From: Parabacteroides sp.
GTDB taxonomy: Bacteria; Bacteroidota; Bacteroidia; Bacteroidales; Tannerellaceae
Reading direction: 5' to 3'
Assembly: GCA_020860905.1 (NCBI GenBank)
Contig: JAJBTJ010000053.1
Span: forward strand, 1 to 37,725
DNA: 37,725 nt
The notes under the pieces are model-generated. The model did not search any database and had not been told where the DNA came from. It saw only the letters and a program-made list of their open reading frames with translations. Below are positions 1-37,725 of this stretch, piece by piece (positions within the stretch are counted from its first letter, which is position 1; the number at the start of each line of letters is the position of its first letter). The position numbers and the translations under genes are program-made.

Positions 1-78
1 TGTTGACAGAGTGGATATGGATTATAAAGGAGATGGAGAAAGGTAACAGAGGGAAAAGTAGAGATTATTATACACACA

Positions 79-133
79 AAAAACTACATACACGATTGTT
101 GCTTTTAACGGCAAAAACGGGTATGTAGTTTTT
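79..133. terminator. Bidirectional hairpin terminator
   Basis: A perfect 13-bp inverted repeat (AAAAACTACATAC at 79-91, GTATGTAGTTTTT at 121-133) encloses a 29-nt loop. Each arm gives a run of at least five U on the transcript of either strand, so it can terminate the immunity-type gene on the minus strand and any plus-strand gene left of the window. The first 78 bases hold no recognisable gene. Confidence 0.7.
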
Positions 134-151
134 ATAGAAAGGAGTATAGGG

Positions 152-204
152 CGTACCGGTGCCTGTGTGCAGGTAAACGTGTACAGGCAGTTTTAACCGG
201 TACG
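152..204. repeat. Two-step inverted repeat (RNA hairpin)
   Basis: CGTACCGGT (152-160) pairs with ACCGGTACG (196-204), and inside it GCCTGT (161-166) pairs with ACAGGC (183-188). The two stems stack on one side, with a small bulge on the other. It lies just past the stop codon of the minus-strand gene and has no U-run, so it may be a 3' stabilising hairpin ahead of the terminator at 79-133. The role is inferred. Confidence 0.5.
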
Positions 205-215
205 GATAAAATATG

Positions 216-1214
216 TTATTCTTCCTCTTCGCGGAACACCCCGTTCTCGTCGCGGTAAAACGCCGAGCCGTACGGAGCGTTCAGCAGGGGGATAATATCG
301 CGGTCGTAATTACAAATCGTATTCAGGTGGTAGATTTCCGAGTGGGCGGCATCGTCTAAATAGGCATCGTCTTCGTCGCCGGCAAAGAAACGCCAGCCGC
401 TATCGGGTACGTCGCCGTCAGGCGCTTCGCGGTACATATACCCTACCTGGCAACCGTCTACAGTAATCCGGTCGGTCGCGATACAACCCGGCGCGTCTTT
501 CCAGTCGGGAAGTAATTCTTCTATTTCCCCGGCCGAAAGAACGAATTCCTTGTCCGACGGCACGAATCCTTCGCAGGCATTCGCCCGCTCGTTGTTTACT
601 ATCACTATCCGGTCGTCCATCTGGTCGAGCAACGCTTCGGCCGTATAAGCCAACTTGTAGTTCATTTCTTCTTCGTACAGCGGAATTACCTGGTAAAAGT
701 TTACTTCGCTGCCGTCCGGTAGGGGGCAGACATGCGCTTTTTCGTCGAAGAGCGCCGGGCTTATCAGCAGTACGCCCGTAAAACGGGTATTGTCGGCAAA
801 CGGCTCGCCGTTCGGAACCGTATGCCCCCAGCCTAACCAGCTTTCTTCCTCGAGCGGGAGGCGCGCCAGGATTTTAAGCCACCGCAGCGGCCAGTACCAT
901 TTTTCTTCGTGGCTGTTTATCTGCCAGTCGGGAGGCAAGCAAACCGCTACTTCGGCCCGGTCGAGCTTTTCGTCGGCCAATTCTTCGGGTACGTTCATCC
1001 GGTGGGCGCCCATACCCATCGTAACCAGGGTGTAGTAATTCCGTTCGGAAGTAGGCGGGATGATGGCGATATCTACATGAATATCGGGCGAAACGATTTC
1101 ATGGAACACTTGTTCGTATTTTCCGAAGTGCTGCGCAATGTGGTTTTCTACCGCTTCTATTTCCCGCTCGGTATACATTTCAGGATTGTACGTGCTTTCA
1201 TTTTCTTCTTTCAT
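216..1214 (-). CDS. SUFU-domain plus DUF2185 (Imm33-type) protein
   Basis: A 332-residue cytoplasmic protein without signal peptide or membrane segment. Residues about 25-200 look like the suppressor-of-fused (SUFU) fold, with the stretches YYTLVTMGMGAHRM and LGWGHTVPNGEPF. Residues about 235-325 look like DUF2185/Imm33, with the stretch DSGWRFFAGDED. Both families occur as immunity proteins against polymorphic toxins in bacteria, so the inferred role is neutralising a secreted or contact-delivered toxin. No toxin gene is adjacent in the window, which makes this an orphan; the other side is outside the view. The protein is strongly acidic, which is common for immunity proteins. The start is the only good ATG and has a promoter-like pair about 50 nt upstream. 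Family assignment is from memory of the motifs, and the function is inferred. Confidence 0.8.
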   Translation of the reverse strand: MKEENESTYNPEMYTEREIEAVENHIAQHFGKYEQVFHEIVSPDIHVDIAIIPPTSERNYYTLVTMGMGAHRMNVPEELADEKLDRAEVAVCLPPDWQINSHEEKWYWPLRWLKILARLPLEEESWLGWGHTVPNGEPFADNTRFTGVLLISPALFDEKAHVCPLPDGSEVNFYQVIPLYEEEMNYKLAYTAEALLDQMDDRIVIVNNERANACEGFVPSDKEFVLSAGEIEELLPDWKDAPGCIATDRITVDGCQVGYMYREAPDGDVPDSGWRFFAGDEDDAYLDDAAHSEIYHLNTICNYDRDIIPLLNAPYGSAFYRDENGVFREEEE

Positions 1215-1264
1215 AAGTTACGCAGGGTTTAACGTGTTGTTTCTATAAAGTATGATTATCAGTG

Positions 1265-1293
1265 CGAATATACGCATTTCCGGAATAAAGCAA
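1265..1293 (-). promoter_or_regulatory. Probable promoter of the SUFU-Imm33 gene
   Basis: Read on the minus strand, TTG (1293-1291) is followed after 18 nt by TATATTCG (1272-1265), one mismatch from the Bacteroides -7 consensus TAnnTTTG. The spacing is one base under the usual 19-21. The leader to the ATG would be roughly 45 nt. Confidence 0.4.
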
Positions 1294-1375
1294 GTAGGAG
1301 AAGACAGTTCTTTTTGGAAAAGAGTTTTTTAAGAAAACCCGGCTTTCCCGGCAAAGAGTGACATTCTTCCTTACC

Positions 1376-1416
1376 GGGCCGGTGCAGCCCGTTGCCAGAA
1401 CGGCCCTTCATTTTTT
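1376..1416 (+). terminator. Terminator-like hairpin without an obvious upstream gene
   Basis: GGGCCG (1376-1381) pairs with CGGCCC (1401-1406), and six T follow at 1411-1416. No plus-strand gene lies upstream between 1215 and 1375, where I see no coding region. It could end a short unannotated transcript or be fortuitous. The 64-codon ORF at 1435-1629 runs through the promoter below and is not credible as a gene. Confidence 0.3.
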
Positions 1417-1475
1417 ATCGTACATTCGGAAAGGGTGCTAATTAAAACTAATTTTTGGCAAACCCGGCTGTCCTG

Positions 1476-1508
1476 TTTGTATATTTCGAGGGATTTTGAA
1501 TATTTTTG
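1476..1508 (+). promoter_or_regulatory. Promoter of the HEAT-DUF1080 gene
   Basis: TTTG (1476-1479), a 21-nt spacer and TATTTTTG (1501-1508) fit the Bacteroidota sigma-ABfr consensus in sequence and spacing. Transcription should begin near 1515, giving a leader of about 240 nt before the ATG at 1753. Confidence 0.65.
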
Positions 1509-1515
1509 TTTCAAA

Positions 1516-1588
1516 TGCGAAGATAAGTTGCGTGCAGGCATAGCCGGAGCAAGCCGGTTTGTGCCTTTCGATAAGCGTTATCTTCGTA
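1516..1588 (+). promoter_or_regulatory. Structured RNA element in the 5' leader
   Basis: Right at the expected transcript start the sequence folds into one long hairpin. TGCGAAGATAA (1516-1526) pairs with TTATCTTCGTA (1578-1588) over 11 bp including one G-U. AGGCA (1536-1540) pairs with TGCCT (1562-1566), and CCGG (1544-1547) pairs with CCGG (1554-1557) around the loop AGCAAG. I do not recognise a known riboswitch class. It could stabilise the mRNA, act as a cis-regulator, or be a small RNA sharing the promoter. The rest of the leader (1589-1752) has no clear feature. Confidence 0.5.
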
Positions 1589-1752
1589 GCAGGCCGGGAT
1601 TATCGGCATTACAGACCTATGTAAATTAAGAAGAAAGTCGTATCATGAAAAACAACCGGGCTGTTTCTTTGCGGCTTGTTCCTTGCTTTCGTCCGCCAGA
1701 AGCGGGAGTGGCCTGTTGGATGAAGAAAAACAATCCATAAAATAACTACCTT

Positions 1753-4700
1753 ATGAAATTTATTTATTCTACGCTTATTGCGATGTTCTTTTCCGTCGCG
1801 GCGCTTTCCGCCCAGACGCAACGTACGGTAAAGACGACCGTTGCCGATGTGCTGGCACAAATGGATAACCTGCGTCGCGGCGAGTCCGGCAAATTGATGG
1901 CCGATTTAGCGGCTGCTTACGGAAAAGCGTTGCAAACCGTTACCGGTACCGCAGCGAAGGCGTTTTTTATCACCCGATTGCAACAAATAGGGAGCAGCGA
2001 AAGCGTGCCCATGCTCCGGAAATACCTTTCCGACCCCGCTTTATGCGCCAACACGGCCGCCGCATTGGGTGCGATAGGCGGTACGGAGGCCGGCAATGCA
2101 TTGCTCGAAGCGCTTCCTGCTTCGGAAGGAACCTGCCGGGAAGCCCTGCTTGATGCTGTGGCCGCTACGGAAGTGCCCGGTGCGGAAAAAGCTTTGCTGG
2201 CTTTAACGGAAACGAACGCCGTAGAAACGGATAAGGCGCTTGCGCGGGCACTGGGCCGTTGCGGGTCGGACGCTTCGCTGGATTGGCTGGCCGGAAAGGC
2301 GAAACACGCCGGGTATGCGTGGGAGCCCGGAGGAATTACCGCTTCGTATGTGGCTTTGCTGAAAAGAACCGGAGAGCAGGGAAATGCGGCCCGGGTGGCG
2401 AAAGATGCCTCTGCGTTATTGAAAAATGCCGCCAAGGCTGGCGAGATGCAGACGCGGGCAGCCGCATTGGAGGTCCTTTTTTCGGTAAAGAAAGGCGAAG
2501 AAGCGGCTTTATTGCTCGCAGCTTTAAACGACCCCGACCGCGCCTTCCGGCAAGCTGCTTTGCAGGGCGCCTCGGGAATCCGGGAAGCGGAAGCCTATAA
2601 GGAAATTATCAAACGCCTGCCGAAATTCAAGCCGGAAGTAAAGGCCGACGTATTAAACTGGATTGCTTCCCAGGGCGCTCAACCCGAAGTAGCCCGGACC
2701 ATCCGGACATTGGAAATCAAATATGAGCTCCCGGCGCTTTTAGTGTTGCAAAATCAGTTGAAAGATACGGATTTCGAAGTGAAAAAAGCGGCCGCCTGGG
2801 CGCTGGTAAAGGTGCGCGACCGGGGAGCTGTTCCGTTGTTGGTCGGGTTGCTCGGCAGCGACGATGCCGGGCTTACGGCCTTGGGACAGGCTACCCTGGA
2901 GGCATTCGACGACGATGTATCCACCCAGGTGGCGCGCGCCGTTCCTTCGCTCCCGAACCGGGGGAAGATAGCTGCCCTCGAAATACTGGCGCTCCGGAAA
3001 GCGAACGACAATGTGAATACGGTATATAATTTGGTTGCTTCGTCCGACAAAGAAGTGAAAATAGCCGCTTTGCGCGCACTGAAAGAGGTGGTTACCGGCA
3101 AGGAACTAATCCGGTTGTTCGGCATGTTGCAGCAGGCGCCGACGGAAGACGTGCCGGCCATACAGGAGGCGATTGCCGCCGCTCTCGCCGGCCGGTCGCC
3201 GCGCGAACAACTGAATACGATAATCGAGCAGATGTACCGGGCAGGCGACAGTAAGAAATACTTATTCTATCCTCTTTTGGCGCGTACGGGCGAAGCAAAG
3301 GCGTTGGAGATAATCCTGTCCGGTTTTCGAACGGGAACCGGCGTAACGAAAGAAGCAGCTTTTGCCGCGTTGACTCGCTTCGAAGGAACCGGAGCGCTCG
3401 ACGAATTGCTGGCCATCGGTGCCGGTTCGCCGGATGCAGCCGTTTCCGCGCAGGCGTTGGATGCCTATGTACACCAGGTAGCCGTTTCGGGTATGACAGC
3501 CGAGAACCGGTTGATTTTTTTACGTAAAGCGATGGAAGTGACCCGCAACGATGCGCAGCGGATTCCGGTTTTGCAGGAAATTGCAAAAACCGGCTCGTTC
3601 CAGGCGTTGCTGTATGCCGGTTCGTTTTTGGAGGATAACGCTTTGCAACAGGTAGCGGCGCACGCGGTTATCGACATCGCGCTGGCGCACCCGGAATATG
3701 CGGGGCCCGACATTAAGCGTTTGCTCGAACGGGCTGCCGCAGTAGTAACCGGGCCGGATGCGGCTGCGAAACGCCAGGCGGTAGCTGCGTGGTTGGAAGA
3801 AGCGCCGGCCGGCGGCTTCGTTTCGATGTTCAACGGACGTGACCTGACCGGTTGGAAAGGATTGGTGGGTACGCCGCTTACGCGCGCCCGGATGAGTGCC
3901 GCACAGTTGGTGAAAGCACAAGCCAAGGCCGACGAAACGGCCCGGCGCGACTGGAAAGTGGAGAACGGTTGCCTGGTTTTCGAAGGCGACGGATTCGATA
4001 ACTTGTGTACCGAAAAGCCATACGGCGATTTCGAGATGTACGTGGATTGGCGGCTCGACCCGGCCGGCCCCGAAGCCGATGCCGGCATTTACCTGCGGGG
4101 TACGCCTCAGGTGCAGATATGGGATACGGCTCGCGTAAAAGTAGGTGCGCAGGTAGGTTCGGGCGGCTTGTACAACAACCGCGTCAACCCGAGCAAACCG
4201 TTGAAGGTGGCCGATAATCGCTTGGGGGAATGGAATACCTTCTTTATCCGGATGGTGGGCGACCGTGTAACGGTTTACCTCAACGGCGAACTGGTAACCG
4301 ATAACGTGATTCTGGAAAATTACTGGGATGCCGCCCTGCCGGTGCCACCGGTCGAACAAATCGAATTGCAGGCGCACGGCAGCAAAGTGTATTACCGGAA
4401 CTTGTATATCCGCGAACTGGAGCGTCCGGAACCGTTCCGGTTGCCGGCGGAGGAAGAAAAGGCGGGGTTCCGCGTCCTGTTCGACGGCACGAATATGCAC
4501 GAATGGACGGGCAATACCCGCGATTATGTGCTGGAAAACGGCTGTATCGTGATGCATCCCACGCAAAGTTTCGGCGGTAATTTGTATACGAAAAACGAGT
4601 TCGCCGATTTTATTTACCGGTTCGAATTCTGTCTTACCCCGGCGGCCAACAACGGAGTGGGCATCCGTACGCCGATGGAAGGCGATGCGGCTTATGTGGG

Positions 4701-5040
4701 TATGGAAGTGCAGATACTGGATTGCGAGCATCCGGTATACAAAGATATTACCCCGTTGCAGCATCACGGCTCGGTGTACGGTATTCTTCCGGCCATGGAG
4801 CATGCCTGTAATCCGGTAGGCGAATGGAATACCGAAGAGATTATGGCTTGCGGCGACCGGATACGGGTTACGGTAAACGGCGTAGTGGTTGTCGACGGAA
4901 ATATCCGGGAAGCGGTAAAGAACGGTACGCCCGACGGACAGGAGCATCCGGGGTTATTCAATAAAAAAGGGCATATCGGTTTCCTGGGACACGGCTCGGA
5001 AGTAAAGTTCCGGAATATCCGTATCAAGGAGTTGAAATAA
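1753..5040 (+). CDS. Secreted HEAT-repeat protein with two DUF1080 (3-keto-disaccharide hydrolase) domains
   Basis: A 1095-residue protein with an N-terminal type I signal peptide (cleavage likely after ALSA, before QT) and no lipobox. Residues about 30-680 are alanine- and leucine-rich helical repeats of HEAT type. Two DUF1080 domains follow, with the family opening FNGRDLTGW near residue 692 and FDGTNMHEW near residue 907, each ending in YYRNLYIREL or FRNIRIKEL. DUF1080 (PF06439) has a concanavalin-like fold, and some members hydrolyse 3-keto-glycosides. The tandem pair on a long HEAT scaffold suggests a large periplasmic or surface enzyme acting on an oxidised sugar; the substrate is unknown. 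No oxidoreductase partner is adjacent. The gene stands alone between its own promoter and a strong terminator. The large ORFs on the opposite strand are shadows. Confidence 0.88.
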   Translation: MKFIYSTLIAMFFSVAALSAQTQRTVKTTVADVLAQMDNLRRGESGKLMADLAAAYGKALQTVTGTAAKAFFITRLQQIGSSESVPMLRKYLSDPALCANTAAALGAIGGTEAGNALLEALPASEGTCREALLDAVAATEVPGAEKALLALTETNAVETDKALARALGRCGSDASLDWLAGKAKHAGYAWEPGGITASYVALLKRTGEQGNAARVAKDASALLKNAAKAGEMQTRAAALEVLFSVKKGEEAALLLAALNDPDRAFRQAALQGASGIREAEAYKEIIKRLPKFKPEVKADVLNWIASQGAQPEVARTIRTLEIKYELPALLVLQNQLKDTDFEVKKAAAWALVKVRDRGAVPLLVGLLGSDDAGLTALGQATLEAFDDDVSTQVARAVPSLPNRGKIAALEILALRKANDNVNTVYNLVASSDKEVKIAALRALKEVVTGKELIRLFGMLQQAPTEDVPAIQEAIAAALAGRSPREQLNTIIEQMYRAGDSKKYLFYPLLARTGEAKALEIILSGFRTGTGVTKEAAFAALTRFEGTGALDELLAIGAGSPDAAVSAQALDAYVHQVAVSGMTAENRLIFLRKAMEVTRNDAQRIPVLQEIAKTGSFQALLYAGSFLEDNALQQVAAHAVIDIALAHPEYAGPDIKRLLERAAAVVTGPDAAAKRQAVAAWLEEAPAGGFVSMFNGRDLTGWKGLVGTPLTRARMSAAQLVKAQAKADETARRDWKVENGCLVFEGDGFDNLCTEKPYGDFEMYVDWRLDPAGPEADAGIYLRGTPQVQIWDTARVKVGAQVGSGGLYNNRVNPSKPLKVADNRLGEWNTFFIRMVGDRVTVYLNGELVTDNVILENYWDAALPVPPVEQIELQAHGSKVYYRNLYIRELERPEPFRLPAEEEKAGFRVLFDGTNMHEWTGNTRDYVLENGCIVMHPTQSFGGNLYTKNEFADFIYRFEFCLTPAANNGVGIRTPMEGDAAYVGMEVQILDCEHPVYKDITPLQHHGSVYGILPAMEHACNPVGEWNTEEIMACGDRIRVTVNGVVVVDGNIREAVKNGTPDGQEHPGLFNKKGHIGFLGHGSEVKFRNIRIKELK

Positions 5041-5110
5041 GGAATCAAGTATACTTGCGGGAAGAACGAAATCCGGTGTGGCGGATGCTTTTCGCAGCAG
5101 GTCAGCTAAA

Positions 5111-5147
5111 CGAGGCGGGGCGAAGGTCAAGGTCCCGCCTCGTTTTT
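5111..5147 (+). terminator. Rho-independent terminator of the HEAT-DUF1080 gene
   Basis: CGAGGCGGG (5111-5119) and CCCGCCTCG (5134-5142) form a perfect 9-bp GC-rich stem followed by TTTTT (5143-5147), about 70 nt after the stop codon. The remaining bases to the end of recQ show nothing else. Confidence 0.85.
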
Positions 5148-5293
5148 GTTATGTAGGGGGTATCCAATCCCGTAGCCCTATACATCTTATTTATGCGGCA
5201 TCATTAAGGATGTTACCGGTGTTTAATCCGGTTTCCTGCTGTCGCTTTTTCGTTTTCTCATACAGGAAAACTTATTTGCAGGTTGCCGCCCCG

Positions 5294-7114
5294 CTACTTT
5301 TCCGGCAAATGCAATACGAAACGAATCAGCTCTACGAATACCGGGCCGTATCTTTCCCGCTTACGGTCGCCTACGCCGCTTATCCGGCCGAACTCGTCCA
5401 GGCTCACCGGGCGTTGTGCTACCATTTCGCTCAGCGACTGGTCGTTGAAAATCAGGTAAGGCGGCACCCCTTCTTTCCGGGCTATACGCGAACGGAGTTG
5501 CCGCAAGGCGTCCGCCAGCGTTTCTTCGGCGGAACTGCCAGCGCGCGGACGTATCTTGCCGCCCTTCGATGCTTTTCCTGGAGCCGTTTCCTTTTCCTGC
5601 GGACGTACGACGGCCAGGGTGGCTTTTTGCCCTTCGAAGAGTACTTTGTTTCCTAACGGGGTAACTTTCAGGGTATTTGCGTGCGCGTAATCTATTTCCA
5701 GGTAGCCTAATTGGAGCATCTGGTGCAGGTATTCGTGCCATTCCCGGTACGATACGTCTTTTCCCGCCCCGTAGGTTTTCAATAAATTATACCCTTTGGA
5801 GAGGATTTCGTTGCGGTACGAACCCCGGAGGATGTCGATAACCGTTTGCATGCCGACCTGTTGTCCGGTGCGTACTACGGCGCTCAGCGCCTTTTGTACC
5901 AACACGGTACCGTCGAACCGGCGGGGCGGATGCAAGCACACGTCGCAATTGCCGCAATCGTGCTCCACTTCTTCGTTGAAATAATTCAGCAGGATACGGC
6001 GGCGGCACACATCGCTTTCGCAATAACGCTGCATCCGTTGCAGCTTTTCGAGGTTGATTTCGCTCTGGCCGCTTTCTTCCGCGAACTTCCGCAACGTAAT
6101 TACGTCGGCGTAGTTGTAAAACAAGAGCGCTTCGCTTTTCAGCCCGTCCCGGCCGGCACGTCCGATTTCCTGATAATATCCCTCGATACATTTCGGCATG
6201 TTGTAGTGGATTACCCACCGGACATTGCTTTTATCGATACCCATGCCGAAAGCGATGGTGGCGCATACCACCTTGATGCGGTCGTTGATAAAGTCGTTTT
6301 GCGCTTTTTCGCGCAATTCGGCCGGCATACCGGCATGGTAAGCCGAAGCGTCGATACCGGCGGCCGATAACCGCTCGGCTAGGTTTTCGGTTGTTTTACG
6401 CGACAGACAGTAAATGATGCCGCTTTGTCCGTGCCGCGCCCGGATAAACTGGATGATGGCTTTGCTTTTTTCCCTGCCGCCGAGCCCCGGCAATACCGTG
6501 AGGCTGAGGTTGGGGCGGTCGAACGACGAGATAAAAACCTTCGGGTCGCGCAGGCGGAGTTGCTCGATAATATCGGTTCGGGTAATTTTGTCGGCCGTAG
6601 CAGTAAGCGCCATAATCGGTACTTGCGGAAACCGTTCTTTCAAAATGGCCAGTTGGGTGTACTCCGGACGGAAGTCGTGCCCCCATTGCGAGATGCAGTG
6701 CGCTTCGTCGACGGCAATCAGCGAAAGGTCGAGGCGCGACAACAAATAGTCCGTTTCGGCCATCAGCCGCTCGGGCGAGATATAAAGCAGCTTGATTTTC
6801 CCCTGGATGCATAATTGCTTGATTTGCTGCCGTTCTTCCTCGCTTTGCGAGCTGTTGAGGGCGGCGGCCGGAATGCCGTTGGAAACGAGTCCTTCCACCT
6901 GGTCTTTCATCAGGGCGATAAGAGGCGAGATAACTACGGCCGTACCCGGCAGGTAAATGGCGGGTAACTGGAAACAAATGGATTTGCCTCCGCCGGTGGG
7001 CATCAGCACCAGGGCGTCTTTTTTCAGCAGGATATGGCGGATAATTTCCGCTTGCAGAGGGCGGAACGAAGTGTAGCCGAAAAACTTTTTAAGTAAAAGC
7101 GATAATTCTTTCAT
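5294..7114 (-). CDS. recQ: ATP-dependent DNA helicase RecQ
   Basis: A 606-residue 3'-5' superfamily 2 helicase, close to the length of E. coli RecQ. Visible motifs are Walker A with GGGKS (41-45), the DEAH box (136-139) followed by CISQWGHDFRP, motif III LTATAD, and motif VI QEIGRAGRDG near 315-324. The zinc-binding cysteines C370, C387, C390 and C393 keep the family spacing. A winged-helix RQC region follows, then an HRDC domain (about 525-600) with the motif FGRISGVG. It unwinds DNA in recombination and replication-fork repair. It is transcribed alone, converging on the DUF1080 gene. The start ATG gives the typical short N-terminus before the FRPLQ motif. The assignment is firm. Confidence 0.97.
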   Translation of the reverse strand: MKELSLLLKKFFGYTSFRPLQAEIIRHILLKKDALVLMPTGGGKSICFQLPAIYLPGTAVVISPLIALMKDQVEGLVSNGIPAAALNSSQSEEERQQIKQLCIQGKIKLLYISPERLMAETDYLLSRLDLSLIAVDEAHCISQWGHDFRPEYTQLAILKERFPQVPIMALTATADKITRTDIIEQLRLRDPKVFISSFDRPNLSLTVLPGLGGREKSKAIIQFIRARHGQSGIIYCLSRKTTENLAERLSAAGIDASAYHAGMPAELREKAQNDFINDRIKVVCATIAFGMGIDKSNVRWVIHYNMPKCIEGYYQEIGRAGRDGLKSEALLFYNYADVITLRKFAEESGQSEINLEKLQRMQRYCESDVCRRRILLNYFNEEVEHDCGNCDVCLHPPRRFDGTVLVQKALSAVVRTGQQVGMQTVIDILRGSYRNEILSKGYNLLKTYGAGKDVSYREWHEYLHQMLQLGYLEIDYAHANTLKVTPLGNKVLFEGQKATLAVVRPQEKETAPGKASKGGKIRPRAGSSAEETLADALRQLRSRIARKEGVPPYLIFNDQSLSEMVAQRPVSLDEFGRISGVGDRKRERYGPVFVELIRFVLHLPEK

Positions 7115-7230
7115 CGTGTAAGGGCTTAGGTAAAGCCACGTTTTTTATTTCAATCGGGAAAATAGGAGCCGGAAACAAAAGCGGGCGCCTGCTTGCCTAT
7201 GACCGGATGATGCCGAGGCGCCCCCTGCTA

Positions 7231-7315
7231 TCGATTCTTTCCTATCTCAAAGATAGTACAACCCCCAGGGCCGTAGCGCCGCCCGTTTTCGATTCTTTTC
7301 TATACAAAAGTAGTA
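7231..7315 (-). promoter_or_regulatory. Two near-identical promoter-like repeats upstream of recQ
   Basis: A 28-bp unit (TCGATTCTTTCCTATCTCAA... at 7231-7258) recurs almost exactly 58 bp later (7289-7315). On the minus strand each copy contains a perfect -7 box, TATCTTTG (7254-7247) and TACTTTTG (7312-7305). No -33 box stands at the right distance in either case. They could be tandem recQ promoters or a duplicated regulator site. The 371-bp stretch 7115-7485 holds no gene. Confidence 0.35.
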
Positions 7316-7398
7316 ATATTTTTTATATTAAAAGGGCGCAAAACCGGCTAATTGGTCTAAAATAATGTTGCATACGGTAAAAGCATCCGCATCTGATT

Positions 7399-7406
7399 TA
7401 TATTTG
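7399..7406 (+). promoter_or_regulatory. -7 box upstream of the metallophosphoesterase gene
   Basis: TATATTTG matches TAnnTTTG exactly and lies 79 nt before the ATG. The nearest TTG (7368-7370) is 28 nt away, too far for the usual -33 element, so only half of the promoter is supported. Confidence 0.35.
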
Positions 7407-7485
7407 TATCTCCTAAGATTAACGGATAAGAACAGGAGTTTTCCCGCTTTTCCGTTGGAAGGATAACTAACCCGTATAGAAATTT

Positions 7486-8292
7486 ATGAAATCCTTGATT
7501 TGTGGTTTGGCTGTTTGTTGCAGCCTGGTTTCGTGCGATGTGTTCGATTACCATCCGTACGATTTGCAGATTGGAAAAGAGTACCGCGATACGAATGCCC
7601 GGAATATCGAGCGCCTCGGGCGGCTTAACGACGGGCGCGACAGTATCCGTTTCGCTTTCATGGGCGATACCCAGCGTTTTTACGACGAAACCGAAGATTT
7701 TATAGAGGCAGTAAATGCCCGCAACGACATCGACTTCGTGATTCACGGCGGCGATGTGTCGGATTTCGGCATGAAGAAGGAATTTCTTTGGCTCGAAGAC
7801 CGGATGCACTCCCTGAAAGTGCCCTATGTAACCTTGTGCGGAAACCACGATATTCTGGGCTCGGGCGAGGAAATTTACCAAGTGGTGTACGGCGACCTGA
7901 ACTTCGCCTTTATTTTCGGGCGCACCAAATTCATCTGCATCAATACCAATGCGCTCGAGTTCGATTACGCCACGCCGGTGCCCGATTTCGAGTTTATCGT
8001 AAAAGAAACCACCGACAGTACCTCTACTGCGTACGATAACACCGTTTTCGTGATGCACGTGGCTCCCGGCGATGTGGAGTTTAACAACAACGTGCTTATT
8101 CCTTTTAAAGAATACACCAAACGGGCGCGGAACCTGCTGTTCTGCCTCCATGCCCACGAACATTCCCTCCAGGAACGGGATATGTTTAACGACGGTGTGA
8201 TGTACTATGGCTGCGAAGCCATCAAGAAACGCAGCTACCTGGTTTTTACCGTGAAACAAAATACCTACAGCTATGAGGTGGTGCGGTTTTAA
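7486..8292 (+). CDS. Metallophosphoesterase lipoprotein
   Basis: A 268-residue protein with a lipoprotein signal (lipobox LVSC, lipidated Cys17), so it is anchored in the envelope. The body is a calcineurin-like metallophosphoesterase with its metal ligands in order: GDTQ (Asp61), HGGDVSD (Asp90), GNHD (Asn120, His121), His191 in VMHVAPGD, and HAHEH (222-226). It hydrolyses phosphomonoester or phosphodiester bonds with a two-metal centre; the substrate cannot be told from sequence. Its last codons overlap the next gene, which encodes a predicted outer-membrane protein, so the two probably form one transcription unit and act in the same compartment. The family call is firm and the substrate unknown. 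Confidence 0.9.
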   Translation: MKSLICGLAVCCSLVSCDVFDYHPYDLQIGKEYRDTNARNIERLGRLNDGRDSIRFAFMGDTQRFYDETEDFIEAVNARNDIDFVIHGGDVSDFGMKKEFLWLEDRMHSLKVPYVTLCGNHDILGSGEEIYQVVYGDLNFAFIFGRTKFICINTNALEFDYATPVPDFEFIVKETTDSTSTAYDNTVFVMHVAPGDVEFNNNVLIPFKEYTKRARNLLFCLHAHEHSLQERDMFNDGVMYYGCEAIKKRSYLVFTVKQNTYSYEVVRF

Positions 8293-8962
8293 CGTGTGCG
8301 GCCGGGGAGGCCGGTTAGCGGCGTTGTTGCTGGGAGTGTGCCTGTTTTCCGGCCAGGCACAGGAAAAGCAAAACAACGAGGCGCTCTCGGCGTACGAGCA
8401 ACGTATCCTGCGTTACAAACAGGGCTGGTCGAAGCTCATCCCCGATTATTCCAAACTCCAGTATGCAGGCGGCATGGGGATGCTTTCGTTCGGGGTAGGC
8501 TGGGACTACGGGAAAAACAGGCAGTGGGAAACGGATGTATTTATCGGCTTCGTTCCCCGGTTCACGGGCGAGCACGGGCATGCCACGTTTACGGTGAAAG
8601 AAAATTACTACCCGTGGGAAATCGCCCTGAGCCCGATTAGGAACACCACAGCCTGGACACTCGAGCCGCTGTCGCTCTCGCTGTACGTGAACAAAATATT
8701 CGGCAACGGCGAGTTCTGGACGAAGCAACCCGAGAAGTATCCCGAAAAGTATTACGTATTGGCTACCAACCTGCGGTTCAACCTGGCCTTTGGGCAGCGC
8801 ATCAACCTGGCCGTACGTCACCCGCATTTCGCCCATACGGTGAGTGTATTTTACGAGGTGGGTACGAACGATTTGTATCTGATTTGCGCTATCCAGAACA
8901 AAACGCTGAAATTGCACGATATTTTCAGCCTGTCGCTGGGGCTGAAGTTCCAGTTCTTGTAA
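8273..8962 (+). CDS. Predicted outer-membrane beta-barrel protein
   Basis: The protein has 229 residues from the first ATG, which overlaps the upstream gene by 20 nt. A GTG at 8294, immediately after the upstream TAA, gives a cleaner signal peptide (RLAALLLGVCLFSGQA, cut before QEK) and may be the true start, implying translational coupling. The mature part alternates polar and aromatic residues in short strands (GVGWDYG, WETDVFIGF, LSLGLKFQFL) and ends in a hydrophobic strand with Phe, as in outer-membrane barrels. I do not recognise a named family. The linkage suggests that it works with the metallophosphoesterase, perhaps as a channel or surface partner; this is inferred from position only. 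Confidence 0.72.
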   Translation: MRWCGFNVCGRGGRLAALLLGVCLFSGQAQEKQNNEALSAYEQRILRYKQGWSKLIPDYSKLQYAGGMGMLSFGVGWDYGKNRQWETDVFIGFVPRFTGEHGHATFTVKENYYPWEIALSPIRNTTAWTLEPLSLSLYVNKIFGNGEFWTKQPEKYPEKYYVLATNLRFNLAFGQRINLAVRHPHFAHTVSVFYEVGTNDLYLICAIQNKTLKLHDIFSLSLGLKFQFL

Positions 8963-9063
8963 GAAAAAGCCGCTCGGGAGAGGGGCTGCCGGCAATGTGT
9001 AGTTTCCGTTGCGCGTGTGGATTTTTATTGTGGGGGATGTGAATATATGTGTAGAACTTTTAC

Positions 9064-9071
9064 TAATTTTG
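9064..9071 (+). promoter_or_regulatory. -7 box upstream of the YitT-family gene
   Basis: TAATTTTG fits TAnnTTTG and lies 80 nt before the ATG at 9152. No TTG is found at the usual distance upstream. The 189-bp gap separates this gene from the preceding pair, so an own promoter is expected. Confidence 0.35.
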
Positions 9072-9151
9072 CGGCTTCGTTCGGAAACGACGCGAAGTAA
9101 ATGGAAAAGAGATAAATACATAACATTGAACCTGATAAAACATACACGAAA

Positions 9152-10042
9152 ATGAAAGCTGCTTTTTCTGTTCCCGACAGGCAGGTGATGAGGGGGGAAG
9201 TAAAGGATTACCTTACCATCGCCTTGGGAATGATTTTGTACGGAATAGGATGGACCTTGTTCCTGTTGCCGAACGATATTACCACGGGTGCCGTGCCGGG
9301 TATCGCCTCTATCGTGTATTTCGCCACCGGTTTCCCGGTGCAATACACGTATTTTATGATTAATGTGGCTTTGCTGGTGTTGGCGCTGAAGGTGCTGGGG
9401 CTGAAGTTCTGCCTGAAAACCATTTTTGCCGTGTTCGTGCTTACCTTCTTCCTGTCGGTAATCCAGAAAGTGGCGCCGGCCTCTCCTTTGCTTCATAACC
9501 AGCCGTTTATGGCATGTATCTTGGGCGCTTCGTTTTGCGGTAGCGGTATCGGCATCGCTTTTTCGGCCAACGGAAGCACGGGCGGCACCGATATTATTGC
9601 GGCTATCGTAAACAAGTACCGCGATATTTCCCTGGGAAAGGTATTGCTGGTATGCGACCTGGTTATCATTACTTCCAGTTACTTCGTGCTGAAAGACTGG
9701 GAAAAGGTGCTGTACGGTTATGTAACGCTGTACGTAAGCAGTTTCGTGGTAGACCACATGGTGAACAGCGTCCGGCAATCGGTGCAGTTTTTCATTATTT
9801 CGAAGAAATATAAAGAGATAGGCGAGCAAATCAATATCAATCCGCACCGCGGAGTTACGTTAATTAATGCGACCGGCTTTTATACCGGGCAGGAAGTGCG
9901 GATGATGTTTATCCTGGCCAAGAAACGGGAGTCGAACACGATTTTCCGTCTGATTAAAGCCATCGACCCGGATGCGTTCGTTTCGCAGAGCGCCGTTATC
10001 GGGGTGTACGGGGAGGGGTTCGACCATATAAAAGTAAAATAA
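9152..10042 (+). CDS. YitT family membrane protein (YitT_membrane plus DUF2179)
   Basis: A 296-residue inner-membrane protein. The first 200 residues hold about five to six hydrophobic segments, and the family signatures GIGWTLFLLPNDITTG and STGGTDIIAAI are present. Residues about 215-290 form the cytosolic DUF2179 domain, with GVTLINATGFYTG and DPDAFVSQSAVIGVYGEGF. YitT proteins are widespread and commonly annotated as transporters, but no substrate is established for this member. The gene is monocistronic, with a hairpin just downstream. The start is set by the first ATG after the -7 box and leaves a short charged N-terminus before the first membrane segment. Confidence 0.92.
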   Translation: MKAAFSVPDRQVMRGEVKDYLTIALGMILYGIGWTLFLLPNDITTGAVPGIASIVYFATGFPVQYTYFMINVALLVLALKVLGLKFCLKTIFAVFVLTFFLSVIQKVAPASPLLHNQPFMACILGASFCGSGIGIAFSANGSTGGTDIIAAIVNKYRDISLGKVLLVCDLVIITSSYFVLKDWEKVLYGYVTLYVSSFVVDHMVNSVRQSVQFFIISKKYKEIGEQININPHRGVTLINATGFYTGQEVRMMFILAKKRESNTIFRLIKAIDPDAFVSQSAVIGVYGEGFDHIKVK

Positions 10043-10054
10043 CACAACAACGGG

Positions 10055-10088
10055 GGGATGGATAACCGTATCCTGCGGCATCCCGTTT
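10055..10088 (+). terminator. Probable terminator of the YitT-family gene
   Basis: GGGAT (10055-10059) pairs with ATCCC (10080-10084), and inside it GGATA (10060-10064) pairs with TATCC (10069-10073), with one bulge. Four T follow. The U-run is short, so efficiency is uncertain. Confidence 0.45.
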
Positions 10089-10179
10089 TGGGGAGATGCT
10101 GTAAATAATACGATAAAGCCCGATTCATTTGCCGGATTCTCTTTTTTTATGCCCGACAAAAACCGGCTTTATGCAGATA

Positions 10180-10276
10180 AAAACTGTATCCGCAGTCCTG
10201 CGGATGTCCGTCCTTAAGCTACGGATGTCCGTCCGCAGCCTGCGGACGAACATCCGCAAGCTAAGGATACAGTTTT
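10180..10276. repeat. Nested inverted-repeat element
   Basis: The outer arms AAAACTGTATCC (10180-10191) and GGATACAGTTTT (10265-10276) are perfect complements. Inside, TGCGGATGTCCGTCC (10199-10213) pairs with GGACGAACATCCGCA (10244-10258) with one mismatch. An alternative hairpin of 16 bp with one mismatch can form from a second copy of CGGATGTCCGTCC at 10222-10234. A 10-bp direct repeat AAACCGGCTT flanks the element at 10160-10169 and 10309-10318. It contains no ORF. It may be a REP- or MITE-like dispersed repeat or an RNA switch between two folds. The rest of the 376-bp gap 10043-10418 shows no gene. Confidence 0.7.
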
Positions 10277-10418
10277 CATTACCATAAACGGATGAAAAGG
10301 ACAGCTTGAAACCGGCTTATCCGGACAAGCAAGCCGAGAGTTCTTATTTACCGAATCCCCCTTTTAAATTCCGGAAAACCAGGCGGCGTTTCGTTACGCC
10401 GGATAAAATAAAGTTACA

Positions 10419-10871
10419 ATGGAAAAGATAAGTTACCTGAAACGAATCGTGTATACGCTCGTTTGCGTAATCGGATTGGGAGTGGCCGGCGGCGGTAGTT
10501 ACGGATTTTACCGTCTGCATGAGGTGGAACAGTACTATGTACCTGTTACCGGCCGCATAAAAAGTATCGTCGAACACAAGGAATACCGGCGGGGAAAAAG
10601 ACGGGTTTATTACGATGTTACGGTTTCCTATCCGGTAGGAAACGTATCGTACGAGGCTCCGTTGAATATCCAATCTTCTTTTATGGAAGTAGGCGACCCG
10701 GTGGCGATTCTGTATAATCCGGAAAACCCGGACGAAATTCGCGAGGCCGAGTCTGAAAAAGTAGTATACGGAACGATGATGGGCTGCGGGTTGATTCTGC
10801 TGCTGTCCGATTGGCTGTTGCTTCCCTTGATGTTCAGGCATATCGAACGGCGCCGCCGGGAAGAAGAATAG
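10419..10871 (+). CDS. DUF3592 domain membrane protein
   Basis: A 150-residue protein with a membrane segment at about 10-30 and another at about 117-136. The extracytoplasmic middle is a small beta domain with the DUF3592 pattern: VTGRIKSI, then RVYYDVTVSYPVGN, then VGDPVAILYNPENPDE. The highly charged tail (RRRREEE) is cytoplasmic. DUF3592 proteins have no established function. It stands between the inverted-repeat element and the convergent gtrA-like gene, so it is probably transcribed alone. The start is the ATG following an AT-rich leader. Confidence 0.85.
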   Translation: MEKISYLKRIVYTLVCVIGLGVAGGGSYGFYRLHEVEQYYVPVTGRIKSIVEHKEYRRGKRRVYYDVTVSYPVGNVSYEAPLNIQSSFMEVGDPVAILYNPENPDEIREAESEKVVYGTMMGCGLILLLSDWLLLPLMFRHIERRRREEE

Positions 10872-10912
10872 TGTTTTCCCTTGCGGGCGGTTCCCGGAGC
10901 GTACCGGATAAG

Positions 10913-11305
10913 TCAGGCGGGTTTGTTCCCGATAAACGTAAGCCTCTTATTCATGATAAAATTGATAGCCCCGTAGATAAACAACCCTAAAAACTGGGCG
11001 AGGTACTCGTTCAGCCCCGCTATTTCCACCATCAACAGCAACGAAGCGAATTGCGCGGCATACGCACAGCCGAAAGCCACGAGGAACAACGGGATTTCGC
11101 GCCTGAACTTGCCGGTGTGGGAACCGAAAATCCAGTATTTGCTCCAGATAAAGTTATTAATCAGCGCGGCGATGTAGCCCGTGATGTTCGACCACAGGTA
11201 ATTGCAGTCGAGCTTGTCCATCATCAGCCAGATAACGGCGGCCGTAATCAGGGCGTTCAGGGTTCCTATCAAGGCAAAACGCAGGATACGTACGGAATTT
11301 TTCAT
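10913..11305 (-). CDS. GtrA-like membrane protein
   Basis: A 130-residue protein with four predicted membrane helices (about 8-28, 37-56, 71-93 and 101-118). It has the GtrA family patterns FALIGTLNALI near the start and NFIMNKRLTF at the end. GtrA-type proteins are thought to move lipid-linked sugars across the inner membrane, or otherwise assist cell-surface glycan modification. It lies 12 nt after the rhomboid gene and is the last gene of the metF-holB-rhomboid run. No glycosyltransferase is adjacent, so the glycan partner is not evident. Confidence 0.88.
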   Translation of the reverse strand: MKNSVRILRFALIGTLNALITAAVIWLMMDKLDCNYLWSNITGYIAALINNFIWSKYWIFGSHTGKFRREIPLFLVAFGCAYAAQFASLLLMVEIAGLNEYLAQFLGLFIYGAINFIMNKRLTFIGNKPA

Positions 11306-11317
11306 TCTCCCGGTTTT

Positions 11318-11914
11318 TCAGAAATGTGAAAGGAAGCTCCGGAGAAGAGTAGGGTCCAGCAACGCCGGGTAAACGAACCCGTATACCGCCCCGTAGAAAT
11401 GGGCGTTATGGTTGATATTGTCGCCGCCCCGTTTATTCATGTACTGGCAATAAATAAGGTAAAGCACGCCGAACACGATGCCCGGTATGGGAAGGGCGGC
11501 AAACAAGAGTATTTTACTCCAGGGGTCGAGGAAGATAGCCGAGAAAAGCACGGCCGAAACCGCTCCCGAGGCTCCGATGGAAATATAGGCGGGGTTGTTA
11601 TGATGCTTCACGAGGTCGGGCGCCGAAGCTACGATAAGGCCGCCGAAATACAAACCCAAAAAGGCGCCGTTCCCGAAGCCCATATACCGGAATGCCTGCT
11701 CCATATACATGCCGAACGACCAGAACGTGAACATATTAACCAGTAAATGGGTAAAATCGGCATGTACGAAACCGTGCGTGATTACCCGGTACCATTCCTT
11801 TTTTTTGATTACCAGGTACGGGATAAGCGCCAGCTTGACAAACAGTTCCCGGTTATTGAAACACAGATACGAAACTACTACGGTAATCCCGATGATAAGG
11901 TATGTAATTGTCAT
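11318..11914 (-). CDS. Rhomboid family intramembrane serine protease
   Basis: A 198-residue polytopic protein with about six membrane helices. The catalytic dyad is visible: Ser116 in the motif GASG and His172 in NHNAHFYGAVYG. The family L1-loop pattern HGFVHADFTHLLVNM is at 47-61. It cleaves membrane proteins within or near the bilayer; the substrates are unknown. The gene lies 61 nt downstream of holB and 12 nt upstream of the gtrA-like gene, in the same orientation, so it is probably co-transcribed with them. Confidence 0.92.
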   Translation of the reverse strand: MTITYLIIGITVVVSYLCFNNRELFVKLALIPYLVIKKKEWYRVITHGFVHADFTHLLVNMFTFWSFGMYMEQAFRYMGFGNGAFLGLYFGGLIVASAPDLVKHHNNPAYISIGASGAVSAVLFSAIFLDPWSKILLFAALPIPGIVFGVLYLIYCQYMNKRGGDNINHNAHFYGAVYGFVYPALLDPTLLRSFLSHF

Positions 11915-11975
11915 AACGATTGCAATTTTAGTTTGCGAGGCAAAAATACGGCTTTCTTTTCGTAAAAAATACTGC

Positions 11976-13100
11976 CTACCGTTTTAATAGTACGGTAATT
12001 TTTAGCGACAGGTCGAAAAATACCATCTTGGCATTCACATTCTGGCTGATGTGTTGCTCGGCTTTTTCCAGTTCGTTCATCAAATCGAACACGTTCCGCT
12101 CGTTTACGAAAGGCGAGAATTTCACCGAAAACGTGGTTTCGTCGTAATTCATGTAGTTCAGGTCGGGTTCCCGGAACCGGTATACGAAGTTTTCGCGTAT
12201 CATCCGCTGTGCGAACGACAGGAAGTTTTTCTGCGCTTCCCGTCCGAGGGTGGCGAACCGCTCGGCCGCTTCCTTCATCCCTTTTACGTTGCGGGCCCAC
12301 GAATTGCGCATGATGTTCTTGAACATTTCCAGGAACAGCTTGTTTTCTTCGCTCAGGCTGATTACTTCCATCGCCTTGATGAAATTCCCGTTGGCGATGT
12401 GGGCTACGTTTTTGGCGTCTTCTTTCGAAAGCCCGAACCGGCTTGTCAGGGTGTTGCAAACGGCATCCGTCGCGATACCCCGTATGTTGATGCGTTGCGA
12501 GCGCGACTGGATGGTGCCGATAATCAAATCGGGCATGTTCGAGATGAGCAGGAAAATCGTATTGGCAGGCGGCTCCTCTATCATCTTCAGCAGCTTGTTG
12601 GCGCATGCCTCGTTCATCTTCTCGGGGAGCCATACCAGCAAAACGCGGTAAGTCGCCTCGTAGGCTTTCAGGCTCAGCTTGCGGATGATTTCGTCGCTTT
12701 CTTTGGCGTAGATAAGAGCCTGTTTGTTTTCTGCGTCCAGGTACCCGAGCCAGGTGTTCAAGTTGAAGTACGGACGGTCCTGCAAAAAGGCGCGCCATTC
12801 GGAAAGATAGTCGTCGCATACCTCTTTCTTTTTCTCTTTGCTGGCTACGATCGGGAAAACGAAATGCAGGTCGGGATGTACCAGTTCGTCGAATTTCAGG
12901 CACGAGGGGCATTTCCCGCAGGCATCCGTTTCGCCCGGCCGGGCGCAGTTCAGGTAACGGGCGTAGGCTAAAGCCAACGGAAAGGCGCCGGCGCCTTCGG
13001 GTTCGCAGAAAAGTTGCGCATGCGGTACTACGCCGCTCTGGGCGGAACGGATAAGGCGCTGCTTGATTTCTTCCTGGCCGATTACGTCTCTGAAATACAT
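11976..13100 (-). CDS. holB: DNA polymerase III subunit delta prime
   Basis: A 374-residue clamp-loader AAA+ protein. It begins with the family opening FRDVIGQEEIKQRL. A zinc module C52, C61, C64, C67 is present. The Walker A position (CEPEGAGAF, 32-40) has lost the GK[S/T] lysine and cannot be a normal ATP site, as is usual for delta prime, which plays a structural role in the clamp loader. The later motif MIEEPPANTIFLL and the arginine-containing SRSQRI are typical. The start ATG is one base after the metF stop codon, so the two are translationally coupled. A dnaX-type tau/gamma identity is less likely because of the dead P-loop. Confidence 0.92.
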   Translation of the reverse strand: MYFRDVIGQEEIKQRLIRSAQSGVVPHAQLFCEPEGAGAFPLALAYARYLNCARPGETDACGKCPSCLKFDELVHPDLHFVFPIVASKEKKKEVCDDYLSEWRAFLQDRPYFNLNTWLGYLDAENKQALIYAKESDEIIRKLSLKAYEATYRVLLVWLPEKMNEACANKLLKMIEEPPANTIFLLISNMPDLIIGTIQSRSQRINIRGIATDAVCNTLTSRFGLSKEDAKNVAHIANGNFIKAMEVISLSEENKLFLEMFKNIMRNSWARNVKGMKEAAERFATLGREAQKNFLSFAQRMIRENFVYRFREPDLNYMNYDETTFSVKFSPFVNERNVFDLMNELEKAEQHISQNVNAKMVFFDLSLKITVLLKR

Positions 13101-13101
13101 A

Positions 13102-14055
13102 TCAATAAATCTCCTTTGCTACCTGGCGGATGCTATCGGAAGCCATCAGCGAATAAAAATGAAGGCTCGGCACGCCGTGGGCAATCAGGTCGCGGCATTG
13201 CCGGATGCACCATTCGATTCCCACCTGTTTCGCCGCTTCGTCAGTCCGGCATTTGCGCAACTCCTGTGCGAACGCTTCCGGAATCTCCGAGCGGAATATC
13301 TTGGGCAACACGGTAAGCTGGTTCCTGAATACCACCGGCTTGATGCCCGGGATAATCGGAACCGTGATTCCTTCCTTCCGGCAGCGGTCTACGAATGCAT
13401 AGTATTTCGCATTGTCGAAAAACATCTGGGTAACGATGTAGTCGGCCCCGTTGTTTACCTTTTCTTTCAGGTAGAAAATATCCGAGTCCATATTGGGCGC
13501 CTCCTCATGTTTTTCGGGATAGCCGGCAACACCGTACGAAAACGGAACGGCCGGCTTGTCGAAACTGCTGCCGTCGAGCGCCACGCCCCGGTTGAAGTCG
13601 TTTACCTGGCGTTGCAGGTCGCAGGCATGCTCGTGGCACTCGTCGGCCGGAAGCCGGGAAGCCTCTATCGTTTTAACGTCGCCCCGCAGCAACAGCAGGT
13701 CGTACACGCCCAGGAAGTTGAGGTCGATAAGCGCATACTCCGTTTCGTCTTTGGTAAATCCTTTGCAAATGATGTGGGGTACCGCCGTGATACCGTATTT
13801 GTTTTGAATAGCGGCTGCAATCGCTACCGAACCGGGACGCTTGCGGATATTGAATTTCCGGAGGTTGCCGTCGGGCATCGTTTTATACACGTATTCGCTG
13901 TGATGGGAAGTGATATTGATGTATCGGGAGTCGAACTCACGGAGCTTGTCGATAACGTTGTATACCTTTTCGATGCTGTTGCCTTTGAGCGGCGGGAGTA
14001 TTTCGAACGAGAAGGTCGTTTTTCCGGAGTTCCGTATCAGGTCGATTACTTTCAT
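13102..14055 (-). CDS. metF: Methylenetetrahydrofolate reductase
   Basis: A 317-residue flavoprotein of the MTHFR TIM-barrel family, slightly longer than E. coli MetF. It reduces 5,10-methylene-THF to 5-methyl-THF for methionine synthesis. Visible motifs are the N-terminal FSFEILPP with the catalytic-type Glu, NITSHHS, PHIICKG, LLLRGD, PFSYGVAGYPEKH and DYIVTQMFFDN, the last being the folate-binding stretch. It is the first gene of the metF-holB-rhomboid-gtrA-like run, divergent from ilvE across a 178-bp intergenic region. Confidence 0.96.
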   Translation of the reverse strand: MKVIDLIRNSGKTTFSFEILPPLKGNSIEKVYNVIDKLREFDSRYINITSHHSEYVYKTMPDGNLRKFNIRKRPGSVAIAAAIQNKYGITAVPHIICKGFTKDETEYALIDLNFLGVYDLLLLRGDVKTIEASRLPADECHEHACDLQRQVNDFNRGVALDGSSFDKPAVPFSYGVAGYPEKHEEAPNMDSDIFYLKEKVNNGADYIVTQMFFDNAKYYAFVDRCRKEGITVPIIPGIKPVVFRNQLTVLPKIFRSEIPEAFAQELRKCRTDEAAKQVGIEWCIRQCRDLIAHGVPSLHFYSLMASDSIRQVAKEIY

Positions 14056-14168
14056 ATATTATATACATTGTTTGTTGTTAAGCCGGAAGAGCCGCGAACA
14101 CGCTTGTTCGTTTACCGGAAATGGATGGTTAAGGCGCGTGCTCGTTTCCTCTCTTCATTATTTTGCTA

Positions 14169-14205
14169 CAAATGTAATGAATTTAGTTTGAAAAGTTTAA
14201 TTTTG
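14169..14205. promoter_or_regulatory. Divergent promoter region between metF and ilvE
   Basis: Two -7 boxes fit TAnnTTTG. On the minus strand TACATTTG (14176-14169) faces metF, about 113 nt before its ATG. On the plus strand TAATTTTG (14198-14205) faces ilvE, about 28 nt before its ATG. Neither has a clear -33 box at 19-21 nt. The two boxes are only 21 bp apart, so the divergent promoters would overlap. Confidence 0.45.
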
Positions 14206-14233
14206 CAACAACAATCTAATATAAGGATAGGAT

Positions 14234-15253
14234 ATGGAAAATATGAACTGGTCTGATCTTTCGTTCGGTTATATGAAGACAGACTATAACGTACGCTGTT
14301 ATTACCGCGACGGGCAGTGGGGCGAGCTCGAAATCTGCTCTTCCGATATTGTTAACATCCACATGGCGGCCACCTGCTTGCATTACGGGCAAGAATCGTT
14401 CGAAGGCCTGAAGGTTTTCAAGGGGAAAGACGGGAAAGCCCGTGTTTTCCGTATGGACGAGAATGCCAAACGCATGCAATCGTCGAGCCGGGGTATCCGG
14501 ATGCCCGAATTACCTGTCGAAAAGTTCGAAGAAGCCGTACGTACGGTGGTAAAACTGAACAAACGTTTTATTCCGCCTTACGAAAGCGGCGCGTCTTTAT
14601 ATGTGCGCCCGTTGATGTTGGGGCTGGGCGCCCAAGTAGGGGTAAAGCCCGCTACCGAATACCTGTTTATGATTTTCGTTACGCCGGTGGGCCCCTATTT
14701 CAAGGGCGGATTCAAGCCGTCGGACGTGTGCATCATGCGCGAGTACGACCGGGCCGCTCCCTGCGGAACCGGTACGATTAAGGTGGGAGGGAACTATGCC
14801 GCCAGCCTGGTTGCCGGCGAGAGAGCCCATTCGCAAGGCTATGCCGCCGTACTTTACCTCGACCCGCGCGAGAAAAAATACTTAGACGAATGCGGGCCGG
14901 CTAATTTCTTCGCTATCCGAGGGAACAGTTATATAACGCCGCAGTCGAACTCTATTTTACCTTCTATCACCAACAAGAGCCTGATGCAACTGGCCGAATC
15001 GATGGGGATGACGGTAGAACGGCGTCCGGTGCCGGTGGAAGAGCTGGCTACGTTCGACGAAGCAGCCGAATGCGGTACGGCTGCCGTAATCGCGCCGATA
15101 GGCCGTATCGACGATTTGGACGAAAACAAATCGTACGTTTTCTCGGCCGACGGCAAGCCGGGGCCTGTATGCGAAAAGCTGTATACCCGGTTGCGTGCCA
15201 TCCAGTACGGCGACGAGCCGGATACGTTCGGCTGGGTAACGGTGCTCGATTGA
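14234..15253 (+). CDS. ilvE: Branched-chain amino acid aminotransferase
   Basis: A 339-residue fold-type IV PLP enzyme of the long (class II-like) BCAT form. The PLP lysine is Lys183 in GTGTIKVGGNYAAS. Other family stretches are LHYGQESFEGLKVF, RMDENAKRMQ, YVRPLMLGLG and the C-terminal ECGTAAVIAPI that binds the cofactor phosphate. It interconverts leucine, isoleucine and valine with their 2-oxo acids using glutamate. The gene is monocistronic and divergent from metF. No other branched-chain biosynthesis gene is in the window. Confidence 0.95.
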   Translation: MENMNWSDLSFGYMKTDYNVRCYYRDGQWGELEICSSDIVNIHMAATCLHYGQESFEGLKVFKGKDGKARVFRMDENAKRMQSSSRGIRMPELPVEKFEEAVRTVVKLNKRFIPPYESGASLYVRPLMLGLGAQVGVKPATEYLFMIFVTPVGPYFKGGFKPSDVCIMREYDRAAPCGTGTIKVGGNYAASLVAGERAHSQGYAAVLYLDPREKKYLDECGPANFFAIRGNSYITPQSNSILPSITNKSLMQLAESMGMTVERRPVPVEELATFDEAAECGTAAVIAPIGRIDDLDENKSYVFSADGKPGPVCEKLYTRLRAIQYGDEPDTFGWVTVLD

Positions 15254-15383
15254 GCCGGCAAGCGGAACGGACTTTCCGGAGAATGGTATCGACAAAAGAG
15301 AAAGCAGCTCGATTCGTATGTGCTTTTCTCCGGAATTATCTACTGGCAATTACCAATTATTAAATATAATTGCTATCCCGGTA

Positions 15384-15414
15384 TTGCAAAATAGGAATTT
15401 TCTTCCTATTTTTG
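15384..15414 (+). promoter_or_regulatory. Promoter of the AAA ATPase gene
   Basis: TTG (15384-15386), a 20-nt spacer and TATTTTTG (15407-15414) are an exact Bacteroidota consensus promoter. Transcription would start near 15421 with a leader of about 37 nt to the GTG start. Confidence 0.75.
15388..15412. repeat. Perfect palindrome overlapping the -7 box
   Basis: AAAATAGGAA (15388-15397) and TTCCTATTTT (15403-15412) are perfect 10-bp arms around a 5-nt centre. The palindrome fills the spacer of the promoter and runs into the -7 box. Its position fits an operator for a dimeric repressor. It lies upstream of the predicted start site, so it would not be part of the mRNA. Confidence 0.6.
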
Positions 15415-15457
15415 CCCCAAGGAAAACAAAGAGAGGCTGTAGCTATATCGAATTATT

Positions 15458-16636
15458 GTGGAAGCATTTTTTAAAACACATAACTATCTCTTAGAACATA
15501 CCACTTCTCCCGTGCGGAGGGGCCTGATGGATGAAATCGATTGGAACGACCGTTTGATAGGAATCAAGGGGTCGCGCGGAGTGGGGAAAACAACCTTTTT
15601 GCTGGAGTATGCCCGGGAGTTCTTCGGAAAAGACAATAAAGAGTGCCTGTACATTAATTTGAACCACTTTTATTTTACCGAGCGGACGCTGGTCGATTTT
15701 GCCGACGAGTTCCGCTCCAAGGGGGGAAAGGTGCTGTTGATCGACCAGGTATTCAAGTATCCCGACTGGTCGAAGGAATTGCGTTATTGTTACGATAACT
15801 TTACCGATTTGAAAATCGTGTTTTCCGGTTCCTCGGTCATGCGGTTGAAAGAAGCGAACCCCGACCTGGCGGGAAAAGCGGCCTCGTATAACCTGCGCGG
15901 TTTTTCGTTCCGCGAGTTCCTGAATCTGATGGCCGGAACGGATTTTCCGGCTTTTACGCTGGACGAGGTGATTAAGAACCACCGGGCTATCGTACGCGAT
16001 ATTTGTGCGGTTGTAAAGCCGATGGCTTATTTCCAGGATTATCTGCATCACGGTTTTTATCCTTTTTTCCTGGAAAAACGGAATTTCTCGGAAAATTTGC
16101 TGAAAACCATGAACATGACACTCGAAGTGGATGTGCTGTATATCAAGCAAATTGAACAGAGTTATTTACCCCGGTTGCGTAAGTTGTTGTATTTGTTGGC
16201 GGTGAATGCCCCGTGTCCGCTGAATGTGAGCCAGTTGAGTAAAGATGTGGAAACGTCGCGGGCTACGGTGATGAACTATATCAAGTACCTGAAAGACGCC
16301 CGGTTGGTGAATATGCTCTATCCCGAAGGCGAGGAGTTCCCGAAAAAGCCGAGCCGGGTATATATGTATAATTCCAATTTGATGTATCCCATCCGTCCGA
16401 TGGCTGTAAATCCGCAGGCGGTACGGGAATCGTTCTTTTATAACCAGGTGTTGAAAGATAACCGGCTGAATGCCGTGGAAAACGCGCCGCAATTTTCGGT
16501 AAATGGGAAATACCTGTTCCGTATCGAGGAAAATATGCGGGGGAAAAACAATCCCGATTGGTTTTACGCGGTAGACAGGATGAGCATCGAAGGCGAGAAT
16601 ATCGTTCCGCTTTGGTTATTCGGATTTTTGTATTGA
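15458..16636 (+). CDS. AAA ATPase (AAA_14/DUF4143 type) with altered Walker B
   Basis: A 392-residue cytoplasmic ATP-binding protein of a family common in Bacteroidota. Walker A is GSRGVGKTT (38-46). Walker B is KVLLIDQVF: the aspartate is Asp96, but the next residue is Gln97 where the family usually has Glu (typical form DEVHKY, from memory). A sensor-like FSGSS and the AAA_14 pattern NLRGFSFREFLNL follow. A winged helix (SQLSKDVETSRATVMNYIKYL) and a DUF4143-like C-terminal domain complete it. The start is GTG at 15458, because an in-frame TAG lies upstream and the next ATG (codon 24) would cut into the family N-terminus. The cellular role of the family is not established. The SHOCT gene follows 27 nt later. 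Confidence 0.88.
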   Translation: MEAFFKTHNYLLEHTTSPVRRGLMDEIDWNDRLIGIKGSRGVGKTTFLLEYAREFFGKDNKECLYINLNHFYFTERTLVDFADEFRSKGGKVLLIDQVFKYPDWSKELRYCYDNFTDLKIVFSGSSVMRLKEANPDLAGKAASYNLRGFSFREFLNLMAGTDFPAFTLDEVIKNHRAIVRDICAVVKPMAYFQDYLHHGFYPFFLEKRNFSENLLKTMNMTLEVDVLYIKQIEQSYLPRLRKLLYLLAVNAPCPLNVSQLSKDVETSRATVMNYIKYLKDARLVNMLYPEGEEFPKKPSRVYMYNSNLMYPIRPMAVNPQAVRESFFYNQVLKDNRLNAVENAPQFSVNGKYLFRIEENMRGKNNPDWFYAVDRMSIEGENIVPLWLFGFLY

Positions 16637-16663
16637 TTCAGCTAAACAATATCGTATTAAACC

Positions 16664-17161
16664 ATGGATTTGGAAAAACTGGAAAAATTGAACCGGCTCC
16701 GTCAGGAAGGCGCTTTGACAGAGGCAGAATTTGAACGCGAAAAACAAAAAGTAATCGGCGAGAGCGCAGGCTGTCCCACGAAAGAAATGATTATGGGATT
16801 AAGCCCCTACGAGTATGCGGCGGTTATTAATTTCGCCTGGTTTTTTCCGTATATCGGCTGGATCGGCAGCCTTATTTTTTGGTTGCTGGGACGGAACAAG
16901 TCGGACGTGGTGGATACGTAGGGAAAATATTTTGTAAACTGGTTTATCACCTGGACGCTGGTGGGATTTGTCCTGATAGCGGCGCTCGTCTTTGCTTCGA
17001 TTGCCACGCAGCCGTTTGTAAAAGCGGTCGGAGTAATCGTTAGCATGGGTATCTTCATCTGCATGATTCTGTGCGGCCTTGCCTTTCCGGCTATCGCGGG
17101 ATTCAAATGTATAAAGGGATCTACCTGGCGCTATCCCTTATCGATTACGTTCATTAAATAA
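16664..17161 (+). pseudogene. SHOCT-DUF4870 membrane protein interrupted by one in-frame TAG
   Basis: The ORF track shows two pieces, 16664-16921 (85 aa) and 16961-17161 (66 aa), in the same frame. Joined, they make one protein of about 165 residues. A SHOCT-like motif (KLNRLRQEGALTEAEFEREKQKV) is followed by a DUF4870-type membrane domain of about three helices, ending FPAIAGFKCIKGSTWRYPL. The only interruption is TAG at 16919-16921, in the stretch DVVDT-stop-GKYFVNWFITW, where DUF4870 proteins usually read H or Q before GK. A single C-to-T change (CAG to TAG) explains it. The remaining reading frame is clean, so the loss is recent, or the base is a sequencing error. DUF4870 has no established function. 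Confidence 0.82.
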
Positions 17162-17189
17162 TGGTTTTTACTAAACAATAAGATTAAAC

Positions 17190-20100
17190 ATGACTAAACA
17201 GAAGAAATTCATCACTTGTGATGGTAACCAGGCGGCTGCACATATCTCGTATATGTTCTCCGAAGTAGCTGCTATTTATCCCATCACACCGTCGTCTACC
17301 ATGGCAGAATATGTAGACGAATGGGCTGCAGCGGGCCGTAAAAACATTTTCGGCGAAACCGTACTGGTACAGGAAATGCAATCGGAAGCCGGTGCGGCCG
17401 GCGCCGTTCACGGCTCTCTCCAGGCCGGTGCGCTTACCACGACGTACACGGCTTCGCAGGGATTGTTGCTGATGATTCCGAACATGTACAAGATTGCCGG
17501 CGAATTATTGCCTTCGGTATTCCATGTGTCGGCCCGTACATTGGCTTCGCACGCTCTTTCCATTTTCGGCGACCATCAGGACGTAATGGCTTGCCGCCAG
17601 ACCGGTTTCGCTATGTTGGCTGAAGGCTCGGTACAGGAAGTGATGGACCTGGCTGCCGTTGCCCACTTGTCGACGATTAAATCGCGTGTTCCTTTTATCA
17701 ACTTCTTCGACGGATTCCGTACTTCGCACGAAATCCAGAAAATCGAAATGTTGGAAAACGACGACCTGGCTCACCTTATCGACCAGGAAGCGTTGGCCGA
17801 ATTCCGCGCCCGTGCCCTGAATCCGCAAAACCCCGTGATGCGCGGTATGGCCGAAAACCCGGAAACCTTCTTCCAGCATCGCGAAGCTTGCAATAAATAT
17901 TACGATGCCGTTCCCGAAATCGTGGAAGGCTATATGAAAGAGATTTCCGAAATCACCGGACGTAAATACGAATTGTTCAGCTATTACGGAGCCGAAGACG
18001 CCGACCGCGTGATTATCGCGATGGGTTCGGTTACCGAAGCTGCCCGCGAAGCTATCGACTACCTGGTATCGAAAGGCGAGAAAGTAGGGTTGGTTGCCGT
18101 TCATTTGTATCGTCCGTTCTCGGCCAAGCATTTTATGGCGGCTGTTCCCAAAACGGCGAAACGCATCGCTGTGCTCGACCGTACGAAAGAACCGGGTGCC
18201 AACGGCGAACCGTTGTATCTCGATGTGAAAGATTGTTTCTACGGACAGGCCGATGCTCCGGTTATCGTAGGCGGCCGTTACGGTTTGTCGTCGAAAGATA
18301 CCACGCCGGCGCAGATTCTTTCCGTATTCGAAAACCTGGCGTTGCCGATGCCGAAGAACGGGTTCACCATCGGAATCGTCGACGACGTTACGTTTACTTC
18401 CCTGCCCCAGAAAGAAGAAATCGCTTTGGGCGGCGAAGGCATGTTCGAAGCCAAATTCTACGGATTGGGCGCCGACGGTACGGTAGGAGCCAACAAGAAC
18501 TCGGTAAAGATTATCGGCGATAACACCGATAAGCATTGCCAGGCTTATTTCTCGTACGACTCCAAGAAGTCGGGCGGTTTCACCTGCTCGCACCTGCGTT
18601 TCGGCGATTCGCCCATCCGCTCTACCTATTTGGTAAATACGCCTAATTTCGTTGCTTGCCACGTACAGGCTTACCTGCGTATGTACGATATTTTGCGCGG
18701 TATCCAGCAAAACGGTACGTTCCTGCTCAATACCATCTGGAACGAAGAAGAAGTGGCCAAGAACCTGCCCAACAACGTAAAACGGGTATTGGCTCAGAAA
18801 AATATCACGCTCTATACCATCAATGCTACCAAGATTGCGGTGGAAATCGGTTTAGGTAACCGTACCAATACGATTCTCCAGTCGGCTTTCTTCCGGATTA
18901 CGGAAGTGATTCCGGTCGACCTGGCCATCGAACAGATGAAGAAGTTCATTGTAAAATCGTACGGCAAGAAGGGCGAGGATGTGGTAAACAAAAACTTCGC
19001 CGCTGTAGACCGCGGTAACGAATATGTAAAAGTAACGGTCGACCCGGCTTGGGCCAACCTGCCCGACGACGAAACGGTTAGCGACAACGCTCCCGAATTC
19101 GTGAAGAACCTGGTGCGTCCTATCAACGCGCAGATGGGCGACGACCTGCCTGTTTCTTCGTTCGTAGGAATCGAAGACGGTACCTGGGAAGCCGGTACGG
19201 CCAAGTGGGAAAAACGGGGCGTATCCGCATTCGTTCCTGTTTGGAATTCCGAAAACTGTATCCAGTGTAACCAATGTGCGTACGTATGTCCTCACGCTTG
19301 TATCCGTCCGTTCGTATTAGACGAAGCCGAACAGGCTGCCGCTCCTTTCACCGATACGTTGAAAGCCGTAGGCAAACAATTCGCCGGTATGACGTTCCGT
19401 ATCCAGGTGGGCGTACTCGACTGTCTGGGTTGCGGCAACTGCGTGGATGTTTGTCCGGGTAAGAAGAACGCCGGCAAGGCGCTTACGATGGTGCCGCTCG
19501 AAACGCAATTGAACCAGGAAGCGAATTGGGAATATTGCGTAAACGAAGTGAAATCGAAACAGGATTTGGTCGACATCAAGTCGAACGTGAAGAACTCGCA
19601 GTTCGCCACTCCGTTGTTCGAATTCTCCGGCGCTTGTTCCGGTTGCGGTGAAACGCCGTATGTAAAACTGATTTCGCAGTTGTTCGGCGACCGTCAGATG
19701 GTTTCGAACGCTACGGGTTGCTCGTCTATCTATTCGGGTTCCATTCCTTCCACTCCTTATACCAAGAACGAAAAAGGCCACGGTACTGCCTGGGCTAACT
19801 CGCTGTTCGAAGATTTCTGCGAATTCGGTATGGGTATGGAGCTGGCCAACGAAAAGATGCGCGAACGTATCGTAAAACTGATGACGCAAATCGTCGAAGA
19901 AGGCCAGCATGCTCCGGCCGAAGCGAAAGAGGTATTGAAAGCCTGGATCGAGAACCGCAACGATGCCGATAAAACGAAAGAATTGGCTCCCCAGGTGGAA
20001 GCGGTTATTGCACAGGGTGTTGCCGGAGGTTGCCCAGTTTGCAAGCAATTGAATGAGCTTTCGCACTTCCTGGTAAAACGTTCGCAGTGGATTATCGGTG

Positions 20101-20753
20101 GCGACGGCGCTTCGTACGATATCGGTTTCGGCGGCTTAGACCATGTACTAGCTTCGGGCAAGAACGTAAATATCCTCGTATTGGATACCGAAGTGTACTC
20201 CAACACGGGCGGACAGGCGTCGAAGTCTACTCCGGTAGGCGCTATCGCCAAATTTGCCGCAGCCGGCAAACGGGTACGTAAAAAAGACCTCGGCCTGATT
20301 GCTTCTACCTACGGATACGTATATTGTGCCCAAATCGCTATGGGTGCCGACCAGGCGCAAACCTTGAAAGCTATCCGCGAAGCCGAAGCATACGACGGCC
20401 CGTCGATTATCATCGCGTACGCTCCGTGTATCAACCACGGCTTGAAGAAGGGTATGGGTAAGGCGCAGGCCGAAGAAAAAGCGGCGGTAGATTGCGGTTA
20501 CTGGCATTTGTGGCGGTACAACCCGATGCTCGAAGCCGAAGGCAAGAACCCGTTCACACTGGATTCGAAAGAACCGCAGTGGGATAAGTTTCAGGACTTC
20601 CTGAAAGGCGAAGTGCGTTTTGCCTCGGTAATGAAACAATATCCTGCCGAAGCCGGCGAATTGTTCCAGGCTGCCGAAGAAAACGCCAAGTGGCGGTACA
20701 ACAACTACAAGCGGCTGGCGCAGCAGCAGTGGGGTGTCGAGATAAAAGAATAA
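17190..20753 (+). CDS. nifJ: Pyruvate:ferredoxin (flavodoxin) oxidoreductase
   Basis: A 1187-residue single-chain PFOR, full length for the family. The order is: N-terminal pyrimidine-binding domain with IYPITPSSTMAEY, a middle transketolase-C-like domain, two 4Fe-4S clusters (CIQCNQCAYVCP near 690 and CLGCGNCVDVCPG near 745), further cluster cysteines CSGCGE near 816, and the TPP site GDGASYDIGFGGLDH near 970 with VYSNTGGQASKSTP. It converts pyruvate, CoA and oxidised ferredoxin to acetyl-CoA, CO2 and reduced ferredoxin, the main pyruvate route in anaerobic Bacteroidota. The codon choice is uniform, as in highly expressed genes. It starts 28 nt after the broken DUF4870 gene and ends at a strong terminator. 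Confidence 0.97.
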   Translation: MTKQKKFITCDGNQAAAHISYMFSEVAAIYPITPSSTMAEYVDEWAAAGRKNIFGETVLVQEMQSEAGAAGAVHGSLQAGALTTTYTASQGLLLMIPNMYKIAGELLPSVFHVSARTLASHALSIFGDHQDVMACRQTGFAMLAEGSVQEVMDLAAVAHLSTIKSRVPFINFFDGFRTSHEIQKIEMLENDDLAHLIDQEALAEFRARALNPQNPVMRGMAENPETFFQHREACNKYYDAVPEIVEGYMKEISEITGRKYELFSYYGAEDADRVIIAMGSVTEAAREAIDYLVSKGEKVGLVAVHLYRPFSAKHFMAAVPKTAKRIAVLDRTKEPGANGEPLYLDVKDCFYGQADAPVIVGGRYGLSSKDTTPAQILSVFENLALPMPKNGFTIGIVDDVTFTSLPQKEEIALGGEGMFEAKFYGLGADGTVGANKNSVKIIGDNTDKHCQAYFSYDSKKSGGFTCSHLRFGDSPIRSTYLVNTPNFVACHVQAYLRMYDILRGIQQNGTFLLNTIWNEEEVAKNLPNNVKRVLAQKNITLYTINATKIAVEIGLGNRTNTILQSAFFRITEVIPVDLAIEQMKKFIVKSYGKKGEDVVNKNFAAVDRGNEYVKVTVDPAWANLPDDETVSDNAPEFVKNLVRPINAQMGDDLPVSSFVGIEDGTWEAGTAKWEKRGVSAFVPVWNSENCIQCNQCAYVCPHACIRPFVLDEAEQAAAPFTDTLKAVGKQFAGMTFRIQVGVLDCLGCGNCVDVCPGKKNAGKALTMVPLETQLNQEANWEYCVNEVKSKQDLVDIKSNVKNSQFATPLFEFSGACSGCGETPYVKLISQLFGDRQMVSNATGCSSIYSGSIPSTPYTKNEKGHGTAWANSLFEDFCEFGMGMELANEKMRERIVKLMTQIVEEGQHAPAEAKEVLKAWIENRNDADKTKELAPQVEAVIAQGVAGGCPVCKQLNELSHFLVKRSQWIIGGDGASYDIGFGGLDHVLASGKNVNILVLDTEVYSNTGGQASKSTPVGAIAKFAAAGKRVRKKDLGLIASTYGYVYCAQIAMGADQAQTLKAIREAEAYDGPSIIIAYAPCINHGLKKGMGKAQAEEKAAVDCGYWHLWRYNPMLEAEGKNPFTLDSKEPQWDKFQDFLKGEVRFASVMKQYPAEAGELFQAAEENAKWRYNNYKRLAQQQWGVEIKE

Positions 20754-20775
20754 CGTTGATTTGTTCCAGTATATA

Positions 20776-20811
20776 AAAGCCCGTCCGGGAGATACCGGAC
20801 GGGCTTTTTTT
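20776..20811 (+). terminator. Strong rho-independent terminator of nifJ
   Basis: AAAGCCCGTCCGG (20776-20788) and CCGGACGGGCTTT (20795-20807) form a perfect 13-bp stem with a 6-nt loop. The T-tract of seven runs from 20805 to 20811 and overlaps the end of the stem. The following 229 bases to the end of the PUL hold no gene. Confidence 0.95.
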
Positions 20812-21040
20812 ATTTTCATTCCGGGTTGAATGCTCGCCGCCGCGCAATATGTTTCATTTTTTTATAGGTAGGGTGAAATCTTGTTTTATATCCAAACAAT
20901 GAAGGAAACTGTTTAAAATGCATACGGGATGCGGAGGACGGAATTAATTTATTCAACTTCGGAAGACATACTTTTTCGAAGGGAGGTCGGGTTGAAAGCA
21001 TATTCCCAACGAAGACTGTCTGAACGCAAAAAGTTTTTTC

Positions 21041-21934
21041 CTACTGTTTCTTTATAGAAAAATCGGCAAAACGGATTTCCTCGTCACGCAGTTGGTTCTG
21101 CCAACTCCGGTTTTCACCCAAATACCGGTAGATACCCCATTTAGGACGGAGCCCGATGCAATCGGTACGCCACATATCCATTTTTTTCGGGTTGAGTTTT
21201 AAAAGAACTTTTCCGTCTTTCAGGCGTGTAATTACCACTTCGTACGAACCGTTTTCTCCAAAAAGGACTTTTTCTTCTACTTCTACCCAATTTCCTAAGA
21301 AATCGGCCAGGTTGGTACTGGCTAACGTGGTAGTGCCTTCTCCCCGTTTGTCATAACGAACCCGCAATTCTTGTCCTCCTTTATTGCCGGAATAAGCAGT
21401 TAGTGTAAGGAGCGGTGAACCGACATCTGCCGTATTCGCCGGATTGTCGATGCCTTTCAACTGGTGTAAATGTGAGAACTTGGTGGTGGTCTGGAATCCG
21501 GCCGGCAAGCGGAATTTCCAACGGAATACTATCATTTCCCCCGACTGTCCGACCAGGTTTTCCGGAGATTTATTGTCCGTCTTTATCTCATTTCGCTGAC
21601 GATCTGTGATGTTCTCCAATCCCCGGTCGTCGTCTATTGCGGCATGGATAAAAAAGGAAAATACATATTCGTTTAACTGGCTGTCATATACTTGCTGGAT
21701 ATGTTGGAAATGTTTCGTTTGGTGCACCCGTGAAGAATCGGGAGCCTCGTGATTATAGCCGGCACGCTTAATCAACTCGTACGTTTTCTCGTTATTTCCG
21801 TCGGCAATCAAAGTTCCGTCTACGGTTTGTTGTTTGAGCGGAGGGATTTTGTCCATATTTTCCGAAGAGATTTCGGAACAAGCCAAAAGCGCTGCGAAAG
21901 CCAGTAGCGTTAAAAATACAGCTTTTATTTTCAT
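21041..21934 (-). CDS. Jelly-roll polysaccharide lyase-like lipoprotein (heparin lyase I-like)
   Basis: A 297-residue lipoprotein (lipobox LLAC, Cys19), likely on the outer membrane. The body fits a concanavalin-like lyase of the PF14099/heparinase I type: DRQRNEIK (111-118) and FSHLHQLK (153-160, a His-rich substrate-binding strand), then RPKWGIYR (263-270), whose Tyr269 would be the catalytic tyrosine in this fold. Related jelly-roll lyases (PL7, PL13, PL18, PL20) share the R-x-E, Q/H and K-x-G-x-Y pattern. It is the last gene of the PUL, four bases after the esterase, so the inferred substrate is alginate or a related uronan. The exact CAZy family cannot be set by eye. Confidence 0.65.
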   Translation of the reverse strand: MKIKAVFLTLLAFAALLACSEISSENMDKIPPLKQQTVDGTLIADGNNEKTYELIKRAGYNHEAPDSSRVHQTKHFQHIQQVYDSQLNEYVFSFFIHAAIDDDRGLENITDRQRNEIKTDNKSPENLVGQSGEMIVFRWKFRLPAGFQTTTKFSHLHQLKGIDNPANTADVGSPLLTLTAYSGNKGGQELRVRYDKRGEGTTTLASTNLADFLGNWVEVEEKVLFGENGSYEVVITRLKDGKVLLKLNPKKMDMWRTDCIGLRPKWGIYRYLGENRSWQNQLRDEEIRFADFSIKKQ

Positions 21935-21938
21935 GGGG

Positions 21939-22925
21939 TTATTTGATATAGTTTATTAGGAAATCTACCGATTTGAAGAAAATTTCTTCCATCTTATCGG
22001 AGGTTTTTGAACTTACGTTATGGTCATAATATTCATACTTTAACAAGTAGCAAACTCCCCCCTTTTCCGTTAATGCCGTTGCAAACAGTTCACTTTGCTC
22101 GCACTCCACTGTTACGTCGCAGGTTCCACATACTAACATGCAGGCCGGAACCTGCTTTTTCGGAACTAAATGAACAGGGGAGGCTTCACGCAACACATTC
22201 GCGTCCCGGTTACAGAAATAGGCGATGCGTTGAGCGTCTTTGGTATTTCGGATAAGGGACGCTTTTTCCAAATCGTAAATGCCGGAATAACCGACAAAGG
22301 CTTTCGTTCCAGTAGTAGTCATAGCCGCTACAGCCGCCAGGTGCGCCCCGGCCGAAGTACCCAGAAAGCCGAAACAGTCGGGGTTGATATGCAGTTCTGT
22401 TGCATGCGCTTGGATATATTTCACCGCATCCCGGATATCCTGGAGGGAAACCTTTACCGTTACACCGGCCTGTGGCGCTAATGAATAAGAAACACGAACC
22501 CCGGTAATCCCTTTTTGTTTAGCAAGATAGTGCGACAAGGATTTGGATGAACTGTTATTTCCTCGTGCCCATCCGCCTCCGTGGATATAAATTACAAACG
22601 GGGCCGGTTTATCCGTCCTGGCAAAATCAACTGTGAGGGTCAATTCATATGTTTTATGTTTCTTAAAAACGAAATCTTTTGTCGTCACGCCCTTATGGTC
22701 TTTGCTATTTAAACGTTCCGGTTTGTAGGTATAGGGAACCATTCCGTCCGGGAGGGTATCCACATTTATCAATCCGACGTATTTCTTTGCATACACTAAG
22801 GCATACGACCCGTCATCATTTTGCGTCATCTTCATTCCGTAGCGGTTAGATAACTGCTTGGGCGTTTCTTGTGCAAAACAAAAAAAGGAAAACAGGCATA
22901 AGTAAAAAATCAGTTTCAGTTTCAT
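21939..22925 (-). CDS. Secreted alpha/beta-hydrolase esterase
   Basis: A 328-residue protein with a type I signal peptide (cut near FCFA, before QET). After an unusual N-terminal segment of about 90 residues comes an alpha/beta hydrolase of the carbohydrate-esterase-like BD-FAE/HSL group. The oxyanion motif HGGGW is at 115-119, the nucleophile is Ser191 in GTSAGAH, the probable acid is Asp270 (CGTCDVTV), and His302 lies in YYDHN. It should remove acetyl or other acyl groups from a sugar or oligosaccharide. It sits between the PL38-type lyase and the jelly-roll lyase-like gene with gaps of 24 and 4 nt, so it belongs to the PUL. O-acetyl groups occur on mannuronate of bacterial but not seaweed alginate, so a deacetylase role is possible; this is inference. 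Confidence 0.85.
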   Translation of the reverse strand: MKLKLIFYLCLFSFFCFAQETPKQLSNRYGMKMTQNDDGSYALVYAKKYVGLINVDTLPDGMVPYTYKPERLNSKDHKGVTTKDFVFKKHKTYELTLTVDFARTDKPAPFVIYIHGGGWARGNNSSSKSLSHYLAKQKGITGVRVSYSLAPQAGVTVKVSLQDIRDAVKYIQAHATELHINPDCFGFLGTSAGAHLAAVAAMTTTGTKAFVGYSGIYDLEKASLIRNTKDAQRIAYFCNRDANVLREASPVHLVPKKQVPACMLVCGTCDVTVECEQSELFATALTEKGGVCYLLKYEYYDHNVSSKTSDKMEEIFFKSVDFLINYIK

Positions 22926-22949
22926 GCGATTACTGGATTAGGTAAATTC

Positions 22950-24155
22950 TTATTCGTTTTTCTTTAAAACCAGATACAACAGTGTTTCCATATTCGACGA
23001 ACTGTACTTCAATCCGATGTGTTTTGCCGTATCGAGGTATTGGGGGTTATTCAGCGCTATGCCTGCTTCATAAAGCAAGATTGCTGCCCGGGAGGAGTCG
23101 AAAGGTTTGATTTGCTTGAATTTCCAACTTTCCGGATGGAGGTAATAGGGATACAAATACGCTACAGCCTGGGATGCCGCTTTTCCATTTGAAGCAGGGG
23201 TATTCCATAAATTGATTCCTATTTGGCTGGTAATTTGGTTGGCTTCCATCAGCGCTTCTAAGGCAAAAGTAGAATAATGCAAAGAAAGTGTACGTTTTAA
23301 TTCTTGCGGTAGCGAGCCGTCGTCTGCCAACTGTGCCCCTATTTTCGGCAGGATGTTTTGTTCGGCGACTTCCCGGATGCGGTCTGTTCGGTCCAGGTAA
23401 GCTAATACCATCAAGTGGATGGCTTCGTACCATAACCCATGATTGTTTCCGGCGTGCGCTTCTGTTTGCCCCTGCGTACTGTTTTCCATCCAATAACAAA
23501 AAGCGGCAGCCCATTCATCCAGCTTTTTATTGTCCGAAGAAGGCCATCCGGTTGAAAGTTCTATCAGCTTGGCTACTCCTAAGGCACGGCAGAAACGGCG
23601 CGAATCGATAAACCCTGCGGCACGTATTTTTTTTATACCCGGTATGTGTTGGGCATACGTCATATTCGGATTCATACCCAACTTCGAGTCGATAAACCAA
23701 GTTCTCAACAGGTTGGCACACGCGTCGGCATATACTTCTTTCCCGGTGATATAGTAAAGTATTCCCAGGCAAGAAACGGCATCGCCCAACAGGTTCGCAT
23801 TTTCACGTTCCGGATATTCGTAAACTTCCGGATTGCGTTCTCCGTCTTTCCGGATATAAGGCAATCCGTCTGCTTTCGTAGAGTCCGGCCACCAATAGGG
23901 TGCTAAAGTCATATAATCCCTCGGGTCTTTACTGGGAGGAAGTTTCTTTTTGGCCGTTACCGACAATAACGGCATTTTTAGATAGGGCGTTGCCTTTTTT
24001 TCAATAAATTCGATGTATTGATTCACTGATTTATCTCCTTTTTGATAATCCGCCTTTAACTGATCGAGCAACGCCGCGTTAAACGGGCCTAAGGGAGCGC
24101 TTTTCAGTATTCCCCCGCAAAGGCATAGTACCCATACGAAAAAGATTCGTTTCAT
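22950..24155 (-). CDS. Alginate lyase family protein (PL38/PL5-type)
   Basis: A 401-residue secreted protein (signal peptide cut near residue 20) with an alpha/alpha-barrel lyase domain of the Alginate_lyase Pfam type. The catalytic stretch GNNHGLWY contains Asn238 and His239, and R288 with H293-Y294 (RTLSLHYSTFAL) fits the Arg and Tyr of this fold. The substrate motif APYWWPDSTK near 84-94 is typical. These enzymes cleave beta-1,4-linked uronic acid chains by beta-elimination. PL38 is preferred over PL5 because of the PUL context with PL6 and PL17, a combination I recall from gut Bacteroides; activity on glucuronan is an alternative. It follows the SDR by 116 nt, which hold a hairpin. Confidence 0.82.
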   Translation of the reverse strand: MKRIFFVWVLCLCGGILKSAPLGPFNAALLDQLKADYQKGDKSVNQYIEFIEKKATPYLKMPLLSVTAKKKLPPSKDPRDYMTLAPYWWPDSTKADGLPYIRKDGERNPEVYEYPERENANLLGDAVSCLGILYYITGKEVYADACANLLRTWFIDSKLGMNPNMTYAQHIPGIKKIRAAGFIDSRRFCRALGVAKLIELSTGWPSSDNKKLDEWAAAFCYWMENSTQGQTEAHAGNNHGLWYEAIHLMVLAYLDRTDRIREVAEQNILPKIGAQLADDGSLPQELKRTLSLHYSTFALEALMEANQITSQIGINLWNTPASNGKAASQAVAYLYPYYLHPESWKFKQIKPFDSSRAAILLYEAGIALNNPQYLDTAKHIGLKYSSSNMETLLYLVLKKNE

Positions 24156-24197
24156 AATATAGAATAGATAAAAGGATAATATTGTTATTTATTTTAT

Positions 24198-24246
24198 GGA
24201 CGCAAATCCGGCAAATATCCCATAGAACGATGCGGAATTTGCGTCC
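24198..24246. repeat. Intercistronic hairpin in the PUL
   Basis: GGACGCAAAT-CCG (24198-24210) pairs with CGG-AATTTGCGTCC (24233-24246) with one bulge, leaving a loop of 22 nt. No U-run follows on either strand, so it is not a classical terminator. Between SDR and lyase genes it may be a processing or stability element that sets different mRNA levels within the operon. Confidence 0.55.
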
Positions 24247-24271
24247 GGAAAATTGTATGTTGCGGTCTTCT

Positions 24272-25024
24272 TTAAGAAAAGAAGCAACCGCCGTTAATAT
24301 CGATGTTCGTACCGGTGAGGTAGGAAGATTCGGAACAGGCCAGGAAACAAACCAAGTCGGCTATTTCTCCGGCCGTACCTTCCCGGCGCAGGGCATACGA
24401 GGCTTTCATCCGTTCGCGGTTTTCGGGCGTATTGAAGCGGTCGTGGAAAGACGTAGCGATTGTACCCGGACAGATGGCATTGCAACGGATTCCCTGCGGG
24501 CCGAGTTCTTTCGCCATAGAACGGGTAAATGTCATCACCGCGCCTTTTGCTGCGGCATACATCGAAGCTCCGTTACCGCCTCCGTCGCGTGCGGCCAACG
24601 ATGAAAAGTTAATGATGGCACCTCCTTCTGACATCATCGGAACAGCTTCACGGGTACAGAGGAATACGGAGCGCATGTTTACATCCATCAGGAAATCGTA
24701 CCAGGCTTCGTCCTGTTCGGTAATTTTTTTACGGCCTACAATCCCACCTACTACGTTTACCAATACATCGACCTTTTCGCCGAAAGCCTGGTTACATTCG
24801 GTAAAAAGATGTTTCACCTCGGCAGCCTTGGTCATGTCGCCTTGAACGGCAATCGCTTTGCTTCCGGTTTTTTTAATCAATTCCAACGTCTCCTGTGCAT
24901 CGGAGGCATTATCAAAGTAGTTTATACACACATTAGCTCCTTCTGCCGCTAATTTTATTGCCACAGCGCGTCCTAAGTCACGTGCGCCACCGGTTACAAC
25001 GGCCACTTTTCCTTTTAATTTCAT
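24272..25024 (-). CDS. SDR oxidoreductase, probable DEH reductase
   Basis: A 250-residue classical short-chain dehydrogenase. It has the cofactor motif TGGARDLG (11-18), NVVGG at 90-94 in place of NNAG, catalytic Ser141/Ser142, and Tyr156-x3-Lys160 (YAAAK), and ends with the usual TGTNIDINGG. In alginate loci an SDR of this type reduces 4-deoxy-L-erythro-5-hexoseulose uronate (DEH) to 2-keto-3-deoxy-D-gluconate, which is the inferred role here from position next to KdgF, the permease and three lyases. A 3-oxoacyl-ACP reductase (FabG) is the usual confusion, but no fatty acid genes are near. It is cytoplasmic, 22 nt after the MFS gene. Confidence 0.85.
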   Translation of the reverse strand: MKLKGKVAVVTGGARDLGRAVAIKLAAEGANVCINYFDNASDAQETLELIKKTGSKAIAVQGDMTKAAEVKHLFTECNQAFGEKVDVLVNVVGGIVGRKKITEQDEAWYDFLMDVNMRSVFLCTREAVPMMSEGGAIINFSSLAARDGGGNGASMYAAAKGAVMTFTRSMAKELGPQGIRCNAICPGTIATSFHDRFNTPENRERMKASYALRREGTAGEIADLVCFLACSESSYLTGTNIDINGGCFFS

Positions 25025-25046
25025 GATTGATTTGTTTTAAAAAAGT

Positions 25047-26513
25047 TTATTTATCGAGTTGTTTAATTTCTCCTACAGTTAAAAATACAGCGCCTAACGA
25101 TAGTGGTACTAAAGCACTTAACAGGCTGAATAATAAAATCCAGTTTGTAATATAACTGGCAAAAAGAATCGCTAAAATAGTGCCCAGTACAGCCGCAGTA
25201 CCTCCCAAGCCTGCCAACGAACCTACCGATTTGCCGCAGTGCAAGTCGCTCGGAATCGTTTGTAAGTTTGTTATAAAAAACTGGAAGCCTCCCAGTACGA
25301 GCGCCATAAAGAAAATGGCTACCGGAACGGAAGTCGACAGAATGGCGGCCAGAATAGACGGAACGATAATCAGTCCGCCGAGCAACATGGCTGCTTTACG
25401 GGCATAATTCACCGTGTGTCCCCTGTGTATCAGCCAACCGGAATACCATCCTCCGGCCACACTTCCCAACGCCGCGCCCACATAAGGAACCCAAGCGGAA
25501 AATGCCACTTCTTTTATATTCAGATGGAATACGTCGGCAAGGTAGAGCGGCAGGAATGTAACGAACATCCACCAGATAGGATCGAGGAAGAACCTTCCCA
25601 GAATAACCGACCAATTCTTTTTTACCCGCAACAATTCGCCCCAGCTTTTGCCCTTATCTTCCGATTTTAACTCCTTTTCGGGTTGGCCGCTCAAGATATA
25701 CGTGCGTTCTTCTTTTGTAATCCAGGGATGTTTTTTCGGACCTTCCTTATTAACAATCAGCCAGGGAATTAGCCAAATCAGCCCTAAGGCGCCGACTACC
25801 ACGAACGTAACCTGCCAGCCAAAAGCGATGAATAGCATCAAGATGATAATCGGAGCCAGGATAGAACCGATGGAGGCAGCAGCACCGAACAATCCCTGAG
25901 CGAAAGCACGTTCTTTCTGCGGGAACCACTCTGCATTGCTTTTCGTCGTACCCGGCCACGGACCGGCTTCGCCCAATCCCAACATCATCCGGCAGCATGT
26001 CAACGAGAAAATACCTCTCGAAAGAGATGCCAATGCATCCGCTGTTCCCCATACGAGTACGCTCCAAAAGAATCCCTTCCGGCATCCGATTTTATCATAG
26101 AGCTTTCCGGAAACAAGCTGGCTGATACCGTATGCTATCATAAAGAAGATTGTTATCCATCCCAATAAATCTTTGGCTTTCTGCGAAGCATCCGGATCAT
26201 TCCGGTCTATCAACCCGAGGTCGATGGCAATCCCTTCGCGGTTGGTGACGAACGTAACGCCCTCTTTCTCCTTTAGCTGTACAGCAGATGCTTCTATGAA
26301 ATTTTTCTTTCCGTTGGCTGCTGTCAGGATATATTGCCTGCCCTCTAATACGGCCCGGTTGCCTTTAACATTCCGGGCTTCGGTTTCAGATACAAGCCGG
26401 TAGTCGATATTCGCTACCCACATATAGTTGAGCGTACCCCTGTCTAAGTAGTTGATAACGGTTACCAGCATGATTAATCCGATAACTATCCATCTGACTC
26501 CTTTTATCTTCAT
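25047..26513 (-). CDS. MFS permease, hexuronate type, with a large first loop
   Basis: A 488-residue inner-membrane transporter of the anion:cation symporter group (ExuT/GudP-like). It has VINYLDRGTLNY in helix 1 and GLGEAGPWPGTTKSNAEWFP. The ORF track starts at an ATG inside the cupin gene. The correct start is the ATG at 26513, where MKIKGVRWIVIG begins and overlaps the cupin stop as ATGA, giving translational coupling. About 85 residues lie between helix 1 and helix 2 (roughly 30-118), much longer than usual, so the protein carries a small extra periplasmic region. It should import unsaturated uronate or DEH released in the periplasm. The assignment of family is firm and that of substrate comes from context. 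Confidence 0.9.
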   Translation of the reverse strand: MKIKGVRWIVIGLIMLVTVINYLDRGTLNYMWVANIDYRLVSETEARNVKGNRAVLEGRQYILTAANGKKNFIEASAVQLKEKEGVTFVTNREGIAIDLGLIDRNDPDASQKAKDLLGWITIFFMIAYGISQLVSGKLYDKIGCRKGFFWSVLVWGTADALASLSRGIFSLTCCRMMLGLGEAGPWPGTTKSNAEWFPQKERAFAQGLFGAAASIGSILAPIIILMLFIAFGWQVTFVVVGALGLIWLIPWLIVNKEGPKKHPWITKEERTYILSGQPEKELKSEDKGKSWGELLRVKKNWSVILGRFFLDPIWWMFVTFLPLYLADVFHLNIKEVAFSAWVPYVGAALGSVAGGWYSGWLIHRGHTVNYARKAAMLLGGLIIVPSILAAILSTSVPVAIFFMALVLGGFQFFITNLQTIPSDLHCGKSVGSLAGLGGTAAVLGTILAILFASYITNWILLFSLLSALVPLSLGAVFLTVGEIKQLDK

Positions 26514-26863
26514 ACTGTCGGGTGCATTAAGAAATCGGCCCGTACAGGGCTGAACGTATCGATCAACAGCCCGGCTTCCAGGCAAACACATCCGTGCCGT
26601 TCGTCGGGAGCCACGTAATAACCGTCGCCTGCGGAAAGAATTTCTTTTTTGTCACCTATGGTAAGTTCGAATTTTCCGCTTGCTACGTAAGTCGCCTGGC
26701 TATGATAATGTTCGTGCATGCTACCTACCGCTCCTGTGTCGAATTTTACTTTTACCATCATCAGCTGTCCGTCGTAAGCCATAACCTGACGATTTACTCC
26801 CGGGGCCGGATTCTCCCATTTCAATTTTTTTTCAAACTGAAAAATTTCACTCCTTGTTTTCAT
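26510..26863 (-). CDS. kdgF: KdgF-type cupin, unsaturated uronate ring-opening enzyme
   Basis: A 117-residue single-domain cupin. The metal ligands follow the KdgF arrangement: His50, His52 and Gln56 in MHEHYHSQATYV, and His90 in PDERHG. KdgF speeds conversion of 4,5-unsaturated monouronates from pectin or alginate to the linear keto form. It would act on the PL17 product before reduction by the SDR. It has no signal peptide, so it is cytoplasmic, which agrees with the permease following it by a 4-nt overlap. It lies 122 nt after PL17, where I see no promoter box. A generic sugar-binding cupin is the alternative. Confidence 0.85.
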   Translation of the reverse strand: MKTRSEIFQFEKKLKWENPAPGVNRQVMAYDGQLMMVKVKFDTGAVGSMHEHYHSQATYVASGKFELTIGDKKEILSAGDGYYVAPDERHGCVCLEAGLLIDTFSPVRADFLMHPTV

Positions 26864-26985
26864 ACTTTTATCTATTAAAGGTTCGTGTTGTTATCTATAT
26901 AGGTTGTATCCTGTAAAAAGCATGGATAACCGGCTACACTTGCCGAAGCTGTAAAAAACTGTGCAACGCCAATTTTAGTTAGTCT

Positions 26986-29193
26986 TTATTTTATAAAAAC
27001 TCCGCAGCGTCCGTTCCAGGTATAAACCATACCTTCGATGGTAACGCTATGTTTATTTTCCGTTCCGTCATCCGGATTGCTCAGACAGAGGGTTACGGAA
27101 TGCCTTTCCTTATAAGTAGCTCTGATAACTGTATAGGCCGGAGTGTCCGTCACTACTTTTACCTCTTCACACGAAGAAGTCAGGTTGCACGAGGTTTCCA
27201 TACGTACGTCGTAATCCCCGTGTGTTTCGATAGACGTGGCGAACGTATGCTTTTTCCGTCCTTTTTCCCTTATCAGAAAAGCTGTTTCGTTTCTCAGATT
27301 AAAATCGGGGTCGTTGGCTCCCAGCCGCAGTATCATCAACTCCGTTTGCGGAGTAGTAGCCGTGCTGAGGGTATAAAACCGGTTCCGGTTAAAAAAGGTA
27401 AAACGGGAAGTATTCTGATTTTCATTATGTCCCCAGGCTTCCACCCATAGATGCTGGTACCCGTTCTTGGTTCCAAGCGTTTTCGATTCGTTCTTTGCTT
27501 TGTTATAAGGAAAGTTTACAGAAACGAATTGCCCGTTATACCAGAACGGATAATCGTATTGGTGTTCCCCGTTTGAAGTTGCCTGTACTACATCCAAGAT
27601 AAGGGGAAATTGGAGGAAGGGGGTGGGGATGTAGGCTAATGTGCGTCTCATTTCTACTCCGGGATACGCATGGGTTTCTTTTGCAACTATCACCTGGAAG
27701 TTCTTTCCTTCAAGATTGCTGTAAACGATGTCCGAATGGTATCGGGAAGAAACCTGAATATCTCCGTTGAAATGAGTGGTTTCATCTACCGTCAAGGTGT
27801 TGTGGGCAATCGTTTGTTTAGCAAATGTCCGGTTTTCGTTCGTATAATGCCCTTTGTTTTTCGCCTCGATGTTGAGGAAACGCGAAGCGCCGTAATCTGC
27901 CAGAATCTCGTTTCCGTTGTCATAATAGGCCATGGTGAGCTTATCGAAATGGCCGTGACTTAGTCCGTGGGAGCTAGCTTTGAGAGTCAGGGCGCTATTC
28001 AGTTTCGGGTCGGTCGAACGGATTACGGCAATGCCCCCTTCATTGCCATTGCGGCCGTCACGGAATACGCCGCTACGATACACTACCGGAATAGCCTTTC
28101 CCAGAGCGATATCCCGGGCTACCCGGAACCCTCCGATGGTAGGCAAATAAGCGTGTTGATATGCCTTTGCCACGGATAACAGCGATTTATCCTCCGGATA
28201 ATGGTTATACAGAATATCGACCGCATAAACCAATTCTTGTGCCGACAACCCTTTCTGCAACGCATCGTTGATATGAAAAAATTCTCCTTCATACGAAAGT
28301 TGTATCAATGTGGTAAGCGCTTTTAAGAGAATACCGTCGCGGTAATTGAAGATTTGCAATTCCGGCATTTTATGTTCGATGCATTGAGCAAAAATAACGA
28401 ACGGCCAGATAGCGTACCGTTGATAATATGCACCCTCGGTGAAATACCCGTCTGGAGAAAACAGATAATCCATCTGACGGATAAAGCCTCCCCGTTTCCC
28501 GGTTCCATCCGAGCCGTAAAGCGCCTTTTTTACATACTCTTCCCGGTTCGTCACTAAACCCGTCATGCCGACGGCTGCCGTAGCCCATGTAGCATGGTTG
28601 TGCATTTTATTAAAAGTCTTGTTATTAGCACAGTTGCCGTCCATCCCCTCCATAATGAAATCGGCCATCGGGGTAAACAGGTTCTTTTCGATGATAGTAC
28701 GCTGTTGTGTTGAAAGGGTGCTATAAATACAATCGTAGGCTATTGCCGTATGTACCAGCCATACGCTTTCGTTCAAGGTTTGCCAAAACAGGCGGCCGGG
28801 AACAGGCGAAAGCCGTACCGGGTGAAATCCCAGTGTAGGATACAGTTTCGCATAAGCTTCCAGCATATCTGCCACATACTGGGCATATTTCTTTTCGCCG
28901 GTTAACTGATAAGCGATTCCGCAATGGAACATAGCATAATAATTCGATTTATGTTGTTCATGCACCGCACCTCCGCCGCCATCCACGGGTACCGGAACAG
29001 AAATAGGAACATTTATCGCTGCATCGGCCGCGCTCAGCACTTCCGACACCGATTGATCGAATGCCGGCACCGTTCCCTTCTCCGCCCTGATTTCTTCCAC
29101 TTCTCCCCGGGTGAAGAGGAGCGACAGATGTTGGGCGAATGGGCAGAGGCAACCTTCCAGCACGAAGAATAGACCGATAACAAATCTTTTCAT
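26986..29193 (-). CDS. PL17 oligoalginate lyase (heparinase II/III-like)
   Basis: A 735-residue exported protein with a signal peptide ending near residue 20 (CPFA-QHL; an imperfect lipobox LEGC is also possible). An N-terminal alpha/alpha toroid with Asn199-His200 (MHNHATW) and GYFTEGAYYQRYA (Tyr257, Arg259 as catalytic candidates) is followed by a beta-sandwich heparinase II/III-type domain with SHGLSHGHFDKL, IAHNTLTVDE and DYGASRF. The spacing agrees with the PL17 exolyase Alg17c as I remember it (N201, H202, Y258, R260). PL17 exolyases release unsaturated monouronate from alginate oligomers, mainly poly-mannuronate. It starts 7 nt after PL6. A heparin or chondroitin lyase is less likely in this context. 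Confidence 0.9.
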   Translation of the reverse strand: MKRFVIGLFFVLEGCLCPFAQHLSLLFTRGEVEEIRAEKGTVPAFDQSVSEVLSAADAAINVPISVPVPVDGGGGAVHEQHKSNYYAMFHCGIAYQLTGEKKYAQYVADMLEAYAKLYPTLGFHPVRLSPVPGRLFWQTLNESVWLVHTAIAYDCIYSTLSTQQRTIIEKNLFTPMADFIMEGMDGNCANNKTFNKMHNHATWATAAVGMTGLVTNREEYVKKALYGSDGTGKRGGFIRQMDYLFSPDGYFTEGAYYQRYAIWPFVIFAQCIEHKMPELQIFNYRDGILLKALTTLIQLSYEGEFFHINDALQKGLSAQELVYAVDILYNHYPEDKSLLSVAKAYQHAYLPTIGGFRVARDIALGKAIPVVYRSGVFRDGRNGNEGGIAVIRSTDPKLNSALTLKASSHGLSHGHFDKLTMAYYDNGNEILADYGASRFLNIEAKNKGHYTNENRTFAKQTIAHNTLTVDETTHFNGDIQVSSRYHSDIVYSNLEGKNFQVIVAKETHAYPGVEMRRTLAYIPTPFLQFPLILDVVQATSNGEHQYDYPFWYNGQFVSVNFPYNKAKNESKTLGTKNGYQHLWVEAWGHNENQNTSRFTFFNRNRFYTLSTATTPQTELMILRLGANDPDFNLRNETAFLIREKGRKKHTFATSIETHGDYDVRMETSCNLTSSCEEVKVVTDTPAYTVIRATYKERHSVTLCLSNPDDGTENKHSVTIEGMVYTWNGRCGVFIK

Positions 29194-29200
29194 TTTACGT

Positions 29201-31462
29201 TTATCTTTTCAATCCGATAGAAAGCCTTTCCAGTTCACTACCCGCAGCCGGAGTATAGTCGTAGGCTTCGGCTGCGGTATAAACCGGTTGGATGTTGTAC
29301 ATTTTCCCTTGTATTGCCCCAGGCGTAGTCGTTATGATTTTGCCGGAGTTCCAACAGTTACAACGAGTGATACATATCTTTTCCCAGGTTGCTTCATCCA
29401 GCCGGATGGATGCCCCTCCGCGACCGCTGCCGTCGAAATTGCAATTCGCGACCGTCAGTATTTGGGGCCCAATCAGGCGCATTACGCTACCTCGTTCTTT
29501 ATTGCAGCAATCTACAAAGTTACAGTGAGTGATAGTTACATACGGACCGGCTGTGCTTTCGTCGCTTCCTCCCCGGTAAATATGGATAGATAACCCCAGT
29601 AACCGGTAGAAAGAACAGTTTTCAATCCGTATATCCTCTGCATTATAGCGGCCTATATCGTCTTTTTCGGCAGCATAACTGATAGCATCTCCGGATAAGT
29701 TGCGAAATAAGCTGTTGCGGATGGTAATGCTTTCGGCAAAAGTCCCTTTGGTTGCTTTGATAGCAAAGAAACCGCCTTCCCCGAAATTCAGGAATTTGCA
29801 ACCGTCTACGGTTAATGCATAAGGCTGTATCATATCCCTTGCCGTAGAGATTCCGGCTTTTGCCAACGCCTTTCCCGGTTCTAACATGCCGTCGAATACG
29901 ATGTTCTCGATTACGAGTTCACTCCCGTCCGCCAGGGTTACCATATTATCCGGCTTGATGCCATTGAAACGGATAACCGGTTTGTGAGTCGCATCAGCGG
30001 CACGAATCGTCAACGGCTTATCGATTTGCAGGGAGTGTTGGATGAGATAGGTACCTTTCGCTACGAGAATAATGCCGCCCGGTTCAGCCGCGCAGATTAT
30101 TTCAGCCAAATCGGCATCGGGAGAAACCCGATATTCTTTCCGTATCCTGTCCGGCTCCTTCTTTACCTGGTTAGCAAACCAGGATGCACCCTTATCTTTG
30201 CGCAGCACGGCTTCGGAAGGCAACGGGGGAATTGCGCTTTTTTCCGTAGTGAATCCCGGAGCCGGATACGCCCCGGCCAACTGTACTTTGTTTCCTTCAA
30301 ATCGAATCCCCGATACGTCATCTACTGCCAAATACGGTTTGTCAGCCTGTTTATTGACAATTACATTATCGGTAAACGACACATGCGCCGGGGGAAGGGT
30401 GCGTTCCAAATCCTTACCCGTTCCGAATTCGATATTCGCACAATCCACAAACGTGTTACGATATATCTTTACATCGAGCACATGGCAATACCGGTTGGGT
30501 AACGAATTAGGCACACCGTTCATCACGCCTAATGCAGAGAAAAAACGAGTACCGGCCAACCCTACCAGCAGGTTGTCGTAAATCCGGTGTCCTGCATTAA
30601 CTACGCGGATACCCCCCGTGTTCCGCCTCCCGTGTCCGATAAATAAATTATTGTTTACCGTATTCCGGTCACCATGCCGCAAGGCTACCACTCCCTCACA
30701 TTCCAGTAAAACATTGTTCCGCACTACATTATCGCTGGATTTGATGGAAATTACTTCCACTTCGCCGGAGCAACGTTCAAACAAGTTGTTTTCAATTACC
30801 GTATTCGACGAACTGTATGCTTGCTGGGAAGTTCCCACCCGGATGGTTTCGGCTCCGTTGGAACCGTAAACCGGCCGCTCGCCGAAATAATTGTGGTCTA
30901 TCCGGTGATGGTTCTCCAGGCAGCGTTTATCGTTGAGGATTACAATCAAAGTCACTCCTAAATTCAGTTTTCCTGTCAGCGAACAATGATCTATCCGGTT
31001 GTGTTGTCCGTAAAGCAGGATATAACTATACGCCTGGTCACGGCGGAGCGGATTGAATCCGTCTATCACGCAATCCGTCAAACGGCAATGATTCGCCAAC
31101 GCAGTGCCATTGCGGAATTCGATAACAGCCCCTTTCGGGGTATGGCCGTTCGTAAAAAACAGTCCGTCGATACACATCCATTCGCCCGCTATCCGTAAAA
31201 ACGAAGCACCTTCTATCTTCACTTTCCCCGGATTCAATGCCTTTATCGTAACCGGCGCTTCCGCCGTTCCATTTGCCGTCCATTTTAACTGCATGTTTTT
31301 GTACTGGCCGTCTTTGATATAAATCCGGTCGCCCGGTTGCGCCGTTTTCAGGCAGGCAGCCACTTCCGGCAGCGTTACTTCGTATCTTTCTGCGAAACTT
31401 ATTGCCGGTATGCTGAAAAACAGTATCGCTATAAGTATCGTATGCATATTTTGTACTTTCAT
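29201..31462 (-). CDS. PL6 alginate lyase, two-domain parallel beta-helix
   Basis: A 753-residue secreted protein (signal peptide cut near SFA, before ERYEV). Residues about 25-420 form the catalytic right-handed beta-helix of the chondroitinase B/alginate lyase family; residues about 440-750 are a second beta-helix. NGAETIRVGTS (202-212) is the PL6 signature. Asn202, Glu234 and Glu236 would bind calcium, Lys241 acts as base and Arg262 as acid. The spacings 32, 2, 5 and 21 equal those of AlyGC (N181, E213, E215, K220, R241) as I recall them. It should cut alginate, often at guluronate-containing sites, into unsaturated products. It starts 3 nt after the glycan-binding gene and is followed closely by PL17. 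Confidence 0.93.
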   Translation of the reverse strand: MKVQNMHTILIAILFFSIPAISFAERYEVTLPEVAACLKTAQPGDRIYIKDGQYKNMQLKWTANGTAEAPVTIKALNPGKVKIEGASFLRIAGEWMCIDGLFFTNGHTPKGAVIEFRNGTALANHCRLTDCVIDGFNPLRRDQAYSYILLYGQHNRIDHCSLTGKLNLGVTLIVILNDKRCLENHHRIDHNYFGERPVYGSNGAETIRVGTSQQAYSSSNTVIENNLFERCSGEVEVISIKSSDNVVRNNVLLECEGVVALRHGDRNTVNNNLFIGHGRRNTGGIRVVNAGHRIYDNLLVGLAGTRFFSALGVMNGVPNSLPNRYCHVLDVKIYRNTFVDCANIEFGTGKDLERTLPPAHVSFTDNVIVNKQADKPYLAVDDVSGIRFEGNKVQLAGAYPAPGFTTEKSAIPPLPSEAVLRKDKGASWFANQVKKEPDRIRKEYRVSPDADLAEIICAAEPGGIILVAKGTYLIQHSLQIDKPLTIRAADATHKPVIRFNGIKPDNMVTLADGSELVIENIVFDGMLEPGKALAKAGISTARDMIQPYALTVDGCKFLNFGEGGFFAIKATKGTFAESITIRNSLFRNLSGDAISYAAEKDDIGRYNAEDIRIENCSFYRLLGLSIHIYRGGSDESTAGPYVTITHCNFVDCCNKERGSVMRLIGPQILTVANCNFDGSGRGGASIRLDEATWEKICITRCNCWNSGKIITTTPGAIQGKMYNIQPVYTAAEAYDYTPAAGSELERLSIGLKR

Positions 31463-31465
31463 GGT

Positions 31466-33152
31466 TTAGTGCACTTTAGAGTAATCGTAATCATGTTTTT
31501 GCCAGTAAATATCGAATTCGACGGAACTCGAAGAAGGAGCGTTGGTATTATTGTACAGTTTAAAATCGACGGTTTTTATATGTAACAGTCCGATACGCTT
31601 GATATTCGCGGCTACATTTGCCGTTGAACCGTTCACATTGTAATATAATATGAGTAATACAGCATCCGCATTCGCCTTTTTTTCCTTTCCGGCTTCAAAT
31701 ATTGCCGGCGCCCAAGTGTCGGTATTCAAGGAAGTTTTCATACTCGAAATACTGAATCCCCGGCATGTTTTGGCATCGATGTCTATCGGAAACGTAGTTT
31801 CGTCAATCGTGGTCAACGTACCGTTTTTCACTTCCTCAACCAATGCTTTATAAGCCGATTTCGAGGAATCCAAATACAAGAAAGTCAACACAGGCGTACC
31901 GTAGCAATTTCCGTTGCTTCCTGTTATCCGGGAATCGTTCGACGAATTATTCATGATATAGAAATTCTTAAGCTGTCCGCTGGAACCTGCTGGACTGTTA
32001 ATTTGTAACTGTCCGGCATTCACTCCGGAGAAGAAAAAATACGGATTTACCGAATTGTATTCTTCTTCCGGAACAGCCGGTTTATTATTGGCCGAACAAG
32101 TGGCGACCTGGTGCTTATAGGATACCGGGTCGATTCGTTCTCTCCAATCGGCATTTGCGTACGCTTGTCCGGTTTCCGGTGAAAAGAACGACGACAGTTC
32201 GTCTACATCCCGCCCTTGTGCATACACTTTCTTGTTTTCCCAGAAATATACCAAAGGTACTTTTACTACGAACTGTTCTGTCAGAATCGGTTCCTCGCGT
32301 CCGTCGAAGTAAGAAATCTTTAGGGGTAGGGTATTGTCGCCGTCTGCATACTGTTCCGACGACGGCACGATAAATTCCAACCGGGTTTCACTCTGAAGAG
32401 TAATGCTGCATTCGATGTTTCCTACTGCTACTTTATCGATTTTATTTAAGTAAGTACCTTCCAACGCCACTACATCCCCTACTTTTGCAGGAGTAAAAGT
32501 AGAAGTGGTTACTTCCGGTTCATACCGTTTCACCGTCATCTGTGAGGCGGAAGCAACCGGAGTTTCTACTTCTTGTGTACCGTTAAAATACTTGAAGGTA
32601 ATCCCTGCTTTTTCACTCTCTACATACGGAATTTTCACCAGGATTTCCTTTTCATCCTGCGAAAGGATAGGCGCTTCGTTACCCGTAACCTGCCCTTCGG
32701 CCGTAAAAAGAACCGCACGGATTACCTGCATGTGAACTCCTCGGAGCAGCAATTTATTTCCCATTTCCACCTCGGCGGGCATCCCGGTTTCCGTAAGGAC
32801 AGGAGCCGGGTATTCCATGGTAAAATCGGCTTCCGATGCCCCTTCGCCTACCGAATTGGTCAGCGTAATTTTTCCGCTTTTTTGCATTGCTCGTTACTTT
32901 TAACGAAAGGCGGCGGTCGGATACCTTTTGAAGAATCATTACTTTTTCGCCTCCCATCGTTGCACTCACCACATCGTCCAGGTGTTCGCCGCTAATTACT
33001 ATTTCGCTGCCGGTACTGCCGGTTTCGGGCGAGAAGGAAAGAATTTGCGGGGCATTAGCCGTAATTTCTTTCATATATACCATATCGCAAGCGCTATAGA
33101 CGATAACGCCTGCCAGTAAACAGGCAAAACTCCATTTTTTATATCGTTTCAT
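31466..33152 (-). pseudogene. Surface glycan-binding lipoprotein with TIG domains, frameshifted
   Basis: The reading frame starts at 33152 with a lipoprotein signal (VIVYSAC) and a first IPT/TIG domain, then leaves frame in a run of six A (minus strand; T6 at 32878-32883). The ORF at 31466-32887 continues the same protein in the next frame. With one A fewer the join reads RLSLKVTSNA-KSGKITLTN without a gap. The full protein would be about 560 residues: three TIG domains (roughly 30-110, 115-200, 205-290) and a C-terminal beta-rich carbohydrate-binding part. Position after SusD is that of a SusE/F-like surface glycan-binding protein for alginate. As written the product stops after 132 residues. 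A real mutation, phase variation or a homopolymer sequencing error are all possible. Confidence 0.85.
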
Positions 33153-33263
33153 ATCTGCATAATTTATTTTTTAACAACCAGGCTACCGCAAACTCGTTTG
33201 TTCCTTTTTTTCAGACATATTCTTACGGTGTGCCCGTTTCCTGTTCGCATTCGTTTTAAGAAA

Positions 33264-34781
33264 TCAATATCCTGTATTTTGCGCTATCTCCGGATTGATA
33301 TTGATTACACTTACCGGAATGGGGAGAAGGGTCTGCCAATCGGCAATCTCGTTCACCGTGTACGAATATTCCGAGTAGAACGATTCGCTTTTGAGGTAGT
33401 TATTTACGGTCGGGGCGGCAATTCCCCAACGGAGCAGGTCGAACCATCGTTGGTTTTCAAAAGCAAGTTCCAGCCTTCTTTCATTCCGCACCGCTTCTCT
33501 GAAATCATAGCGGTTGGAAAGATCGGCCAGCGTATAACCCGGAACGCCGGCCCGTTCGCTAATCATATTCAAGTACTTCAGGTTATCGTCGGACGGCCCT
33601 GAAAGCTCGTTCGTTACTTCGGCATACAGCAAGGCGATATCCCCGACGCGGATAACCGGCCAGTCGCTTTCCCCGTCATACTGCGTACTGACCGGGTTCG
33701 TGTATTTCTTGCAGTAACGGCAATTGCCCGTTGTTACCCATTCCCGGGTAGTTGAATTGTAATACTTGCGGGCGATATTCACGTCGAGCCGTTTCTCTCC
33801 GTTTCCTCTGGTTTCGTAAGCGGAAATAACGTTGTCGGAAGGAGTATTGTACCCTAAAGAAGCGCCGATAATCACGTTGGCTCCATTATTGACCGGAGCG
33901 AACATATTGCCGAAGGGCGAACCGAGGCCTACATTCCCGGAAAGGTAACGGGCTGCGAAGATGATTTCTTTATTCATCTCGTTCGAGATATCGAATATCT
34001 TGTCATAAGGTACCAGGTCGGCCCCTGTCTGGGGATTTCCTACGGCAGCGCTTTCCAACACTTCCTTGCATAATCGGGCTGCCTGGGCATATCGGGCGTC
34101 TGCAGAAGAATAATGCGTGGCATACACTTTGGCCAACAGCGCTTTTACCGCATTCCTGTCGGCACGCCCTTTATCCGCATCCGCCATTTGTTCGGGCAAT
34201 AACTGATTATCTAAAATAGTTTCCAAATCGCTTTCAATCAATCCGTACACCTCTTCCACGGTAGAGCGTTGCATGTTGCGGGCTACCTCCGACGGGATTT
34301 TGGAAGTAACGATAAATACTGGCCCCCATAAACGAACCAGATTAAAATATTCCAGCGAACGAAGAAACAGCGCCTCCGCCTCGTACTGGTTCCGGAGCGT
34401 TTCATCTGCCACTATATCTAAGTAGGAAAGTACGTTATTTGCCCGGGCGATGGTAGCATAGCAAGCACTCCAGTAATTTTCCACCCATTGATGTTCGGCC
34501 ACGATAGTACCCTGATCCAGTTGTTCGACCAATTTGGTGGTACTGGCCGACGAACCCGTAGCATACATACGTCCGTTGTCCGAACGCAATTCCGTCATCG
34601 CCCATTCATAATACATTACGTCGTGAAGGGAATTATAACAACCCATTACCAGGTTGTTCACCGACGAAGCATCTTTCACATACTTGTCTGCCGCCACTTC
34701 CGAATAAGGATATTTGTCCAGGTTGCAGGCTCCAACCAGCAACAACATTACCAGCCATCCTGTATAATTTATTTTTTTCAT
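33264..34781 (-). CDS. SusD-like outer-membrane glycan-binding lipoprotein
   Basis: A 505-residue SusD/RagB family protein. The true start is the ATG at 34781 (MKKINYTGWLVMLLLVGAC), giving a lipobox with Cys19; the longer ORF runs back into susC. TPR-like helices and the family endings RNERRLELAFENQRWFDLLRWG and LLPIPVSVININP are clear. It caps the SusC pore and captures oligosaccharide at the cell surface. It begins 13 nt after the susC stop codon, so the two are coupled. The substrate is inferred as alginate from the lyases downstream. The 111-bp gap after it shows no gene. Confidence 0.96.
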   Translation of the reverse strand: MKKINYTGWLVMLLLVGACNLDKYPYSEVAADKYVKDASSVNNLVMGCYNSLHDVMYYEWAMTELRSDNGRMYATGSSASTTKLVEQLDQGTIVAEHQWVENYWSACYATIARANNVLSYLDIVADETLRNQYEAEALFLRSLEYFNLVRLWGPVFIVTSKIPSEVARNMQRSTVEEVYGLIESDLETILDNQLLPEQMADADKGRADRNAVKALLAKVYATHYSSADARYAQAARLCKEVLESAAVGNPQTGADLVPYDKIFDISNEMNKEIIFAARYLSGNVGLGSPFGNMFAPVNNGANVIIGASLGYNTPSDNVISAYETRGNGEKRLDVNIARKYYNSTTREWVTTGNCRYCKKYTNPVSTQYDGESDWPVIRVGDIALLYAEVTNELSGPSDDNLKYLNMISERAGVPGYTLADLSNRYDFREAVRNERRLELAFENQRWFDLLRWGIAAPTVNNYLKSESFYSEYSYTVNEIADWQTLLPIPVSVININPEIAQNTGY

Positions 34782-34794
34782 CGTTCGTTTTCCA

Positions 34795-37725
34795 TTAAAA
34801 GTTAATTTCAAATCCAGCGGAAACAGTCGCAGTGAGCGGGAACCCGCCACGCTGATACCCTGAAATCATCGCACTCGAATAGGCCGAAGAAGTCATCCGG
34901 GATTCCGGATTAATCCCTTTGTAGCTGTTTCCCCAGAGGTAAAACAAGTTACTCCCCGACAGATAGAAACGTACGCCGGATAATCTTATTTTCGATGCGG
35001 CTGTTCCCGGCAGCGTATATCCGAAGGTGAAGTTCCTCAAACAAGCATACGAAGCATTTTGCAACGGATAGTCGGTGAGGCAAAGATCATATCCTAATTT
35101 CAGGTACGGCGTTTTTCCGTTTCCCGGATATTCGGTGCTTACCCAACGATTTTCCGTATAAGCCTTGTTCCATTTCACCGTTTCATTATAGTAAACGTCG
35201 CCATTGTAAACGGTAATTCCCTGTACTCCCTGGATTAAAAACGAAATATCGAAATTTTTAACTTGGAACGTATTCGTAATTCCCCAGGTAAAATCGGGAT
35301 ACGGCTTGCCCAACGGCACCCGGTCGTCGGGAGTTAAAAAGCCGTCTTTGTTTGTATCCACGATACGCAAACCGCCCGGTACGTCGTTAGAGAAATGCGG
35401 ATTCGCCTCGATTTCCTCTACGCTGTTCCATACGCCGTCGGTCTTATATCCGTAGAACTGAATTAACGGCGAACCTACTTTCGCGATATAACATTCGCTT
35501 CTTTCCCCCTGGTTGATTACCTGTTGTTCACCTCCCAGTTCGAGTAATTTATTGCGTGAAAGCGAAAAGTTTATATTGGTATCCCATGAAAACTTACGGT
35601 TTTTAATCAGATGCGTATCGATTTGTATTTCCACTCCGGAATTACGCACTTTCCCGATATTGTTCCAATAATACTTGTAGCCGGTAAACGATTGGGTAGG
35701 CTGTTCGAACAACAGCGCGCGGGTAACCGAATAATACACGTCAGCCGAAAGATTTATCCGGTTATTGAAGAATCCCAAATCCAGGCCATAATTGAATTCG
35801 TCCGTCTTTTCCCAGGTAATATGCGGATTAGCCAACGTAGAAGAGATATTCGCCGAACCCGATACCAATTGTCCGTTCCCGGTGCCCGTTACGTAATTAG
35901 CGCCGTTCAGCACTTCGAGTGCGGCATCGTAATCGATCCGGTTATTCCCCGTTACGCCGTAAGAAGCACGCAGTTTCAAATTGGATATAAATTTGGCATC
36001 CTGCATGAACTTTTCTTCGTTTATACGCCAACCCACCGATACGGAGGGGAACCAGGCATTCCGGTTTCCTTGTGAAAACAAGGAAGAACGGTCTAAGCGC
36101 AACGAAGTAGACAATAAATACCGTCCGAGGTAATTGTAATTGATACGTCCCAGGTACGATTCCAATACTACATCGGGGTAGCGGAAAGTTCCCGTACCAG
36201 CCGTATTTCCGTTTCCTTCGCCCGCCAATGAATAAACGGTAGCTGCATTCAGCGTATGGATATCATCGGTTGCAAACCCTGTTGCCGTCATGGCTACCCG
36301 TTGGTTCCGCGTTGTTTCTACCGTGTATCCCAGCAAAGCCTCTATGCCATGCGAATTATTCTTTCCGAAATTGACAAGGTAATTCAATGTATTTTCGCTC
36401 AATAAGTCAACATATAGCGTACTGAAATAAGTGGCCTGGCTTTCTTCCTTGTCTTTCGTCGCATCTTTATTACTGTAAAAATAAGAAGGATTGAAACGGA
36501 TATTTAACCCATTCGACGTTTTGAATTGTAATCCTTTACACAAATCTACCGTAAGATACATGCTTACCAATCCTTGCATGGATTCGCTCCAACGAATCGT
36601 ATTGTCCATCACGCTCCGCGGATTGTTATTGGCCGATGAGAAAGGCGAAGATTTTTCTACGGTCGGATTCCCGTCTGCATCCGGCGTTCCGGTAGGTGTG
36701 AGGATATTATTGAAATCGCTCCCTCTTGCGAACCCGGAATAACCCGTTAATTCCGAACTGTAATCGTTATGATAGATGGGGAGAAACGACGGAGTGCGGT
36801 AAAAGTCTATAAAATTATTTTTCGGACGTTGAGTTTTCGTGTACGTTCCCGACAAGTTTACTCCGATACCCACCCTTTTTGAAAGCCGGGTATCTAATTT
36901 GGTGCGGAAATTCAATTTATCCAATGAGTTTTGGAGCATAATTCCCTGGTCTTTGGTGTAAGCCGCCGAAATAAAATACTTGGTATCTTTGCGTCCCCCC
37001 GAAACACTCATCTGTACATTCGTGATACCCGCTAAATTGCGCAACCCTTCTTTCTGCCAATCGGTAGTTCCCATCTGGCTTTCCAAGTATGCCGCTCCGC
37101 GGGCCGCAGCCGGTACCGACGGCCCTCCTTTTCCCATCTCCTCGGTCAACAGGGTAAGCCATTCGGAGGAAGTCATCATATCGTGTAATTGGTAAGCATA
37201 TTTAAATCCCTGATAATATTTGAAAGAATATTTCGGTTTGTCGGGCGTACCGGTTTTGGTAGTTACCATGATAACCCCGTTGGCGGCACGCGATCCGTAA
37301 ATAGCGGCCGAAGCTGCATCTTTCAGGATTTCGATGGATTGCACGTCGGAAGCATTGATAGAAGAAAGGCCGCCGGCCACAGGAAAACCGTCGAGGATAA
37401 CCAACGGTTCGCTTTCGGCGGAGATAGAGCCTGTTCCGCGTATACGGATAGACGGCGTCACCCCCACTTCCGATGTTTCGTTGGAAACCGAGAGCCCGCT
37501 CATGGAACCTTGCAAAGCAGTAGTTACATCACTCACCGGAGCGTTAATCAGCGCCTTGCCTTCCAGTTTCGAAATAGAACCGGTTAAATGCGATTTCGCT
37601 TGTGTACCGTAACCGATTACCACTACTTCGTCTAAGAGTTTTTGGTCTTCGTCCAGCATGACGTTTACCACTGTACGTTTGCCCACAGCCTCTGCTTTGC
37701 CGGTATAGCCGATATAAGAAAAGAC
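34795..37725 (-). CDS. SusC-like TonB-dependent transporter (5' end outside window)
   Basis: A partial gene; 977 codons are visible and the frame stays open to the right edge. The first visible residues, VFSYIGYTGKAEAVGKRTVV, are the end of the carboxypeptidase-D-like N-terminal domain, so the signal peptide and most of that domain are missing from view; the GTG at 37686 given in the track is not the start. The plug domain follows (DEVVVIGYGTQAKSHLTGSI, IRGTGSISAESEPLVILDGFP, SIEILKDAASAAIYGSRAANGVI), and then the 22-strand barrel ending GFEINF. It imports oligosaccharides across the outer membrane using TonB, in complex with SusD. Confidence 0.96.
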   Translation of the reverse strand, partial: VFSYIGYTGKAEAVGKRTVVNVMLDEDQKLLDEVVVIGYGTQAKSHLTGSISKLEGKALINAPVSDVTTALQGSMSGLSVSNETSEVGVTPSIRIRGTGSISAESEPLVILDGFPVAGGLSSINASDVQSIEILKDAASAAIYGSRAANGVIMVTTKTGTPDKPKYSFKYYQGFKYAYQLHDMMTSSEWLTLLTEEMGKGGPSVPAAARGAAYLESQMGTTDWQKEGLRNLAGITNVQMSVSGGRKDTKYFISAAYTKDQGIMLQNSLDKLNFRTKLDTRLSKRVGIGVNLSGTYTKTQRPKNNFIDFYRTPSFLPIYHNDYSSELTGYSGFARGSDFNNILTPTGTPDADGNPTVEKSSPFSSANNNPRSVMDNTIRWSESMQGLVSMYLTVDLCKGLQFKTSNGLNIRFNPSYFYSNKDATKDKEESQATYFSTLYVDLLSENTLNYLVNFGKNNSHGIEALLGYTVETTRNQRVAMTATGFATDDIHTLNAATVYSLAGEGNGNTAGTGTFRYPDVVLESYLGRINYNYLGRYLLSTSLRLDRSSLFSQGNRNAWFPSVSVGWRINEEKFMQDAKFISNLKLRASYGVTGNNRIDYDAALEVLNGANYVTGTGNGQLVSGSANISSTLANPHITWEKTDEFNYGLDLGFFNNRINLSADVYYSVTRALLFEQPTQSFTGYKYYWNNIGKVRNSGVEIQIDTHLIKNRKFSWDTNINFSLSRNKLLELGGEQQVINQGERSECYIAKVGSPLIQFYGYKTDGVWNSVEEIEANPHFSNDVPGGLRIVDTNKDGFLTPDDRVPLGKPYPDFTWGITNTFQVKNFDISFLIQGVQGITVYNGDVYYNETVKWNKAYTENRWVSTEYPGNGKTPYLKLGYDLCLTDYPLQNASYACLRNFTFGYTLPGTAASKIRLSGVRFYLSGSNLFYLWGNSYKGINPESRMTSSAYSSAMISGYQRGGFPLTATVSAGFEINF

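Follow-up and report, generated by a model that had tools for sequence, protein, structure and literature searches.

The esterase gene at positions 21939-22925 (minus strand) of the window, by which we mean the whole 37,725-nucleotide stretch of Parabacteroides sp. DNA analyzed here, is a dedicated component of alginate loci and has been co-inherited with them in at least two gene orders. This assignment is based on a linkage survey, on co-occurrence with PL17 lyases, and on gene fusions. Because the esterase family is near-exclusive to gut alginate loci and is fused to a locus protein in one genome, the enzyme most likely acts on alginate, and the removal of O-acetyl groups from mannuronate is the activity that we regard as reasonably, though far from securely, probable.

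The open reading frame encodes 328 amino acids from an ATG start and contains no internal stops. It is not a chance frame, since full-length homologues at 44-80% identity occur in about 40 genomes. The product scored above the Pfam cut-offs for BD-FAE (PF20434; E=1.8e-27, 96.7 bits with a cut-off of 26.8) and Abhydrolase_3 (E=1.5e-19, 71.1 bits with a cut-off of 25) and fell below those of the NCBIfam equivalogs (acetyl esterase, AxeA1, LipP1, and others), for which the best score was 70 bits against 350. It is made up of a putative signal peptide (residues ~1-20), a conserved N-terminal segment (~21-80), and an α/β-hydrolase core (82-328). On inspection, the N-terminus, MKLKLIFYLCLFSFFCFAQE, resembles a signal peptide, and orthologues begin with comparable hydrophobic stretches. 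An earlier note, made from the sequence alone, had described an esterase with a full catalytic set; this description held, as the HGGGW motif (His115-Gly-Gly-Gly-Trp119), Ser191, Asp270, and His302 were identical in 38 of 38 aligned homologues at 43-80% identity. The protein is apparently a secreted, non-lipoprotein serine esterase with a Ser-His-Asp triad and an HGGG oxyanion motif.

Structure prediction, proposed in the earlier note as a check, agreed with the Pfam profiles in assigning an α/β-hydrolase fold. The AlphaFold2 model had a mean pLDDT of 90.6, with the first core strand at residues 82-89, and residues 21-80 were ordered as well (10-residue blocks with mean pLDDT of 85-94). The N-terminal extension, previously given as 90 residues long, is a conserved trait of the family but is shorter than stated, consisting of an apparent signal peptide of ~20 residues and ~60 ordered mature residues. 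Within this segment, Asn27, Tyr29, Met31, and Asp38 were invariant in the alignment of the esterase family, and the paralogue that this genome carries on contig C266 lacks the whole segment. Members of the esterase family share an R-x-x-Y-F motif (233-237) that neither BD-FAE nor the in-genome paralogue has; its residues (R233-x-x-Y236-F237) are candidates for uronate binding. The paralogue (L107, G000:C266, 475-1857) has 460 residues and, by eye, combines an α/β-hydrolase half with an SGNH-like half; a large protein encoded directly after it also seems to include an SGNH-like part.

The placement of the esterase in an alginate locus was borne out by its neighbors, which form a minus-strand run in the order SusC, SusD, TIG, PL6, PL17, KdgF-like, MFS, SDR, PL38, esterase, and jelly-roll protein. 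The run begins with a SusC-like TonB-dependent transporter (34795-37686; TIGR04056, 2.5e-214), a SusD-like protein (33264-34850; PF07980, 9e-37, and PF14322), and a TIG-domain protein of surface glycan-binding-like character (31466-32887; PF01833, 4.1e-05). These are followed by a PL6 lyase of the chondroitinase B family with DUF4957 (29201-31462; PF14592, 3.7e-114), a PL17 oligoalginate lyase (26986-29193; NF042990 olalg_lyase at 1.1e-205, under the equivalog cut-off, with PF07940 and PF05426), a KdgF-like cupin assigned by position and conservation (26510-26863), and an MFS transporter (25047-26513; PF07690, 3.4e-45), whose frame is open to 26591 with a likely start at 26513. An SDR reductase (24272-25024), by context a DEH reductase, was identified by a profile match and is a conserved neighbor in related loci. 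Homologues of the KdgF-like protein adjoin PL17 and MFS in 30 of the 42 esterase loci described below, and the KdgF-MFS-SDR gene order matches a published description (PMC11381880). The PL38-type lyase (22950-24155; PF05426, 4.6e-85; E=8.2e-220 to the PDB 8bdq/9fht-type 'alginate lyase family protein') is separated from the esterase by exactly 24 nt and the jelly-roll gene (21041-21934) by exactly 4 nt, the gaps originally reported. The G+C content of the locus (21041-37686) is 45-48%, compared to 48-55% for most of the remaining window, and neither the esterase nor PL38 was found elsewhere among 125 genomes of the family, other species of the genus included. The lower G+C content and the lack of these two genes in other sampled family members suggest that the locus was gained by transfer.

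Linkage was surveyed by scanning 84,980 species genomes with the window esterase. This yielded 42 full-length orthologues at 44-80% identity, all of them in Bacteroidales, below which identity dropped sharply to ~32% or less, mostly in partial-length matches. Thirty-six of the 42 orthologues have two or more core genes of an alginate locus within ~10 kb, and a further five adjoin a jelly-roll gene on short contigs or in rearranged loci; the one with neither neighbor (L047) is a paralogue from a genome that has another copy, the first (L022), in an alginate locus. PL17 was a neighbor in 29 of the 42 loci, PL6 in 25, and PL38 in 10, and PL17 was present in 14 of the 15 esterase genomes checked. 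The exception, B. finegoldii L007 (9498-11884), retains intact genes for the esterase and the jelly-roll protein behind a truncated PL38 and is, to judge by its sequence, the broken remnant of a decaying alginate locus. When 393 genomes were sampled evenly across the order, 11 had PL17 and two had the esterase, both among those 11; the 382 genomes without PL17 contained no esterase. The survey that the earlier note had recommended thus showed that the esterase is conserved in gut alginate loci and nearly exclusive to them (36/42 and 0/382).

The orientation of the gene differed between lineages. In Bacteroides and Prevotella loci, the esterase and the operon share a strand; most loci of Alistipes and of uncultured Bacteroidales have the esterase inverted, with the jelly-roll gene on one side and the lyase operon on the other. 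It is also present in the Bacteroides loci L009, L020, and L097, whose gene order is that of the B. ovatus CP926 locus. Chance neighborhood is ruled out by the orthologue survey, and operon hitch-hiking by the retention of the gene on the opposite strand in another lineage. According to genome record titles, the family belongs mostly to animal-gut Bacteroidales, with members from ruminant, horse, rabbit, and human gut, and it is found in alginate loci of rumen Prevotella and Bacteroidales (L011-L016 and others). One Bacteroidaceae genome (G554) had a PL17 locus with no α/β esterase within the region examined. Six rumen alginate loci (L037-L040, L044, and L046) encode tandem secreted DUF4957-like proteins of ~650 residues, flanked by the esterase and jelly-roll genes and by the SDR gene.

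The jelly-roll partner was identified from its predicted fold and a sub-threshold Pfam match (PF14099, 27.4 bits, under the cut-off of 29.9), and a comparison with PDB sequences gave no useful match. The best fold matches of its model (pLDDT 88.4) were ulvan lyase, heparin lyase I, PL14 and PL7 alginate lyases, and glucuronan lyase, so the protein probably either acts as a lyase or is a binding domain derived from one. It has a lipobox-like cysteine near the N-terminus, and alignment of the window protein (21041-21934) with its homologues revealed invariant DRQRNEIK, HxHQ, and KWGxYR motifs; the family may possibly be a new lyase family. In Alistipes timonensis (L019, 10001-11875), a single 624-residue frame without a stop joins an esterase (residues 1-332) through a Pro/Ala/Lys-rich linker to a jelly-roll domain (383-624). 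A second jelly-roll gene directly follows this fusion. A fusion of the jelly-roll domain with a PL6 lyase, ~1,100 residues long, occurs in three rumen genomes (L012, 2514-5825; L013, 11012-14326; L014, 10899-14279). As the jelly-roll domain is the shared fusion partner, esterase and alginate lyase are tied to one substrate.

Other esterases were also found in alginate loci. A separate BD-FAE-type clade is represented in L088, L089, and L104; in L088 (16857-19715) and L104 (1794-2765, at a contig end), these esterases have long N-terminal modules and lie at the end of the alginate locus. SASA (CE20-like) esterases occur in L023, L024, L025, L026, L028, L029, L088 (15296-16840), and L100 (2925-4502), several of them directly beside a window-type esterase, and because of this repeated adjacency the two types may be complementary. 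A CE20 enzyme is also known from the alginate locus of B. eggerthii (PMC11381880). That unrelated esterases have joined alginate loci more than once suggests that the natural substrate does carry an ester.

Marine loci showed a different pattern. A search of 68 marine flavobacterial PL17 genomes turned up no orthologue of the window family (best match 32% identity over partial length), and the L089 type was present at 53% identity or more in seven of the 68, in four of these within 12 kb of PL17. When α/β esterases were counted, 8 of 13 assessable Bacteroidales PL17 loci had one, compared to 4 of 68 marine flavobacterial genomes (Fisher p ~1.5e-5), or 5 of 10 (p ~0.001) after removal of genomes possibly entered through the esterase itself, a rough habitat contrast given unequal contig ends and the non-independence of related genomes. 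The pattern would fit a substrate met on land, for example, soil or plant bacterial alginate in herbivore feed, and may equally be due to descent.

Bacterial alginate is O-acetylated at O-2/O-3, and the acetylation shields it from most alginate lyases (PMC4444821). Deacetylation is our best guess for the esterase because acetyl is the sole ester with a well-documented source that we found on alginate. We considered that the locus could function as follows. The SusC, SusD, and TIG proteins would capture alginate or large fragments of it, which PL38 and the jelly-roll protein would cleave. The esterase would strip O-acetyl groups at O-2/O-3 of mannuronate, which would otherwise block most lyases; PL6 and PL17 would then bring the chain down to unsaturated monouronate, to be converted and taken up by KdgF, MFS, and SDR. 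The cell could in this way use acetylated bacterial alginate besides plain seaweed alginate. Loci of the PL6/PL17/PL38 type do serve for growth on seaweed alginate; since that alginate carries no acetyl, the esterase would not be needed on it. Weighing against deacetylation, sequence cannot separate acetyl from other acyl groups or alginate from another uronan, the protein has at most ~22% identity to the nearest solved structures and is distant from every characterized sugar deacetylase, and so few marine flavobacterial PL17 genomes (4/68) have a linked α/β esterase.

The target of the esterase could instead be another acetylated uronan, above all the β-1,4-glucuronan of soil bacteria, which would make the locus a mixed alginate/glucuronan system. 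Acetylated glucuronan has to be considered as a substrate because CUL-I and TpPL38A, the PL38 enzymes characterized first, both act as glucuronan lyases (PMC9029943) and bacterial glucuronan is acetylated at C-2/C-3 (PMC10180729); in its predicted fold, the jelly-roll partner also resembles PL20 glucuronan lyase, among others. We nevertheless judge this explanation unlikely, as the esterase is also found with the alginate lyases PL6 and PL17 in loci where PL38 was not seen (PL38 in 10 and PL17 in 29 of 42 loci), and the window PL38 is closely related to a solved Bacteroides PL38, with BoPL38 reported to be an alginate lyase (PMC11381880). The same low probability is given to cleavage of another alginate ester, such as phenolic or acyl esters of the algal wall, uronate lactones, or carboxyl esters like those of food propylene glycol alginate. 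The firm link of the esterase to alginate loci would be compatible with this, and BD-FAE relatives also cleave feruloyl esters (PMC8165983). However, the family extends to the gut of ruminants, horse, rabbit, and human, beyond hosts fed seaweed or additives, and it lacks orthologues in the marine flavobacterial PL17 genomes, where algal-wall esters should count most.

Pfam membership in BD-FAE, together with the promiscuity often found in BD-FAE-type enzymes, leaves a small chance that the protein is a general hemicellulose-type acetyl/feruloyl esterase located here by accident. Two observations speak against it: orthologues occur almost nowhere outside alginate loci, and the family forms a long-stem clade apart from the xylan BD-FAE proteins in a tree that was built with a short search, has several long branches, and was used for clade separation only, not for deep branching. 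That the esterase is catalytically irrelevant, a degenerate or structural passenger of the operon, is highly improbable, given the invariance of the catalytic residues in 38 sequences at 43-80% identity and the retention of the gene through inversion and rearrangement.

Deacetylation of alginate bears on a debate over where the alginate loci of gut bacteria came from, and on what substrate they naturally act, in animals whose diet never includes seaweed. The occurrence of the esterase family in rumen Prevotella, Alistipes, Bacteroides, and other Bacteroidales reopens the substrate question, and an alginate-locus esterase hints that gut clusters can use acetylated bacterial alginate besides that of seaweed. 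B. ovatus CP926, which has PL6, PL17, and PL38, grows on alginate (PMC11381880), and rumen Prevotella alginate loci respond to kelp (PMC13377030). The latter paper, from 2026, found carbohydrate esterases absent from its rumen alginate-associated genomes, read this as a specificity differing from bacterial alginate, and reported that most PL6 enzymes assayed digested brown-seaweed alginate inefficiently (PMC13377030). Inefficient digestion would fit another preferred substrate, along with other explanations. The rumen loci in which we found the present family come from collections other than the one used in that paper. A broader proposal, which we put forward tentatively as possible rather than probable, is that O-acetylated bacterial alginate is what the alginate loci of terrestrial gut and rumen Bacteroidales are adapted to, with the esterase family as an unrecognized deacetylase of breakdown, seaweed use as a by-product, and the reported absence of rumen esterases as a blind spot in the annotation of carbohydrate enzymes. 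Such a deacetylase, combined with lyases, would be a candidate aid against the acetylated alginate matrix of biofilms. In the literature collection searched for alginate deacetylases and esterases, two papers were returned, a PsmE review and a paper on seaweed polysaccharide extraction. Two things were already known: that the SGNH N-module of PsmE deacetylates alginate, and that some alginate loci hold homologues of BD-FAE. The near-exclusive tie of a separate esterase family to gut alginate loci, the esterase-jelly-roll and jelly-roll-PL6 fusions, and the contrast with marine loci are new.

Among solved structures, the closest fold to the esterase is that of Thermogutta terrifontis Est2 (5AOC; E=2.3e-18, TM 0.64/0.75, 22% identity). 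Because the aligned region starts at residue 86 of the esterase and residue 19 of the Est2 chain, nothing in Est2 corresponds to the N-terminal segment. Est2 and the hormone-sensitive-lipase-type carboxylesterases are not locus-linked carbohydrate esterases. BD-FAE (PDB 6TKX/6XYC; PF20434) is, like the window esterase, an α/β-hydrolase with a Ser-Asp-His triad encoded inside a polysaccharide locus, and it is secreted, as the window esterase apparently is. It is a feruloyl/acetyl xylan esterase of Bacteroidetes xylan loci that deacetylates acetylated glucuronoxylan and is, according to its authors, an unclassified carbohydrate esterase (PMC8165983). The window esterase is only distantly related to it (E=5.4e-8 to 6XYC over residues 109-219), its family falls in a separate long-stem clade of the tree, and it has the extra conserved N-terminal segment. 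Membership in the xylan BD-FAE clade is ruled out by the tree and by neighbors that are of the alginate, not the xylan, type.

The 2021 BD-FAE paper notes, in passing, 29 BD-FAE homologues in alginate-targeting loci (PMC8165983). The L089 type is, like the window esterase, an α/β esterase adjoining PL17, SDR, and MFS genes, but it is only ~27% identical to the window esterase, belongs to another clade, is present in marine bacteria, and matches 6XYC far better (E=4.7e-26 versus 5.4e-8). The published alginate clade of BD-FAE is probably the L089 type and not the window family. The CE20/SASA enzymes are predicted acetylesterases that share the alginate-locus setting of the window esterase; they belong to the SGNH/SASA family and are unrelated to it in sequence and fold. 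An SGNH alginate deacetylase of the PsmE type or a CE20 enzyme is ruled out, the esterase being an α/β-hydrolase by profile and predicted fold. The N-module of PsmE from Pseudomonas syringae is an alginate deacetylase that strips acetyl from alginate (PMC4444821), the activity proposed here, but it has a predicted SGNH fold, is part of a secreted epimerase, and serves alginate production, whereas the window esterase is an α/β-hydrolase that would serve alginate breakdown.
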